Shown here: positions 1-64,000 of the stretch, in pieces
How the letters are laid out: each line of letters starts with the position of its first letter
Position numbering within the stretch: position 1 is the stretch's first letter
DNA from: Mucilaginibacter sp.
GTDB taxonomy: Bacteria > Bacteroidota > Bacteroidia > Sphingobacteriales > Sphingobacteriaceae
Direction: 5' to 3'
Length of the DNA: 64,000 nt
Assembly (NCBI RefSeq): GCF_025359345.1
Contig: NZ_JANYGQ010000032.1
Coordinates: 310,001-374,000, forward strand
Translations under genes and position numbers: made by a program
Notes under the pieces: generated by a model
The model's input: the letters and a program-made list of their open reading frames with translations, nothing else
Database searches by the model: none
Told to the model about the DNA's origin: nothing

Positions 1-658
1 CACCTGCAAGTCCTCGCAGGTAAATGGTGTAAACATAACCGCTGTTAATGCTTACGTTGGTTAATGTAGTCAACACAGTGTTTGTGCCTGCCTGCCTTAT
101 CTCAAAAGTGTAAGTTTTGCCGACTATTGGTGTAAAATCTGAAAATTCTTTAAATCCTTTATTTGCTACCAGTACGGCCCCGTCTTTTACTGCAAAATCA
201 ACTGCGGGCGCATCCGGGCTAAGATTTACAAACCTTAAATTAGCGCTGCCTGATGCGGGCTGAGTGATGGCATCGGTTAAAACAAGGAAACCTGGTGTAG
301 CCGATTTGCCTACAAGGCAAAGTGTATAGGCGAAGTTTTGTTTAAGCGTTAAAGTATCGCTAAAAATAGTGCTTCCTGTTCCCGACCGTGTGAAAGCTCC
401 GGTCCTTTTACCCACATAGGCCCTGAAATAGTCGAGCCCACCACCATAAACTATCTGGTTGGCATTTACACGCATGCCATCAAGTGTAAAATCCAGCGGT
501 GTTTGACCAGGTGAGTCCTGTATAACACTTAGCAACGCCACAGGGGTTGCAGGTACTGTGCTATGGTCTTTCAGACAGGATGATAGCGTTAATGATAATA
601 AGCAAACAGCAAAAAGCCCCGCCACTGATCTTTTCGAATTGTTTTTAAAGTTTTTCAT
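1..658 (-). CDS. DUF4397-domain lipoprotein (3' part outside window)
   Basis: Reverse-strand reading from ATG at 658: MKNFKNNSKRSVAGLFAVCLLSLTLSSCLKDHSTVPATPVALLSVIQDSPGQTPLDFTLDG...; lipobox LSSC, DUF4397-like repeats; open to window edge. Confidence 0.75.
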   Translation of the reverse strand, partial: MKNFKNNSKRSVAGLFAVCLLSLTLSSCLKDHSTVPATPVALLSVIQDSPGQTPLDFTLDGMRVNANQIVYGGGLDYFRAYVGKRTGAFTRSGTGSTIFSDTLTLKQNFAYTLCLVGKSATPGFLVLTDAITQPASGSANLRFVNLSPDAPAVDFAVKDGAVLVANKGFKEFSDFTPIVGKTYTFEIRQAGTNTVLTTLTNVSINSGYVYTIYLRGLAG

Positions 659-907
659 ATTTAATAGTTACAAATAATTTATACTACACATTACGGATAA
701 AAAACGCGTAACGCTACAATGATATTTTAAAAACTACAGGTTTTTGTTGCAAAAGCAAAGCATCCCATGCTGGTTTGAGTTAATTTAATAGTATTAGTAC
801 ATGAGTAAAATAAGTTAATTTGAAATAAAATATATTGAAAGTTAAAACAAAGGGATCGGTATTCTGGTTGCTTAATGTACATATACATCTATTTAAAACT
901 AAAAAAC

Positions 908-1453
908 ATGGCTACTAAAACAGCAAACACAAAACCTGCCGGTTTAACCGGTAAAATGGAAGACTCAGAATTTCACAAATTCTTTGTTGACGAACTTAAA
1001 GACATTTACTGGGCCGAGAAACACCTTGTAAAGGCCCTGCCTAAAATGCAGAAGGCCGCAACCAGCAGCGATTTAGCTGCAGCGTTTGAAAAACACACCC
1101 AGGAAACACAAACACATGTTGAAACACTGGAGCAGGTATTTGCACTGCTTGACGAAAAAGCAGTAGCGAAAAAATGTGATGCCATGGAAGGCTTGCTTGC
1201 CGAAGCTACCAGTATTATTGAAGACACGGACAAAGGTACCCATACCCGCGATGCCGGCTTAATATTAGCAGCCCAAAAAGTTGAACATTATGAAATTGCA
1301 ACATACGGGTCATTACGCACGTTTGCACAAACTATGGGTCATACCGAAGTGGCTGACCTGTTGCAACAAACGCTTGATAACGAAAAAGCCACAGACGAAG
1401 CTTTAACTCAGGCCGCAGAAAGCATGGTGAACGAAGCTGCTGCTGCAGAATAA
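908..1453 (+). CDS. YciE/YciF ferroxidase family (DUF892) protein
   Basis: MATKTANTKPAG...FVDELKDIYWAEKHLVKALPKMQKAA...; start at 908 preferred over the 875 ORF start. Confidence 0.88.
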   Translation: MATKTANTKPAGLTGKMEDSEFHKFFVDELKDIYWAEKHLVKALPKMQKAATSSDLAAAFEKHTQETQTHVETLEQVFALLDEKAVAKKCDAMEGLLAEATSIIEDTDKGTHTRDAGLILAAQKVEHYEIATYGSLRTFAQTMGHTEVADLLQQTLDNEKATDEALTQAAESMVNEAAAAE

Positions 1454-1472
1454 CAAAACAAACTAACTAAAC

Positions 1473-1508
1473 AAAAAGCCGCCTGCAGTTATTGCAAGTC
1501 GGCTTTTT
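1473..1508. terminator. Bidirectional rho-independent terminator between convergent genes
   Basis: AAAAAGCCG (1473-1481) / CGGCTTTTT (1500-1508) inverted arms. Confidence 0.8.
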
Positions 1509-1529
1509 ATTTGTTATCGGAAGCTGATA

Positions 1530-3089
1530 CTACAAGCCATCAAATACAAATGTTCCTTTCTCAGGAGCTTTGCGTGGTAACATATCAGGCCGCATACTTG
1601 CCTGGTAAACAAATGATGCCACAATTACAGCAGCTTGTTTAAGGTCTTCTATTTTAAGGTGGTCGTAGTTGTCCATATTGCTATGATGTGTGCGGGTCTC
1701 GTAATCTATCGGATCCTGGATAAACTGAAAACCCGGAATACCTGCCCAATCGAATGAAAGGTGATCGGTTGAACCTGTGTTTTTCAGTGTGACGGTGCTG
1801 GCGCCTAAATCGGCAAACGGTTTAAACCATTCCTGGAAAATTGGAGCAATGGCAGTATTGCCCTGTGCGAAAATACCGCGGATTTTACCGGTACCATTGT
1901 CAAGGTTGAAATACGCCGATACTTTTGCAGCCTCAGGTTTTAAAACCAGGTCGGTGCCACGGTAATGGTTTTTTACGTAGCCATATGAGCCCAGCAAACC
2001 CTGTTCTTCGCCACCCCATAATGCTATGCGGATAGTGCGTTTTGGTTTTAAACCCAGCGAATCCAGCAAGCGAACAGCCTCAAGCATTACAATACAGCCT
2101 GCGCCATTGTCCGTTGCACCGGTTGATGAAGCCCAGGCGTCCATGTGGCCGCCCAGCATCACCAGTTGCGATTTAAGCTTTGGATCAGTTCCCTGGATTT
2201 CGCCTACTACATTATAACCTTTTATGTCCGAATCGTTAAACTTTGCTTTTACATTAAGGTTCAGTTCAACCTTTTGGCCGGATGCTAGTAAACGTTTAAT
2301 GCGCTGCCCGTCTTCTGAAGATATAGCAACTTTTACCACACTTTTTTCGCTGTTGGTTTTGTAACCGATAAGGCCCTGTACAAAAACGGTCCCGTTACGG
2401 TTTTCGCCGCCGGTGGTCAAAATTGCCAATGCGCCCGATTGCTGGATAAGTATCGGCACCCGGGCAATAGTATTAAAATATTTTAGAAAGCCTTCCAGCA
2501 TTTCCCTGCTCAGCATGTAGGTATCCTTCATATTAGCCAGGGCTGTATCAGCCAGGCGCTCTGATGAAGGTTTATAATCCTGCTCGTAGCTTGGCGCGCC
2601 GCCTGCTATCAAAACAAATTTTCCCTTAAAATCAGCAGCGTGTTTAATAATATAAGCGGTATCCATAGCATTTGCAGCTGGTAGTACCACCACCTCGCCA
2701 TGTATCTCGCCATTAGTGTTGCCACTCCATGGCTCAGGATAAGCAATTATCGATTGTGAATAAGGCGCTTTAAATGATATGCTGAAATCCTGTATTTCCC
2801 AGCCTTTGCCAAAATCGCCCCATGGCTCCATGGCTGCATTTGTCATGCCCCATTTTTTCATGGTTTCCACGGCCCACATGCCTGCGCGCTTGTAACCTAG
2901 TGAATTGGTTAGCCTCGGTCCCGAAACGTCAGTAATATAGTGAGCGATAGACGGAATATGCGAGTTTGACATCTCGGCCCGCCTGATTTTGCCGAATGCG
3001 GCGGTGTCAACAGCTTCCTGTTGGGCGTAAAGGCTTACGCTTGCCAGCATAAGCGCCGAAAGAATGGTTTTAAAGTAATAGTGTTTCAT
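1530..3089 (-). CDS. M28 family metallopeptidase, secreted
   Basis: Signal peptide; GGHMDAW..TGATDNGAG, WGGEEQGLLGSYGY, STDHLSFDWAGIPGF zinc-peptidase motifs. Confidence 0.88.
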   Translation of the reverse strand: MKHYYFKTILSALMLASVSLYAQQEAVDTAAFGKIRRAEMSNSHIPSIAHYITDVSGPRLTNSLGYKRAGMWAVETMKKWGMTNAAMEPWGDFGKGWEIQDFSISFKAPYSQSIIAYPEPWSGNTNGEIHGEVVVLPAANAMDTAYIIKHAADFKGKFVLIAGGAPSYEQDYKPSSERLADTALANMKDTYMLSREMLEGFLKYFNTIARVPILIQQSGALAILTTGGENRNGTVFVQGLIGYKTNSEKSVVKVAISSEDGQRIKRLLASGQKVELNLNVKAKFNDSDIKGYNVVGEIQGTDPKLKSQLVMLGGHMDAWASSTGATDNGAGCIVMLEAVRLLDSLGLKPKRTIRIALWGGEEQGLLGSYGYVKNHYRGTDLVLKPEAAKVSAYFNLDNGTGKIRGIFAQGNTAIAPIFQEWFKPFADLGASTVTLKNTGSTDHLSFDWAGIPGFQFIQDPIDYETRTHHSNMDNYDHLKIEDLKQAAVIVASFVYQASMRPDMLPRKAPEKGTFVFDGL

Positions 3090-3193
3090 GTCTGATTTGT
3101 TAATGGGTCAGTTTAATTATAGCTAAAACTATGATATTGCCTTTGTAACTACAACTTTATTTGGAAAAGCCTGATTGATCAACAAAAAAGCTA

Positions 3194-4705
3194 TCATTTA
3201 TTTAGAAGTGTCAAAAACTGTTCAGCATTATTTAAATGCGTATTTTTTTTATCTGCAGGCATGTTATCAAAAGTTTTGACGAGCATACCCAGGCGTGGGT
3301 TCTGTAAAAAAAAACTGCGATGCACATGCATAAACCGCCAGAATAAACCGTCCCAGGTATCCTGCCAGGGGCCCTTTTTCCAATCGCCCATTTTCATTAG
3401 GTAATTGCTGCCGCTAATGTACGGTTTGGTCATCATAAGCCCGCCATCGGCAAATTGGGTCATCCCATAAACGTTGGGCACCATCACCCAATCGTAAGCA
3501 TCAATATACATTTCCATAAACCAGCGGTAAACATCGTCGGGGTCAAATTCACAGAGTAGCATAAAATTCCCCATAACCATCAGGCGTTCAATGTGATGAG
3601 AATAACCTGTTGCCAGTACTTTTTTTATAACTTTATCCACCGGTGATATACCGGTTGTTCCGGTCCAAAACGTTTTTGGAATTTTGCGTGTAAACTTCCA
3701 ATAGTTTTTAGTGCGCTGTTTACTTCCTTCCCGTTCATACACAATATGTACAAATTCGCGCCAGCCTAATACCTGCCTGATGAAGCCTTCCAACGAATTA
3801 AGCGGTATTTCATTATCTGAGGCTGCCTGCAACGCTTTGTCGATTATTTGCTGCGGGTTAAGTAGCCCGATATTAAGCATTGGTGTAAGTATGGAATGGT
3901 ACAGGAAACTTTCGTTGGCAACCATTGCGTCTTCATAAATGCCGAAGTTAGCCAGCCGGTGGCTTAAAAAATCGTCAAGCCATTTTTCTGCGTCGGCAAA
4001 ATTTGTTGGATAAAATCCGCCAATATTGCCGAATGGCGATGTGGTGGCGCCGTAATTGTTTGGGAAGTTTTTATCGACCCATGTCTTAGCCGCGATAGTA
4101 AATTCGTTGTCAGCGGGCACTTCAAGTAAAGGCACCGCACCGTTTTTCGGAAATTTAAGGCGATTATCGACATCATAAGTCCACTTGCCGCCAACAGGCT
4201 GTTCAGCTCCTTCCAAAAGTATTTTCCGCAGCTTACGCTGGTTTTTGTAAAAATCTGTCTGGAAATAAGTTTTTCGTTCATCGAAAAATCCGGCAACCTC
4301 CCCGGCGGCGTTTAAAAAGTTAGGCGATTTATACGTTCTAACGTCTATTTTTAGCTTTTTACATTCCCGGAGTATCCGGCTGTTTAGCCAGTTATCGGCA
4401 GCATCAGCGTAAAATATTTGATTTATACCCTTACGCGAGAGGTCATGCAGTAACAACCTGACGTCAGACAGATTGCTGGTTGCATCGATATAATTTACAA
4501 CTATGTTTTTTTCAGATAGGTAACGCGCGTACCATTTCATCGAGGCACGATGCAGCATCAACTTTTTCTTGTTGAAATTATATTGATTGAAAAATAAAGT
4601 TTCCTCTACCAGGTAAACAGGGCGGTCGGGATTTACTGCGGGATGCTGTTCAAATAATTGATGGGGGAATATTAACGTAGCACCGTTTAAATCCATGTTA
4701 TACAA
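3194..4705 (-). CDS. Cryptochrome/photolyase family protein (PhrB/DPRP-like)
   Basis: ATLIFPHQLF N-terminus, HHIERLMVMGNFMLL, DAYDWVMVPNVYGMTQFADGGLMMTKPYISGSNY. Confidence 0.85.
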   Translation of the reverse strand: MYNMDLNGATLIFPHQLFEQHPAVNPDRPVYLVEETLFFNQYNFNKKKLMLHRASMKWYARYLSEKNIVVNYIDATSNLSDVRLLLHDLSRKGINQIFYADAADNWLNSRILRECKKLKIDVRTYKSPNFLNAAGEVAGFFDERKTYFQTDFYKNQRKLRKILLEGAEQPVGGKWTYDVDNRLKFPKNGAVPLLEVPADNEFTIAAKTWVDKNFPNNYGATTSPFGNIGGFYPTNFADAEKWLDDFLSHRLANFGIYEDAMVANESFLYHSILTPMLNIGLLNPQQIIDKALQAASDNEIPLNSLEGFIRQVLGWREFVHIVYEREGSKQRTKNYWKFTRKIPKTFWTGTTGISPVDKVIKKVLATGYSHHIERLMVMGNFMLLCEFDPDDVYRWFMEMYIDAYDWVMVPNVYGMTQFADGGLMMTKPYISGSNYLMKMGDWKKGPWQDTWDGLFWRFMHVHRSFFLQNPRLGMLVKTFDNMPADKKNTHLNNAEQFLTLLNK

Positions 4706-4734
4706 TACGTAGTGTATACGCCATTTGTTTCCGG

Positions 4735-5343
4735 CTATATTGTTTTTGTTAAATGTTTTATATTTTTATCCTGTAATTTCGACATAAAAACAACCATGCA
4801 AATAGCGCCGATAGTTGCAAAAAGCATATCTGATTGCGTGTCCCAAACATCGCCCTGGGTACCTAAAAACGAATCGCCCGACGAACCGGAAGCAATCGAA
4901 ACAAACCATTCCAAAAATTCATAACACATGCTGATGGCCATACAAACTACCACTGTTAAAAATGGCATCCACGATTTTCTTTGAATGATGTTTTTCCGGA
5001 TATAAATCTCGCGAACTATCATGGCGGGAATAAAACCCTGGGCGAAGTGACCAAGCTTATCGTAATTATTGCGGCTTTGATGGAAAATATCCCTAATCCA
5101 GTTAAACAACGGAACCTGCGCGTAGGTATAATGCCCGCCAACGAATAGGATAAAACAATGGACGAGTATAAAATAATAGGTTAAATAACTAAACCTAAAA
5201 CCCTTAAATGTTAGGGCGAGGATAACAAAACCTATGATGGCCGGGAAGACCTCCAGTATCCAGGTAAAATAATCATGTGGTGCAATTGCCGAACCGATTA
5301 GCCCAATAAAAAACAGGGTGATAAGGATATAGTATTTTTTCAT
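4735..5343 (-). CDS. YjdF/DUF2238 family inner membrane protein
   Basis: MKKYYILITLFF..., NYDKLGHFAQGFIPAMIVREI, DSFLGTQGDVWDTQSDMLFATIGA; start trimmed to 5343. Confidence 0.82.
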   Translation of the reverse strand: MKKYYILITLFFIGLIGSAIAPHDYFTWILEVFPAIIGFVILALTFKGFRFSYLTYYFILVHCFILFVGGHYTYAQVPLFNWIRDIFHQSRNNYDKLGHFAQGFIPAMIVREIYIRKNIIQRKSWMPFLTVVVCMAISMCYEFLEWFVSIASGSSGDSFLGTQGDVWDTQSDMLFATIGAICMVVFMSKLQDKNIKHLTKTI

Positions 5344-5399
5344 TTGATAAATATGGAGATTAAAATTAACATAGAAAGACAACCGTGGAGGTAAAAAAT

Positions 5400-5482
5400 A
5401 GCCACAGACGGCACTGAGAACGCACAGAGTCTACAAAGATTTTTTCTACCTCTTTGTGCCTTCTGCACTATCTCAGTGATTA
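5400..5482. repeat. Intergenic iterated-word inverted repeat (CACAGAG family)
   Basis: CACAGACGGCACTGAGAACGCACAGAG versus downstream CTCTTTGTGCCTTCTGCACTATCTCAGTG (imperfect inverted arms). Confidence 0.65.
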
Positions 5483-5496
5483 AAAAGAGTAAATAT

Positions 5497-5694
5497 TTAA
5501 AACTTTAATTTTTCCGCCCCGCTCTCTTCCGAATTGGTTTTTTCGTTTTGCTCCATAACCCATTCTTTATCTGCAAATATTTTTCTGTCTCTATTAAGTG
5601 TAGGGGGAACCCCAAATATGCTCATGCCTGCTAAGGCAAGTGCCAAAAAAAGACTTAAAGCGCAAAGCCTTAACACCTTTTTGAAATGTTTCAT
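5497..5694 (-). CDS. Small hypothetical membrane/secreted protein
   Basis: MKHFKKVLRLCALSLFLALALAGMSIFGVPPTLNRDRK..., hydrophobic N-terminus. Confidence 0.5.
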   Translation of the reverse strand: MKHFKKVLRLCALSLFLALALAGMSIFGVPPTLNRDRKIFADKEWVMEQNEKTNSEESGAEKLKF

Positions 5695-5787
5695 AATATA
5701 CCGAATATTAAAAATGTGCCGTATGTTGACCGGCATCTGTAATGAAATAAATTGATTGTGCCGCGTTTATCGGCAAAGAGGGTGGTA

Positions 5788-6174
5788 TTATGCTAACGCG
5801 ATGGGTTCGTCGCCGTTATTATTGGGGATGGTTTTACGCTGGTAAAAAAAGACGGCACGCGGTCTAGTGCAATATTGACAATTTATAAACCGCGTTTTTG
5901 CCAGCACGCCATGAATTTGGGCAAGGCTAATTACTCGAGCAGAAAAAATAGCAGAGGGACTAAAACCCAATGGTATTTGCTTTAATGCCCTGCTGAAAGA
6001 AATAGTTCTTACCGAGCAGCTTTCATTTGCCTTAACTACTTCGGTTTTTTGCGCGGCAAATTTTGGTTGTGACCTAACACCAGGCCCCGAAAAAGTAAAA
6101 AAGCTTAATATCAATACAGCCGCAAGCAGCCATTTCGAAAATAAGCGTTGATAGTCGTTCCGGGTAATATTCAT
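5788..6174 (-). CDS. Hypothetical protein
   Basis: 128 aa ORF with hydrophobic N-terminal segment; no recognised family. Confidence 0.5.
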   Translation of the reverse strand: MNITRNDYQRLFSKWLLAAVLILSFFTFSGPGVRSQPKFAAQKTEVVKANESCSVRTISFSRALKQIPLGFSPSAIFSARVISLAQIHGVLAKTRFINCQYCTRPRAVFFYQRKTIPNNNGDEPIALA

Positions 6175-6283
6175 TTCGTGAATAAAGGTACGAAGTTTAT
6201 TGCAATTTTATTGGCACTATCGCCGCCCCATGTTGGCACACTATCACCGTATGTTATTACATTGCAGATGGTGCTTTTGATAA

Positions 6284-6445
6284 ATGCAAACCGACCAATT
6301 AGCCAAAGCCGGAACCAAAGAATGGATAGCCCTCGCCGTGCTGGCCCTGCCTACGTTATTGGTATCAATGGATGCCACGGTGATATATCTTGCTGTGCCT
6401 TCAATTAGTGCGGCACTTAAGGCTACTACCGGTCGGTTAAGTTGA
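6284..6445 (+). pseudogene. Truncated N-terminus of an MFS (DHA2-type) transporter
   Basis: Translates MQTDQLAKAGTKEWIALAVLALPTLLVSMDATVIYLAVPSISAALKATTGRLS*; first TM helix with MDATV...LAVP motif then stop. Confidence 0.75.
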
Positions 6446-6476
6446 AATTACTTGAAAAAACATTGTAGTCAGTAAA

Positions 6477-6508
6477 ATAAAAAAAGCCTGTGAACTCACA
6501 GGCTTTGA
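6477..6508 (-). terminator. Rho-independent terminator downstream of rpoD
   Basis: AAAGCCTGTG AACT CACAGGCTTT, T-tract on minus strand. Confidence 0.85.
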
Positions 6509-6532
6509 TAAATATTGTGTACAAAATTTCGC

Positions 6533-7390
6533 CTACAAATACGATTGTAATGCCCCGCTGCGCGATGATTGCTTGATCCGCTGTAAAGCTTTATCCTTTA
6601 TCTGGCGAACCCGCTCGCGGGTAAGGATAAATTTTTCGCCGATTTCTTCGAGCGTGTGGGTATGGTTGTTGCCTAAGCCGTAAAACAATACCAGCACTTC
6701 GCGGTCACGCTCGCCTAATTTCGATAACGAGCGGTTTAGCTCTGTAGCAAGCGAATCGTGTATCAGCGAACTGTCGGTACCCGGTTCATTGTTTTGCATA
6801 ACGTCGAGCAATGTGCCTTCTTCGCCCTGTTGAAAAGGTGCATCGATAGATAGCTGCCTGCCTGAGTTTCTTAATGAATCGGCAATTTTTTCAACTGTTG
6901 TTTCCAGTGTTTCGGCAAGTTCTTCCGGCGTAGGGTCGCGCTCAAACTCCTGCTCAAGCTGCGATTGCACTTTCCTTATTTTGCTTAGCGTTCCAATTTG
7001 GTTAAGCGGCAAACGCACCGAACGTGATTGGTCTGATATAGCCGATATGATGGACTGACGTATCCACCAAACGGCATATGATATAAATTTAAAGCCTTTG
7101 GTTTCGTCAAAACGTTTTGCTGCTTTAATTAAACCAAGGTTGCCTTCGTTAATTAAATCGCCCAGGGTGATGCCCTGGTTTTGGTATTGCTTAGCTACCG
7201 ATACCACGAAACGTAAATTTGCTTTGGTTAAACGTTCCAATGCTGCCTGGTCGCCGTCACGTATTTTTTGTGCCAGGATAACTTCTTCCTGTGCAGAGAT
7301 AAGATCGACCTTACCAATTTCTGTTAAATATTTATCTAACGATTGGGTTTCGCGGTTTGTTATGGACTGGGTTATCTTGAGCTGTCTCAT
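6533..7390 (-). CDS. rpoD: RNA polymerase primary sigma factor (RpoD/SigA)
   Basis: [53 protein letters not shown], region 4 HTH; short Bacteroidota-type sigma70. Confidence 0.96.
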
Positions 7391-7548
7391 AGAAAAAAAA
7401 AGAATTAGGCCGCTAAAAGACTGCGGTAATGGATGATTGTATTAATCGTTCCTTAAGAGAAAATTGTGCTGTTGATTAACAGCAAGGAAAAATAAAAAGC
7501 ATTTCCCGATTTTTACGGAAAATGCTTCGCGAATAATTATATAGATTG

Positions 7549-7740
7549 TTAAGCTATTTTTACTCTTACTGCGTTCGGGCCTTTTCTGCCTTCTTCAACT
7601 TCGTACTGAACTGTATCGTTTTCGCGGATGCGGTCGATTAGTCCTGATGAGTGAACGAAGACTTCTTTGCCGCCGTTGCTTGGGGTGATGAATCCAAAAC
7701 CCTTTTCTTCATTAAAAAATTTTACTGTTCCTTCTTGCAT
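7549..7740 (-). CDS. Cold-shock domain protein
   Basis: MQEGTVKFFNEEKGFGFITPSNGGKEVFVHSSGL...; start trimmed to 7740. Confidence 0.93.
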   Translation of the reverse strand: MQEGTVKFFNEEKGFGFITPSNGGKEVFVHSSGLIDRIRENDTVQYEVEEGRKGPNAVRVKIA

Positions 7741-7868
7741 TATATTGATTGTTAAATAGCTGCAAATGTAGCCATAATAATCCATAAAACTGATATTAAT
7801 GCATCTTGTTTCATATTAATTGCTTTGGAGTGATATAAAAACGCGTTTTATAGCTAATAAATTAGCTT

Positions 7869-8579
7869 TTAGGTCTTTAAAATCAACAGGCAAACGCCTG
7901 CGCCGATAGCGGTGGTTAAAAAATTAACCACGTTATTGCCAATTAAATGCCTGCGTTCGGCAGTTGCGCCAAGCAATGAATCGGCCAGGTTACCGATAAT
8001 TCCGGCCAAAACAACCCATAAAAACTCCATATTCCAGCCATGCCCGATGGAATAAACAGTCGCAATTATCATCGCTCCCGCAATTCCGGCAAGGGTACCT
8101 TCAAGACTTATTACGCCATTCAGCCCACGGATGTCTTTTTTTAAAGTGATGACGTTATAAAACCTCTGCCCCAGTATGGTGCCGAGTTCAGACGATAGCG
8201 TATCGGCAGTTGCAGATGCCAGGCTGCCAGCCATCATTAATTGTAATATCGGTGCGTGTTCCGGGTAATACCAGGCAAGGCCACCCAGTATCGCTGCAAC
8301 ACCGCCGTTGGCCATTACCTGCCCGGCGGTGCGGCGGCCTTTATCGGCTTCGGCAAGACCCAGTTGCTGTTTCTTTTTTAACCCAATGCTTGTTGCACCC
8401 GAGCCTAGCACAAAAAATAAAACCAGTAAGGCCAGGCCTGTGTATCCGTCGCCGGTATAAACTAAAAAACCGGTTAGTCCGCCAAGCAGGGCGGCGGGGA
8501 TGGTAAGCTTTCGGGTAATAATACTGAGCACCACACCCATTAAAAGAAAAATATAAACCAGGTAATTCGCAGAAAACAT
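7869..8579 (-). CDS. DUF92 domain integral membrane protein
   Basis: ADTLSSELG, GTLAGIAGAMIIA, GNLADSLLGATAER motifs. Confidence 0.85.
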   Translation of the reverse strand: MFSANYLVYIFLLMGVVLSIITRKLTIPAALLGGLTGFLVYTGDGYTGLALLVLFFVLGSGATSIGLKKKQQLGLAEADKGRRTAGQVMANGGVAAILGGLAWYYPEHAPILQLMMAGSLASATADTLSSELGTILGQRFYNVITLKKDIRGLNGVISLEGTLAGIAGAMIIATVYSIGHGWNMEFLWVVLAGIIGNLADSLLGATAERRHLIGNNVVNFLTTAIGAGVCLLILKT

Positions 8580-8601
8580 GGGGCAAATATAATAAACCGC
8601 C

Positions 8602-8630
8602 GTAGAGACACGAGGGCATCACATCTCTGC
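8602..8630. repeat. GTAGAGAC-type intergenic hairpin repeat
   Basis: GTAGAGACACGAGGGCATCACATCTCTGC, imperfect hairpin; related copy at 20285-20310. Confidence 0.5.
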
Positions 8631-8838
8631 TTAAATTAACCTTTTACCTCGTTATGCAGCTCCATTATCCCTTTACCAAATGGCGCTGTTTTAGGTAGAT
8701 TGCAATCGACACAGCCGGCTTTAAACTATGCAGCTTCATTTTAAAAACAATTTATTCAACAGGCGTTAAGTATTAAAACATCGGCCTCAAATTAATTTCT
8801 CTAAATTAACACTTTATTAAATTCAATAAAAACGCATT

Positions 8839-10389
8839 ATGGCAACAGTAGCGCTCCACAGTACTGCCGGTAAATGGATAATGGTCTCTGCTATACTCGC
8901 TTCCTCTATGGCATTTATAGATGGCACGGCACTAAACGTGGTTTTACCTGCGCTGCAAAATAGCCTGCAAGCCTCGGGGGCCGATTTGTTTTGGATATTG
9001 AATGCTTACCTGTTGATGCTGGCATCACTGATATTGATAGGCGGCTCGCTAGGGGATAAGCTGGGCCGGAAAAAGATATTTATGGCCGGCATTTTTATTT
9101 TTATCTGCGGCTCGGCCTTGTGTGGCATTGCGCCGGGTGTTACTTATTTAATTGCGTTCAGGATATTACAGGGAATAGGCGGCGCATTGATGATTCCCGG
9201 CAGTCTTTCTCTTATTTCGTCCTCCATCAACCCGAATGAACGGGGCAAAGCGATTGGTACATGGTCGGCATTTACCACGGTAGTAACCATGGGGGGCCCT
9301 GTATTGGGCGGCGCATTGGCCGATGCCGGACTATGGCGGTATATTTTTTTTATCAATCTCCCCATAGGCGTCGCGGCTTTAATAATGCTTTGGTTTAAAG
9401 TTAACGAAACTAAAGATGAGGGTGTTGATCAGTCCCTTGATTTTCCGGGTGCTGTGGCTATTGCTTTTGGATTGGCTTTGGTAACCTTTGGCTTTTTGCG
9501 CGTTCCGGCCGTTGGCTGGGGTAGCTGGCAGGTGTATATCGCACTAACGGCTGGTGTTTTGTTTTTGATAGCCTTTGTAATTATTGAAAAAACAAGTAAA
9601 CACCCCATGATGCCTTTGCAGCTTTTTACCAACGCCATTTTTAGCGGCGCCAATTTGCTGACCTTATTTTTATATGCGGGGCTTGGGGCGGGTATGCTCT
9701 TTATGTCGTTAAATATGGTGCAGGTGCAGGGATACACCCAGTTACAGAGCGGGCTTACGTTTTTGCCATTTACCCTTATGATGATCAGCCTGGCACGTTT
9801 TGCCGGCGGGCTTGCCGATAAATTTGGCCCGCGGCTGCTTTTGATTTGCGGCCCGGCTGCAGCAGGCGCCGGTTTGCTGTTGCTTTCTTTTATTAAGCAA
9901 ACCGCCGGCCCCGGTGATTACTGGACAACCTTCTTCCCGGGGGTTATTATCTTTGGCTTGGGTATGTCGTTCACAGTGGCGCCTTTGACCGCCGCAGTAA
10001 TGGGGTCGGTTAGTGACCATTTTTCCGGCACCGCATCGGGCGTAAATAATGCTGTTTCGCGTATTGCCGGTGTGTTTGCTAACGCGATTTTTGGTGCGCT
10101 GGCCGTTTTGTTTTTTAGTGGCGCGCTGCAGCCGAGGTTAAAAGATGTGAACCTTAATTACCAGCAAAAGCAGGAGATTATGGCCCAGTCGTCAAATCTT
10201 GGGGATGCACATGTACCCTATGGCATCACTACCGACGAACAGACGATGAAGAAAATGTTCCACGAGAGTTTCATCAGTGCTTATGCCAAAATAATGCGTA
10301 CGTCAGCCGGGCTCGCGTTTTTAGGTGCTTTGATGGGTGCGGTTTTTATTAAGAAGTCCGGAAAGACGGGAAAGTCCGAAAGTCAGTAA
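8839..10389 (+). CDS. MFS transporter, DHA2 family (14-TM type)
   Basis: MAFIDGTALNVVLPALQNSL, GGSLGDKLGRKKIFMAGI, QGIGGALMIPGSLSLI. Confidence 0.9.
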   Translation: MATVALHSTAGKWIMVSAILASSMAFIDGTALNVVLPALQNSLQASGADLFWILNAYLLMLASLILIGGSLGDKLGRKKIFMAGIFIFICGSALCGIAPGVTYLIAFRILQGIGGALMIPGSLSLISSSINPNERGKAIGTWSAFTTVVTMGGPVLGGALADAGLWRYIFFINLPIGVAALIMLWFKVNETKDEGVDQSLDFPGAVAIAFGLALVTFGFLRVPAVGWGSWQVYIALTAGVLFLIAFVIIEKTSKHPMMPLQLFTNAIFSGANLLTLFLYAGLGAGMLFMSLNMVQVQGYTQLQSGLTFLPFTLMMISLARFAGGLADKFGPRLLLICGPAAAGAGLLLLSFIKQTAGPGDYWTTFFPGVIIFGLGMSFTVAPLTAAVMGSVSDHFSGTASGVNNAVSRIAGVFANAIFGALAVLFFSGALQPRLKDVNLNYQQKQEIMAQSSNLGDAHVPYGITTDEQTMKKMFHESFISAYAKIMRTSAGLAFLGALMGAVFIKKSGKTGKSESQ

Positions 10390-10482
10390 AGTCCGGAAGA
10401 CGGAAAAAGTATGAAGTCGACGGTTCTTTGCATTGCATTTTTTGGCTTGCGACTTTCGACTTAAGACTCTCGACTCAAGACT
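10354..10482. repeat. AAGTCCGAAAGTC-family iterated-word inverted repeat overlapping 3' end of the MFS gene
   Basis: AAGTCCGGAAAGACGGGAAAGTCCGAAAGTCAGTAAAGTCCGGAAGACGG ... GACTTTCGACTTAAGACTCTCGACTCAAGACTC. Confidence 0.75.
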
Positions 10483-10630
10483 CCCCCGAAAGGTGATATC
10501 AACATATTTAAAAACTACCAATAGTTATACTTTGCAGTGTTACTTTGAGGATAGTAAAATCTGCTTAAAAGATAACAACGCCTTTGTTTTGGGGCGACCG
10601 TCGATATAAAGAATTAACTAACACAATTTG

Positions 10631-13057
10631 ATGCCATCTCTCCAAAAGGTTTTTTGTTTGCTTTTTTTATCTTTATTATCATTAAGCGCATGGTGCCAGC
10701 CGGCAACAAGTAATATTTCCATTCTTATCGTAAATGAAAAATTGGAACCTGTTGATGGGGCTACAGTAAAATTGCTGAATAATACCAAACCTATAAAAAT
10801 TGTGGTTAGTAACTCCAACGGTAAAGCGCTGTTCGAAAACGTAAAAGCGGGGACTTATGCATTTATAATTACTTACACGGGTTATAAACCGCAAACTACC
10901 CGAAACTACAACCTGCCAACCGAAAGCATAGATACCATAAAATTACAACAGCTGAATGCCGTTTTGCAGCAGGTAGATGTAACTGCGCATGCGGCAACAA
11001 TTGAACAGCAAAAAGGCAAAGTGATAGTAAATGTTGACGCATCAGTAACAAATGCCGGGATCACGGTGCTGGAAGTCCTGGAAAAATCGCCCGGCGTAAC
11101 AGTCGACAAAAATGGCGGGATCGCTTTGCAGGGCAAAACAGGCGTGTTAATTACTATTGACGACAAGCCAACTTACCTGTCGGGCGCTGATCTGAATAAT
11201 TTGCTGAGCAGCATGAGCTCAACGCAGGTATCTCAAATAGAATTGATTGCAAACCCAACAGCGCGTTATGATGCAAGCGGCAATGCCGGTATCATCAACA
11301 TCAAAACAAAAAAGAATAAAATGCGGGGTTTTAACGGCTCGTTTACCACCAGCGTTGGCGAAGGCGTTTACCCTAAAAACAACAACAGCCTGGTGTTGAA
11401 TTACCGGGTAGGCAAAATAAACACCTTTTTCAATTACAACGTTAATATTGTTCAGTACTTAACGGACTTGTATGCCCTGCGCAAATATTATGATGAAACC
11501 GGCAATCTTACTTCGCAGCTGAAGCAACCCTCATATTTTAAAGGCACCTTTGTTAATAACACGGTTAAAACCGGGCTCGATTATTACGTAGGACCAAAAA
11601 CTACTATTGGCTTTGTGCTTGGCGGAACCCTCATACACCGCTCAGGAAATAACACGGCTACTGCGAGTTGGCTGAACCCTGCCGGGGCCGTTGACTCAGC
11701 CATTTTTACAGGTAACAACAACACCAACCGCTTTAAAAACGGTTCTGCTAATTTAAATTTGAGACACACCATATCCGATTCACAGGATTTAGCTGCAGAT
11801 TTCGATTACCTGCATTATAGTATAAGCAGCCTGCAGGATTTTACCAACCATCTTTTGGCACCTGAAGGCTATACCGAAGAGTCGCACAGCGACATCCCGA
11901 CGACTATAAACATCGCCTCTGGCAAGGTTGATTACACCTTAAAGGTTGATAAAAACAGCACTTTCGAGGCGGGTGTAAAATCATCACAAAGCAATACTGA
12001 TAACCTGGCAGCGTATCAAAACCTGGTTGGCGGCCAGTGGGTTGATGATAACACCAAAAGCAATCACTTTTTATACCACGAAAACATCAGCGCAGTATAC
12101 AGTTCGATTGAGAAAAAACTGGATAAGGTAACTATACAGGCTGGCGTTCGATATGAACACACGGGTTACAGGGCGCACCAATTGGGTAATGCTATCCAAA
12201 AGGACTCGGCTTTTTCGCGCAACTACGGCCAGTTTTTCCCAAGCGGCTACATTAGCTACCAGGCCGATACGGCAAACAGTTTTACGCTTACCGCCAGCCG
12301 CCGTATCGACAGGCCGGTATTTCAAAACCTTAACCCGTTTTATTTCATCATTAATAAATATACCTACCAAACCGGTAATGCCTACCTGCTTCCGCAATAC
12401 AGCTGGAACCTGGAACTGACGCATCAGTATAAACAATTGCTCACCACGTCAATATCATACAGCACCATTAAAAACTATTTTTCGCAGTTGTTTTTGGCTG
12501 ATACCGCTAAGGGCATATTACTGTATTCGCAGGGTAACGTGGGTAAAACTTATACTATTGGCTTGTCCATGGCATTGAATTTATCCCCAACGGATTGGTG
12601 GTCGGTCACTACGCAGGCAACCTATACTTACAAACGGTTGAAAGGGTTTAACGGGAATGATTTTACCAGCAATATCAATCAGCTCAATATGAGCGCCAAT
12701 AACCAGTTTAAGCTGGGTAAAACCTACACCGCCGAAATTTCAGGTTTTTACACCACCAAAGCCAGGAACGATGTGCAGGAGCTGTTGTATCCAACAGGTC
12801 AGCTATCGGCAGGTATTTCCAGGCCTGTACTGAATAAGAAGGGCACTTTGAGGTTTACCGCCCGCGATATTTTCCATACCAACGCCATGGAAGGCTTTAC
12901 CTCGTTCCCTAACGCAACTGAATATTTTATCATTCATCGCGATAGCAGGGTGTATACGGTGTCATTTACTTACCGTTTTGGCAAAACCTACAAAACCACC
13001 AAACGAACCGATGGCAGCGCCACCGAAGAAATGGAAAGGGTAGGGACCGGCGGCTAA
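10631..13057 (+). CDS. TonB-dependent receptor-like outer membrane beta-barrel protein
   Basis: Signal peptide, carboxypeptidase-regulatory-like N-domain, plug IELIANPTARYDASGNAGIINIKTKK, C-terminal VYTVSFTYRFG. Confidence 0.88.
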   Translation: MPSLQKVFCLLFLSLLSLSAWCQPATSNISILIVNEKLEPVDGATVKLLNNTKPIKIVVSNSNGKALFENVKAGTYAFIITYTGYKPQTTRNYNLPTESIDTIKLQQLNAVLQQVDVTAHAATIEQQKGKVIVNVDASVTNAGITVLEVLEKSPGVTVDKNGGIALQGKTGVLITIDDKPTYLSGADLNNLLSSMSSTQVSQIELIANPTARYDASGNAGIINIKTKKNKMRGFNGSFTTSVGEGVYPKNNNSLVLNYRVGKINTFFNYNVNIVQYLTDLYALRKYYDETGNLTSQLKQPSYFKGTFVNNTVKTGLDYYVGPKTTIGFVLGGTLIHRSGNNTATASWLNPAGAVDSAIFTGNNNTNRFKNGSANLNLRHTISDSQDLAADFDYLHYSISSLQDFTNHLLAPEGYTEESHSDIPTTINIASGKVDYTLKVDKNSTFEAGVKSSQSNTDNLAAYQNLVGGQWVDDNTKSNHFLYHENISAVYSSIEKKLDKVTIQAGVRYEHTGYRAHQLGNAIQKDSAFSRNYGQFFPSGYISYQADTANSFTLTASRRIDRPVFQNLNPFYFIINKYTYQTGNAYLLPQYSWNLELTHQYKQLLTTSISYSTIKNYFSQLFLADTAKGILLYSQGNVGKTYTIGLSMALNLSPTDWWSVTTQATYTYKRLKGFNGNDFTSNINQLNMSANNQFKLGKTYTAEISGFYTTKARNDVQELLYPTGQLSAGISRPVLNKKGTLRFTARDIFHTNAMEGFTSFPNATEYFIIHRDSRVYTVSFTYRFGKTYKTTKRTDGSATEEMERVGTGG

Positions 13058-13062
13058 CGAAA

Positions 13063-13150
13063 AATTTGAATATCAAATAATGAATATTGAATTTCGAACG
13101 CTGAAGTTTCTTACCTCATTACTCAATATTTGTTATTCGGTTTTCAAATT
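13063..13150. repeat. GAATATTGAAT-family iterated-word inverted repeat
   Basis: AATTTGAATATCAAATAATGAATATTGAATTT vs CCTCATTACTCAATATTTGTTATTCGGTTTTCAAATT. Confidence 0.65.
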
Positions 13151-13175
13151 AAAATCCGTCCGATTTGCAAATTTT

Positions 13176-13240
13176 GGAGCGTTCCAGCGTTCCATTTTTC
13201 TACGCGGAACACCTGGAACGCTGTGAAACATGCTGATTTT
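13176..13240. repeat. GGAACGCTG/GTTCCAGCG-family inverted repeat, copy 1
   Basis: GCGTTCCAGCGTTCC ... GGAACACCTGGAACGCTGTGAAACATGCTGATT. Confidence 0.65.
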
Positions 13241-13332
13241 CAATGTCTCCAGTTTTGCCTTGCAGTTAAGATAGGGCTAATGAAAAAGAGAATGCGTTGA
13301 AACTCACCATTCTCAATCCACAACTCACCACA

Positions 13333-13710
13333 CTATTCCCCGCTCAATATCTCGATCACCCCGAAAACTGAAGGCCCCCGCAGTACCAAAATTTTACTGG
13401 AATTAAAGCTTTCCTGCACGTTAGTACGTTTGTCTTCAACAGTCGCAAAAATTTGGGTGGTATCTGTTTCAATCCACCAGTCGTTGGGTACTCTTATTTT
13501 AACCTCGCCAAATCCCTGCTGAATATCGAGGATGGCTACGCCGGCAAGATCGGCGTGGGTAAAGTCAAGTTCGGTGTTGCCAAAAAGCTGGCCTACCTGT
13601 CCGCCGCGAAAATCTTTTGAAAGGATAGTTTTTTTAACGCCGCCAAAAACGGTAGTGGTGTTTATATAATCGTCCGGATTGGCGAATGCGTATGCTGAGT
13701 GAGTGTTCAT
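13333..13710 (-). CDS. LiaF-like (cell wall-active antibiotics response, DUF2154-type) protein
   Basis: VFGGVKKTILSKDFRGGQVGQLFGNTELDFTHADL.GVAILDIQQGFGEVKIRVPNDW. Confidence 0.7.
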   Translation of the reverse strand: MNTHSAYAFANPDDYINTTTVFGGVKKTILSKDFRGGQVGQLFGNTELDFTHADLAGVAILDIQQGFGEVKIRVPNDWWIETDTTQIFATVEDKRTNVQESFNSSKILVLRGPSVFGVIEILSGE

Positions 13711-13790
13711 GATTGTTAAATTTTAATGTTAATCAAAACTAACACAAGCGGCTAAGGATGAGAAGGTAAACCTTGCCGGCGGAGGTAAGA

Positions 13791-13822
13791 TGTCGGTAAA
13801 TTATGGTTTTGTGTCGGCGAAC
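13791..13822 (-). promoter_or_regulatory. Putative regulatory motif copy 1, ~80 nt upstream of the LiaF-like gene
   Basis: tgtcggtaaattatggttttgtgtcggcgaac; matches 14201-14232 at about 22 of 30 positions and the same distance from its gene start. Confidence 0.5.
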
Positions 13823-13873
13823 AGGCAAATGTAGTTTTGGCCGGCGTTACGGGTCAAAATACAGGCAACAAAA

Positions 13874-13894
13874 AAGCCGCTCAACTGGCGGCTT
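13874..13894 (-). terminator. Rho-independent terminator for the 13924..14121 minus-strand gene
   Basis: AAGCCGC TCAACTG GCGGCTT with T-run on minus strand. Confidence 0.75.
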
Positions 13895-13923
13895 GTGGCA
13901 TGCGTTACCGGCATTTGAATGGA

Positions 13924-14121
13924 TTACCCAAACATGCCGATAAACAGTTCGGCGGTATCGGTTTCTATGCGCCAGTTCCAGGTGTTTAACTTAGTATCGT
14001 TGGTTTTTAAATGGCGGATTTTAGCGCCAACCGATGGCGATTCGCTTTTTATATTGCTTTTGTTGCTGTTTGTATCTATAGAGTTACCGCTGGTGGTAAC
14101 TGTTGTTGTATGCTTATTCAT
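13924..14121 (-). CDS. Small hypothetical protein
   Basis: 65 aa ORF with its own terminator and an upstream motif shared with the 13333..13710 gene; C-terminal WNWRIETDTAELF resembles DWWIETDTTQIF of the LiaF-like protein. Confidence 0.55.
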   Translation of the reverse strand: MNKHTTTVTTSGNSIDTNSNKSNIKSESPSVGAKIRHLKTNDTKLNTWNWRIETDTAELFIGMFG

Positions 14122-14200
14122 GGCCCTGTTATTTAATAAAAATCAAAAATAGGCCAGCGATCGTGCAAGTTGAAAGGGAAATCTGCAGAGAATAATTACA

Positions 14201-14232
14201 AGTCGGTGAATGACGGTTTTTAATCGGCGGAA
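14201..14232 (-). promoter_or_regulatory. Putative regulatory motif copy 2, ~79 nt upstream of 13924..14121
   Basis: agtcggtgaatgacggtttttaatcggcggaa. Confidence 0.5.
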
Positions 14233-14250
14233 TTCGCTGGCCGGTAATAT

Positions 14251-14283
14251 AAAAGCCTGTCAACTTTCGCTGAAAGGCTTTTA
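14251..14283 (-). terminator. Rho-independent terminator downstream of the second M28 peptidase
   Basis: AAAAGCCT...AGGCTTTT arms. Confidence 0.75.
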
Positions 14284-14302
14284 TATGCATTAATTCGTTC
14301 GT

Positions 14303-15865
14303 TTATTTATTATCCAATCCACCTCTCCTTGTCGCTTTCACAGGCGTAGGCCATTTCACCCCTTCAACTTTTATATTTTTTGTTTTATCAGGGTCTTCGC
14401 TGGCCATGTAGGCCATTATTGCTGCAAGCATGGCGTTGCTCCGCAGGTCGTCGAAAACAATTTTGTCGTAGGTATCGCGGTTAGTATGCCATGTATACGC
14501 GCCGTACGACCAGTTAAGCGAACCCAGCGAAAAACCCGGTGCGCCCACAGCATCAAACGATGCAAAGTCGGAGCCTCCACCGCCCGGTGAGCCGGGGAAG
14601 TTAGTTTTAATTCGATTTTTTAAGGTATCGGGCACGGCAGCAAGCCAGCGGCCAAGGTAGTCTTTGGAATCAACATAGCCCGCGCCGCCAAGATTTACCA
14701 CGCGACCGGTGCCGTTATCCTGGTTAAACAATGCCTGCAGGTTCTTTACAATTTCGGGATGGTCTTCTACAAATGCTCGCGAACCGTTGAGGCCTTCTTC
14801 CTCGCTGCCCCAATGGCCAACCAATATTGTGCGTTTAGGGTGCGGGTAATATTTCTTTAAAAGACGCATCGCTTCCATCATCGTCAGTGTTCCGGTGCCG
14901 TTATCGGTAGCGCCGGTGCCGCCATCCCATGAGTCGAAGTGGGCGCTCAGCATTACGTACTCGTCCGGCTTTTCGGTGCCTTTTATTTCGGCGATGGTAT
15001 TAAATGTTGGTACCACACCCAGTTCCTTCGATTCGGTGTGCATGCTGATCATCGGTTTATCGCCCGATTCGGCCAAACGGTAAATCATGCAATAATCTTC
15101 CAGCGCCACATCAACTGTAGGCACAATTTTAGTATAGGCGCTGAATATCTTATCGACCCCAAATCCTGCCGACCAGTTATTGGTAATTATACCCACAGCT
15201 CCGGCATTTTCCAGTGCTACAGGCAAAGTACGGGTGGTAAATCCTGTTTTTTTGATGCGGTTTTTCCAGGCATCGGTAAGTGCAGTGCGATCTTTCTTCA
15301 TTTTGTCGAAAGAGGTCGGCGTAGCAAACTCCTTCCAGTTATCGTCGGGCCGGCCTGTCGGCTGGCATACAGATATCATTACAAATTTGCCTTTGGCATT
15401 TGGCAGCCATTGCTGAAAGGCTACTGAGTCGGTCACGTCAGGAAGTATTATTACCTCTGCTGTAACGGTCTTTTTACCCATTCCCGGGCTCCACGCCAGT
15501 TGCGTTCCTTCCAGCGATTTTACGCGGGGCGACACCATGTCGATATGCGATACGCCGCGTTCCCAGCCGCGCCATTCGCCCCACTTTTCGTTATGGGCGT
15601 CTATACCCCAGGTTTTGTATTTGGCAACCGCCCAGTCGTTTGCCTGTTTCATTTGCGGTGTGCCCACAAGCCGCGGGCCGATACCATCAAATAACTGGTG
15701 AGCCAGCAGCTCAAGCTGCGAATGATTGGTTTCTTCGGCCATAATGCTGTCAATAACAGGCTTATTTTGTGCCGATGCAATACTGCCGCAAAGTGCAATA
15801 CCTAAAGCAACAGGTATTACTTTTTGCCAAATGGCTAGGATAGGGTGGTGGTTAGCATTTTTCAT
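14303..15865 (-). CDS. M28 family metallopeptidase, secreted (paralogue)
   Basis: LSAHFDSWDGGTGATDNGTG, HWGSEEEGLNGSRAF, GGGGSDFASFDAVGAPGFSLGS. Confidence 0.87.
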   Translation of the reverse strand: MKNANHHPILAIWQKVIPVALGIALCGSIASAQNKPVIDSIMAEETNHSQLELLAHQLFDGIGPRLVGTPQMKQANDWAVAKYKTWGIDAHNEKWGEWRGWERGVSHIDMVSPRVKSLEGTQLAWSPGMGKKTVTAEVIILPDVTDSVAFQQWLPNAKGKFVMISVCQPTGRPDDNWKEFATPTSFDKMKKDRTALTDAWKNRIKKTGFTTRTLPVALENAGAVGIITNNWSAGFGVDKIFSAYTKIVPTVDVALEDYCMIYRLAESGDKPMISMHTESKELGVVPTFNTIAEIKGTEKPDEYVMLSAHFDSWDGGTGATDNGTGTLTMMEAMRLLKKYYPHPKRTILVGHWGSEEEGLNGSRAFVEDHPEIVKNLQALFNQDNGTGRVVNLGGAGYVDSKDYLGRWLAAVPDTLKNRIKTNFPGSPGGGGSDFASFDAVGAPGFSLGSLNWSYGAYTWHTNRDTYDKIVFDDLRSNAMLAAIMAYMASEDPDKTKNIKVEGVKWPTPVKATRRGGLDNK

Positions 15866-16009
15866 AATTCTAAGATATTAAAATGCTGCCATGTAATAGT
15901 TTTGCTATACTATTTTTACACTACAGACCCTAAAATTAGGGATTTTCACTATCAAAACGAAGTATTTACTTTTACCTTAGTTTCCGGTTATCTTAAAGCC
16001 TTCAATCCA

Positions 16010-17143
16010 ATGAAAAATCCTAAATATCTATTGCTGTTATTAGCAAACCTGTTTGCTTTCAGCCTGTTTGCCAAACCCGGTGCCGATAGCCTTTACAGTG
16101 TAAAAGGCTTTGCCATAGCTGCCCCGCGACCAAATGGCGTGGCCGATTTTGTGAAGTTTATAAATGAAGAACTGGCACCGCGCAAGATAAATACATTAAT
16201 ACTGCGCGTGGATTATAATTACCAGTTTAAAAGCCACCCGGAATTGCGGGATTCTGTCGCTCTTTCAAAAAGTGATGTCAAGAAAATAGTTGAGGCGTGT
16301 AAAAAGAATAACATCAGCATAATACCACAGATAAACCTTTTAGGGCACCAATCTTGGGCGGCTAAATTAGGTAGTTTGTTGAAGGTTTATCCCGAGTTTG
16401 ATGAAACCCCATGGGTAAAAATGCCGGCCACGGCAGCCGAATATAAATGGCCAAATGCCGATGGCCTGTATTGCAAAAGCTATTGCCCGTTGCACCCGGG
16501 GGTGCATAAGGTTGTTTTCGAGGTAATAGACGAGGTACTGGATGTATTTGAAGCAAGTGCTTTCCACGCCGGTATGGATGAAGTATTTTATTTGGGCGAT
16601 GATAAGTGCCCGCGTTGTGCAGGTCGGGATAAAGCGGTGTTGTTTGCCAACGAAGTACAAACCATCCGCGACCATCTTGCCGAAAAAGGCCGCGAGCTCT
16701 GGATTTGGGGCGATCGCCTGATTGACGGCCGCACAACCGGCATAGGGGAGTGGGCTGCAAGCTACAACGATACCTATAAGGCGATAGAATTGATCCCCCG
16801 GGATGTGGTAATTTGCGACTGGCAATACGACCGCGACAACCAAACCGCCGTTTATTTCGCTATGAAAGGCCTGCGCGTAGTAACCTGCGCCTGGAATCGT
16901 CCGCAGGTAGCACTGAGCCAGGTGGAAAACTACTACCGCGCAAGGGCGACATCAGGCAAGGAACTTAAACCACGTTTTTACGGGATGGCTGAAACTATAT
17001 GGTCGTCGCCGAGCCAGTTTTTGGATGGCTATTATGGCCGCGTTGCTAACCCGCAGGGCGGTGACAATACGCCGTGGAATACATTTAAGGTTATGTTTGA
17101 TAAGATGGGGCAGTTGGAGCAGCAGGCGCCGGCAACTAAGTAA
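16010..17143 (+). CDS. GH20-like glycoside hydrolase (beta-hexosaminidase-like TIM barrel)
   Basis: Signal peptide; IPQINLLGHQSW, FHAGMDEVFYLG (HxGxDE), WIWGDRLIDG. Confidence 0.75.
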   Translation: MKNPKYLLLLLANLFAFSLFAKPGADSLYSVKGFAIAAPRPNGVADFVKFINEELAPRKINTLILRVDYNYQFKSHPELRDSVALSKSDVKKIVEACKKNNISIIPQINLLGHQSWAAKLGSLLKVYPEFDETPWVKMPATAAEYKWPNADGLYCKSYCPLHPGVHKVVFEVIDEVLDVFEASAFHAGMDEVFYLGDDKCPRCAGRDKAVLFANEVQTIRDHLAEKGRELWIWGDRLIDGRTTGIGEWAASYNDTYKAIELIPRDVVICDWQYDRDNQTAVYFAMKGLRVVTCAWNRPQVALSQVENYYRARATSGKELKPRFYGMAETIWSSPSQFLDGYYGRVANPQGGDNTPWNTFKVMFDKMGQLEQQAPATK

Positions 17144-17311
17144 TATCTGAACGTCACCGTTCCCGCAGGGTCTGTCAGAGACGACCCTGCGGTGGATGCC
17201 TATCAGGGTGTGAAATAATCAGGCTTCATTTCAATTAAACAAATTCCCGTTAGCCACAACGGTAAAGCAAGGGCGTAGTATGCAGACCCTAGGAAAGATA
17301 ACTAATTTATA

Positions 17312-17352
17312 TTTCAATAGATATTGAAAGTTCAATATATTTATTACATTTG
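17312..17352 (+). promoter_or_regulatory. Promoter (TTG-N18-TACATTTG) overlapped by palindromic operator TTTCAATA-GA-TATTGAAA
   Basis: TTG 17324-17326, TACATTTG 17345-17352; perfect palindrome 17312-17329 covers the -33 element. Confidence 0.65.
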
Positions 17353-17379
17353 TATCGAAATTTAACCTCATCAATACAA

Positions 17380-17814
17380 ATGGAACTCAGCAAAACAATT
17401 ATTCAACAACTCATTTACCTCGCCGGTCTTGCTCAAGTGGCGTTGATTATTGGTAGCTTGTTTATTCCAAAAGTACTTGGTTGGAAAAAAGAACTTGTAA
17501 AAGTTCAGCCATTAATTAAACAGATGTTTTGGACGTATGCCGCTTATATTCTCGTCATAAACCTTTGTTTCGGCTTACTTTCTATGTTCGATTACAGGGA
17601 GCTAACCAACGGCTCAAACCTTGCAATAATTATTAACGGATTTATCGCCGCTTATTGGGTGTCACGGGTTTTAATCCAATTCTTTTATTTCGACAGGTCT
17701 AACTTTCCCGCGGGAAAATTGAACAAGCTGGCCGAAGTAGTTTTAGTATTATTATTTATTTCGCTCAGTGCGGTTTACGGTCTTGCGTTTTATTTTAATC
17801 TTCATCAAAACTAG
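17380..17814 (+). CDS. Hypothetical 4-TM membrane protein
   Basis: MELSKTIIQQLIYLAGLAQVALIIGSLFIPKVLGW...; start trimmed to 17380. Confidence 0.7.
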   Translation: MELSKTIIQQLIYLAGLAQVALIIGSLFIPKVLGWKKELVKVQPLIKQMFWTYAAYILVINLCFGLLSMFDYRELTNGSNLAIIINGFIAAYWVSRVLIQFFYFDRSNFPAGKLNKLAEVVLVLLFISLSAVYGLAFYFNLHQN

Positions 17815-17815
17815 C

Positions 17816-18775
17816 ATGGAACTTATACTGCATATTGTTTATTTCGGGCTGATAAATTTAGCAGTAGCTTTCGTTGGCTACGCGTTAATTAAGCGGGGGG
17901 TGATTTGGCAGAGCTGGCTATTACTGGTCGTTAGTATTTTTGCCGTTTATCTTATCTTTCTGCGCGATTATCCTATTGCCCGGATGCTATCGCTAATTGC
18001 GCTAACATTTACCGCTATGAAAGTTATCGCGGTAGCAGAAAGTTATAAAGGCAAAAAGCTCAAGCTTACTTTTAAACAATGGTTTGTTTTTGCCACAGGC
18101 TGGGCAGGTATGCGGGCCGAACCTTTTGAAACACTTGGCGCAAAGGCGCTTCCCAACGCCTGGGCGATGATCAGGTTTGGAGTTAGTCGAATGGCAATGG
18201 GAGGGGTGCTTATCCTGTTAGCCCATTTAATTGTTTCTTTTCATTTTAACCAGGATCTGACTTATACTATTGTTAGCATAATGTTGCTCGTCGGTCTAAG
18301 CTTGATCTTACATTTTGGTTTGTTAAGCGTTAGCGCCGGCTCATGGAGGTTATCAGGTGTCAATACTTATTTCTTGTTCAAACAACCTGCGCATGCTTTA
18401 AGCCTCGCTGAATTTTGGAGCAAACGCTGGAATTTAGCTTTTACCGAAATGACCTCGATCGCCATTTTTCGCCCGCTGCGTAAAAAGACAGGTCCGGTAA
18501 TCGCCTTAATGCTGGCCTTTATATTCTCAGGCTTGCTACATGAGCTGGCTTTGAGCGTTCCGGTTAACCATGGTTACGGCCTGCCGCTTTTATATTTTAT
18601 AATCCAGGGTTTATTGGTTTTAGTTGAAAAAGCCCTGGCCAGTCGCAATGTTTTGTTTTTAAACAATAAAATCGTGGCTCATGCCTGGGTTTTCTTTTGG
18701 CTGGTTGCGCCGGCACCTTTGCTGTTCCACACACAGTTTATCAAACAGATTGTATGGCCTTTGTCAGGTTTATAA
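17816..18775 (+). CDS. MBOAT_2 / wax-synthase-like membrane acyltransferase
   Basis: Multi-TM; SLAEFWSKRWNLAFTEM and FIFSGLLHELALSVP motifs; 1 nt after the upstream stop. Confidence 0.65.
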   Translation: MELILHIVYFGLINLAVAFVGYALIKRGVIWQSWLLLVVSIFAVYLIFLRDYPIARMLSLIALTFTAMKVIAVAESYKGKKLKLTFKQWFVFATGWAGMRAEPFETLGAKALPNAWAMIRFGVSRMAMGGVLILLAHLIVSFHFNQDLTYTIVSIMLLVGLSLILHFGLLSVSAGSWRLSGVNTYFLFKQPAHALSLAEFWSKRWNLAFTEMTSIAIFRPLRKKTGPVIALMLAFIFSGLLHELALSVPVNHGYGLPLLYFIIQGLLVLVEKALASRNVLFLNNKIVAHAWVFFWLVAPAPLLFHTQFIKQIVWPLSGL

Positions 18776-18839
18776 CAACAATAATATAGCGCTTAACATT
18801 TTTTAATAATATAACTATCTTACCACCCAAAACCATCGT

Positions 18840-20066
18840 ATGGCTAATTGGGTAAAAAATTATAGCGGCATGTTTTTGCTGATAGGCGGGATCCTCATCG
18901 GTAGCCTTGCTGGTATCCTGCTCGGTAAGCAAGCCGAAGTGCTTAAGCCTATCGGCGATATATTTTTAAACCTGCTATTTGTTGCAGTTATCCCATTGGT
19001 ATTTTTTGCTATCTCATCGGCTATTGCCAACCTGCACGGTAACCAAAAACTAAACCGGATAATGATAATTATGACGCTGGTTTTTTTGGGTACAGTGCTT
19101 ATTGCTGCGCTGGTGACCATTGTGGCAGTCACTATTTTTCCGGTTCACCAGCAGGCTGTATTGAGCGCTGCGGCGGCAAATCACACAGATAAAGCCCTTT
19201 CGGGCGACCAAATTACCCAACTATTCACTACCGGCGAGTTTTACCAGTTACTATCGCGCAAAAACATGCTGGCCATGATCATATTCGCCATTTTAATTGG
19301 CTTCGGCACTTTAAATGCAGGCGAGAAAGGCGCCGACTTCCGCAGGTTTCTAAATTCGGGTATCGAGGTATTTAAAAATGTATTTGTACTCATTATGAAA
19401 CTTGGGCCCATCGGCCTTGGTGCATATTTTGCTTACCAGGTTGCTGTATTCGGGCCCTCGCTGTTTGGCACTTATGCGCATACGATGGGTATCGGCTATG
19501 GGGTAAGCATTTTTTATTATGCAGTATTCTTTAGCATTTATGCCTTTATTGCTGGCGGAGTTAAAGGCGTAAAAAAATATTGGCGCAATAATATTATTCC
19601 GTCGGCTACAGCCGTGGGTACGTGTAGCAGCATAGCGACCATCCCGGCCAATCTCGACGGGGCAAAAAAGATGGGCGTATCTGATATAATTGCCGGCATA
19701 ACCATCCCCTTAGGCGGCACTTTACATAAAGATGGTTCTAGCATCTCCTCTATCTTGAAAATGGCGGCTGTATTCGCGATGTTCGGCAAAAGTTTTAACA
19801 GTCCTGACGTTATCCTGCTTGCCTTGGGCATGACAGTACTGGTAAGCATTGTTGAGGGCGGCATACCCAACGGCGGTTATGTTGGCGAGTTGTTGTTTAT
19901 TTCAGCCTATGGTTTTCCACCTGAAGCATTACCTCCGGCCATTATCATCGGCACATTGATCGACCCGGTTGCTACCTTGCTAAATGCCACCGGTGATACT
20001 GTCGCCGCAATGATGATTAACCGGTTTGCTGATAAAGAAAGTAGGGTGGCGGGAGAAACTGCTTAA
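18840..20066 (+). CDS. Dicarboxylate/amino acid:cation symporter (DAACS family)
   Basis: SSIATIPANLDGAKKMGVSDIIAGITIPLGGTLHKDGS, NATGDTVAAMMINR. Confidence 0.92.
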   Translation: MANWVKNYSGMFLLIGGILIGSLAGILLGKQAEVLKPIGDIFLNLLFVAVIPLVFFAISSAIANLHGNQKLNRIMIIMTLVFLGTVLIAALVTIVAVTIFPVHQQAVLSAAAANHTDKALSGDQITQLFTTGEFYQLLSRKNMLAMIIFAILIGFGTLNAGEKGADFRRFLNSGIEVFKNVFVLIMKLGPIGLGAYFAYQVAVFGPSLFGTYAHTMGIGYGVSIFYYAVFFSIYAFIAGGVKGVKKYWRNNIIPSATAVGTCSSIATIPANLDGAKKMGVSDIIAGITIPLGGTLHKDGSSISSILKMAAVFAMFGKSFNSPDVILLALGMTVLVSIVEGGIPNGGYVGELLFISAYGFPPEALPPAIIIGTLIDPVATLLNATGDTVAAMMINRFADKESRVAGETA

Positions 20067-20078
20067 TTACCCCAAAAG

Positions 20079-20236
20079 TGGAACACGCTGATTATAAACA
20101 AATTACAGAATTGCATCCAAAAAGCAAAAATTCCGTAACTATTGATTATCAGATAGTTGCATTTAAGTAGAATTTAAATATTCTGATAATCAGCATGTTC
20201 CATACCGTTCGGGGTGTTCCGCTGTGAAAATGGAAC
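20079..20236. repeat. GGAAC(A/G)-GCTG family inverted repeat, copy 2
   Basis: TGGAACACGCTGATTAT (20079-20095) vs inverted ATAATCAGCATGTTCCA (20186-20202), 16/17; then GTTCCGCTGTGAAAATGGAACGC. Confidence 0.75.
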
Positions 20237-20284
20237 GCTTAGCCGGCATTTGGTCTCTGAAAAAAGCCAATTACCCGATATGCT

Positions 20285-20310
20285 GGGAGGCGCAAAGTAT
20301 TGCGTCTCTA
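20285..20310. repeat. GCGTCTCTA-type intergenic hairpin repeat
   Basis: GGGAGGCGCAAAGTATTGCGTCTCTA; AGGCGCAA AGTA TTGCGTCTCT hairpin. Confidence 0.55.
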
Positions 20311-20319
20311 TAAAATATC

Positions 20320-22848
20320 TTAAAACGCGTCTTCCTCAATCTTCACCGGCCCCAGTAATCCCGAAGGCGACAACTTCGATTTACTATCAAAATAATTCCA
20401 GGTGGTAAAACAATATCTTCCTTTTGAGGGACGGGGCTCATTTTTCAAAAACCAATCAGGGAACTCCTTAAGGTATTGGCCGCTGTTGTACATATACATA
20501 TTGGGCAGCCACTTCATATCTGCCGGTTCCTGCTCGTCACCGATAAGCCTGTTTGCCCAAACGTTTGTGACTTCAATTTTTATTTCGTTTGCAGTTCCCA
20601 GCATTGTAGTTGGGATAGCAATTCGCCACGGCGCAGTCCATACCACGCCTGCATCCTTATTGTTTATAAATACCCTGGCAATACAATTAACCGTGCCCAG
20701 GTTAATGTATACGGTATGGTTAAGTTTTGCGAGTTCGTCTTTAGGGATATTGAACGTTTTGGAGTAAACGGCAGTACCGCTGTAATATTTAATCCCCTTG
20801 TCTGCATTTGCAGCCCAGTCGGTCAGTTCGTCAAATTTTACAGCGGTGGCCGGCCCGCCCCAGGCCGCATCGAATTTAACTATCCACGGGCCATCCAGGC
20901 TAAGCACCGGTTTGCTTGCAGTAAAGTTTGCCTTTTGGATAAAACCCAGCTTCACAAACGGTTTCCTGAAAACTATAAAAAAGCTTTGTGCATCGTCGAA
21001 TTTTAAGGTGATACTGGTTTTGCCATCTTTTTGGGTGAATTCATTTAAATCGCGCATTGTGCCGGCAACAGGGTCCCACAACTCGGGCTGCATTCCTGCT
21101 ACGTTAAAAGTGCAATCGACATTGCCGGGGTAATGAGAGGTATTTGCTACAAAATAAACATCGGTGGTATTTTCTTTCCGGTGGATTTCTTTAATCACGA
21201 TATCCATATTACCCAGGTGCACGCCAAAATCATTCAGAGTATTTGGCATATAATGCCCCCATTGCAGTATGGCAGAGCAGCGTTGCAGGTAATTAACCAT
21301 GGCCTTTGCAGGTTTCCACCAGGTTTGGGTACGGTCGAAATGCGTGCCCCATTGCCCCATGGCGTTACCGGGTTTGTATTTATCGTCCCAGGGCTGCTCA
21401 ACAAAACGGTGTATTACTATTTTATTGATGCCGGCACAAAAGGCTTCATCGCCAACCGGCTTTAACCATGCAGGTGTTTCGCTCCATTTACTATCGGCAG
21501 GCTGGCCGGTAAAGGCCTCGGCTGCCAATATATTTTGGTTCGATCTCCTTAACGAGGCAATCACTCCATCCAGTTCGTAAGGCGCAAAAGTACCATCATG
21601 GGTCCAGAACTCGCCCATCACATTCGAAACCAGCGGCACTACTTCGTCAGATCTCCATGGGCCGCCATAGGGCTCAGATTGAAAATTCAGGCCGGCGGCT
21701 TTAAGTTTTTTGGCGATGGTGATATAATATACATCGCGGTAAAGGTCCTGCACCGTGTTATTAAAATCATTCCTGAAACGATCGGTTTGTTCCCGGCCTT
21801 CTACGGTTCGGCCGGCGAATGTAGCGAGGTAAGGCAATATGTCATAACCCCGGCGCGCTGCGAACTCTTCACGCATTTTCGGCGTCCAGGTGGCATCGTT
21901 TTCTTCGTAACTGTCGAAATAAACATGGTCAACAGTATTGCCCACCAAAGGGCCGAGGTGCTTTTTTATTTCGCCTATCACATGGTCCATGTGGAATTCA
22001 ACGGCTTTGGGGCTCATTTTATCACATTCAAAACCTGCGGCCTGCCATTGCGCGGGCTGTACGGCTGCACCCATGGTGGTGTGGCCAAAGCGATAAATTA
22101 CCCAGTTGCCTTCGGGTGCATCCCACTCAAGTTTGCCATCGGGCGTCATCAATGGGGTGAGGTCGATGATAGAACTTTTAAAAACAGTATCTTTTGCCGG
22201 CATGGCCAACACTGCAATGTCTTTATAATAGGTTTTACGCTCCGGTATTTCGGGCATTTCTATTTTGCCATTTTTGGCATTGTAAGTCGGGAACCGGGCA
22301 TTGGAGCGCGGGTCGACTTTTGGTCTGTCCAACTCTATTTTTTGTTTACCACTATTGCCGCTAATCCTTTTCTGCGACCAGCTCAGTTGCTGCATTGAAA
22401 GTTCGGGTGTTATCCAAACACCGCCGCTCGTGGCATAGCCCGCACCGTTGAACAAGCCCATGGTCATCCCCAATCGTTTCGACTCATTGGCAGCGTGTTT
22501 CACCAATGCCCACCAGGGCTCGGTCCATGCAATTACATCGGGTGTTGGATCTTTATCTACTGGGGCGCCCCATGGGTTGGTTACATCGGCAAGGCCGAGC
22601 ATGGTGGTATTGTTAAAGCCTTCTTCCTTTAAAGCTTCCAGGTCTTTGGTGATCCCTGCTTTGCTCACATTGGCGCCCATCCACATCCACAAAACGCCTG
22701 GCTTTGCCGATTCCGGCGGATGTAAAAAAAGTTGTTCGGGGCTATTTGCCGGTGGTTTTACAAGATTCTTTTTATTGAGCTGAGCTATTGCGGTAAAAGC
22801 GATACATAGTAATAAGGGGAGTGTGGCAGCTGTTTTTCGAAAGTTCAT
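20320..22848 (-). CDS. Secreted glycosyl hydrolase, GH106 (alpha-L-rhamnosidase)-like
   Basis: LMTPDGKLEWDAPEGNWVIYRFGHT, DHVYFDSYEEND.TWTPKMREEFAARRGYD, LNLGTV/INLGTVNCIARVFINNKDAGVVWTAPW. Confidence 0.8.
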   Translation of the reverse strand: MNFRKTAATLPLLLCIAFTAIAQLNKKNLVKPPANSPEQLFLHPPESAKPGVLWMWMGANVSKAGITKDLEALKEEGFNNTTMLGLADVTNPWGAPVDKDPTPDVIAWTEPWWALVKHAANESKRLGMTMGLFNGAGYATSGGVWITPELSMQQLSWSQKRISGNSGKQKIELDRPKVDPRSNARFPTYNAKNGKIEMPEIPERKTYYKDIAVLAMPAKDTVFKSSIIDLTPLMTPDGKLEWDAPEGNWVIYRFGHTTMGAAVQPAQWQAAGFECDKMSPKAVEFHMDHVIGEIKKHLGPLVGNTVDHVYFDSYEENDATWTPKMREEFAARRGYDILPYLATFAGRTVEGREQTDRFRNDFNNTVQDLYRDVYYITIAKKLKAAGLNFQSEPYGGPWRSDEVVPLVSNVMGEFWTHDGTFAPYELDGVIASLRRSNQNILAAEAFTGQPADSKWSETPAWLKPVGDEAFCAGINKIVIHRFVEQPWDDKYKPGNAMGQWGTHFDRTQTWWKPAKAMVNYLQRCSAILQWGHYMPNTLNDFGVHLGNMDIVIKEIHRKENTTDVYFVANTSHYPGNVDCTFNVAGMQPELWDPVAGTMRDLNEFTQKDGKTSITLKFDDAQSFFIVFRKPFVKLGFIQKANFTASKPVLSLDGPWIVKFDAAWGGPATAVKFDELTDWAANADKGIKYYSGTAVYSKTFNIPKDELAKLNHTVYINLGTVNCIARVFINNKDAGVVWTAPWRIAIPTTMLGTANEIKIEVTNVWANRLIGDEQEPADMKWLPNMYMYNSGQYLKEFPDWFLKNEPRPSKGRYCFTTWNYFDSKSKLSPSGLLGPVKIEEDAF

Positions 22849-23137
22849 CGTGCTTTACTAAGGTTATTGCATATATAATGATTAATAACCTGATAAGGAA
22901 TTGTTTTATGTATTAATAATGTTATTTGTATGCAATATTTCACTGTTTCCGGCATCTTTTATGGTGCTTAACCAACGCTGAAAAGTGAAAACAAACAAAC
23001 AGACAGACATTCCTTTACTATACAATTGTTCTTGATCAGTATTTGTTGGTGATGCTTTTAAACGGCAGAATGAGTTTTTGGAAGGTTTGGGTTACCTAAC
23101 AAGGCGACCAGTTAAGTAAATGTAATATTCAATTATT

Positions 23138-26100
23138 TTAAGCTGTTTGTAACTGTGCCTGCGGAAACTCGATTATAAATTCCGTGCCTTTGTTGAGCTC
23201 ACTTTGAAGACGGATGGTACCCCCAAGACTTTCCACCTGCATTTTAACCATAAACAGCCCTATACCTTTACCCTCTACACTGGTATCAAACCGTTTGTAA
23301 AGGCCAAATAATTCATTTGCATACTTTAAAGTGTCAATGCCGCGGCCATTGTCTTTATATATAATCTGAATTTTGCCATTTTCCGACTTTGCGTTAATAT
23401 TAATCATCGGATCTGTTCCGGGCTTGCGGTATTTTATACTATTGAGTATAAGATTGTAAAAAATACTGTGTATAAAGCTCTTTACCGATAGCATTTCGGT
23501 TACCTCCCCAAAATCAAAAGCTATGGATGCGTGCTCCTTTTCCACCATGTGCCTGATGCTGAATTTTATATCTTCGATAAGTTTAGGCAGCGAAATTTGC
23601 TGTATGTTCTCGTTAATATCCTCGTTAATCTGCAAAATTTGATTAAGATCTAATATTACATTATCTAATTTGTTAGCCGATCTGCTAATACTTTTTATCA
23701 CTTCGGGAAGTTCATCGCTTTCAATACCAGCATTGGAAATGAGTGACGATAAGCCAATTATATTGGCAACCGGCGCCCGTAAATTGTGCGAAATGATATA
23801 GGTAAATTGTTCAAGCGCCTTGTTCCGTTGTATTAAATCGGCTGTTATTTTTTCACGTTCAGTTTCTAATTTCTTTTTTTCAGTAATATCTCTAACCGTA
23901 AAAATATGGCCAAAATCCTGCATCTTGTTGTCTTTTATTCCAGCCCAGGTCAAATCAAACCATTTAACAACACCATTGGTTTCACGGCTTAATTGATAGT
24001 TAACGCCGGTTCCATTTTTGGTTTTATTTAGAATATCCGATACCAGCGATTTCCTGTTCTCATCAACGCAATCTAAAATGGGATAACCTTCTTTAATGAC
24101 AATATTGCTTTGTTCATTCATGAACTTTTTGGCGAGGGTATTGAACGAAATAATATTACCCCCGGTGTCAATCAACAGGCAGGCCATATCCGTATTATTA
24201 AAAACTGTACGCAGGCTTGCTTCAGACTTCCGGATGGCCATCTCGTCTGTTATTTGCTTCGTGATATCACGGGCAGTGCATGAAAGGCCGATAACGGCAT
24301 CATTTTCCCATATTGGGTTGATGGAAAAAGTAATGAATGTTGCTGCCCCGGTAATTTGGAATCCTTTTGTAAATTGGATGCTTTTACCAGATAGCGCGCG
24401 GATATACATTCTTTCCCATTCAAGCGCCTGTTCCGGGTCTGATTCCTTTAAAAAATCAAGGACACTATCACCTGGCTCAAGTTCTACATTATAAGCCTCT
24501 ATCACCTTCTCTGTAAATAATTTATTAAAGGTAATGAACCTCAATTCGGTGTCTACTGAATAGATGCTGGCATCGGAGTTCTCTATAATAGCGGTTAAAT
24601 TTGCTGCCGATTTTTTGATTGCCGCCTCATCTAGCTTCTGTCGTGTAATATCGCGCGAAAAGCAAGATAATCCAATTACTTTGCCCGACTCCCATATGGG
24701 GTTAACAGAATAGCTCAGGTAAATAATTGCTCCGCCAAAAGGGTATTCATTTACAAATTGTACCGTTTCGCCATCAAATGCTTTGTTGTATATACCCATC
24801 CATTTTTCAGCAACTTCCGGCGGAAGGCCATTAAGTAGCGTCAGCGTGTTTGTTTCATAATCCAAATCGAAATTATAAACAAGCTTCATTGCATTTTTGA
24901 AGGGCTGATTATAGGTTATAAAATCAAAATTCCTATCTATTGAGTAAACAAGGTCACTGGTGTTTTCAATTATGGCTGATATGTTTGCCCGTGACCTTAG
25001 GATCTCGTCCTGGTCTTTTTTTCGCTGCGTTATGCTGTTAACATGCCGAGCTTTCCGAGATACTTTCCATCTGTATCAAAAAGGCCGTTCGTAACCACAA
25101 GGCAAAAAATTTGCTCGCCGCTTTTCGTTATAAATGCCGATTCATGTGTCTCTGTTATCCCCAATTGCTGCTTCTCAAATCTTGCAAGCGTTGCAAGTTT
25201 TTCTTTTTCGTCTTTAAAATCGTAATTATGTTTTCCCACAATTTCTTCAGCAGTGTATCCGAGCATGTCACACATCTTTTTATTAACAAAAACCGTTAGC
25301 AGGTTTTCGTCAATTATCCAAATGCCTTCCTGCGCTGTTTCAACTATTTGACGGTACCTGCTTTCGCTGGCTTTCAATGCTTCTTCCACTATTTTATCCT
25401 GTGTAATATTGCGTGAAACTCCGTCAATACGTATTAATATTCCCTCTTCATTATGTATTGGGGAAATTTTACTTTCTATCCATCGGATGCTTTTATCTTT
25501 ATGAATAATGCGGTATTTGCCGGTAACATGGTCGCCATTTCGCAGTCGTTTCACAAAATCAGCCAACATCGCGCTATCTTCAGGGCGACAGACTTTAGCA
25601 TATAAATCCGGGTCCGAGAGAAACTCGGCTGAACTGTATCCATATATACTTTCGCACCCAGTCGATATTTGGATCATTTTGGATCCGGCAATGTCTCGCG
25701 AAAAGTAGACTTCGTCGTCTGTATTTCTGCTTAAATCGTAACCATCTATTTTTTTGGCTTTGTGCTTTTTTATCGCACCCAAAATTGCGCCGGGTAAAAT
25801 GTCAATCTGCTCCTTCGAAATATAGTCACTTGCGCCATATTTCATTATGTTCACAATGCTGGCGATGGGGTCGATAAGTGGTGGAGTTGCTACCACAACT
25901 ACCGGGATATTAAAGCCCGATTGTTTTAATAATGTTAATGCTTCGATGCTATTTAATGACCGCAGCGCATCGTCGGATATAATGATATCCGGAGCGAAGT
26001 TTTTTAAACCATCTAAATAAGCTTCCCCGTTGCTTACAGTAAGTACTTCGCAATCGATACCAGCCTGATTAATAATATTATCCGCCAATGCAGCATCGCC

Positions 26101-26142
26101 GCTAACGTATTCGAGGTATAGGATTTTAATTTTTTTATTCAC
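23138..26142 (-). pseudogene. REC-multiPAS-histidine kinase split by an apparent single-nucleotide frameshift (ORFs 25030..26142 and 23138..24889)
   Basis: ORF1 ends GKLGMLTA*; the alternate frame continues ITQRKKDQDEILRSRANISAIIENTSDLVYSIDRNFDFITYNQPFKNAMKLVYNF... directly into ORF2; ORF2 carries H-box ISHNLRAPV and HATPase. Confidence 0.8.
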
Positions 26143-26252
26143 GAAACTAACGAGTTAATAAGGGTTTTCGTTCCGCGACCGGGTATGCTATAATAGTGCC
26201 ATCGGTTTTAATTATTTGATAATCAATTAAATGTAACTGAATCTTATTTTTT

Positions 26253-26296
26253 GTTTCTGGAAAATGGATGCTGTGTTCCATGTTTTGGAACAATAA
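26253..26296. repeat. Partial GTTCCA/TGGAAC family repeat, copy 3
   Basis: GGATGCTGTGTTCCATGTTTTGGAAC. Confidence 0.4.
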
Positions 26297-26393
26297 CAAA
26301 TAACTAAGGCGCCCCGGGTTGAGAACCTGAAACGCCTTAGCCAGTTAATTCTTGTGGTTTGATAAATTACCAGTTGGTAATCTTAATTATTAT

Positions 26394-27562
26394 TTAAACC
26401 CTCAAAAACGTCTTCTTCTCATGCAAATAATACAAAAATACCCACTTAATCAACACAAACGTTATCGCCATTAGCACAGCTCCATAGGGCTCGCCGGCTA
26501 GCTGGCCCAGCCATTTAAAAAAGCCCTCGTTGGTGTAATTCCAGTTTATAAAGTGACCCGACATGTATATCAGGATGGAGTTCATGCCTATCACCCGGAA
26601 AAAAAATGTCCATTTTTTATAGCCTTTTACATCAATGATAAAATAGAATAACGACATCAGCAACAAACTTATGCCGCCAACCAGCATCACAAATGAGCTT
26701 GACCACAGGTTTTTGTTGATGGGGAATCGAAATTCCAAATCAAAGCAACCAGTATAAATACGACACCAGCTATTGCCAGCCGCGAGGTTTTTGCCATTTG
26801 AGACAGCTTTTTACTTTTTAACGTTAAGCCTGCCATAATACCAAGCAAGCCGGTGCTTATTGCAGGTATGGTTGAACATAGTCCTTCCGGGTCATGCATA
26901 TTTGGCCGGCCATCGGGATATGGTACATATAAGTGGCCTGGCAACACGATTCTGTCTATGTATGATGCAAAGTTTCCCTGTGGCGTCAGGTCGCCAACGT
27001 GGAATCCAGGTGCGGCTGTAAATTTAAGCAGCAGATAGTACCCTATAATAAAGAAAAAGAACCAGAATATCAGTGCATATTCCCGTGCATACAGGTAAAT
27101 GATGTTGGCAAACATATAGGCCAGGCCGATGCGTCCAAGCACGCTCCCGAACCTGATTTCGGCAATCGGCCTTATTTGAAGGCCATTATTAGCTATTATT
27201 CCTAAAAGCACCAGGATAAAACCACGTTTTATAACCCGCCAAAGCAACTGTTCGCGCGATTTACCTTTCTCCAACTCGCGACCAACAGAAAATGGCGTGG
27301 ATACGCCAGCCATAAATAAAAACAGCGGAAAAATCAGGTCATAAGCATGAAATCCGTTCCAATCAGGGTGAGTAAATTGGTTTGCCATGGCATTCCAAAA
27401 CGGCGATTGGCCGTGGGTAGCAGTTTTCATGGTGTACCAAATTTCGTCGGCACCCATAATCCAAAACATGTCAAAACCCCGAAGGGCGTCTAATGAGAAT
27501 AAGCGGGTAGGGGCAGCGTCAAAATCGTCTGCCGGTTGTTGTGTGGTTACTGAATGAGCCAT
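26394..27562 (-). pseudogene. NagX / DUF5009-type heparan-alpha-glucosaminide N-acetyltransferase-like membrane protein, split by an apparent 1-nt deletion
   Basis: ORF 26687..27562 (SLDALRGFDMFWIMGADE...ALIWNFDSPSTKT*) and 26394..26738 (..FPINKNLWSSSFVMLVGGISLLL..) rejoin as ALIWNFDFPINKNLWSSSF with one inserted T. Confidence 0.8.
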
Positions 27563-27636
27563 TCGGTTTAAATAATTGGGTTAGTAACCGAAAGGTAGTT
27601 TTTTTTGGGAGAAAAGCAAAAAATTGGTTGAATATG

Positions 27637-27760
27637 TTGATTGAGTTGGATTGGCTTGAGTAAGTTCGGGTAGAGTTTACCAAGTTGATTGAGTTGGATT
27701 AGGTTGATAGCGTTGGTTTCTGGTATGAAACCTAATCAACTTAATCCAACTCAATCAACC
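27637..27760. repeat. TTGATTGAGTTGGATT iterated-word inverted repeat
   Basis: TTGATTGAGTTGGATT at 27637-27652 and 27685-27700; inverted AATCCAACTCAATCAA at 27743-27758. Confidence 0.85.
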
Positions 27761-27771
27761 TTTAAATTAAC

Positions 27772-29148
27772 CTATTCCCCCCTTTTTAACCCAAATTTCT
27801 CAATTTTGCTGTATAGGTGACTGCGCTGAATATCGATATCGTCGGCAGTTTTTGATACGTTCCAGTTATTTTTTTCCAGTTTGAACTTAATATACTCGCG
27901 TTCAGCAAAGTCTTTATATTCCTGGAAATTGGTAAACTGGTCGAAATCTGTCTGTGGTGCGGCGTTGCCAATGGATACTACGGCAGGCGACGATGGATTA
28001 GCAAATATTTTAACGTCGCTATCGGTAATCGTCCTGTCGCTTAAAATAATCAAACGCTCAATCATGTTACGCAGTTCGCGGATGTTACCCGTCCAGGGCA
28101 GTGCCTTAAGCGCTTCGAGGGCCGCCTCGGATATCTTTTTAACCGGCATGCCGTAATCGTTGCAGATTTCATCCAGGAAGCTTTGTGTTAATAATGGAAT
28201 GTCATCCTTGCGGTCGGTAAGCGGCGGTACGTGTATCAGGATAACGCTTAACCGGTGGTAAAGGTCCATACGGAAATTACCGGCATCAATTTCTTTTAAA
28301 AGATCCTTATTTGTTGCAGCAACTACGCGTACATCCACATCTATCTCCTTTTCGCCGCCTACACGGGTTATTTTATTTTCCTGCAGGGCCCGCAACACTT
28401 TAGCCTGGGTTGATGGGCTCATATCGCCGATCTCATCCAAAAACAACGTACCGCCATTGGCGGATTCAAATTTGCCAATGCGCTGTTTTATGGCCGAAGT
28501 AAATGAACCTTTCTCGTGGCCAAATAGTTCGCTTTCAATTAATTCAGATGGTATGGCAGCGCAGTTAACCTCAATCAGGGGCGCATTTGAGCGGTTTGAT
28601 TTTTCATGCAGCCAGCGCGCAACCAATTCTTTACCGCTGCCGTTAGCACCGGTAACCAACACTCTCGCATCGGTAGGGGCAACGCGCTCAATGGTTTCTT
28701 TTATTTTTTGTATGGCCTGCGATTCGCCCAAAATAGCGCGAACTTTTGATACCCGTCTTTTTAAGACTTTAGCTTCGGTTACTAAACTTCCGCGGTCTAA
28801 CGCGTTGCGTACAGTAATCAGCAGGCGGTTAAGGTCGGGTGGTTTGGAAATAAAGTCGAACGCACCTTTCTTGCTGGCTTCTATTGCAGTTTCAACAGTA
28901 CCATGGCCCGATATCATAATGAACGGCAAATCGGGTTTAATTGAAAGGCCTTCCGTAAGTACTTCCATACCGTCCATGCGGTTCATTTTGATGTCGCACA
29001 GCACCAGGTCGTAATCGTTTTTACGGATCAGCTCGAGCCCGTCAATGCCGTTGTCAACATCTTCAACTACATAGTCTTCATATTCAAGTATCTCTCGAAG
29101 CGTGCTGCGTATCGAACGCTCATCGTCAATTATTAAAATTTTAGCCAT
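27772..29148 (-). CDS. Sigma-54-dependent response regulator (NtrC family)
   Basis: REC domain, GxxGSGKE Walker A (GANGSGKELVARWLHEKS), ELFGHEKGSFTSA, C-terminal HTH. Confidence 0.93.
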   Translation of the reverse strand: MAKILIIDDERSIRSTLREILEYEDYVVEDVDNGIDGLELIRKNDYDLVLCDIKMNRMDGMEVLTEGLSIKPDLPFIMISGHGTVETAIEASKKGAFDFISKPPDLNRLLITVRNALDRGSLVTEAKVLKRRVSKVRAILGESQAIQKIKETIERVAPTDARVLVTGANGSGKELVARWLHEKSNRSNAPLIEVNCAAIPSELIESELFGHEKGSFTSAIKQRIGKFESANGGTLFLDEIGDMSPSTQAKVLRALQENKITRVGGEKEIDVDVRVVAATNKDLLKEIDAGNFRMDLYHRLSVILIHVPPLTDRKDDIPLLTQSFLDEICNDYGMPVKKISEAALEALKALPWTGNIRELRNMIERLIILSDRTITDSDVKIFANPSSPAVVSIGNAAPQTDFDQFTNFQEYKDFAEREYIKFKLEKNNWNVSKTADDIDIQRSHLYSKIEKFGLKRGE

Positions 29149-29265
29149 TAGTTATCAATAGTTTTTCGTTTTAGTGGTAAGATGTTACGAATATATGTAA
29201 ATGTATAGAAAACCAAACACATTTTTGAACGAATGGTTTTTGTAAGATTGAAAAACTTGATTTGC

Positions 29266-29398
29266 GTCGGGAAAGTCTGGAAGTCCTAAAGACAAACGCG
29301 ACGATACGACACCGAGTTTAGATTTGACAACCTTTTAAAATTTGCCAAATATCCTCCCATCAAAATCCTGTAAATCTTTTTAATCCTTAAATAGTGTT
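29266..29398. repeat. Composite intergenic repeat region (AAGTCTGGAAGTCC and ATCCTGTAAATC words)
   Basis: gggaaagtctggaagtcctaaagac...; aaaatcctgtaaatctttttaatccttaaatag. Confidence 0.5.
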
Positions 29399-29399
29399 A

Positions 29400-29431
29400 A
29401 AAAAATAACCCCTCCCGTTACCGGAAGGGGT
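29400..29431 (-). terminator. Rho-independent terminator of rnpB
   Basis: CCCCTCCCGTTACCGGAAGGGG with minus-strand T-run. Confidence 0.8.
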
Positions 29432-29434
29432 GTA

Positions 29435-29828
29435 TCAGCAGCAAACCTGTAAGCCGGGTTCTGTTCCACTATTGCTAATGGTTTCTATCATTAATCTTGC
29501 CCTGCCATTGCTGACAGGTTCAATCAACCTACCCATCCCGGCAAATCACCTGTTTTGCAACAGGCGGATTAGGAAGCGAGCAGCTCCGCGTCCGGGACCT
29601 ATTTGGTTTTTCAACTCCTGAGGTTTACCGCAATCCCGGTCGCCCGGAAAAGCCGTGAGCTCTTACCTCACGTTTTCACCCTTACCCCAACGAATCAAGG
29701 CGGTATATTTTCTGTGGCACTTGCTGTCGCCGGCTGCCGGCGCCTTCCCGTTAGGAAGCAGGATGCTCTGTGTTGCCCGGACTTTCCTCCGGCCACCCGA
29801 AAGTGACCAGCGATAGAACGTTTTGCAC
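29435..29828 (-). ncRNA. rnpB: RNase P RNA (class A)
   Basis: Minus strand contains GGTGGCCGGAGGAAAGTCCGGGCAACACAGAGCA, GACAGCAAGTGCCACAGAAA and CAGAACCCGGCTTACAGG signatures; ends approximate. Confidence 0.93.
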
Positions 29829-29830
29829 AA

Positions 29831-29838
29831 CAAAGGTA
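29831..29838 (-). promoter_or_regulatory. -7 promoter element TACCTTTG of rnpB
   Basis: Reverse complement of caaaggta, matches TAnnTTTG just before the RNA 5' end. Confidence 0.6.
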
Positions 29839-29849
29839 GCAGATTTTAA

Positions 29850-30308
29850 TTAAAGCTGTTTTAAATACGCTTCGGCCTTGTTTTGCAGCACGTTTTCCTG
29901 GATGCGATAGACAAGGAAAAAGAATATCAGTAGAGCTGGAAAAAATGCGGCAGTAATCCAGGTAGGTATGGGCTGTTTGCCAACCAATTGAAATATGGCA
30001 AATAATACCCAGGCCCCTAATGTCAAAATCAATTCAAACCTTCGTTTAGTTGTAAAAGTTACCGCTGTATTTTTGCCCACCTGGGTAAGTACCACCCGGG
30101 TTTGTATGCCATTAACCGCAGGCGGTTTGCCATTTTTAATTAATGTGCCTAACGAAAGGTCAGAGAGAAAGATAAATTCGAAGTTGGACAACCGGGTAAC
30201 AGAGAAACCTGTTGGCGCAGAACGCGAAATATGATTGGTAACTGCCTGTATCGGAGTTTTTAACTCAAATACCCTTGTTAACGAAATTGGATTGAAGAAA
30301 TTCGTCAT
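29850..30308 (-). CDS. Hypothetical membrane protein
   Basis: 152 aa, two C-terminal hydrophobic segments. Confidence 0.65.
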   Translation of the reverse strand: MTNFFNPISLTRVFELKTPIQAVTNHISRSAPTGFSVTRLSNFEFIFLSDLSLGTLIKNGKPPAVNGIQTRVVLTQVGKNTAVTFTTKRRFELILTLGAWVLFAIFQLVGKQPIPTWITAAFFPALLIFFFLVYRIQENVLQNKAEAYLKQL

Positions 30309-30340
30309 TTGCTAATTGAAGACCATTAAGGTAGCGATAA

Positions 30341-30757
30341 TTATTTACATTTAGCTAAATCAGTATTTACCCGGTCGGTATTTATAGTGCCAAGTTTGTT
30401 GCCGAAAGAATTGGTAACATAAGTAAGCACCTGCGCAATTTCAAGAGGGGAGAGCTTGCTGGCGGGCATTTCGCCTTCAAATTCCTTATTTAAAATCGTT
30501 ATTTTTCCTTTTAAACCGCTGTTGAGCTGACAGGCAAGCGTGTTTTTATTATTTTTTAGGTAGATGGAATCGGTAAGTGACGGGATAAGCCCCTGCAAAC
30601 CCTCACCTTTAGCTCCGTGGCAGTTTTGGCAATGTGCCTGGTAGACTACACTTCCATTGGAGTAGAAACGATTAAATTCAATCTGCCCGTCGTTTTGGCA
30701 CGAGGCTGCGATAACAAGCATCGCCATGAATGCAAAAACGATGAGCCGTGTTTTCAT
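30341..30757 (-). CDS. Cytochrome c family protein
   Basis: CQNCHGAKGEG heme motif, EMPASKLSPLEIAQVLTYVTNSF. Confidence 0.88.
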   Translation of the reverse strand: MKTRLIVFAFMAMLVIAASCQNDGQIEFNRFYSNGSVVYQAHCQNCHGAKGEGLQGLIPSLTDSIYLKNNKNTLACQLNSGLKGKITILNKEFEGEMPASKLSPLEIAQVLTYVTNSFGNKLGTINTDRVNTDLAKCK

Positions 30758-31407
30758 TTTGCCGCTTTTTGGTCGGTTTCTGCCATCAGGATTTTGATAT
30801 CGGCAGTCATCTTTTCTACTTCAGCAGGGTCTGTACCCTGGTAGGTGCCGCGAATTCGTTTTTGCTTATCAATCAGTATAAAAAAGCCATCATGCGTATA
30901 ATTTTCCTGTGCGTTCTTTTCCTGTACAGCCACCAAATAGCTTTTGGCAATGGTGTATGTTGCGTCTTTGTTGCCATGCAGCAGCCACCAGGTATTACCG
31001 GCGATGCCCATTTTGTCAGCATATTTTTTTAGAACCGGTACAGTATCATATTTAGGATCGATACTATGCGACAGTATCCTGAAATCGGGGTTGTTTTTAA
31101 ATTCGTTGTAAACCGGCAACATGTTGCGATGCATAACGGGGCAGATAGTAGGGCAGGTGGTAAAAAAGAAATCGGCCACGTAAATTTTGCCATTAAGGCT
31201 TTTTTCGGTTATGGTATCGCCGTATTGGTTTACAAACTTAAAGGCGGGTATGGTTTGGTAAACAGTATCGGTTACCTGCTTGCCGTCTACTGTTTTGGTA
31301 ACAGGTTCCTTGTTGCCGTAAATAGGTAATGTTTTTGTAGCACTATCGTTAAACTTGCATCCGTAGCCCAGTAAAATAAGCGCAATTATGTAACCTGTGT
31401 TCTTCAT
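30754..31407 (-). CDS. SCO1/SenC family protein
   Basis: VADFFFTTCPTICPVMHRNM (CxxxC), lipobox; overlaps the cytochrome gene by 4 nt. Confidence 0.9.
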   Translation of the reverse strand: MKNTGYIIALILLGYGCKFNDSATKTLPIYGNKEPVTKTVDGKQVTDTVYQTIPAFKFVNQYGDTITEKSLNGKIYVADFFFTTCPTICPVMHRNMLPVYNEFKNNPDFRILSHSIDPKYDTVPVLKKYADKMGIAGNTWWLLHGNKDATYTIAKSYLVAVQEKNAQENYTHDGFFILIDKQKRIRGTYQGTDPAEVEKMTADIKILMAETDQKAAK

Positions 31408-31811
31408 TTTATTTTGACCGTTTTTAGGTAGATATTTGATTCTTTTACTGCTGTGTTCAGCTGCGAGTCGATGGCCATTATCAGCTTTTTTTGAGTGTTC
31501 ATGTAAGTTATTACTTCGTCGTCCGATTTTCCTTTCTGCTCGTAATCAAATTTGTGCATCCAATCTTCCATAGCATCTTCTGAAGCGCTCATCTTTTTTA
31601 CCAGCATCTCCGCCGAATCTTTTGCAGCTATTTTGTTTTGGGTTATCAAGGTATCCAGTTTCATGCGGTTGGCAATTACCTGTCCTTCAACCTCCATTAC
31701 TTTTTCGTGCACTTTCATTACATCTTCCATAATGGCTTTTTTTTCGCCCTTGCGGTTTGAACAACTGTAAAGTAAAGAGCCTGTAAGTAATATTAATAAC
31801 AGTTTTTTCAT
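31404..31811 (-). CDS. Hypothetical lipoprotein
   Basis: MKKLLLILLTGSLLYSCSNRKGEKK..., helical charged body; 4 nt overlap with SCO gene. Confidence 0.7.
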   Translation of the reverse strand: MKKLLLILLTGSLLYSCSNRKGEKKAIMEDVMKVHEKVMEVEGQVIANRMKLDTLITQNKIAAKDSAEMLVKKMSASEDAMEDWMHKFDYEQKGKSDDEVITYMNTQKKLIMAIDSQLNTAVKESNIYLKTVKIK

Positions 31812-31856
31812 TTTATAGGTTTTATGCGGCCAAAAATAAGCAACACACAACACAGG

Positions 31857-32327
31857 TTAACTATTTATTTGTCGGATGTAAGCAATATAATCTGTATTTG
31901 GCAGTGTTTCGGCGCCATTAAACTTCAGCTGCTGGCCAATTTGCGCGCGGTGGTGAGTGCCGTGGTTAATTACGTGTGCTAAAATATCAACCAGTTTACT
32001 TTCCCAATTGTCGCCACGAAGATTTTGGTAGTATATTGTTTTGTCGAAATCGGCATCAGTAAAATCACCCAGGCATTTAATCCATGCCTCGTGGTTTTCT
32101 TTTATCTTTTCGCCAAACTCAGCGGCTTTTGTGCCGGGGCCAATCCAGAGTTCAACTACTGCCTGGGGTAATCCTTTACAACGGTTGAGCCATATTTGCT
32201 GTGCGGCTAAAATATGGGACATTAATTGTACTGCTTTTTCGGGCTCACCGGCCTTAATAATAGCATCTAAAATAATTTGGTTGGCATAAGCATCGAATTG
32301 AAACAGGCGGATAAAATAGGCTTTCAT
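31857..32327 (-). CDS. DinB family protein
   Basis: AQQIWLNRC, DILAHVINHGTHHRAQIGQQL. Confidence 0.85.
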   Translation of the reverse strand: MKAYFIRLFQFDAYANQIILDAIIKAGEPEKAVQLMSHILAAQQIWLNRCKGLPQAVVELWIGPGTKAAEFGEKIKENHEAWIKCLGDFTDADFDKTIYYQNLRGDNWESKLVDILAHVINHGTHHRAQIGQQLKFNGAETLPNTDYIAYIRQINS

Positions 32328-32620
32328 CCTGCAAAAATAAAAATATCGTAAACAGTAAAACAAATTGGTTTACAATGCTATTACCAGTTAACAATAACAT
32401 AATACTAATAACATACCTGCTACATACCGGTTGCCTACCTTAGTTGTAAATAAATGCGCTTGTTATGAAACTGATAGTAAAATTTTCGAGGCTTTTTACC
32501 AATTTGCGTGAATGGATGTTTTTAAGAAGTATGAAATCTTCTTTTATTCACTAAACTATTTAACCAAAAATTTCTTTTATTTAATTGTATTGCACAATTT
32601 GGCTTTACAATAGTTAGTTA

Positions 32621-33979
32621 ATGGGAAGCACTTCGCAGGATATATATATAAACAAACAGGTTTTTGGGGATGATTTTGTCTGGGGTGTTTCTGCTGCTGC
32701 TTTACAGATTGAGGGTGCGTTTGACGCGCACGGTAAAGGACAATCCATTTGGGACGTATTTTCCGCTAAAAAAGGAAAAATATTAAACGGCGATCTGCCA
32801 CACACATCCTGCGACTTTTATAACGAATACAAGCAGGATATCGACATTGTTAAACAGCTGAACATTCCCTGTTTCAGATTTTCTATTTCATGGCCACGTA
32901 TATTGCCCAACGGTTCAGGAGAAATAAACCAGGCCGGCATCGATTTTTATAACCGTGTTATTAATTACTGTATTGAACAAGGGGTTGAGCCCTGGTTAAC
33001 CATTTATCATTGGGATTTGCCCCAAAACCTTGAAATAAAAGGTGGCTGGACAAACCGCGAAATTGTTGACTGGTTTACCAACTTTGCCACAGTTTGCGCC
33101 CAAAATTTTGGCGACCGCGTAAAACACTGGATGGTAATGAATGAGCCGGGAGTGTTTACCGGCGCAGGTTACTTCCTGGGCATACATGCTCCCGGCCGTA
33201 CCGGGCTTAAAAACTTTTTACCCGCAATACATCATGCAGTTTTATGTATGGCTGCTGGGGGGAAGGTGTTGCGTGAACTGGTGCCCGGCGCGGAAATAGG
33301 TACAACATTTTCCTGCTCCTACATCGAGCCGCACACTGATAAGCCTAAAGATGTTGCTGCTGCCAAGCGGGTAGATGCGCTGCTTAACCGCTTGTTTATT
33401 GAGCCGGTATTAGGGCTTGGTTACCCAACCGAGGTTGCCGCGCTAAAAGGCATTGAAAAGTATAAACTGCCCGGCGATGAAGAACTGATGAAGTTTGATT
33501 TTGACTTTATTGGCGTACAAAATTATACCCGCGAAATTGTTAAAAATTCATTTTTTACGCCTTACGTAGGCGCATCGCTGGTGAAAGCAGAAAAAAGAGG
33601 CGTACCGTTAACAGATATGAAGTGGGAAGTTTATCCACCATCAATATACCAAATGCTTAAGCAGTTTAATGGCTATCCGCAAATAAAAAAAATCTACATA
33701 ACAGAAAATGGTGCGGCTTTTCCCGACAATGTAACTGATGGTGAAGTTGACGATCCCCAGCGTGTTGCCTACCTGCAACAATACCTTGCCCAGGTTTTAA
33801 AAGCAAGAAATGAAGGTTTAAAGGTAAGCGGCTATTTTATCTGGACGCTGACTGATAATTTTGAATGGGCCGAGGGCTACCACCCGCGTTTTGGTTTGAT
33901 ATACGTTGATTTTGAAACCCAGCAGCGTATTATAAAAGGATCCGGCCATTGGTATGCTGATTTTTTGAGCGGGAATTAG
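32621..33979 (+). CDS. GH1 family beta-glucosidase
   Basis: FVWGVSAAALQIEGAFDAHGKGQSIWD, VMNEPGVF acid/base, YITENGAAFPD nucleophile. Confidence 0.95.
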   Translation: MGSTSQDIYINKQVFGDDFVWGVSAAALQIEGAFDAHGKGQSIWDVFSAKKGKILNGDLPHTSCDFYNEYKQDIDIVKQLNIPCFRFSISWPRILPNGSGEINQAGIDFYNRVINYCIEQGVEPWLTIYHWDLPQNLEIKGGWTNREIVDWFTNFATVCAQNFGDRVKHWMVMNEPGVFTGAGYFLGIHAPGRTGLKNFLPAIHHAVLCMAAGGKVLRELVPGAEIGTTFSCSYIEPHTDKPKDVAAAKRVDALLNRLFIEPVLGLGYPTEVAALKGIEKYKLPGDEELMKFDFDFIGVQNYTREIVKNSFFTPYVGASLVKAEKRGVPLTDMKWEVYPPSIYQMLKQFNGYPQIKKIYITENGAAFPDNVTDGEVDDPQRVAYLQQYLAQVLKARNEGLKVSGYFIWTLTDNFEWAEGYHPRFGLIYVDFETQQRIIKGSGHWYADFLSGN

Positions 33980-33994
33980 TTGTTTTTGACAACC

Positions 33995-36133
33995 TTATGC
34001 GTAGGTTTCAACACTATTGCCCTTGTTTTGCGCAACCGGTGATTTGCTTTGCATTAGCCTAGGCAGGCTTATATAGAAAGTAGTTCCGGTTTTGCCATCA
34101 CTTTCAAACCAAATTTTACCATCGTGGTTCTCAATAATTTGTTTGCTTATAGAGAGGCCCAGCCCGAATGATTTTTCGCCCGAAGTGCCCGGCCGTTTTG
34201 CTTCGGTAAACATATTGAAAACCTTGTCCTGCACGTTCGCAGGTATGCCAATGCCCGAATCTTGTACCGATATTTTTAACTCATTTTTATGGACGATAGC
34301 TTTAACAACAATGGTTTCGCCCGGTGCACTGAATTTAATGGCATTACTAATTAAATTGCCTATAACCCGCCATATTTTTTCGCGGCTTATCAGCAGCTCC
34401 TCGGGCTGTTCAAGCTGCTCGAGTTTAATCTTCTGACCTTTTTCAGCGGCTTTAAAACGTAATAGTTCAACACTTTTACTCAGCAGCGAATTAATGTCGA
34501 CCAACTCTTTTTTTAACTGGCTGGTGCCGCTGTTTGTAACTTCCAGTATTTCGTTTATCAATTCCAGTGAATTATTCGAGGTTTCTTTTATCAGTGTAAT
34601 AAGTTCCTTCTGCTCATCATTAAATTCATCATCCATCATCACCTGCGTTAACGATGCTATGCCTCCAATTGGGTTTCTTAAATCGTGGGCTACGGTGCGC
34701 AATATTCGGTCCTTCTCCTGGCTGCTTTGTTTTAGTTCATCAAGCGTAACTTCCAGGTCGTTTTTCTGGCTGCTTATTTGGGTGTTCAAATTCCGCACAA
34801 CCTGGATATCGATCTTCGATTTTTTCCAGTTACGATACACCAGCGCTACAATTATAGTTGCCAAAACAGCACAGATAACAGCCAGGTATATGTAAATCAA
34901 CTGAACCTTGTTGTTGTCCTTTAGGTTTTCAATCTGGTATTGTTTATCGTAGTTGGCTTGTTGCTGGTTTACATCAGTCTCTTTTAACGAACTTGCCCGT
35001 TTAGTAATCGAGTCCTTTAGCGAATTGTATTTTTCAAGGTGTGTAAATGCCTTTGAAAAATCGCCGGTTTGTACATAATATTTGCTCATCAGTAAATACC
35101 AGCTGGTTTCAGCTTCTTCGTTTTTTACGGTATCGAGCTGTCTGCGCAAATCGGCAAATAAAGCCGCTAATGGCTGATATTGCCGATTGCTAAAGTATAG
35201 TTTACCGAGGTTTATTTCCACCAGTTGGGCATTCATAAAATCGTTCGATTTCTTAAGATTTATATCGATGCTCTTTTTTAATAGTAGGTCAGCTTGCTCG
35301 TGTTGGCCGGTTAGCATCGCAATTTCGCCCTGGTTGCCGTAAGTAACCGCGCGCGCCACATTAATAAGCCTTGTTTGATCGGGGCCGGTATATTTGCCGC
35401 TATTTGCGTCGATATACTCAAGCGTTTTATTAAAATAAACAGCAGCACTATCTAAATTGCCATTGTTTTTAAAGCTTTCACCCACATTATCAAGCAATTC
35501 CTGCCGCTGATAAAAAGCCGTAAAACTTTCTTTGTAGGACAGACTTAGCCTGTAGCTTTCCTTAAAATACCTGGCTGCCTCGGCGTAATGGGTCTGTTTA
35601 AACATTACCATACCCATCCGATAGGTGTATTCAGCCAGTATTTCGTTCTTCAGGTTGTTTTTGCCCATAAAATAGCCCTGGTAATAACACTGATAGGCAA
35701 GGCTATATTGCGAAAGACTGAAGTAGGCATCGCCCTTCGCAAAGTTTGCTTCGGCGTAGTTGCTAACGTTTTGCTTGCTGTTAACACTTTTTTTGGCCAT
35801 CATCAGCATGCTGTCGGCATATACGAGGGCTTTTTTAGGTTGATTGATGCCTTTTTTGTAGTACAAAAATTTGAAACCGTAATACCGGAAAATATCGTTG
35901 ACGAAAGGGTCTTTGATTTTGTGATAAGCCGAGTCTATGAACTGCTGCTCCTGCTGAAGTGTGTGATGGTGTATGGGTTTTGCCAGGTCGGCAGTAAAAG
36001 CTTTGAACGGCTCAGAGTAGTCGCCCGTATCAGCATCTTTTTTGGCACAGGAAAATAGCAGGCAAAAAATAGCCGGTACAAGTAATAGCTTGTTAATCAG
36101 GGAGTTTTTATTAATTACAGGTAAGGGCACCAT
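33995..36133 (-). CDS. TPR-containing sensor histidine kinase
   Basis: TPR-like repeats, TM LIYIYLAVICAVLATIIVALVY, H-box VAHDLRNPIGGIASL, HATPase; lipobox-like LLFSC. Confidence 0.9.
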   Translation of the reverse strand: MVPLPVINKNSLINKLLLVPAIFCLLFSCAKKDADTGDYSEPFKAFTADLAKPIHHHTLQQEQQFIDSAYHKIKDPFVNDIFRYYGFKFLYYKKGINQPKKALVYADSMLMMAKKSVNSKQNVSNYAEANFAKGDAYFSLSQYSLAYQCYYQGYFMGKNNLKNEILAEYTYRMGMVMFKQTHYAEAARYFKESYRLSLSYKESFTAFYQRQELLDNVGESFKNNGNLDSAAVYFNKTLEYIDANSGKYTGPDQTRLINVARAVTYGNQGEIAMLTGQHEQADLLLKKSIDINLKKSNDFMNAQLVEINLGKLYFSNRQYQPLAALFADLRRQLDTVKNEEAETSWYLLMSKYYVQTGDFSKAFTHLEKYNSLKDSITKRASSLKETDVNQQQANYDKQYQIENLKDNNKVQLIYIYLAVICAVLATIIVALVYRNWKKSKIDIQVVRNLNTQISSQKNDLEVTLDELKQSSQEKDRILRTVAHDLRNPIGGIASLTQVMMDDEFNDEQKELITLIKETSNNSLELINEILEVTNSGTSQLKKELVDINSLLSKSVELLRFKAAEKGQKIKLEQLEQPEELLISREKIWRVIGNLISNAIKFSAPGETIVVKAIVHKNELKISVQDSGIGIPANVQDKVFNMFTEAKRPGTSGEKSFGLGLSISKQIIENHDGKIWFESDGKTGTTFYISLPRLMQSKSPVAQNKGNSVETYA

Positions 36134-36225
36134 TAACCAATATGTAAGTACAAATATACACCTCGCCCCCAAAAGGGGTGAGATTTACTTCCGGTTAAAC
36201 GGTTTTTTTAGATTAAGGTTGCCTT

Positions 36226-37407
36226 TTATTTAAAAGCCTCCAATCCGGTTACATCCATGCCGGTTATAAGTAAATGTATGTCATGTGTTCCCTCGTAAGT
36301 CACTACCGATTCGAGGTTCATCATATGCCTCATTATCGGGTATTCGCCGGTTATGCCCATGCCACCCAGCATCTGGCGGGCGTCGCGGGCGATATTTAAT
36401 GCAGTTTCTACGCTGTTACGTTTGCTCATTGATATTTGAGCAGGAGTAGCCCTGTTCTCGTTCTTCAATGTTCCCAAACGCCAAACCAATAATTGCCCTT
36501 TTGTTATTTCGGTAATCATTTCAGCCAGCTTTTTTTGCTGCAGCTGAAATCCGCCTATAGCCTTACCAAATTGCTTGCGTTCTTTTGAATAACGCAAGGC
36601 GGTATCATAACAATCCATGGCGGCGCCCAGGGCACCCCAGGCTATACCATAACGTGCCTGGTTAAGGCAGCCAAGTGGCCCTTTTAAGCCAGAAACGTTA
36701 GGCAACAGGTTTTCTTTTGGTATTTTAACGTTATCAAAAACCAGTTCGCCGGTTGATGATGCCCTTAAAGACCATTTATTATGTGTTTCAGGGGTGGTAA
36801 AGCCTTCCATTCCACGTTCAACAATTAAGCCATGTATTTTTCCGGCTTCGTTTTTAGCCCACACAATGGCAATATCAGCAAATGGTGAGTTCGATATCCA
36901 CATTTTAGCGCCATTTAAAACGTAATGGTCGCCGGCATCTTTAAAGTTCGTAGTCATACCCCCCGGATCAGAACCCTGGTCGGGTTCAGTTAGGCCAAAG
37001 CACCCCATCAGCTCGCCGGTAGCTAGTTTTGGAAGGTATTTTTGTTTTTGTTCTTCTGATCCATATGCATAAATAGGATACATAACCAACGAGCCCTGTA
37101 CAGAAGCAGTAGAACGGATACCCGAATCGCCGCGCTCAATTTCCTGCATAATGATGCCGTAGGCCATGTAATCAAGCCCGGCGCCGCCATACTCAACAGG
37201 TATCGTTGGGCCGAAGGCGCCTATTTCGCCAAGACCTTTGATCAGGTGTTTAGGGAATTCGGCACGCTGCGCGTAATCTTCAATAATAGGGCTTACTTCT
37301 TTTTTAACCCAATCGCGCACGCTGGCACGTATCAGTTTATGCTCTTCGGAGAGTAATTCATCAGCTAAATAATAATCAGGCGATTCGTAGATATCTTTTT
37401 TAGACAT
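36226..37407 (-). CDS. Acyl-CoA dehydrogenase, glutaryl-CoA dehydrogenase-like
   Basis: FGLTEPDQGSDPGGMTT, NGAKMWISNSPFADIAIVWAK, VTYEGTHDIHLLITGMDVTG. Confidence 0.85.
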   Translation of the reverse strand: MSKKDIYESPDYYLADELLSEEHKLIRASVRDWVKKEVSPIIEDYAQRAEFPKHLIKGLGEIGAFGPTIPVEYGGAGLDYMAYGIIMQEIERGDSGIRSTASVQGSLVMYPIYAYGSEEQKQKYLPKLATGELMGCFGLTEPDQGSDPGGMTTNFKDAGDHYVLNGAKMWISNSPFADIAIVWAKNEAGKIHGLIVERGMEGFTTPETHNKWSLRASSTGELVFDNVKIPKENLLPNVSGLKGPLGCLNQARYGIAWGALGAAMDCYDTALRYSKERKQFGKAIGGFQLQQKKLAEMITEITKGQLLVWRLGTLKNENRATPAQISMSKRNSVETALNIARDARQMLGGMGITGEYPIMRHMMNLESVVTYEGTHDIHLLITGMDVTGLEAFK

Positions 37408-37505
37408 ATGCTTAGTGTATAATTGGTGGGCAAAGATATAGCATTTAAAGTGGACTTATTTAATCCAAAAATGCTGTTTTTAGATACCAAAAGCCACTTT
37501 ATGTC

Positions 37506-37540
37506 AAAAACTATGTTTAAATAGTTTAAACATAGTTTTT
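37506..37540. other. Perfect 16-bp inverted repeat (hairpin) between divergent genes
   Basis: AAAAACTATGTTTAAA TAG TTTAAACATAGTTTTT. Confidence 0.9.
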
Positions 37541-37750
37541 TTGAAAATGTCTACCTGAAATATTTTTACATCAATGCTAAAATTATTCAATCACCGCTTT
37601 CATCTAATGCTGCATTAAGATACGATGTGGATTAGAACAAACTATCAGCACACATAGATAGCCATCTGTGCCACGGGAGTTCATTTGCTGATGATGCACT
37701 TAGTTGATTAATCCAACTCTTAAACCAACTTTTAAACCAACAAAATCTGC

Positions 37751-37758
37751 TACTTTTG
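37751..37758 (+). promoter_or_regulatory. -7 element TACTTTTG, 4 nt before folB ATG
   Basis: TACTTTTGaaacATG. Confidence 0.5.
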
Positions 37759-37762
37759 AAAC

Positions 37763-38113
37763 ATGATAACCATTTCCCTGCATGGCGCCGAGTTTTTTGC
37801 TTTTCATGGCTTTTATCCCGAAGAACAAAAACTTGGCTGCAAATTTATTGTTGATGTTGATGTGAGTTTTACGCCCCCTGGCGATATTAAAGCAGATAAG
37901 ATCAGCAATACTGTTGATTATGAACGGGTTTATACGATCACCGAAGAGCAAATGAAAAGGACTACCAAATTGATCGAAACCGTTGCGCAATCAATTGCAG
38001 ACGAAATAAAGCGACAATTTTCATTTGCTGACACGATTCGCGTGTCTATTAAAAAAATGAACCCGCCTTTAAAGGGCAAGGTAGCATATTCCAATATAGT
38101 TATAACTGTATGA
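37763..38113 (+). CDS. folB: Dihydroneopterin aldolase
   Basis: MITISLHGAEFFAFHGFYPEEQKLGCKFIVDVDVSF, TVDYERVYTI, SIKKMNPPL. Confidence 0.93.
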   Translation: MITISLHGAEFFAFHGFYPEEQKLGCKFIVDVDVSFTPPGDIKADKISNTVDYERVYTITEEQMKRTTKLIETVAQSIADEIKRQFSFADTIRVSIKKMNPPLKGKVAYSNIVITV

Positions 38114-39516
38114 CGTTCAATAAAATATCCGAAAGCATCCTTGCCGAAATTAAGGCTATTATCGGCGATGCTGATGTTATAACCGGTCATGCCGAACTTG
38201 AAAAATACAGCCACGACGAAACCGAGGATTTGCATTTTTATCCGGAGGTTGTTGCCCGGCCAAAATCACCCGAAGAAGTTTCGGCATTGATGAAGTTGTG
38301 TAATGAAAACTTAATCCCGGTAACCCCACGCGGGGCAGGTACAGGCTTAAGCGGCGGGGCATTGGCAATTTTGGGTGGTTTGTTAATTTCAATGGAACGC
38401 TTTAACAAGGTACTGCAAATTGACGAGCAAAATCTGCAGGCCACAGTTGAGCCGGGGGTGATTACCGAAATTTTTATGGATTTGGTGGCGCAAAAAGGTC
38501 TTTTATACCCTGTAGACCCCGCCAGTAAGGGCAGTTGTTTTATAGGCGGCAACGTATCGCATGGTTCCGGTGGCCCCCGGGTAGTTAAATACGGCACCAT
38601 ACGCGAATATGTTCTAAACCTTGAGGTGGTATTACCCTCCGGCGAAATTATCTGGACAGGCGCTAATACATTGAAATACGCGTCGGGTTACAACCTTACC
38701 CAATTGATGATAGGCTCGGAAGGGACGTTGGGTATTATTACCAAAATCGTCGTAAAGCTCATCCCACGGCCAACTTTGGATGCATTACTGCTGGCCTCGT
38801 TCAGTAGTAACGAGGCCGGGTGCGCCGCCGTGTCGGGTATCTTTAGGGCAGGGGTAGTGCCATCGGCGTTGGAATTTATGGAGCGAAGAGGGGTAGAGTG
38901 GGTCAATGAAAATGACGGCCTTGCGTTTGACTTAAAGGACGGTGTTGAAGCCTTTTTACTGATTGAAGTTGACGGTACCAACCAGGATGTGATTTTTGCC
39001 GATTGCGAAAAAATAAACCAGGTACTGGAAGAATTCGGCTGTACGGAAGTGTTGTTTGCCGATACATCCGCCCAGAAAGAAGAAATTTGGCGTATGCGGC
39101 GGACGATGGCTGTATCGGTAAAATCAAACTCTATCTATAAGGAAGAAGACTGCGTTGTGCCGCGCGCCAGCCTGCCACAACTAATTAAAGGTATAAAACA
39201 AGCAGGCAACAAATATGGCTTTGAATCAGTGTGTTATGGCCATGCAGGTGATGGGAACGTACACGTAAATATCATTAAAGGCCAAATGAGCGACGAGGAC
39301 TGGAATACGAAATTGAAGGATGGCATTCGTGAAATATTTGAATTAACTGTCGCCTTAGGCGGAACACTATCCGGCGAACACGGGATAGGGTTGGTACAAA
39401 AGGAATTTATGCCCATAAAATACAGCGAGGTACATTTCGCCCTATGGCGGGGCATAAAGCAGGTGTTTGATAAAAATGGTATATTAAACCCGGGAAAAAT
39501 CTTTAACACGATTTAA
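38110..39516 (+). CDS. FAD-binding oxidoreductase, GlcD-like
   Basis: VTPRGAGTGLSGGALAILGGLLISMERFNKVLQID, C-terminal GTLSGEHGIGLVQKEFM, NPGKIF; 4 nt overlap with folB. Confidence 0.93.
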   Translation: MTFNKISESILAEIKAIIGDADVITGHAELEKYSHDETEDLHFYPEVVARPKSPEEVSALMKLCNENLIPVTPRGAGTGLSGGALAILGGLLISMERFNKVLQIDEQNLQATVEPGVITEIFMDLVAQKGLLYPVDPASKGSCFIGGNVSHGSGGPRVVKYGTIREYVLNLEVVLPSGEIIWTGANTLKYASGYNLTQLMIGSEGTLGIITKIVVKLIPRPTLDALLLASFSSNEAGCAAVSGIFRAGVVPSALEFMERRGVEWVNENDGLAFDLKDGVEAFLLIEVDGTNQDVIFADCEKINQVLEEFGCTEVLFADTSAQKEEIWRMRRTMAVSVKSNSIYKEEDCVVPRASLPQLIKGIKQAGNKYGFESVCYGHAGDGNVHVNIIKGQMSDEDWNTKLKDGIREIFELTVALGGTLSGEHGIGLVQKEFMPIKYSEVHFALWRGIKQVFDKNGILNPGKIFNTI

Positions 39517-39640
39517 GGATTTGCAGGATTTACAAGATTTTGCAATTTGATCTCCTTCAAGTTAATCGTTTTATCTCTTTACTCGTCTTAGAAAATCGTA
39601 CATTACAATCCTGTAAATCTATTTAATTCTTTAATCGTGT
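39505..39640. repeat. GGATTTACAGGATT-family iterated-word inverted repeat
   Basis: AACACGATTTAAGGATTTGCAGGATTTACAAGATTTT vs inverted ACAATCCTGTAAATCTATTTAATTCTTTAATCGTGTC. Confidence 0.75.
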
Positions 39641-39641
39641 C

Positions 39642-40274
39642 ATGTCGGCATTGGAATTTAACATAACTGATCACGACCTCATCAAAATAGCCATAGCTGT
39701 TATTTGCGGCGGTCTGCTGGGTTTGGAGCGGCAGTATAAAAATAAAACGGCAGGCTTTCGCACCATTATATTAATTTGTCTTGGTTCCGCTATTTATACA
39801 ATGGTAGCGCAGCGTGACGGGGTTGGTGTTAACATTAACATTGTTACTGGTATTGGTTTTATTGGTGCTGGTGTAATTTTTAAAGATAGCTTCACCGTTA
39901 GCGGTTTAACTACAGCCTCAGTTATCTGGATATCTGCCGCCATAGGCATGGCCGCTGGCTCAGGCAATTACACATTAGCGCTGATATGCACGGTTATAAC
40001 GCTAATGGTCCTATTGTTTTTCAACCTGCTCGAAAGGTATATTGACAAGGTTCACCGGGATAAACTTTTCACGATAGTTTTTTCCGATGCCAACTACCAG
40101 AACCTGGATATAGTTGAAGGTATAGTAACCACGCTAAGGTTAAAATCAAGGCGTGTTCATATTTCAAAAAAAGACGGCTGCTTGCAGGCAGCCATATTAG
40201 TTACCGGGCATCGCCAGTATATTAATCAGCTTGATGATAAGCTGCTCCAAATGGAAAAAGTGAAGTCGTTTTAA
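39642..40274 (+). CDS. MgtC/SapB family membrane protein
   Basis: ICGGLLGLERQYKNKTAGFRTIILICLGSAIYTM, GIGFIGAGVIFKD...VSGLTTASVIWISAAIGMAAG. Confidence 0.92.
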   Translation: MSALEFNITDHDLIKIAIAVICGGLLGLERQYKNKTAGFRTIILICLGSAIYTMVAQRDGVGVNINIVTGIGFIGAGVIFKDSFTVSGLTTASVIWISAAIGMAAGSGNYTLALICTVITLMVLLFFNLLERYIDKVHRDKLFTIVFSDANYQNLDIVEGIVTTLRLKSRRVHISKKDGCLQAAILVTGHRQYINQLDDKLLQMEKVKSF

Positions 40275-40308
40275 ACACCAGATGTCTAAATTTAACTGCG
40301 GGGACGTA

Positions 40309-42321
40309 ATGAAGATATTTAGAAGATTTAAGCTGAGTTTATTACTGCTGTTACTGGCGGATAACCTGGTTGCGGCGGATGCAGTTCATGGTTTCGATGT
40401 GGTAGTGTATGGCGGTACTTCGGCAGGTGTTATTGCGGCGTATACGGCTAAGCAAATGGGTAAATCAGTTTTATTAATTGAACCCGGCACGCGTATAGGC
40501 GGATTGACAACGGGGGGCTTAGGTTATACTGACATCGGAAACAAATATGCCATAAACGGCTTATCACTTAATTTTTACCGTAAAGTAGGGGAACATTACG
40601 GGGCTTTTGAACAATGGATATTTGAGCCGCATGTTGCCGAGAATATCTTTTTGTCTTATTTAAAAAGGGCTGATGTACAGGTGTTGTATAGCTACCGGAT
40701 TACCGGTGTCGGCAAGGCCGGGCTGAAAATAAGAACTATTACACTGGAAAATGCACTCACACCCAGCAAATCAACCAACAAAGTCATTAAAGGCAAGCAA
40801 TTTATCGATTGCAGCTATGAAGGCGATTTGATGGCGAAAGCAGGTGTCTCATATACTGTAGGAAGGGAAGATAATAAGCAGTATAACGAAACTTATAACG
40901 GAAGCCAGTTTAGGGAAAAACACCAGTTTCCGGATAGTATCAGTCCGTATAAGATCCCTGGTAACCCGGCAAGCGGCTTGTTATGGGGAATAAGCAACAA
41001 TAACTTACTGCCTAGCGGCGCAGGCAATAAAATGGTGCAAACTTATAATATTCGGGTTTGCCTAACAAAAAATTCCAAAAATCGTATCCCTATTACGATG
41101 CCCGATGATTACAAGCCGGAACGATATGAATTGTTGATCCGTTTAATTGAAAAAAAATCTTTTAAGAATATTCGTGATTTTATGACCGTAAGCGAAATGC
41201 CGAATGAGAAAACTGACATTAACAATAACGGCCCGTTCTCGACGGACATGATCGGTATGAACTGGAATTACCCTGAAGCCGGTTATAACGAACGTTCTGC
41301 CATTTTTAAGGCGCACGAAAACTACATCAAGGGCCTTTTTTATTTTGTAGGGCACGACTCGCGCATTCCTTCGGAAATACGAACTCAAATGCTGCAGTAT
41401 GGCTATCCGAAAGATGAATTTTTAACCACCGGGCATTTTACCGGTCAAATGTATGTGCGGGAAGCGAGGCGGATGGTTGGAGAATACGTGATGACGCAGG
41501 CGAATTGCCAGGGCAAGGAAGTTGTAAACGATGGCATAGGTATGGCTGCGTATACCATGGACTCGCATAATGCCGAACGAATTGTGGTAAATGGCATGGT
41601 AAAAAATGAAGGTGATGTGCAAATTGGCGGCTTTGGCCCTTATCCTATATCATATCGCAGCCTTGTTCCCAAAGCTGCGGAATGTAGTAATTTATTGGTA
41701 CCGGTGTGTTTGTCGGCAAGCCACATTGCCTATGGATCTATCCGGATGGAGCCTGTCTTCATGATGTTAGGACAATCGGCAGCGGTAGCAGCATGCATCG
41801 CTATTGATGGTAGTATGCCTGTGCAGCAAGTAGCGGTACAAAAAATTCAGTCGAGACTAAAGACAAACCCATTAGCAGATGGCAGCACAGCGGAAATTTT
41901 AGTTGATGACAATGACGCCAACAGTGTAGTAACTAACGGGAATTGGAAAAGGATAGCTGGTATTGAGGGATGTTACGGGCCATCGGTCTATGCAAGCGAT
42001 AGCTTAGTTAAGCCGGCTGATTTCGTCAAGTTTTCGCCGGATATTAAAAAGGAAGGTAATTATGGTGTGTATTTTTATATTTCTAAAGGTGCAGGCAGGT
42101 CGTCAAATATTAATATCCAAATAAACAGTGCTGCCGGCGATAAGGAGATGAATATTGATGTGAATAAAATAAATGTTAAAGGACAAACAGCCGGTGAGTG
42201 GGTTAATATGGGTGTTTATCATTTTTCACACGGAAAAACAAGTTCGGTAACTGTAACCGGCAAAAATGCCAACGGAATAGTGCTGGCGGACGCTGTACTA
42301 TTTGTACCTGTGAGGGATTAA
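40309..42321 (+). CDS. FAD-dependent oxidoreductase, secreted
   Basis: DVVVYGGTSAGVIAAYTAKQMGKSVLLIEPGTRIGGLTTGGLG, PVCLSASHIAYGSIRMEPVFMMLGQSAA; start 40309 or 40282. Confidence 0.87.
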   Translation: MKIFRRFKLSLLLLLLADNLVAADAVHGFDVVVYGGTSAGVIAAYTAKQMGKSVLLIEPGTRIGGLTTGGLGYTDIGNKYAINGLSLNFYRKVGEHYGAFEQWIFEPHVAENIFLSYLKRADVQVLYSYRITGVGKAGLKIRTITLENALTPSKSTNKVIKGKQFIDCSYEGDLMAKAGVSYTVGREDNKQYNETYNGSQFREKHQFPDSISPYKIPGNPASGLLWGISNNNLLPSGAGNKMVQTYNIRVCLTKNSKNRIPITMPDDYKPERYELLIRLIEKKSFKNIRDFMTVSEMPNEKTDINNNGPFSTDMIGMNWNYPEAGYNERSAIFKAHENYIKGLFYFVGHDSRIPSEIRTQMLQYGYPKDEFLTTGHFTGQMYVREARRMVGEYVMTQANCQGKEVVNDGIGMAAYTMDSHNAERIVVNGMVKNEGDVQIGGFGPYPISYRSLVPKAAECSNLLVPVCLSASHIAYGSIRMEPVFMMLGQSAAVAACIAIDGSMPVQQVAVQKIQSRLKTNPLADGSTAEILVDDNDANSVVTNGNWKRIAGIEGCYGPSVYASDSLVKPADFVKFSPDIKKEGNYGVYFYISKGAGRSSNINIQINSAAGDKEMNIDVNKINVKGQTAGEWVNMGVYHFSHGKTSSVTVTGKNANGIVLADAVLFVPVRD

Positions 42322-42358
42322 TTTTCAATTGCGGAAACAGTTTTTCAGTTGCTCACTA

Positions 42359-42805
42359 TTAATTGGTATTCGTAATCAGCCTTGGTTCATCATGGGCGAT
42401 CATCTTTTCTCTTTCTTTATCCGGAATCGGGACAGATTTATTCCTGGTGTAATCGTAGCTTATGCAAACCGTTTTACCGGTGGTGCAAATTTCCTCACCA
42501 TTTGGCGTTACGCGCACTAGTAGGTACATCATATCAAAACTACTGTTACCTATTCGTGTTGTACGAACATAACAGTAAACTTCATCTTCAAGCGTAATTG
42601 GCTTAAGGTAATTAACCTCCGATCTGCCAACAATAACGCCGTCTTTCCGTAAATTCCAATCGGTAATTTCCTTCCAGTAGGCAAAACGGGCTGCTTCAAA
42701 ATAGGTAAGGTATATAGCATTGTTTACATGACCCACCGCATCGATATCTGAAAAACGAAGGGCTATAGGTGTTCTAAACTTATAATCGGATATTTTTTCA
42801 CTCAT
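42359..42805 (-). CDS. 4HBT-type acyl-CoA thioesterase
   Basis: LRFSDIDAVGHVNNAIYLTYFEAARFAYW. Confidence 0.9.
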   Translation of the reverse strand: MSEKISDYKFRTPIALRFSDIDAVGHVNNAIYLTYFEAARFAYWKEITDWNLRKDGVIVGRSEVNYLKPITLEDEVYCYVRTTRIGNSSFDMMYLLVRVTPNGEEICTTGKTVCISYDYTRNKSVPIPDKEREKMIAHDEPRLITNTN

Positions 42806-42940
42806 AAAATGTCATTTTGTCTGTAGGTTTTGTAATTTAACCGACATAATGTCTGCTTGTGCTCGTTTTTTTTGCGTTGGTACAACAGTTGATTAACCTT
42901 CAGCAAATATATTAAAAGAAAAACTTAGGAGAATATAATC

Positions 42941-43381
42941 ATGACATTAGTAAAATTTGCAAACGGACAAAAGAACCACGGCGTTAATCCATATTTCAGC
43001 GACGTATTTGATTCAATTTTAAACGATTCGTTTTTAAGCGATAAATTATCAAGCCGCGTTCCTGCTGTTAATATTGCAGAAACCGAAAACGAATTCCAAA
43101 TTGAATTAGCTGCACCAGGCCTGAAGAAAGAAGATTTTAAAATCAGTCTTGACAAAAACGTGTTAAGCGTATCGGCCGATAAAAAGGTTGAAAACGTTGA
43201 AGAAGGCAAAAAATTCAGCAAACGCGAATATAGCTACAATTCATTCACCCGCTCATTCACTTTACCCGAAACTGCTGATGCTGCTAAAATTGAAGCAGAA
43301 TATGTTGACGGTGTATTGAAGCTGAACGTAGCCAAGAAAGAAGAAGCTAAAATTCAGTCACGCGAAATAGCTGTAAAATAA
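42941..43381 (+). CDS. Hsp20/alpha-crystallin family small heat shock protein
   Basis: VPAVNIAETENEFQIELAAPGLKKEDFKISLDKNVLSVSA, FTLPETADAAKIEAEYVDGVLKLNVAKKE. Confidence 0.94.
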   Translation: MTLVKFANGQKNHGVNPYFSDVFDSILNDSFLSDKLSSRVPAVNIAETENEFQIELAAPGLKKEDFKISLDKNVLSVSADKKVENVEEGKKFSKREYSYNSFTRSFTLPETADAAKIEAEYVDGVLKLNVAKKEEAKIQSREIAVK

Positions 43382-43515
43382 TTATCCGGAAGAAGGGGAG
43401 TCTGAAAAGACTGGTGACAAGGATTAGAATACTGGATGCAAAGTCGAAGTAAGACTTCCCCAAGCTGGAATTTAAAATAAAAAGAGTGTTTTCATAATAG
43501 TTGGTTTAGTTTGAT

Positions 43516-43550
43516 AAAGGCCGTTTCCGAAAGGAGGCGGTCTTTTTTTT
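43516..43550 (+). terminator. Rho-independent terminator
   Basis: GGCCGTTTCC GAAA GGAGGCGGTC TTTTTTTT. Confidence 0.8.
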
Positions 43551-43631
43551 ATTCTTCATGCTGTGTCAAAATCAACTGGCTAAATGGAAAAAGTTTACAG
43601 GTAAGCGAGCCATTAACCAAACGCCGTGAAT

Positions 43632-44399
43632 TTATTCTTTCCTTTTAAATCCTTGGATTATTTGATAGATGGTAAATATTATAGTAATCGCGCCTAATAA
43701 AACAAAATAGTCGTTGTTTTTCTTATTCATTATCTCTATAGATGACCCCTCAATGATAATTTCATCAACAGAGTATGAAGTTGGATTATCAACACTAACA
43801 ATATAATATTTCCCAGGTTGTCGATAGAAAACTTCAGCGCTGCCAGAGTAACAATTAGGCGTGTCCGTTGCTTTTAACCTAATAATCCCGTCATTATACG
43901 ATTCTTTGAATGTTTTTTTAATGTAATCTGATGCTTTATACGAGATTGTATCATTTTTAAGTCGATTTGAATCATTTAATGAATTATCGGTCAATATTGC
44001 TTTATATAACATTAAATCAACGCTTCTATATTTTGAAGCCGTCCGTTGATAGGAGCTATCATAAATCGTTAATTTTACGGAAATTAGAATTTTCTCGTTT
44101 GGTATAAAAGCACGTCGAGTTTCATATCGAACAGTGTAGACCTCCTTTGAAGATAGGACTGATTTTGGATAATCTGGATAGTTAATTGAATTTGTACGAA
44201 TTTGAATTTGAGGGGTAAAATAGTCTACTGCAGCGGCACCAACAATAATTAAGACTATTATTAAAAATAGGAGTTTAGTCCAATGGGCCTTAAAAGCCGA
44301 TTTAAAATTCGTTGGCTTCGATTTTATAGCAGTAGCGCTTTGTATACTCTTGTTTCCTTGTTTTGGCTGTTGTAGTACATGTCTTTTTTTTATTTTCAT
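43632..44399 (-). CDS. Hypothetical membrane protein
   Basis: 255 aa, N-terminal and C-terminal TM segments. Confidence 0.65.
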   Translation of the reverse strand: MKIKKRHVLQQPKQGNKSIQSATAIKSKPTNFKSAFKAHWTKLLFLIIVLIIVGAAAVDYFTPQIQIRTNSINYPDYPKSVLSSKEVYTVRYETRRAFIPNEKILISVKLTIYDSSYQRTASKYRSVDLMLYKAILTDNSLNDSNRLKNDTISYKASDYIKKTFKESYNDGIIRLKATDTPNCYSGSAEVFYRQPGKYYIVSVDNPTSYSVDEIIIEGSSIEIMNKKNNDYFVLLGAITIIFTIYQIIQGFKRKE

Positions 44400-44439
44400 G
44401 TTTGAAAATCAAGTCGCTATTAAACCTGCTTGTAATCCC

Positions 44440-44934
44440 TTAGTCTCGCATATTAATATACTGTAAGGGCTGCCCAAAATCATCCTTACGGCAAAGGGCT
44501 ATTACGGCTTGTAAATCATCAATCTTTTTAGCCTGCACGCGTACCTGGTCGTCCATAATTGATGCTTGCACCTTCAGTCCGCTATCTTTTATCTTTTTAA
44601 CAACTTTTTTTGCCGCTTCTTTATCAAATCCTTCCTTGATTTTTATCTCTTTACGTATCATGTTTCCCGAGGCAGATTGCACGTTGCCGTCTAAATCCAA
44701 AGCTTTTGGGTCCAGGTTTTGTTTTACCATACGGCTGATAATAGCATCGCTGATAGCCTTTAACCGCATATCATTTTCCGTAACCACGGTTATCACGTTG
44801 GTTTTTTTATCAAGGTCGATAGTGCTTTTGGAATCGTTAAAATCATAACGGTTTAAAATCTCTTTTTTTGCGATGTTAATGGCATTATCAAGCGTTTGGC
44901 CATCTATTTTGCTTACAATATCAAAGGTTGGCAT
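44440..44934 (-). CDS. YajQ family nucleotide (c-di-GMP)-binding protein
   Basis: MPTFDIVSKIDGQTLDNAINIAKKEILNRYDF, IKDSGLKVQASIMDDQVRVQAKKIDDLQAVI. Confidence 0.94.
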   Translation of the reverse strand: MPTFDIVSKIDGQTLDNAINIAKKEILNRYDFNDSKSTIDLDKKTNVITVVTENDMRLKAISDAIISRMVKQNLDPKALDLDGNVQSASGNMIRKEIKIKEGFDKEAAKKVVKKIKDSGLKVQASIMDDQVRVQAKKIDDLQAVIALCRKDDFGQPLQYINMRD

Positions 44935-44973
44935 AATTCAAGGTAAATTTGGTGTGGGACAAAAATAGTGAAT

Positions 44974-45134
44974 TTTAGTTCATAGTTGATGGTTCATAGT
45001 TCATAGCCGAAAAGGAATTAGTAGCAGGGGTAAGTAGCAGTAGCAGTTACATCCGTTGGTAAAATAGGATATTAACGACTGCTAACAACTCACAACGGCT
45101 ACTATGAATTATGAACCATCAGCCATGAACTAAA
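44974..45134. repeat. GTTCATAG-family inverted repeat element, copy 1 (161 bp)
   Basis: Arms TTTAGTTCATAGTTGATGGTTCATAGTTCATAG (44974-45006) and CTATGAATTATGAACCATCAGCCATGAACTAAA (45102-45134); 30/33 complementary. Confidence 0.9.
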
Positions 45135-45147
45135 TAATAAAAACACA

Positions 45148-45180
45148 TTAACATACCAAGGAGTTAATATTAAGTTAACA
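45148..45180 (+). promoter_or_regulatory. PhoP-box-like direct repeats upstream of ppk1
   Basis: TTAACA-N10-TTAATA-N5-TTAACA. Confidence 0.3.
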
Positions 45181-45228
45181 TTTAAATAAGCAGATTTGTA
45201 ACCAAGGCCGGGGCCGCTCCCTTTTTAT

Positions 45229-47277
45229 ATGGATATTAAGCACATACCTTTAATTAATCGTGAAATTAGCTGGTTATACTTTAACGACCGCGTTCTGCAG
45301 GAAGCCGCCGACCCCTCTGTTCCGCTGATTGATCGGATAAAGTTCCTCGCTATCTTTTCATCAAACCTCGACGAATTTTACCGCGTAAGGGTCGCAACAC
45401 TAAGCCGTCTTGCCAATTTGAATGAAAAAGCTAAGGAAATTTTAGGTTATAACCCCAAGAAAGTCCTTAACCAGATAAAGAATATCGTAGTACGGCAAGA
45501 GCGCAAGTTTAATAACCTGTACGAGAACATCATTGTAAAGCAACTTGCCGAAGAAAAGATATTTATTTTGAACGATAAGCAGCTTAACGTAAGCCGCGGC
45601 GAGTTTGTGAAACGTTATTTCAGGGAAAGCTTGTTAGCCACCCTGGTGCCTATTATGCTCGATGAAAGCCTGCCGCTTCCCGAACTGCGCGACAGGGCGA
45701 TTTACTTTTTTGTAAAGCTTACCAAAAATAAAAAATCGCGGCTGGCGCTTATTGAGTTCCCGGATAGCTTGCCTCGTTTTATAGTACTGCCGGAGACTAA
45801 TAACCTGAAATTTATCATTTTACTTGATGATATTATCAGGTATAGCCTTGAGGATATCTTCTTCATATTTGAACATGATTCTGTCGAGGCTTACTCCATC
45901 CAGCTTACCCGCGATGCGGAACTTGATCTGGATAAAGAGGTAAGCGAAAAATTTATCGATTCGCTTTCAAAAAGCTTGCAAAAGCGTAAAAAGGGCAAAC
46001 CGATGCGTTTGTTGTACGATTCGGAAATGCCGCTGGATATGCTGAAGTACCTGGTAAACAAAATGGGGCTGAGCGGCGAAAGCCTTATCCCCGGCAACAG
46101 GTATCATAACTTTAAAAATTTTATTGCGTTCCCTAACGTGGGCCGGCCTGAACTGGAGTACGAAAAAACCGTTGCTTTGCCTGTTGATGGTCTGTCATTT
46201 GGTAAAAGCCTGATGGGGATGATTGCCAAAAAAGACTACCTGATCAGCACGCCTTATCAGTCATATGATTACGTGATCCATTTTTTGCGCGAGGCTGCTA
46301 TCGATCCAAAGGTAAAAGAGATAAGTATCGCCGTTTACCGCCTTGCCGAAAACTCGCGCATAATGCACGCGCTGATGAGCGCCGCCAAGAATGGTAAAAA
46401 GGTAACCTGCCTGGTTGAGCTTAGGGCCCGGTTTGATGAACAAAACAATATATCCTGGAGCCGCAGGCTGGAAGAAGAGGGCGTTAATGTGCTTTACGGC
46501 ATAGAGGGCTACAAAGTACACTCGAAAATTTGCCTGGTGATGCGGTTAGAAAAGGAAAAACCAGCTTATTACGCCTGCTTGTCAACAGGGAACTTTAACG
46601 AGAAAACTGCCCGAATGTATGCCGACCATACCTTGCTTACTGCCAATAAAAAAATAACCGCCGACCTCGTAAATGTTTTTAAGGCATTGGGCAAGGGAGT
46701 GTTACCCAAAGGACTGAAAAGCCTTATCGTATCTCCGATTGACGCGCGGCCTGCAATTTATAAGCTGATTGACAATGAGATAAAGAACGCTAAGGCTGGC
46801 AAAAAGGCTTACATGATATTGAAGATGAATAGCCTTGCTGACGAGCAATTGATAGCCAAGCTATACCAGGCCAACAATAGCGGGGTTAAAATAACGCTTA
46901 TAATAAGGGGAATGTGCTGCCTGATAGCGGGCATGAAGGGCTATAGCGAAAATATAGAGGTCTTAAGTATAGTCGATAAATACCTGGAGCACGCGCGTGT
47001 GCATATTTATTGCAACGGCGGCAATGAGCTTATTTACCTAACATCGGCCGATTTTATGACGCGCAATATCGACACCCGGGTTGAGGTTGGCTTCCCGATA
47101 TACGACGAGCACTTAAAGAAAGAGGTGCGGGATATTATTGACTTGCAACTAGAGGATAACACCAAATCGCGCGAGATAAATAGCCACAACACTAATAAAT
47201 ATCACAAAACAAAGTCAGACCACCCTCAACGGGCACAGGTCGACATTTATAATTATTTGAAATATAAAGTACAATAA
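45229..47277 (+). CDS. ppk1: Polyphosphate kinase 1
   Basis: NREISWLYFNDRVLQEA, YRLAENSRIMHALMSAAKNGKKVTCLVELRARFDEQNNI, STGNFNEKTARMYADHTLLTA. Confidence 0.95.
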   Translation: MDIKHIPLINREISWLYFNDRVLQEAADPSVPLIDRIKFLAIFSSNLDEFYRVRVATLSRLANLNEKAKEILGYNPKKVLNQIKNIVVRQERKFNNLYENIIVKQLAEEKIFILNDKQLNVSRGEFVKRYFRESLLATLVPIMLDESLPLPELRDRAIYFFVKLTKNKKSRLALIEFPDSLPRFIVLPETNNLKFIILLDDIIRYSLEDIFFIFEHDSVEAYSIQLTRDAELDLDKEVSEKFIDSLSKSLQKRKKGKPMRLLYDSEMPLDMLKYLVNKMGLSGESLIPGNRYHNFKNFIAFPNVGRPELEYEKTVALPVDGLSFGKSLMGMIAKKDYLISTPYQSYDYVIHFLREAAIDPKVKEISIAVYRLAENSRIMHALMSAAKNGKKVTCLVELRARFDEQNNISWSRRLEEEGVNVLYGIEGYKVHSKICLVMRLEKEKPAYYACLSTGNFNEKTARMYADHTLLTANKKITADLVNVFKALGKGVLPKGLKSLIVSPIDARPAIYKLIDNEIKNAKAGKKAYMILKMNSLADEQLIAKLYQANNSGVKITLIIRGMCCLIAGMKGYSENIEVLSIVDKYLEHARVHIYCNGGNELIYLTSADFMTRNIDTRVEVGFPIYDEHLKKEVRDIIDLQLEDNTKSREINSHNTNKYHKTKSDHPQRAQVDIYNYLKYKVQ

Positions 47278-47280
47278 AAA

Positions 47281-48168
47281 TTGAGATACGCCGCGATAGA
47301 TATAGGTTCGAACGCAGTCAGGCTACTGATTGCTGACATCATTGAAAACAATGGTTCTGTTTCCTTTAAAAAAAATACACTTATTCGGGTTCCGTTGAGG
47401 TTGGGTGATGATGCTTTTTTGGATCATAAATTATCCGACAAAAAGACGGCCGACCTCATTAAAACCATGCAGGCTTTCAGTAAATTAATGGAAGTTTATA
47501 AAGTGGTTGATTATATGGGTTATGCTACTTCGGCAATGCGCGAGGCGAATAATGGGGGAGAGATAGCTAAACAAATAAAAACAGAGGCCGGGCTGGATAT
47601 TGAAATAGTGCATGGACAAAAAGAGGCGGGGATGATTTACGCCAGTCATGCTGAACAAACTATAGATAAAAGTAAAAACTACCTTTATATTGATGTAGGC
47701 GGCGGCAGCACGGAATTGTCGTTTTTTTCGTCTGGCGAAATGTGGGCTTCACAGTCGTTTAATATCGGCACCATCCGCATGCTCGATAACCAGGATACCG
47801 AAGAAAACTGGAACGATATGAAGGATTTTATTCGCGAAAATACAAAGCAATTTAAAGTGATATCGGGTATTGGTACCGGCGGAAACATCAATAAGCTATA
47901 TAAACTTTCGGAAGAAAAAGATAAAGCGCCTTTAACTTTCGGTAAATTAAAAGCCCTGTACAGTTATTTAACTTCCTTTTCGCTTAAAGACAGGATAAAT
48001 GTGCTGGGTTTGAACCAGGACCGCGCCGACGTAATTATACCCGCCTGCGAGATTTATATGACCGTTATGAAGTGGGCGAACATTAAAAATATATACGTAC
48101 CCACCGTTGGTTTGGTTGATGGTGTTATACAAACACTTATCGAAAAGAACTTTCCAAAGGCTGGTTAA
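47281..48168 (+). CDS. Ppx/GppA exopolyphosphatase family protein (TTG start)
   Basis: YAAIDIGSNAVRLLIADI, YIDVGGGSTELSFF; TTG start at 47281, 3 nt after the ppk1 stop. Confidence 0.92.
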   Translation: MRYAAIDIGSNAVRLLIADIIENNGSVSFKKNTLIRVPLRLGDDAFLDHKLSDKKTADLIKTMQAFSKLMEVYKVVDYMGYATSAMREANNGGEIAKQIKTEAGLDIEIVHGQKEAGMIYASHAEQTIDKSKNYLYIDVGGGSTELSFFSSGEMWASQSFNIGTIRMLDNQDTEENWNDMKDFIRENTKQFKVISGIGTGGNINKLYKLSEEKDKAPLTFGKLKALYSYLTSFSLKDRINVLGLNQDRADVIIPACEIYMTVMKWANIKNIYVPTVGLVDGVIQTLIEKNFPKAG

Positions 48169-48221
48169 ATTTATTTTAAGAAATTATTTAAAAATTAAAA
48201 AACTTATTACTACTTTTGTAG

Positions 48222-48290
48222 TGCCCTCTAAAAGGGCATGTTTTTCATAGGTAGATGTAGGGTCGAGTATTTATATTCGACCCTTTTTTT
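48222..48290 (+). ncRNA. Candidate small RNA
   Basis: TACTTTTG element (48211-48218), hairpin TGCCCT-CTAAA-AGGGCA, terminator AGGGTCGA...TCGACCCTTTTTTT. Confidence 0.45.
48259..48290 (+). terminator. Rho-independent terminator
   Basis: AGGGTCGA GTATTTATAT TCGACCCT TTTTTT. Confidence 0.85.
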
Positions 48291-48320
48291 GTGCCTTTAA
48301 GTCTGTAGATTTGTCGCTGT

Positions 48321-48887
48321 ATGGAAATGAAGAAAAAGATTGTAGTTGCAATTACAGGCGCCAGCGGCTCGATATACGCAAAACTATTGCTTGAAAAGCT
48401 GCAGGTATTGCAGTCGCAAATTGCTGAAGTTTCGGTTGTGATGTCGGATAACGCCAAAGATGTCTGGAAGTTCGAGCTGGATAACGAAGATTATAACAGC
48501 ATCACATACAAAATATATCCCAAAACTGATTTTATGGCGCCGTTCGCATCCGGTTCCGCAAAATTTGATACCATGGTGATAGTGCCTTGCTCAATGGGTA
48601 CGCTTGGTCGTATTGCGGGCGGAATATCAGACGATTTGATTACACGTGCAGCCGATGTAATTTTAAAAGAGCGCCGCAAGCTGATTTTGGTAGCCCGCGA
48701 TATGCCGTTTAACCTTATCCATATCCGCAATATGCAAACTGTAACGGAAGCAGGCGGAATTATTTGCCCGGCCATACCATCGTACTATAGCAAGCCGCAA
48801 ACCATCGAAGATTTGGCGATGACGGTGGTTAACCGCATTATTGATCTTATAGGCTTGGATAATGAGAGTTATCGCTGGGGGAAATAA
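48321..48887 (+). CDS. ubiX: UbiX family flavin prenyltransferase
   Basis: IVVAITGASGSIYAKLLLEKL, MVIVPCSMGTLGRIAGGISDDLITRAADVILKERRKLILVARDMPFNLIHIRNM. Confidence 0.94.
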   Translation: MEMKKKIVVAITGASGSIYAKLLLEKLQVLQSQIAEVSVVMSDNAKDVWKFELDNEDYNSITYKIYPKTDFMAPFASGSAKFDTMVIVPCSMGTLGRIAGGISDDLITRAADVILKERRKLILVARDMPFNLIHIRNMQTVTEAGGIICPAIPSYYSKPQTIEDLAMTVVNRIIDLIGLDNESYRWGK

Positions 48888-48929
48888 CAAGTCGATAGTC
48901 TTAAGTCCGAAGCCATGAGTCGGGATATC

Positions 48930-49688
48930 TCAAAAAAGCTGGAATATACAGGCCGTTAAATTAAAGGCGAAGTGGATGGAAATACCATACCACAAGGTGT
49001 TTTCTTTAATACGTATGTAACCCAAAAATACCGCCAGGGGAAGCAGCCAGACGAGGCCAACAATTTGAAGATGCAGTATCGCGAACAAAAAAGCCGTTAC
49101 ATAAATTGCTTGCTGCTTGTCGGAAATTTTCAGCAGGCTTTGCATCAGGTAACCTCTAAAACCTAACTCTTCAAATACAGCAGGCGTTATCGCAGTAAAA
49201 AATACAATTATGGCGCTGTACAAGAAACCGCTCCCTGTCGCCTTATCAAAAAGTTCATTATTAGGGAAAATTACAACGTTTAGCCAACCCATGGCATAAT
49301 GTATACTAAATGCGCCGGTTATTGTTATGGCCAAATAGGCACACAGTTTTTGCCACGAAAAACTTTGCCAACTGAGCAACTTTTTGTTCTCTCTCCAATT
49401 GATTGCGAAAAAGGCAACTATAGTAATCCATAGTGCCACCTCGAAAAAGAAAGCCCAAAAGGTAGTATCAAAATATTCCACATATTTTGGTAGCGCACAC
49501 GAAACGATTAGGATAATGTAGAAAAGGGTTGCCTGCTTAAGCAAAGGCCATTTACTTTCTGCCTCTTGTAAACCTTGACTATTCTGATGCGCTCCGCATA
49601 TGTTGCAGAATTTACTCTTAGCGTTTAGAGCAACTCCACAATTAACGCAGGCCGGTTTCGCTTCAATTAGATTGTCTTCGAGGTCCAA
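48930..49688 (-). CDS. Zinc-ribbon + CPBP family intramembrane metalloprotease
   Basis: CVNCGVALNAKSKFCNICGA; EELGFRGYLMQSL; FLFAILHLQIVGLVWLLPLAVFLGYIRIKENTLWYGISIHFAFNL. Confidence 0.87.
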   Translation of the reverse strand: MDLEDNLIEAKPACVNCGVALNAKSKFCNICGAHQNSQGLQEAESKWPLLKQATLFYIILIVSCALPKYVEYFDTTFWAFFFEVALWITIVAFFAINWRENKKLLSWQSFSWQKLCAYLAITITGAFSIHYAMGWLNVVIFPNNELFDKATGSGFLYSAIIVFFTAITPAVFEELGFRGYLMQSLLKISDKQQAIYVTAFLFAILHLQIVGLVWLLPLAVFLGYIRIKENTLWYGISIHFAFNLTACIFQLF

Positions 49689-49690
49689 AT

Positions 49691-50236
49691 TTATACTATG
49701 TTATGCTGCCGTTTTATTTTTTCAATGTCAACTGCCGATTTAATACCTTTTATTAAATAGCCTATAATTACGCCAATTATTATCAACGAAACTAAACCAA
49801 TGCTTCCGGGGTTATTAACGATTATTAAAATTTCTACAACTACATACAGTGCCAGGCCCGAAATGAAACATGCTAAAGGCTTTTTCGCACTGTAGCCAGC
49901 CAATGCTACAAATAACATGGCTAATATCAAATTAGGGATTACAATGGCCAACATGTTATCTACTCCCCAAAAATGCCACGTATTCACCAGGCCAGCAAAA
50001 ATAAAATAACCCGCAAGGTAATATAATGTCTCACCTGCGTTTTTTACCCTTTTTGTAAAGGCAACCAGGTCAAAATCAGATTTGTTTTGCCTATAAATGA
50101 ACCTCTTTTGTTCATCGGGAGTGCCTTTTAATGGGTAACCGCAGTTTGCACAATAAACATCAACATCACTAATTGCTGTAAAGCAGCCATCGCAACGTAA
50201 AACCGGGGAAGGGGGTGTAGCAAAAGAATTTTCCAT
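49691..50236 (-). CDS. Zinc-ribbon multi-TM hypothetical protein
   Basis: CDGCFTAISDVDVYCANCGYPLKG followed by several hydrophobic segments. Confidence 0.75.
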   Translation of the reverse strand: MENSFATPPSPVLRCDGCFTAISDVDVYCANCGYPLKGTPDEQKRFIYRQNKSDFDLVAFTKRVKNAGETLYYLAGYFIFAGLVNTWHFWGVDNMLAIVIPNLILAMLFVALAGYSAKKPLACFISGLALYVVVEILIIVNNPGSIGLVSLIIIGVIIGYLIKGIKSAVDIEKIKRQHNIV

Positions 50237-50303
50237 TTAATTACATGGCAAGATTTAAGACCTACTAATATAATTAAATAATAGATTTTTTGGATAATAC
50301 GGC

Positions 50304-51977
50304 TTAATTCAAACCCTCCACAAACACAGGCGTTTCAGTCACTTGTAAAGTGATTTTTCCAATTGTGGTGTTCATATGTTTGCTATCCATCATATCAGCA
50401 CCAATTTTTAAACTGTGGATGTTTGCTTTTTTAGCGCCACCTAAGTCAAGCGTGTAGCTGGCTTTTCGATTTGTTTCGTCGGGGATGGTTAGTACATACA
50501 TGGTTTTATTGCCCAGTTTGTATTGGTCAACCAATGGGTCGTTACTAATGGTTTTGATATAGCTATAGTCGCCCATTAGTCGGGTGGTTTGCAGGATATA
50601 ATCTGCAGCCGGCCTTCTTTTTATCCCTTCGGCAAGGCCTGAGGTGGCGTATTGCGAGGTGCCGCCGGCGTGATCGTCAAATAGCTGGTAAAAAAATACA
50701 CGTTTTACGCCATAACGGATGTACAGGAGCGAGGTGCGTAAAATCCAATCGGCCTGGTTTGCCAGCACAGTTTTCAATCCTATCGATTCGGCTTTTTGAT
50801 AGCTTTCCTGGTTGATGTCGTAACCCGTTTCGGTTACCCAAACTTCGGGATGCCCCGGCAGGGAATTTGCCAGTTTCACAAACTGATTGGCGACCTCACC
50901 AGATATAGACAATTCCGGCGCTATACCAGTGGCTGCCTTCTTTTGCTTCCGTACATCGCCGTTGTTCGAATACAGGTGATAGTTAATCACATCGAAACAT
51001 AAATTAACGCTGCCGTCAGCTTTGAGGCCACGGTTTGTCCTGCACCAGTCGATCATACGTTGCACAAATTTTACGTCGGCGGTTGCCAGGCCGCCCATAA
51101 CCACCTGCATATTGGGGTCGGCGGCTTTTACGCCAACGCCCTGCCCAAGCTTGCCCATATTGCCGTCATAAAACGCTGACATGTTTGCTGCATATTGCTC
51201 GGCAGTTTGATGGGTTTCGTCACCGCCCCACCAGCGGTCGCGCTCGTTGCCGCATTCAATATATTTTAGCAGGCCCATACCTACCAATGGTTCATTCGGT
51301 ATGTCGCCGTTCCAGCGTTTGCGGGTGTCAACTTTTATCAGCGATTTATCAATGTTCTTGTTATAGCCATACCTTGCCGCTAACTGGAAAGCCATTCGCG
51401 CCTGGTCGGCGTATGATGCCGGGTCGTTCAGGCTTTGCCCGTATGCCACCGGGGCATTGTCGTTGTCGCGTGAGCTGGCAGGATAGGTGTTTTGCAGCCA
51501 ATCGGGAATGTTTTTTAAATCCGCCAAAACTAAAATGCCATCCTGCTTACAGCGCTGGTAAATCAGGTCTTCATTCCAGCCTCCGTTATTGGTGGGGTTA
51601 AAGGTGTAATTGCCTTTAGTGGTTTCAACCCGGTTCCAGTTGAGATAATGCCGCATGCCCGAGAAGGTTTTAATCAGCGCCATGTTGTCTTCGTAAATGT
51701 GCTTACGGTCGTTGGGGCTGCCGGGGTTCTCCAAAAAATTCCACTCGTAACCATTTATGCCAAACATATTTTTTAATGGTACGGTATTATTACTGTGATC
51801 AGTATTAAGTTCGGGCTGATTTTTAGCGTCTATTTTATTAGTATCGGGACTGCTGGCCGCTTTGTTTAAATATTCAACACTATCCACTGTAGCTTTCGAG
51901 CTCGAACGGCAATTGATATTAAATAAAACGATGGTTATAACTATAGCAGCAGGCTTGTAAAAGTATCTCCAATTCAT
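50304..51977 (-). CDS. Secreted glycoside hydrolase-like lipoprotein (GH39/GH5-like TIM barrel)
   Basis: Lipobox NINC; YIECGNERDRWW, PEVWVTETGYDINQES. Confidence 0.6.
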   Translation of the reverse strand: MNWRYFYKPAAIVITIVLFNINCRSSSKATVDSVEYLNKAASSPDTNKIDAKNQPELNTDHSNNTVPLKNMFGINGYEWNFLENPGSPNDRKHIYEDNMALIKTFSGMRHYLNWNRVETTKGNYTFNPTNNGGWNEDLIYQRCKQDGILVLADLKNIPDWLQNTYPASSRDNDNAPVAYGQSLNDPASYADQARMAFQLAARYGYNKNIDKSLIKVDTRKRWNGDIPNEPLVGMGLLKYIECGNERDRWWGGDETHQTAEQYAANMSAFYDGNMGKLGQGVGVKAADPNMQVVMGGLATADVKFVQRMIDWCRTNRGLKADGSVNLCFDVINYHLYSNNGDVRKQKKAATGIAPELSISGEVANQFVKLANSLPGHPEVWVTETGYDINQESYQKAESIGLKTVLANQADWILRTSLLYIRYGVKRVFFYQLFDDHAGGTSQYATSGLAEGIKRRPAADYILQTTRLMGDYSYIKTISNDPLVDQYKLGNKTMYVLTIPDETNRKASYTLDLGGAKKANIHSLKIGADMMDSKHMNTTIGKITLQVTETPVFVEGLN

Positions 51978-52097
51978 AGATGGGTGTTCGCGTTACCGCG
52001 TAAATTTAAACATAAAACCGCCTTAATCATCTATCGTAATAGAGTTTAGGGGTGCGGCTTATACGGATTCAACCCCTCTGTGGTTATAGAAACCGGA

Positions 52098-53924
52098 TTA
52101 ATTTACTTCAAATTGTAGCGCACTCAAATATCTGTAAAGCCCCTGCTCGTTGGCAAGTAATTCCTGGTGACTGCCCGACTCCACAATCTTGCCTTTCTCC
52201 AGCACAATTATCTTATCCGCTTCCCGGATGGTCGAAAGGCGGTGGGCAATAATGATTGATGTACGGTTTTTCATTAATTCTTCCAGTGCCTCCTGCACCA
52301 AACGCTCTGATTCCGAATCTAATGATGATGTGGCTTCATCAAGTATCAGTATCGCCGGATTTTTTAGCAAAGCCCTTGCAATGGCTATGCGCTGCCGTTG
52401 GCCGCCTGATAATTTCACCCCGCGTTCACCAACAACGGTATCATATCCTTCGGGGAACGACATAATAAACGCATGCGCATTTGCGCGTTGGGCTGCCTGG
52501 ATAATTTCATCTTCTGTGGCGATAAGTTTACCGTAGGCGATGTTTTCTTTTATTGTACCGCCAAACAGCAAAACGTCTTGTGGCACAATGGCTACCTGGT
52601 TACGGATGTCGGTTAAAGAGTAATCCGATGCCGGCCGGCCATCAAACGATATAGTGCCGTTTTCGGGATGATAAAACTGCAGTATCAACGCCGCCATGGT
52701 TGATTTTCCTGAACCGCTTGGGCCAACTATCGCCACGCGCAGCCCGGCATCGGCATCAAACGAGATGTCGTTCAAAACGGTTAATTCCGGTCTCGACGGG
52801 TAGGCGAACTCCACGTTTGTGAATGACAGGTTACCTTTTATTTTTTGTTGGATGACGTTATCCTTGTCGTTGATAGATACGTCTTCGCCTTTTTCGTCCA
52901 GGATTTCCAGCACCCGCTCACTGGCGCCTACTGCTTTTTGTACATTGGCATACAGATCAGGGAAACTGCCCATGGCACTGCCCACATAGGTGGCGTACAG
53001 GGCAAAAGTAAACAGCTGGCCAACCTCCAACTCATGGTGGCTCACCAGTATACAGCCGTAACCTACGATCGCAACTACAGCGCCGAATAAGCAAAACACG
53101 ATGAAGGACACAAAAATGCCGCGATATTTTGCGCCTTTGATGGCTATATCGGCCACATCGCGAATGTTTTTGCCATAGCGCCCGGCTTCAAAGGCTTCAT
53201 TAACAAAAGCCTTTACATTTGCTATGCCCTGCAGAGTCTCTTCAACAATCGTGTTCGATTCTGCCAGCTTATCCTGTGCCTGCCGCGATAATTTGCGGAT
53301 GAATTTGCCAAAAAATATTGCGAAAACAATTAGCGGCGGCAACAGCACGAGCAAAGCAATAGCAAGTTTTACAGATATTATTGCCATAGCAGCTATACCG
53401 CCTATTAATAAAACGGATTGCCTTATCATTTCGGCGATGGTGGTGGTCAGTGTATCCTGTATTTGTGATAAGTCGGCCGAGATACGGCTGTTTAGTTCGC
53501 CAACCCTTCGGTTCGAGAAAAAATTCATGGGCAGGGTTATCAGCTTAAAATAAGTATCGCGCCGTATATCAGCAAGTGAGCGTTCAGCTACATTTACAAA
53601 CCACAATATCCTGAAAAATGAGACAAAAGCCTGCACAAATAACACGCCAAAGGCAAGCTCCAATATACCCTTTATAGTGCCTGGTAACCAAGGGTTGGTA
53701 TGTGCTCCTTTTGCGGTATCAATCAACCCGCCAATAAACGCCGGGAATGCCAGGCCAACCAGGCTGGATAAAAACAAGAATACCAAACCCGCTATAAACC
53801 TTGCACGGTAAGGTTTAATATAAGCCAGTAACCGAGAAATTTTATGCAGCGTTTGCCTGTTTAGTTTTGCTTTGGGTAGTTCAGCCTCGGGTGCATTGCT
53901 GCTGTTTAATCGTCTTCTTGCCAT
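52098..53924 (-). CDS. ABC transporter, permease and ATP-binding fused (MsbA-like exporter)
   Basis: VGPSGSGKSTMAALILQFY, LSGGQRQRIAIARALLKNPAILILDEATSSLDSESE. Confidence 0.95.
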   Translation of the reverse strand: MARRRLNSSNAPEAELPKAKLNRQTLHKISRLLAYIKPYRARFIAGLVFLFLSSLVGLAFPAFIGGLIDTAKGAHTNPWLPGTIKGILELAFGVLFVQAFVSFFRILWFVNVAERSLADIRRDTYFKLITLPMNFFSNRRVGELNSRISADLSQIQDTLTTTIAEMIRQSVLLIGGIAAMAIISVKLAIALLVLLPPLIVFAIFFGKFIRKLSRQAQDKLAESNTIVEETLQGIANVKAFVNEAFEAGRYGKNIRDVADIAIKGAKYRGIFVSFIVFCLFGAVVAIVGYGCILVSHHELEVGQLFTFALYATYVGSAMGSFPDLYANVQKAVGASERVLEILDEKGEDVSINDKDNVIQQKIKGNLSFTNVEFAYPSRPELTVLNDISFDADAGLRVAIVGPSGSGKSTMAALILQFYHPENGTISFDGRPASDYSLTDIRNQVAIVPQDVLLFGGTIKENIAYGKLIATEDEIIQAAQRANAHAFIMSFPEGYDTVVGERGVKLSGGQRQRIAIARALLKNPAILILDEATSSLDSESERLVQEALEELMKNRTSIIIAHRLSTIREADKIIVLEKGKIVESGSHQELLANEQGLYRYLSALQFEVN

Positions 53925-54000
53925 TTAATGTAATGCTATTTTGAAGGTTAAGACGATTGGCGTTTAAAAATATTTTAACCGCCATAAAGATAAGTATAAA

Positions 54001-54573
54001 CTACCTGCGACTGCTACTTTTGGGGCTTGCGCTACTTGTAGCGCGTTTGCCTTTTACCGGTACACTTTTCTTTCGGCGGAACACTATCATCAGGAAAATT
54101 AAAACAGCTAATACAATTATGGTGATGATCATCATTTTTCGCACTTCCGCTTCGTGTGCATTGTCTTTTTCGGCCTCCAGTTTTAAAGCGCCTATTTGCG
54201 CCCGCAGTTTGTTGATGGTTGACATGTAGCCGAGCGTACTGTTCTCGGTCTCTTTAGTATGCGTCAGTACCTGTTTTTGCTGAAAGGTGCGGTACTCGAG
54301 CAGGATTTTTAACTCACTGTAGATGTCGTTGTCGGTTTTAACAATGTCCATCAAAATTTCGTTGGAGCGACGGATATCTTTTTTTGTTTGTAAGCCGAAT
54401 ATGCCGGTGTGTTTGTCGAGACTTTCATCGTATTGCCCAAACTTCACTGCGCGCTGGGCAAGCATGGTGTTTATTTTTTTACGCTGGAGCTGGTAGGCAA
54501 GGGAATCAGTTTTGAATTGGGCGGATGCTCCGAAAAGTACAAGCGATAAAATGATTGAAAGGAAACTTTTCAT
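54001..54573 (-). CDS. Hypothetical protein with signal peptide and one TM
   Basis: MKSFLSIILSLVLFGASAQFKTDS..., TM MMIITIIVLAVLIFLMIVF, basic tail. Confidence 0.7.
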   Translation of the reverse strand: MKSFLSIILSLVLFGASAQFKTDSLAYQLQRKKINTMLAQRAVKFGQYDESLDKHTGIFGLQTKKDIRRSNEILMDIVKTDNDIYSELKILLEYRTFQQKQVLTHTKETENSTLGYMSTINKLRAQIGALKLEAEKDNAHEAEVRKMMIITIIVLAVLIFLMIVFRRKKSVPVKGKRATSSASPKSSSRR

Positions 54574-55352
54574 TAATCCTCAAAATCAATAATCACACTA
54601 TCACCTAAGCCCAACCCCAGTAAGCCACTGGCATTGCCTTTATTGATAGCAATTTCCAAATGGTCGCTTATACCAAACAAGCAAAGTTTTTCGCCTTCGG
54701 GTACTTCGTTGTAATGCCAGCTGAGGTGATTGATGGTTTCGTTGCGCTTAAATGATAGTGTAAAGCGCCGGTTTTGCTGTACCCGGTTGAAGAACTCTTT
54801 AGTAATATTGGTAATTACGTTTTGGAACGAATCGATATAAATAACCACGCCTTTTATCAGGTTTTTTTCGATAACAGGTTGCAGGTTCATTTTTTTCTCA
54901 AAGTCGCTCACGGGCAGGCCTATTTTGGCAAGGGTGCCTCCCTTAGCGAGGTGACAGGCAGCTTTCACAAAAATATCTGCCAGTGGAAAGTGCAGGAACT
55001 TCAAATCCTGCATGATGTTTAACTCAACAATTTCTTCTGCATCTTCCTCAAACATCAGGCTGAAAATTCCATTATCGGCGCCAACAAAATAATGATTGCG
55101 GTATTTTACAGCCAGGTAGCGGGTCTCGGTATTAAATACGGTATCAATACCTATTAGATGCACCGTTTCGTCCGGAAAATAATAAAAACTATTTTTTAAT
55201 ATGAAGGCGGCCTGCTGTATATTGTAGGCGGCAACGCTGTTGGTAATGTCAACAATGTTAACGGTGGGCAACAATTTTAGGATACTGCCTTTAAGGGCGG
55301 CCTGATAAATATCTTTATCGCCCAAATCAGTAGTTAAAGTTATTATTGCCAT
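54573..55352 (-). CDS. SAM hydroxide adenosyltransferase (DUF62 family)
   Basis: ITLTTDLGDKDIYQAALKGSIL, VHLIGIDTVFN, FVGADNGIFSLM, YIDSFQNVITNI. Confidence 0.9.
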   Translation of the reverse strand: MAIITLTTDLGDKDIYQAALKGSILKLLPTVNIVDITNSVAAYNIQQAAFILKNSFYYFPDETVHLIGIDTVFNTETRYLAVKYRNHYFVGADNGIFSLMFEEDAEEIVELNIMQDLKFLHFPLADIFVKAACHLAKGGTLAKIGLPVSDFEKKMNLQPVIEKNLIKGVVIYIDSFQNVITNITKEFFNRVQQNRRFTLSFKRNETINHLSWHYNEVPEGEKLCLFGISDHLEIAINKGNASGLLGLGLGDSVIIDFED

Positions 55353-55452
55353 TAATTTTTTAGATATTTATCGCTAATCTTGTACGTGCATTTAGTGCCT
55401 ACAAATATTCAATTTTAATTCATAAAAATCTGCAACTAAAAATCAATTTGTA

Positions 55453-56409
55453 TTGAACGAGCTTAAATTGTCAATTGAACAAATCAACCCGGCAGTGCTA
55501 TGGGGACCTAATAATGATCATTTCGAGATCATTAAAAAGCAGTATCCAAAGCTAAAAATAGTGGCCCGGGGGAACGAGGTGAAGGTATTGGGCGACGATC
55601 ACGAGCTGAATATATTCCAGGAAAAGTTTCAACACCTGCTGCAGCATGTTGAGAAATATGAAAATTTAAACATCACCGACCTTGAACGCATTCTTGGGTC
55701 AAGCATCGAAGCGCCAAAGGCGGATACCTCGGCAGATAAGTTTGCCAGCGGCGAGGTTATCGTGTTCGGCCCCAACGGTGTAATGGTAAAAGCTCGTACC
55801 GCCAACCAGCGCAAAATGGTTGATTGTATTAATAAAAGCGATATACTTTTTGCCATTGGCCCCGCAGGTACCGGTAAAACTTATACTGCCGTTGCTTTGG
55901 CTGTAAGGGCGCTTAAAAATAAAGACATCAAACGTATCATATTAACCAGGCCGGCAGTTGAAGCAGGGGAGAACCTGGGCTTTTTGCCAGGTGATCTTAA
56001 AGAGAAAATAGATCCGTACCTGCGCCCTTTATATGATGCTTTAGATGATATGATCCCGGCTGAAAAGCTGAAATTTTATTTGGAAAACCGTACCATCGAG
56101 ATTGCACCATTGGCATTTATGCGTGGCCGTACGCTTGACAATTGCTTTGTGATACTGGACGAAGCCCAAAATGCCACCGATATGCAGTTGAAGATGTTTT
56201 TAACGCGTATGGGGCCATCGGCTAAGTTTATTGTTACGGGTGACGTTACCCAGATAGATTTACCAAAAAAGCAACAGTCAGGTCTGCATACTGCGCTGCG
56301 AATCTTAACCGATATAAACGGAATTGAAATCGTGTACCTAAGCGGCGAAGACGTAGTAAGGCACAAATTAGTAAGGAAAATATTAGCTGCTTACGGCGAT
56401 ATACAATAG
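55453..56409 (+). CDS. PhoH family ATPase (TTG start)
   Basis: FAIGPAGTGKTYTAVALAVRALKNKDIKRIILTRPAVEAGENLGFLPGDLKEKIDPYLRPLYDAL; TTG at 55453. Confidence 0.95.
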   Translation: MNELKLSIEQINPAVLWGPNNDHFEIIKKQYPKLKIVARGNEVKVLGDDHELNIFQEKFQHLLQHVEKYENLNITDLERILGSSIEAPKADTSADKFASGEVIVFGPNGVMVKARTANQRKMVDCINKSDILFAIGPAGTGKTYTAVALAVRALKNKDIKRIILTRPAVEAGENLGFLPGDLKEKIDPYLRPLYDALDDMIPAEKLKFYLENRTIEIAPLAFMRGRTLDNCFVILDEAQNATDMQLKMFLTRMGPSAKFIVTGDVTQIDLPKKQQSGLHTALRILTDINGIEIVYLSGEDVVRHKLVRKILAAYGDIQ

Positions 56410-56414
56410 AGAAG

Positions 56415-56540
56415 GTTCATAGTTCATAGTTAGTGGTTCATGGCCATTTAAGTATGAATTGTGGATTTGAGTTAATTATTGACACGATAGATGAGGCCGC
56501 GGTAGCTGCTATGAACTGTCATCTATGAACCATGAACTAA
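56415..56540. repeat. GTTCATAG-family inverted repeat element, copy 2
   Basis: GTTCATAGTTCATAGTTAGTGGTTCATGGCC ... GCTATGAACTGTCATCTATGAACCATGAACTAAC. Confidence 0.85.
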
Positions 56541-56544
56541 CACA

Positions 56545-57489
56545 ATGAACGCAATAAAACAAACAAACTTCAGCTTCCCGGGCCAAACCAGTTTTTATAA
56601 AGGTAAGGTAAGGGACGTTTATACAATTGATGATAAATACCTGGTAATGGTGGTTAGCGACCGCATATCGGCTTTCGATGTGGTGCTGCCCGAGGCAATC
56701 CCTTACAAAGGGCAGGTGTTGAACCAAATTGCAGCTAAATTTTTAGCAGCAACGTCAGATATAGTGCCTAACTGGGTAGTAAGCGTGCCTGATCCAAGTG
56801 TAACCATTGGCCGCATCTGTGAGCCATTTAAGGTGGAGATGGTAATACGAGGATACCTGGCCGGCCATGCATGGCGCGAGTACAGCGCGGGCAGGAGGCA
56901 GGTTTGCGGTGTTAGTCTGCCCGAGGGCCTTAAAGAAAATGATAAGCTTTCTGAAGCGATCATTACACCTACCACCAAAGCATCGGTAGGGCACGACGAG
57001 GATATATCAAAAGAACAAATACTAGCGCGTGGAATCGTTTCGGCCGGAGACTATGAGCAATTGGAAAAATACACCCGCGCATTGTTTGCACGCGGTACCG
57101 AAATTGCCGGCAAACAAGGTTTAATTTTGGTAGATACCAAATACGAGTTCGGGAAGGTTGGAGACACAATTTACCTAATAGATGAGATACACACCCCTGA
57201 CTCCTCAAGATATTTCTATAGTGACGGTTATAGCGAACGGCAGCAAGCCGGGGAGCCCCAAAAACAGCTTTCGAAGGAATTTGTGAGAAAGTGGCTGATT
57301 GAAAATGGTTTCCAGGGAAAGGACGGGCAAGTAGTGCCGGAAATGACGCCGGAGATTGTTCAATCTATCTCTGAGCGCTATATAGAGCTTTTTGAACAAA
57401 TTACAGGCGAGCAATTTGTTAAGCCCGGTGGCGAAAATGTGTTGGCCCGCGTTGAAAAAGCTATAAATAATGAGCTTGCCGTGTTGTAA
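56545..57489 (+). CDS. purC: Phosphoribosylaminoimidazolesuccinocarboxamide synthase
   Basis: [59 protein letters not shown]-type motif, LVDTKYEFG. Confidence 0.95.
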
Positions 57490-57545
57490 TTTTTTTTATT
57501 GTCGACAAAATAATTATATCTTTAGCCTTTAATTTAAACAAGAAA

Positions 57546-57923
57546 ATGAAATTTACGGTTGACAAGCACGAGAAATATATTCTGTTAAAGCTGAATGAAT
57601 CAAAATTGAATTCATTAATAACGCCACAGCTTAAATCTGAATTGATATTAATCAATACTGAAGGTCAGCGGAATATTATTTTCGACCTTTCACAAGTTAA
57701 ATTTGCCGACTCATCGGGACTAAGCAGCTTATTGGTTGGCCATCGCCTTTGTAAAAATGCCTCAGGCACATTTATACTTACCGGCCTTAACGAGCCTGTT
57801 GCCCGATTAATAACTATTTCCCAGCTCGACAGTGTGTTGTCAATTGTGCCTACATGCGAAGAAGCTATCGATTTAGTTTTTATGGAAGAAATAGAAAAAG
57901 AACTAAAAAGAGAAGCAAAATAG
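57546..57923 (+). CDS. STAS domain protein (anti-sigma factor antagonist-like)
   Basis: IIFDLSQVKFADSSGLSSLLVGHRLCKNASGTFILTGL. Confidence 0.9.
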   Translation: MKFTVDKHEKYILLKLNESKLNSLITPQLKSELILINTEGQRNIIFDLSQVKFADSSGLSSLLVGHRLCKNASGTFILTGLNEPVARLITISQLDSVLSIVPTCEEAIDLVFMEEIEKELKREAK

Positions 57924-57945
57924 ATATTCCGTTTGTTTACCAAGT

Positions 57946-58860
57946 ATGAAATTTGAGGTAACAATACTTGGCAGCAGTTCTGCAACCCCCATTTTTAATC
58001 GAAACCCAACATCGCAAGCGGTCAACATAAATGATCGCTGGTATTTAATTGACTGCGGCGAAGGCACTCAGCAACAAATGTTGCGCTTTGATATAAAAGC
58101 AAGCAAAATTGACCATATTTTCATCAGCCATTTACATGGTGACCATTATCTTGGCTTGGTAGGCCTGCTTTCATCACTTCACTTAAATGGGCGTATTAAG
58201 CCGCTGCATATTTATTGCCCGGCACATTTGAAAGAGATTATTGATATACAGCTACTCTATTCAGAAACAACCATTCAATACCCGTTAGAGTACCGTTTTA
58301 CAGATGCCGAAAAGGTTGAAGTTTTGTTGGATAACCAGGATATCACCGTTGAAACAATTCCCCTCAATCATCGTATTGCCTGCACCGGTTTCCTGTTTAA
58401 GGAAAAGAAACGTTTGCGCAAATTAATGAAGGAAAAGATAGAGCGATTGGGTGTTCCGATATCACATTATTCAGCGCTTAAAAAGGGGGAAGATTATGTT
58501 GCTCCTAACGGTGATATTTACAAAAATGATGCACTCACAACAGATTCAAGCGACCCCAAATCATACGCTTATTGCTCGGATACGATGTATGATGAACGGT
58601 ATTTTAAACAGATAAGTGATGTAACCATGCTGTATCACGAGGCTACCTTCCTGGATAATATGCTGGACAGGGCACTTGAAACTCACCACACCACTGCACT
58701 GCAAGCCGGCGAAATTGCGCTAAAAGTAAATGCAAAGCGATTGTTGATCGGCCATTTCTCGGCACGCTACAAAACGTTAAACGAATTGCTGGAAGAAGCC
58801 CAAAGTGTTTTCAAGGATACGGAACTAGCGATTGAAGGACGGACGTTTATTATCGAGTAG
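57946..58860 (+). CDS. rnz: Ribonuclease Z
   Basis: FEVTILGSSSATPIFNRNPTSQ, WYLIDCGEGTQQQMLRF, IFISHLHGDHYLGLVGLL, HTTALQAGEIA. Confidence 0.96.
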   Translation: MKFEVTILGSSSATPIFNRNPTSQAVNINDRWYLIDCGEGTQQQMLRFDIKASKIDHIFISHLHGDHYLGLVGLLSSLHLNGRIKPLHIYCPAHLKEIIDIQLLYSETTIQYPLEYRFTDAEKVEVLLDNQDITVETIPLNHRIACTGFLFKEKKRLRKLMKEKIERLGVPISHYSALKKGEDYVAPNGDIYKNDALTTDSSDPKSYAYCSDTMYDERYFKQISDVTMLYHEATFLDNMLDRALETHHTTALQAGEIALKVNAKRLLIGHFSARYKTLNELLEEAQSVFKDTELAIEGRTFIIE

Positions 58861-58862
58861 AA

Positions 58863-58980
58863 CTGTCCGATAGACCGAAAGACTGATTATTTCACGATCG
58901 GAACCCTACTAAACAAAAAGTCCGGAAACCATTTTTCGGACTTCTGGACTTTTCTGACTTTCTGACTAATTAGTCTTTCT
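58863..58980. repeat. AAGTCCGAAAGTC-family iterated-word repeat overlapping the 3' end of the MCE gene
   Basis: gtccgatagaccgaaagactg...aaaaagtccggaaaccatttttcggacttctggacttttctgactttctgactaattagtcttt. Confidence 0.75.
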
Positions 58981-59914
58981 TCCCGCCAAACACCGAAAAG
59001 CTGACATATCGCTTCGGATGGGCTTTCAAATCGATAAATAAGGCATTAAGATTAGCTGTAGCATCCTTCAGGTTGTTGTACATCTTATCGTCGTGCAGCA
59101 GCAGCCCAAGTGTACCCTGGCTGGTATTTATTGAGGCTATGGTTGCCTGTAAATCAGCCATGGCCTTGTTAGCGTTATCAAGCGTCTGTTTAATGTTTGC
59201 CGCGGCAATATCGTCGCTTACTTTTTGGAAATTGCTGGTGATACCGTTTAAGTTAGCCGTACTGTTTTTTAAATTACCCGACACTGTTTCTGCATTCGCT
59301 AATATTCCGTTTATGTGTTCGGTTTGACCACCTACCAGTGCGTCAATCTTTTTGGTAGTGCCTTCCAGTGTTTGCAGGGAGTTTGCGATACTTGTAAAGC
59401 TCCTGTCGACATTTCTCTGGAAATTGGGGTTCAAAATTTTATTTATTGATGCCAGCGACGAATCGAGCTTGTTTATCAGGTTCTCGGCTTTCATTTGTAT
59501 CGGCTGCAGGCTCTCGGCCAGGCTGCCCTGGATGTCGGCACGAAGTGTATCGGTATCATCTGCAAAGGTATTGCTGTTGCCGTATTCAAATACAATAGCC
59601 TTACCGCCCAATAGGTCGGTGCTAACCAGTTTTGCCAGCGTGTTTGAAGGTACGTTATACTTACGGTCTACCTTAAACTCAACAACGGTGTGCCCATCTT
59701 GCCTTAGGGTCATTTTTGCCACATTGCCGATAGGGAAACCATTTACCAATACTGGTTTGGAAACTGAAAGCCCGTCAACGCTCCTATACACTGCATAATA
59801 CTTATTTGAGCCGCTAAAAACATCGTTGCCTTTTAGAAAACTGTATCCAAGTATAAGCACGGTAATTCCGATGGCCGTTAGCGCGCCTATTTTAGTTTCA
59901 TTTGATATTTTCAT
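58970..59914 (-). CDS. MlaD/MCE domain protein
   Basis: Single N-terminal TM; YAVYRSVDGLSVSKPVLVNGFPIGNVAKMTLRQDGHTVVEFKVDRKYNVPSNTLAKLVSTDLLGGKAI. Confidence 0.92.
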   Translation of the reverse strand: MKISNETKIGALTAIGITVLILGYSFLKGNDVFSGSNKYYAVYRSVDGLSVSKPVLVNGFPIGNVAKMTLRQDGHTVVEFKVDRKYNVPSNTLAKLVSTDLLGGKAIVFEYGNSNTFADDTDTLRADIQGSLAESLQPIQMKAENLINKLDSSLASINKILNPNFQRNVDRSFTSIANSLQTLEGTTKKIDALVGGQTEHINGILANAETVSGNLKNSTANLNGITSNFQKVSDDIAAANIKQTLDNANKAMADLQATIASINTSQGTLGLLLHDDKMYNNLKDATANLNALFIDLKAHPKRYVSFSVFGGKKD

Positions 59915-60006
59915 AGTGATGTAATGGCTGTTGAAATGTTGTAACCTTGAAAAGCTGTAAAGTTAGAATTATTTTGTTTGTCTTCCTGACTTAACTCTAT
60001 AACCAA

Positions 60007-60897
60007 TTATTGCGATACTTGTTCTACCTCGGCCTTATAACTTCCTAAGGCCCGTACTATAGTAGCTACTATTGCATCCTGGCCGGCTTCGGAGTTTAAG
60101 TAGTCTTCTTCCTCGTGATTATTTATAAAGCCGGTCTCAACCAATACTGCCGGCATTGCGCTGTGGCATAAAACCAGCACGCCCTGTTCTTTAACACCGT
60201 CGCTGCGGCGGCCGTCGCCTTCGGTAAACTCGGTATTAAGCATATTGGCAAAATGTATGCTTTGTTTGCGGTATTTGGCTTTAAATGCGTTTATTGCTAT
60301 AATAGAAGCAGGATCGTCAAGCACATTTTGCTGCTCACTGTTGTCTTTTTCCTCAAATAAGTTTTCGCGTAAGGCTTCCTGTTCCTCTTCCGACCGGTGA
60401 AAACCATAAACCAGGAACAAAACGCCTTTACCCGAGCGGTCAGGAACGGAGTAGCTTTTGTATACAGCTTTACCATGTTTATGGCCAACAACTTCGCGCA
60501 CCCGCCTGTCTGATAACGAGTTGCAATGGATTGATATAAATAGGTCGCCCTTATTTGAGTTAGCAATTTCTGACCGCGTTTTTAAGCCAACGTCGGCCTC
60601 GGAAGTGCGGGTCATTACCACTCTCAGGTCGGGTATATCTTTTTCTATCGCCTTTTGTAATTTAAGTGCTATGGCAAGCGTTACATTACTTTCTGTAGAA
60701 TACGAGCCGGATGCACCGGAATGGGAACCGTTGGGACGTGTACCATGCCCTGCGTCAATTACAACTGTTTTAAGCTTGTACCCGGCAGTAACCGTATCAT
60801 GCTTTACAGGATTAATTATTGCAAACGAAAAACAGGGTAAAGATGTAAGTAAAACCGATAAACCGTAAATCAATCTTTTCAATGCCTTATTTTTCAT
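60007..60897 (-). CDS. N-acetylmuramoyl-L-alanine amidase (Amidase_3)
   Basis: TVVIDAGHGTRPNGSHSGASGSYSTESNVTLAIALKLQKAI, DLFISIHCNSL, PAVLVETGFINNHEEEDYL. Confidence 0.93.
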   Translation of the reverse strand: MKNKALKRLIYGLSVLLTSLPCFSFAIINPVKHDTVTAGYKLKTVVIDAGHGTRPNGSHSGASGSYSTESNVTLAIALKLQKAIEKDIPDLRVVMTRTSEADVGLKTRSEIANSNKGDLFISIHCNSLSDRRVREVVGHKHGKAVYKSYSVPDRSGKGVLFLVYGFHRSEEEQEALRENLFEEKDNSEQQNVLDDPASIIAINAFKAKYRKQSIHFANMLNTEFTEGDGRRSDGVKEQGVLVLCHSAMPAVLVETGFINNHEEEDYLNSEAGQDAIVATIVRALGSYKAEVEQVSQ

Positions 60898-60949
60898 TAT
60901 TTTTGAACGCTGTTAACTATATCTGCAAAAATACTATTCATAATCAATT

Positions 60950-63676
60950 TTGAAATTCACAAGTCTTTTTTTTCTGATTGCAATACTCTTAATAGCAAAT
61001 GTGATGGCTTCATCACGTACCGGCTATGCCAACTATTATACACTACAAACGGATACAACTAAAAAATCTGATACAACTAAGACTAATAAACCTACTAAAG
61101 GTAAAAAAACTAAACCAATAAAGGGCACAAAAACTACAGGTGCCCCTAAAGACACCAGTAAGGACGCCTCTGCAGGCGACTTAAAATCGGAAGTAAAAAC
61201 CCATGCCGATGATTCAGTGATAACAGATAAGGTGCACGATATTACCTATTTATATGGAAGGGCGCGCGTAACTTACGAGGATTTTGAGCTCGATGCCGAC
61301 TATATCCGGCTCGACCAAAAAAGACACCTGATATTTGCTAAAGGCAGTATCGACCCTTTAACTAAACGGTATGTAGGCAGGCCTATCTCCAAGCAAAGCA
61401 AAGACAAACCTGTTGAATCAGACTCATTATTGTTCGACTATAAAACCAAAAAGGGGCTGGTTTATAACCCGTTTTCGAACCAGGACGGTAATTACCTGTC
61501 GGGTGGCGAAGTAAAAAAGCTTAACGAAACGGAGGTGGCCTATCACAATACAATTTTTAGTACCTGTGATTTACCTCAACCCGATACGCACTTTGGTATC
61601 GTAATAACAAAAGGCATTGGCGAAAAAAACAGGATAATATCGGGGCCGGCTTATCTCGAGATAGAAGGAATCCCGTTGCCGCTGGCTATTCCGTTTGGTT
61701 TTTTCCCGAAACCTGATACACGGGCGTCGGGCGTAATTATTCCCACATTTGGGGAAGATCAGAAGCTTGGGTTTTATCTCCGCAATTTCGGCTATTATAT
61801 AGGAATAAACGATTACGTGGATTTAACTACTATGGGTACGGTTTATTCAAAAGGATCGTATGAGTTAAATACTACGGCACATTATAGAAAGAGGTATAAA
61901 TATGACGGTACGGTATCATTAAGCTATGGTTCGCACAATTACGGGCTGGAGGGCGACCCCGCTCAAAAGGATTTTAACATAACCTGGTCACATAGTCAGG
62001 ATCCTAATGCACATCCGGGAAGTACCTTCAGTGCGCAGGTAAATGCCGGTACATCAACGTATTATAGAAACGATCCGGCTCAAAACAACTATAATCTTAA
62101 CTCGTTAACACAGAATAACTTACGATCTTCAGTTAACTACAGTAAAACCTGGGCCGGTACGCCGTTTAACTTAAGTTTCGGTGTTTCGCATAGCCAGGAC
62201 CTGAGCGCGAAGACTGTAACGCTGCAATTACCGACATTGAGTTTTACAATGGCTTCTATTAACCCGTTTGACTCAAAAGACAGGGTAGGTGAGCAAAAGT
62301 GGTATCAGAAAATAAGCTTGAGCTACAGCCTGTCGGCAACAAACGAAGTGGATAACATACCGGAATCTCAATTATTTAAAGGCAGTATTTTAGCAAAACG
62401 GCTGCAAACCCGAGCGGTGCACCAGATACCCCTGGGCATTAGTTTAAACGTGGCCAAGTATTTCCAATTCAGTAGTTCGGCCAATTATACCGAGCACTGG
62501 TATTTACAGTCGATAAATGAGCGTTACGTGCGTGGCGGTGTAATAACAAACGGCATTATACCGGATGCGAATGGTCTTGTACGTGATACGTTAAGCGGCT
62601 TCAAAAGAGCAAGTTCTTATAATTTTAGCACAGGCGTATCAACCAAGGTGTACAGCACGTTCAACTTCAAAAAAGGCAACCTGGTTGCCATACGGCATGT
62701 GATGACGCCATCCATCAGCTTTAACTACAGTCCTGATTTTGCCGACCCAAGTTTTGGTTATTACAAAACAGTTGTAAGCAATGCACTGATCCCATTGCCA
62801 GCACACACCAGCACCTATTCTATCTTTCCGGACAACTTTCCTTCGGCAGGTAAGCAGGCCGGTATAAGCTTCAATTTGGATAATACCATCGAAATGAAGT
62901 TAAAGCCCAAAGCCACTGATACGTCGGGAAAGGCGAGAAAAGTGCATTTAATTGATGGTTTTTCTTTATCAACTTTTTACAATTTCGCCCAGGACTCGTT
63001 GAAATTATCGCCCATATCGTTTTCGGCGCATACGGCAATCTTAAACCAAAAGGTCAACCTGAGTATATATGGGTCGCTGAATCCTTATAAAGTATTGGTA
63101 ATTGATACGATACAAAACCAGCAGATAACAAAGTTTACCCGGGAAATAAACCAGTACCAGTTTCCGAAGCTTACCAGCATCAGCTTTTCAATGAGTGGCA
63201 GTTTGAATTCGACGTCGTTTAAACCGCATTTGCCGGTTACACCACAAAATACGTTGCAAACCATCACCCCCCAACAGGCGCAAAGGCTGGCTTTTATTAA
63301 CAGCGACCCCAGTGCCTACATTGATTTTAACGTACCCTGGAACCTGTCGTTCAATTATAACTTCAGCTTTAATAATAATATTATCAGCACAAATTCAACC
63401 AACACAGTAATGTTAAGTGGCGACGTGAGCGTAACCAAAGGGTGGAAGATACAATACAATACCAATATCGATTTAAAAGCAGGCAGACTTGCCGTAAGTT
63501 CGTTCTCGATATACCGCGATTTGCATTGCTGGGACCTTAACGTGCAATGGGTACCGTTCGGCATATATAAATCATATAATGTTACTTTAAAAGTTAAAGC
63601 CGCGGTTTTGCAGGACCTTAAACTCAGCAAAAGAAGCGACTACACCAGCAGTTCATACTTTAACGGCAATCAATAA
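60950..63676 (+). CDS. LptD-like LPS assembly outer membrane protein (TTG start)
   Basis: OstA-like N-domain ([35 protein letters not shown]), barrel with [30 protein letters not shown]. Confidence 0.85.
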
Positions 63677-64000
63677 TGCTTGCAGAAATAATTACCATAG
63701 GCGACGAAATACTCATCGGTCAGATTGTTGATACCAACTCGGCATGGATGGCGGCTAAACTAAATAACATAGGTATCAGGATAAAACAAATTTCGTCTGT
63801 ATCTGACGACCGGCAGCACATTTTAACCGCATTGGCGGAGGCGGCGAACCGGGCCGATGTAATACTGATAACAGGCGGACTTGGGCCGACCAAAGATGAT
63901 ATCACCAAAAAAACACTTGCTGAATACTTTAACGTGCGCATGGTTGAAAACAAGGATGCGCTGGCAAATGTTGAAGCCATTTTCAGGAGGATAAGAGGGA
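63676..64000 (+). CDS. cinA: CinA family protein, N-terminal part (runs off window)
   Basis: [62 protein letters not shown]; overlaps the lptD-like stop by 1 nt (TAATG). Confidence 0.92.

Follow-up and report, generated by a model that had tools for sequence, protein, structure and literature searches.

A gene-less, heptamer-armed element between yajQ and ppk1 of Mucilaginibacter as a probable derivative of an IVS-like mobile element with a PF05635 gene

The window, by which the whole 64-kb stretch of Mucilaginibacter DNA analysed here is meant, contains the divergent genes yajQ and ppk1, and the spacer between them is occupied by a short inverted-repeat element that had been noticed in an earlier, sequence-only reading, from which both gene names are taken. 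The features of this spacer, together with a second element of the same family, are listed below.

44440..44934, minus strand: yajQ, flanking gene
44974..45134, no strand assigned: whole element, a short copy with no gene, of the AGTTCAT heptamer-armed family
44974..45006, plus strand: left arm, TTTA followed by four tandem, inward-reading heptamers (GTTCATA, GTTGATG, GTTCATA, GTTCATA)
45020..45049, plus strand: nested interior array, AGTAGCAGGGGTAAGTAGCAGTAGCAGTTA
45073..45086, minus strand: inverted counterpart of that interior array, TAACGACTGCTAAC
45102..45134, minus strand: right arm, the heptamer array of the left arm inverted and complementary to it at 30 of 33 positions
about 45165..45201, plus strand: conserved block 5' of ppk1, outside the element and kept in species with and without it
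45229..47277, plus strand: ppk1, flanking gene
56415..56537, no strand assigned: second family element, occupying the whole interval from a phoH-like gene (ends 56409) to purC (starts 56545)

The element measures 161 bp, and its 33-nt arms, 95 nt apart, are 91% complementary at the same coordinates as given by the sequence-only reading, whose further description of arms made of reiterated GTTCATA and GTTGATG words, of a second repeat nested in the interior, and of an element devoid of ORFs also held. A period-7 tandem array runs through the left arm at 44976-45006, the arm unit of the family being the heptamer GTT[CG]AT[AG] in four copies whose G-rich strand reads inward from both ends; no ORF of at least 100 aa overlaps 44974-45134, and a PF05635 gene, such as lies between the arms of the coding relatives described below, is absent as well. 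Among the inverted pairs detected by a scan of the window under one scoring scheme, this element obtained the top score. When folded alone, its plus strand reaches -65.7 kcal/mol (z -9.8, with 0 of 200 shuffles equally low) and its minus strand -62.6 kcal/mol (z -10.1). Rfam at the gathering threshold returned no match in five loci, including that of yajQ-ppk1, which argues against a known RNA family as the identity of the element. The interior is partly common to two elements elsewhere in the genome (L094 and L078). As for the claim that the element occupies the divergent promoter region, its position between yajQ and ppk1 stands; the ppk1 promoter, however, probably lies outside it, because the element stops before the conserved block, which is the probable promoter region of ppk1.

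Other repeats are present in the window. A probable array pair of a different word lies at 10354-10486, its left side made of AAGTCCGGAAAGAC-type words and its right side of GACTTTCGACTTAAGACTC words in inverted orientation, and the end of a transporter-like ORF (8839-10389) runs into it; at 27684-27759 there is a strong 25-nt inverted repeat, GTTGATTGAGTTGGATTAGGTTGAT, with no 7-nt periodicity.

Orthologous yajQ-ppk1 regions were compared in 30 genomes. The two nearest species (G049 and G045) carry an element of the same arm type at the same place, with alignable flanking genes and unrelated interiors, and in three further genomes (G059, G014 and G055) the element is built on another word, AGTCCAT. 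Unrelated sequence fills the spacer in G023 and G033, and the spacers of G029, G026, G031, G017, G013 and G056 are short and free of arms. Judging by these empty or otherwise occupied spacers, the site is not a fixed one, nor is it under strict conservation; the arms seem to outlast the interiors there. No exact insertion junctions could be derived from G045 and G049, whose DNA, at 74-80% identity, is too distant. The corresponding spacer of G052 (L260) holds a different palindromic insert, CCTCTCC...GGAGAGG, with an apparent flanking direct duplication of CCAATTTGTTT.

Throughout the 6.9-Mb genome, the arm pattern GTTCATRGTTSATRG has 133 matches, compared with 0 for the reversed control. Reading 57 genome stretches led to about 60 copies, with 59 places defined, 55 of them intergenic and 25 with both arms under strict criteria; the related element that had been reported at 56415-56540 is real, its span being 56415-56537. 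The interiors of 28 paired elements range from 9 to 153 nt, and only four pairs of these elements have detectably similar interiors, the remainder being unrelated; an exact target-site duplication of at least 4 bp was found in none of the 28. Arm likeness within one element is 0.815 vs 0.814 between elements (2237 of 5000 permutations as high), which argues against a hairpin kept by compensatory change; because arms of the same element are not more alike than others, it is the word rather than the specific arm pairing that seems to be the conserved unit. One arm pair 1.27 kb apart (L088) encloses merely a transporter-like gene and was judged coincidental. Genus-wide, the number of arm matches ranges from 0 to 301 per genome, and the pattern is nearly absent from the sampled other families of the class. 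A run of about 13 perfect tandem GTTCATA copies (L110, G035:C6:165800-167200) suggests that arm arrays can expand. Few copies elsewhere, or strict conservation at the locus in all relatives, had been held to indicate a locus-specific regulatory structure; what was found instead are many copies and yajQ-ppk1 spacers that are empty in several relatives, in keeping with the dispersed, mobile-type family originally proposed.

In sister species, some arm pairs stand 430-490 bp apart, and each of these encloses one ORF of about 116 aa. Coding elements with AGTTCAT arms are located, for instance, at purK-purE in G056, NAD kinase-CBS in G023, and pta-ackA in G035, where the host gene names are those that we take from reading the translations. 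The enclosed product belongs to PF05635/TIGR02436 (23S-rRNA-IVS/S23 four-helix bundle, Avd fold), a family with solved structures for which, to our knowledge, neither a function nor a catalytic activity has been described. Its predicted structure (mean pLDDT 96) matches 2GSC (TM 0.93) and 2RLD (0.83) and, more distantly, Avd, the accessory protein of diversity-generating retroelements (DGRs), with which it shares its fold (4DWL, TM 0.80; Avd in DGR ribonucleoprotein structures, 0.75-0.78); the two nevertheless differ, with a weak profile match and only about 8% identity. A PADLOC search gave no match, which speaks against a defence gene as the identity of this ORF, and the phage records searched gave no match either. 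PF05635 genes occur in 90 of the 118 genomes sampled in the phylum and also in several other phyla, and within one search the proteins with AGTTCAT and AGTCCAT arms form neighbouring subfamilies. The genome of the window has two PF05635 genes of its own, both of which lie within inverted arrays, but of different 8-nt words; a gene of the AGTTCAT subfamily is absent from it despite the 133 arm matches.

The purK-purE coding element is found in six species and is missing from many. At five such loci (L308, L309, L311, L319 and L330), the outermost ATGAAC of the right arm apparently gives the start codon of purE, and the insertion appears to have replaced the gene's own start region. The same spacer contains an unrelated palindromic repeat of the GTCATTGCGAGGAACGAAGCAATC type in other species (L312-L317, L322 and L327), and it appears to attract repeats of several families.

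Movement of the arms together with the gene as one unit is likely on the distribution of the AGTTCAT and AGTCCAT subfamilies, whose 36 loci occupy about 10 different host sites; identity between proteins from separate sites reaches 90%, and the likeness in DNA breaks off at the arms or close to them. Moreover, genomes with an AGTTCAT-type gene have a median of 51 arms vs 8.5 for the others (P 4e-6, not corrected for phylogeny). Exceptions to this correlation are the genome of the window (133 arms) and G045 (192), and because both are rich in arms with no close gene, either the gene has disappeared or copies survive or spread in some other way. A pair of Calothrix plasmids with the same PF05635 gene has the same gene order and hence supplies no insertion pair. 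Where a PF05635 gene lies between like-oriented host genes, it is oriented with them in 114 cases and against them in 5; as a control, nearby stretches in Mucilaginibacter only gave 171:43 for ordinary genes and 26:15 for short genes.

The generality of this arrangement was assessed by comparing the flanks of PF05635 genes with those of other ORFs at the same loci, using one local-alignment score and a cut-off of at least 14. Pooled over several phyla, 108 of 145 PF05635 loci lie within inverted arrays, compared with 5 of 228 control ORFs, where the samples consist of the best-scoring PF05635 members and more divergent ones may show such arrays less often; about a quarter of the 145 loci have no arms at the threshold. 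The array score is passed by 31 of 35 PF05635 genes in the genus sample (0 of 48 controls), by 61 of 73 in close relatives (2 of 97 controls), and by 17 of 30 in the phylum sample (3 of 26 controls). Similarly, it is passed by 22 of 28 in non-Bacteroidota genomes (0 of 57 controls), about half of these loci being also in the close-relative set, and by all 10 plasmid genes, nine of them cyanobacterial and the other from Riemerella. Among the 108 passing loci, the best arm period is 7 in 100, and G outnumbers C on the inward-reading strand in 104. At the same time, arm words become more alike as protein identity increases (Mantel r 0.774; 0 of 2000 permutations), with mean arm 5-mer similarity rising from about 0.03 below 40% protein identity to 0.81 above 80%. 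The association and the anatomy are well supported by these comparisons.

Two plasmid loci, L301 (Anabaena sp. 90 pANA02) and L303 (Pseudanabaena galeata pPg_01), have a PF05635 gene with word arrays between cas6 and cas4, a position within CRISPR operons. Argonema antarcticum (L364, G224) has a PF05635 gene with very long GTCAGTT arrays, a word whose letters resemble those of TCAGTTA, which is the published TAACTGA repeat read on the other strand.

Among the closest known systems are the intervening sequences (IVSs) of 23S rRNA with an S23p/IVP ORF, e.g., that of Coxiella, which has a 28-bp terminal stem and is excised by RNase III, and for which a mobile-element origin and a mobility role of S23p have been suggested without test (PMC4990558). 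Common to both are a PF05635-family ORF of about 115-125 aa within terminal inverted repeats, a stem of about 28 bp, a total of about 430 nt, and a gene in the sense of transcription; the terminal stem is also present in the yajQ-ppk1 element. In contrast to the rRNA IVSs, the elements described here, the yajQ-ppk1 copy included, lie in spacers of protein genes, their arms are heptamer arrays matched to the protein subfamily, many copies are gene-less, and RNase III cutting is known for the IVS only. Heptamer repeats that have no evident way of spreading have been described in Beggiatoaceae, in cyanobacteria, and in a few Bacteroidetes (PMC4679880). The cyanobacterial STRR and the TAACTGA repeats of Beggiatoaceae resemble the present arrays as intergenic tandem arrays of 7-nt words with a patchy distribution, but differ in having been described as direct repeats with neither a gene nor an inverted partner (PMC4679880). 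Beside 30 TAACTGA loci in the phylum sample no PF05635 gene was found, which speaks against TAACTGA repeats as PF05635 arms, this being a weak negative given that gene-less AGTTCAT copies are equally remote from a gene; TAACTGA arrays had no match in plasmids.

Other origins for the family have to be weighed against a mobile element of its own kind. The anatomy of short, gene-less, intergenic, high-copy elements with terminal inverted repeats is that of a classical DNA MITE, in which short copies are moved by the transposase of an ordinary IS that shares their terminal sequences, with the PF05635 gene carried along as a passenger; however, target duplications are lacking, interiors are non-homologous, no transposase gene that could be the parent was seen between matching arms at the fetched loci, the genome's four Y1 genes are unflanked by matching arms, and PF05635 recurs across phyla between matched arms with subfamily-specific words, so that this origin is quite unlikely. 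Less likely still is a REP-type palindrome that a Y1 (RAYT) transposase would have dispersed, the partner that had been suggested from the sequence. High-copy intergenic palindromes and four Y1_Tnp genes in the genome would fit such a pair, but no arm array flanks three of these genes (L039, L040 and L041), and beside the fourth (L042) there is only one partial match of two heptamers. REP anatomy differs from period-7 tandem arrays of subfamily-specific words, which also counts against a REP origin and makes it barely credible; in sister species, what these arms enclose is a PF05635 four-helix-bundle gene and not a RAYT.

Host-kept regulatory arrays, with the heptamers as binding sites, PF05635 as the regulator and spread as incidental, are unlikely as well. 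TAACTGA repeats in Beggiatoaceae have been proposed to be recognised by a regulator that binds RNA or DNA (PMC4679880). A regulatory role would agree with arms that outlive interiors at yajQ-ppk1, with arms of one element no more alike than other arms, as though selection acted on the word, and with a right arm that often provides the purE ATG at purK-purE; it is at odds with the patchy presence, the empty sites, the 0-301 matches per genome, and the occurrence of gene and arms together at about ten sites whose flanking genes have no shared function that was seen. Simple growth of tandem repeats, in which slippage and recombination expand and convert arrays with no dedicated mobile unit, draws on the long GTTCATA run in G035:C6, where arrays do expand, and on the word that differs between species at the same yajQ-ppk1 locus, but it leaves the inverted placement, the fixed period of 7, the polarity across phyla, and the co-variation of word and PF05635 subfamily unexplained and is very improbable.

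The preferred reading is that the yajQ-ppk1 feature is a gene-less, non-autonomous, MITE-like derivative of an IVS-like mobile element, to which we give a probability of about 70%; that the copy belongs to the heptamer-armed family is very likely. The sequences themselves show the family, its anatomy, its orthologous presence and absence, the unit of arms and gene at many sites, the co-variation of word and protein subfamily, the nearly universal 7-nt period, the inward G-rich polarity, and the co-orientation of gene and operon. What counts against it are the lack of target duplication and the mostly unrelated interiors, which are unlike a copied transposon, the lack of a matching PF05635 gene in the genome of the window, the lack of a known catalytic activity of PF05635, and the approximate quarter of PF05635 loci that have no arms at the threshold.

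Full-length members, which occur in sister species, consist of one PF05635 gene of about 116 aa enclosed by inverted arrays of about four AGTTCAT copies each. The Avd-like protein, whose solved relatives form a pentameric ring, would bind the heptamer arms and promote the spread of whatever they enclose, and its role as a mobility factor is plausible and somewhat favoured. The arms would pair as a hairpin in a host transcript, the protein would recognise this hairpin, and an enzyme provided in trans would copy the hairpin RNA back into DNA between genes. Avd, the structural relative, acts on RNA together with a reverse transcriptase. A cycle via the host transcript is preferred because of the co-orientation of gene and operon and the parallels with IVS and Avd; the RNA step itself is a tentative hypothesis. 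The copy in the window would have been made in trans, with no evident function for yajQ or ppk1.

A wider reading, which is possible though somewhat doubtful in its entirety, would let PF05635/TIGR02436 proteins define a class of mobile elements that spans the bacteria and lacks a known recombinase, combining subfamily-specific recognition of heptamers, inverted end arrays, an operon-oriented transcript route, and the spawning of gene-less copies. The 23S rRNA IVSs, and possibly the heptamer repeats of cyanobacteria and Beggiatoaceae, would then be special cases, and the PF05635 protein may help to make the word arrays. No publication that connects PF05635 genes with arrays of heptamers or with scattered copies devoid of a gene was found, with most subscription journals and bioRxiv outside the scope of the search, and the absence of a published description is not proof of novelty.

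The finding that a PF05635 gene usually lies between arrays of its own subfamily's word gives this family a testable role and a ready word-binding assay. An IVP protein has been listed as CRISPR-associated (PMC10910872), and an element between cas6 and cas4 may explain that listing. Bacterial heptamer repeats whose origin is unexplained may, moreover, derive from heptamer-armed PF05635 elements, and the sequences as a whole suggest a type of mobile element that is widespread, has relatives across many phyla, and contains no transposase that can be recognised.
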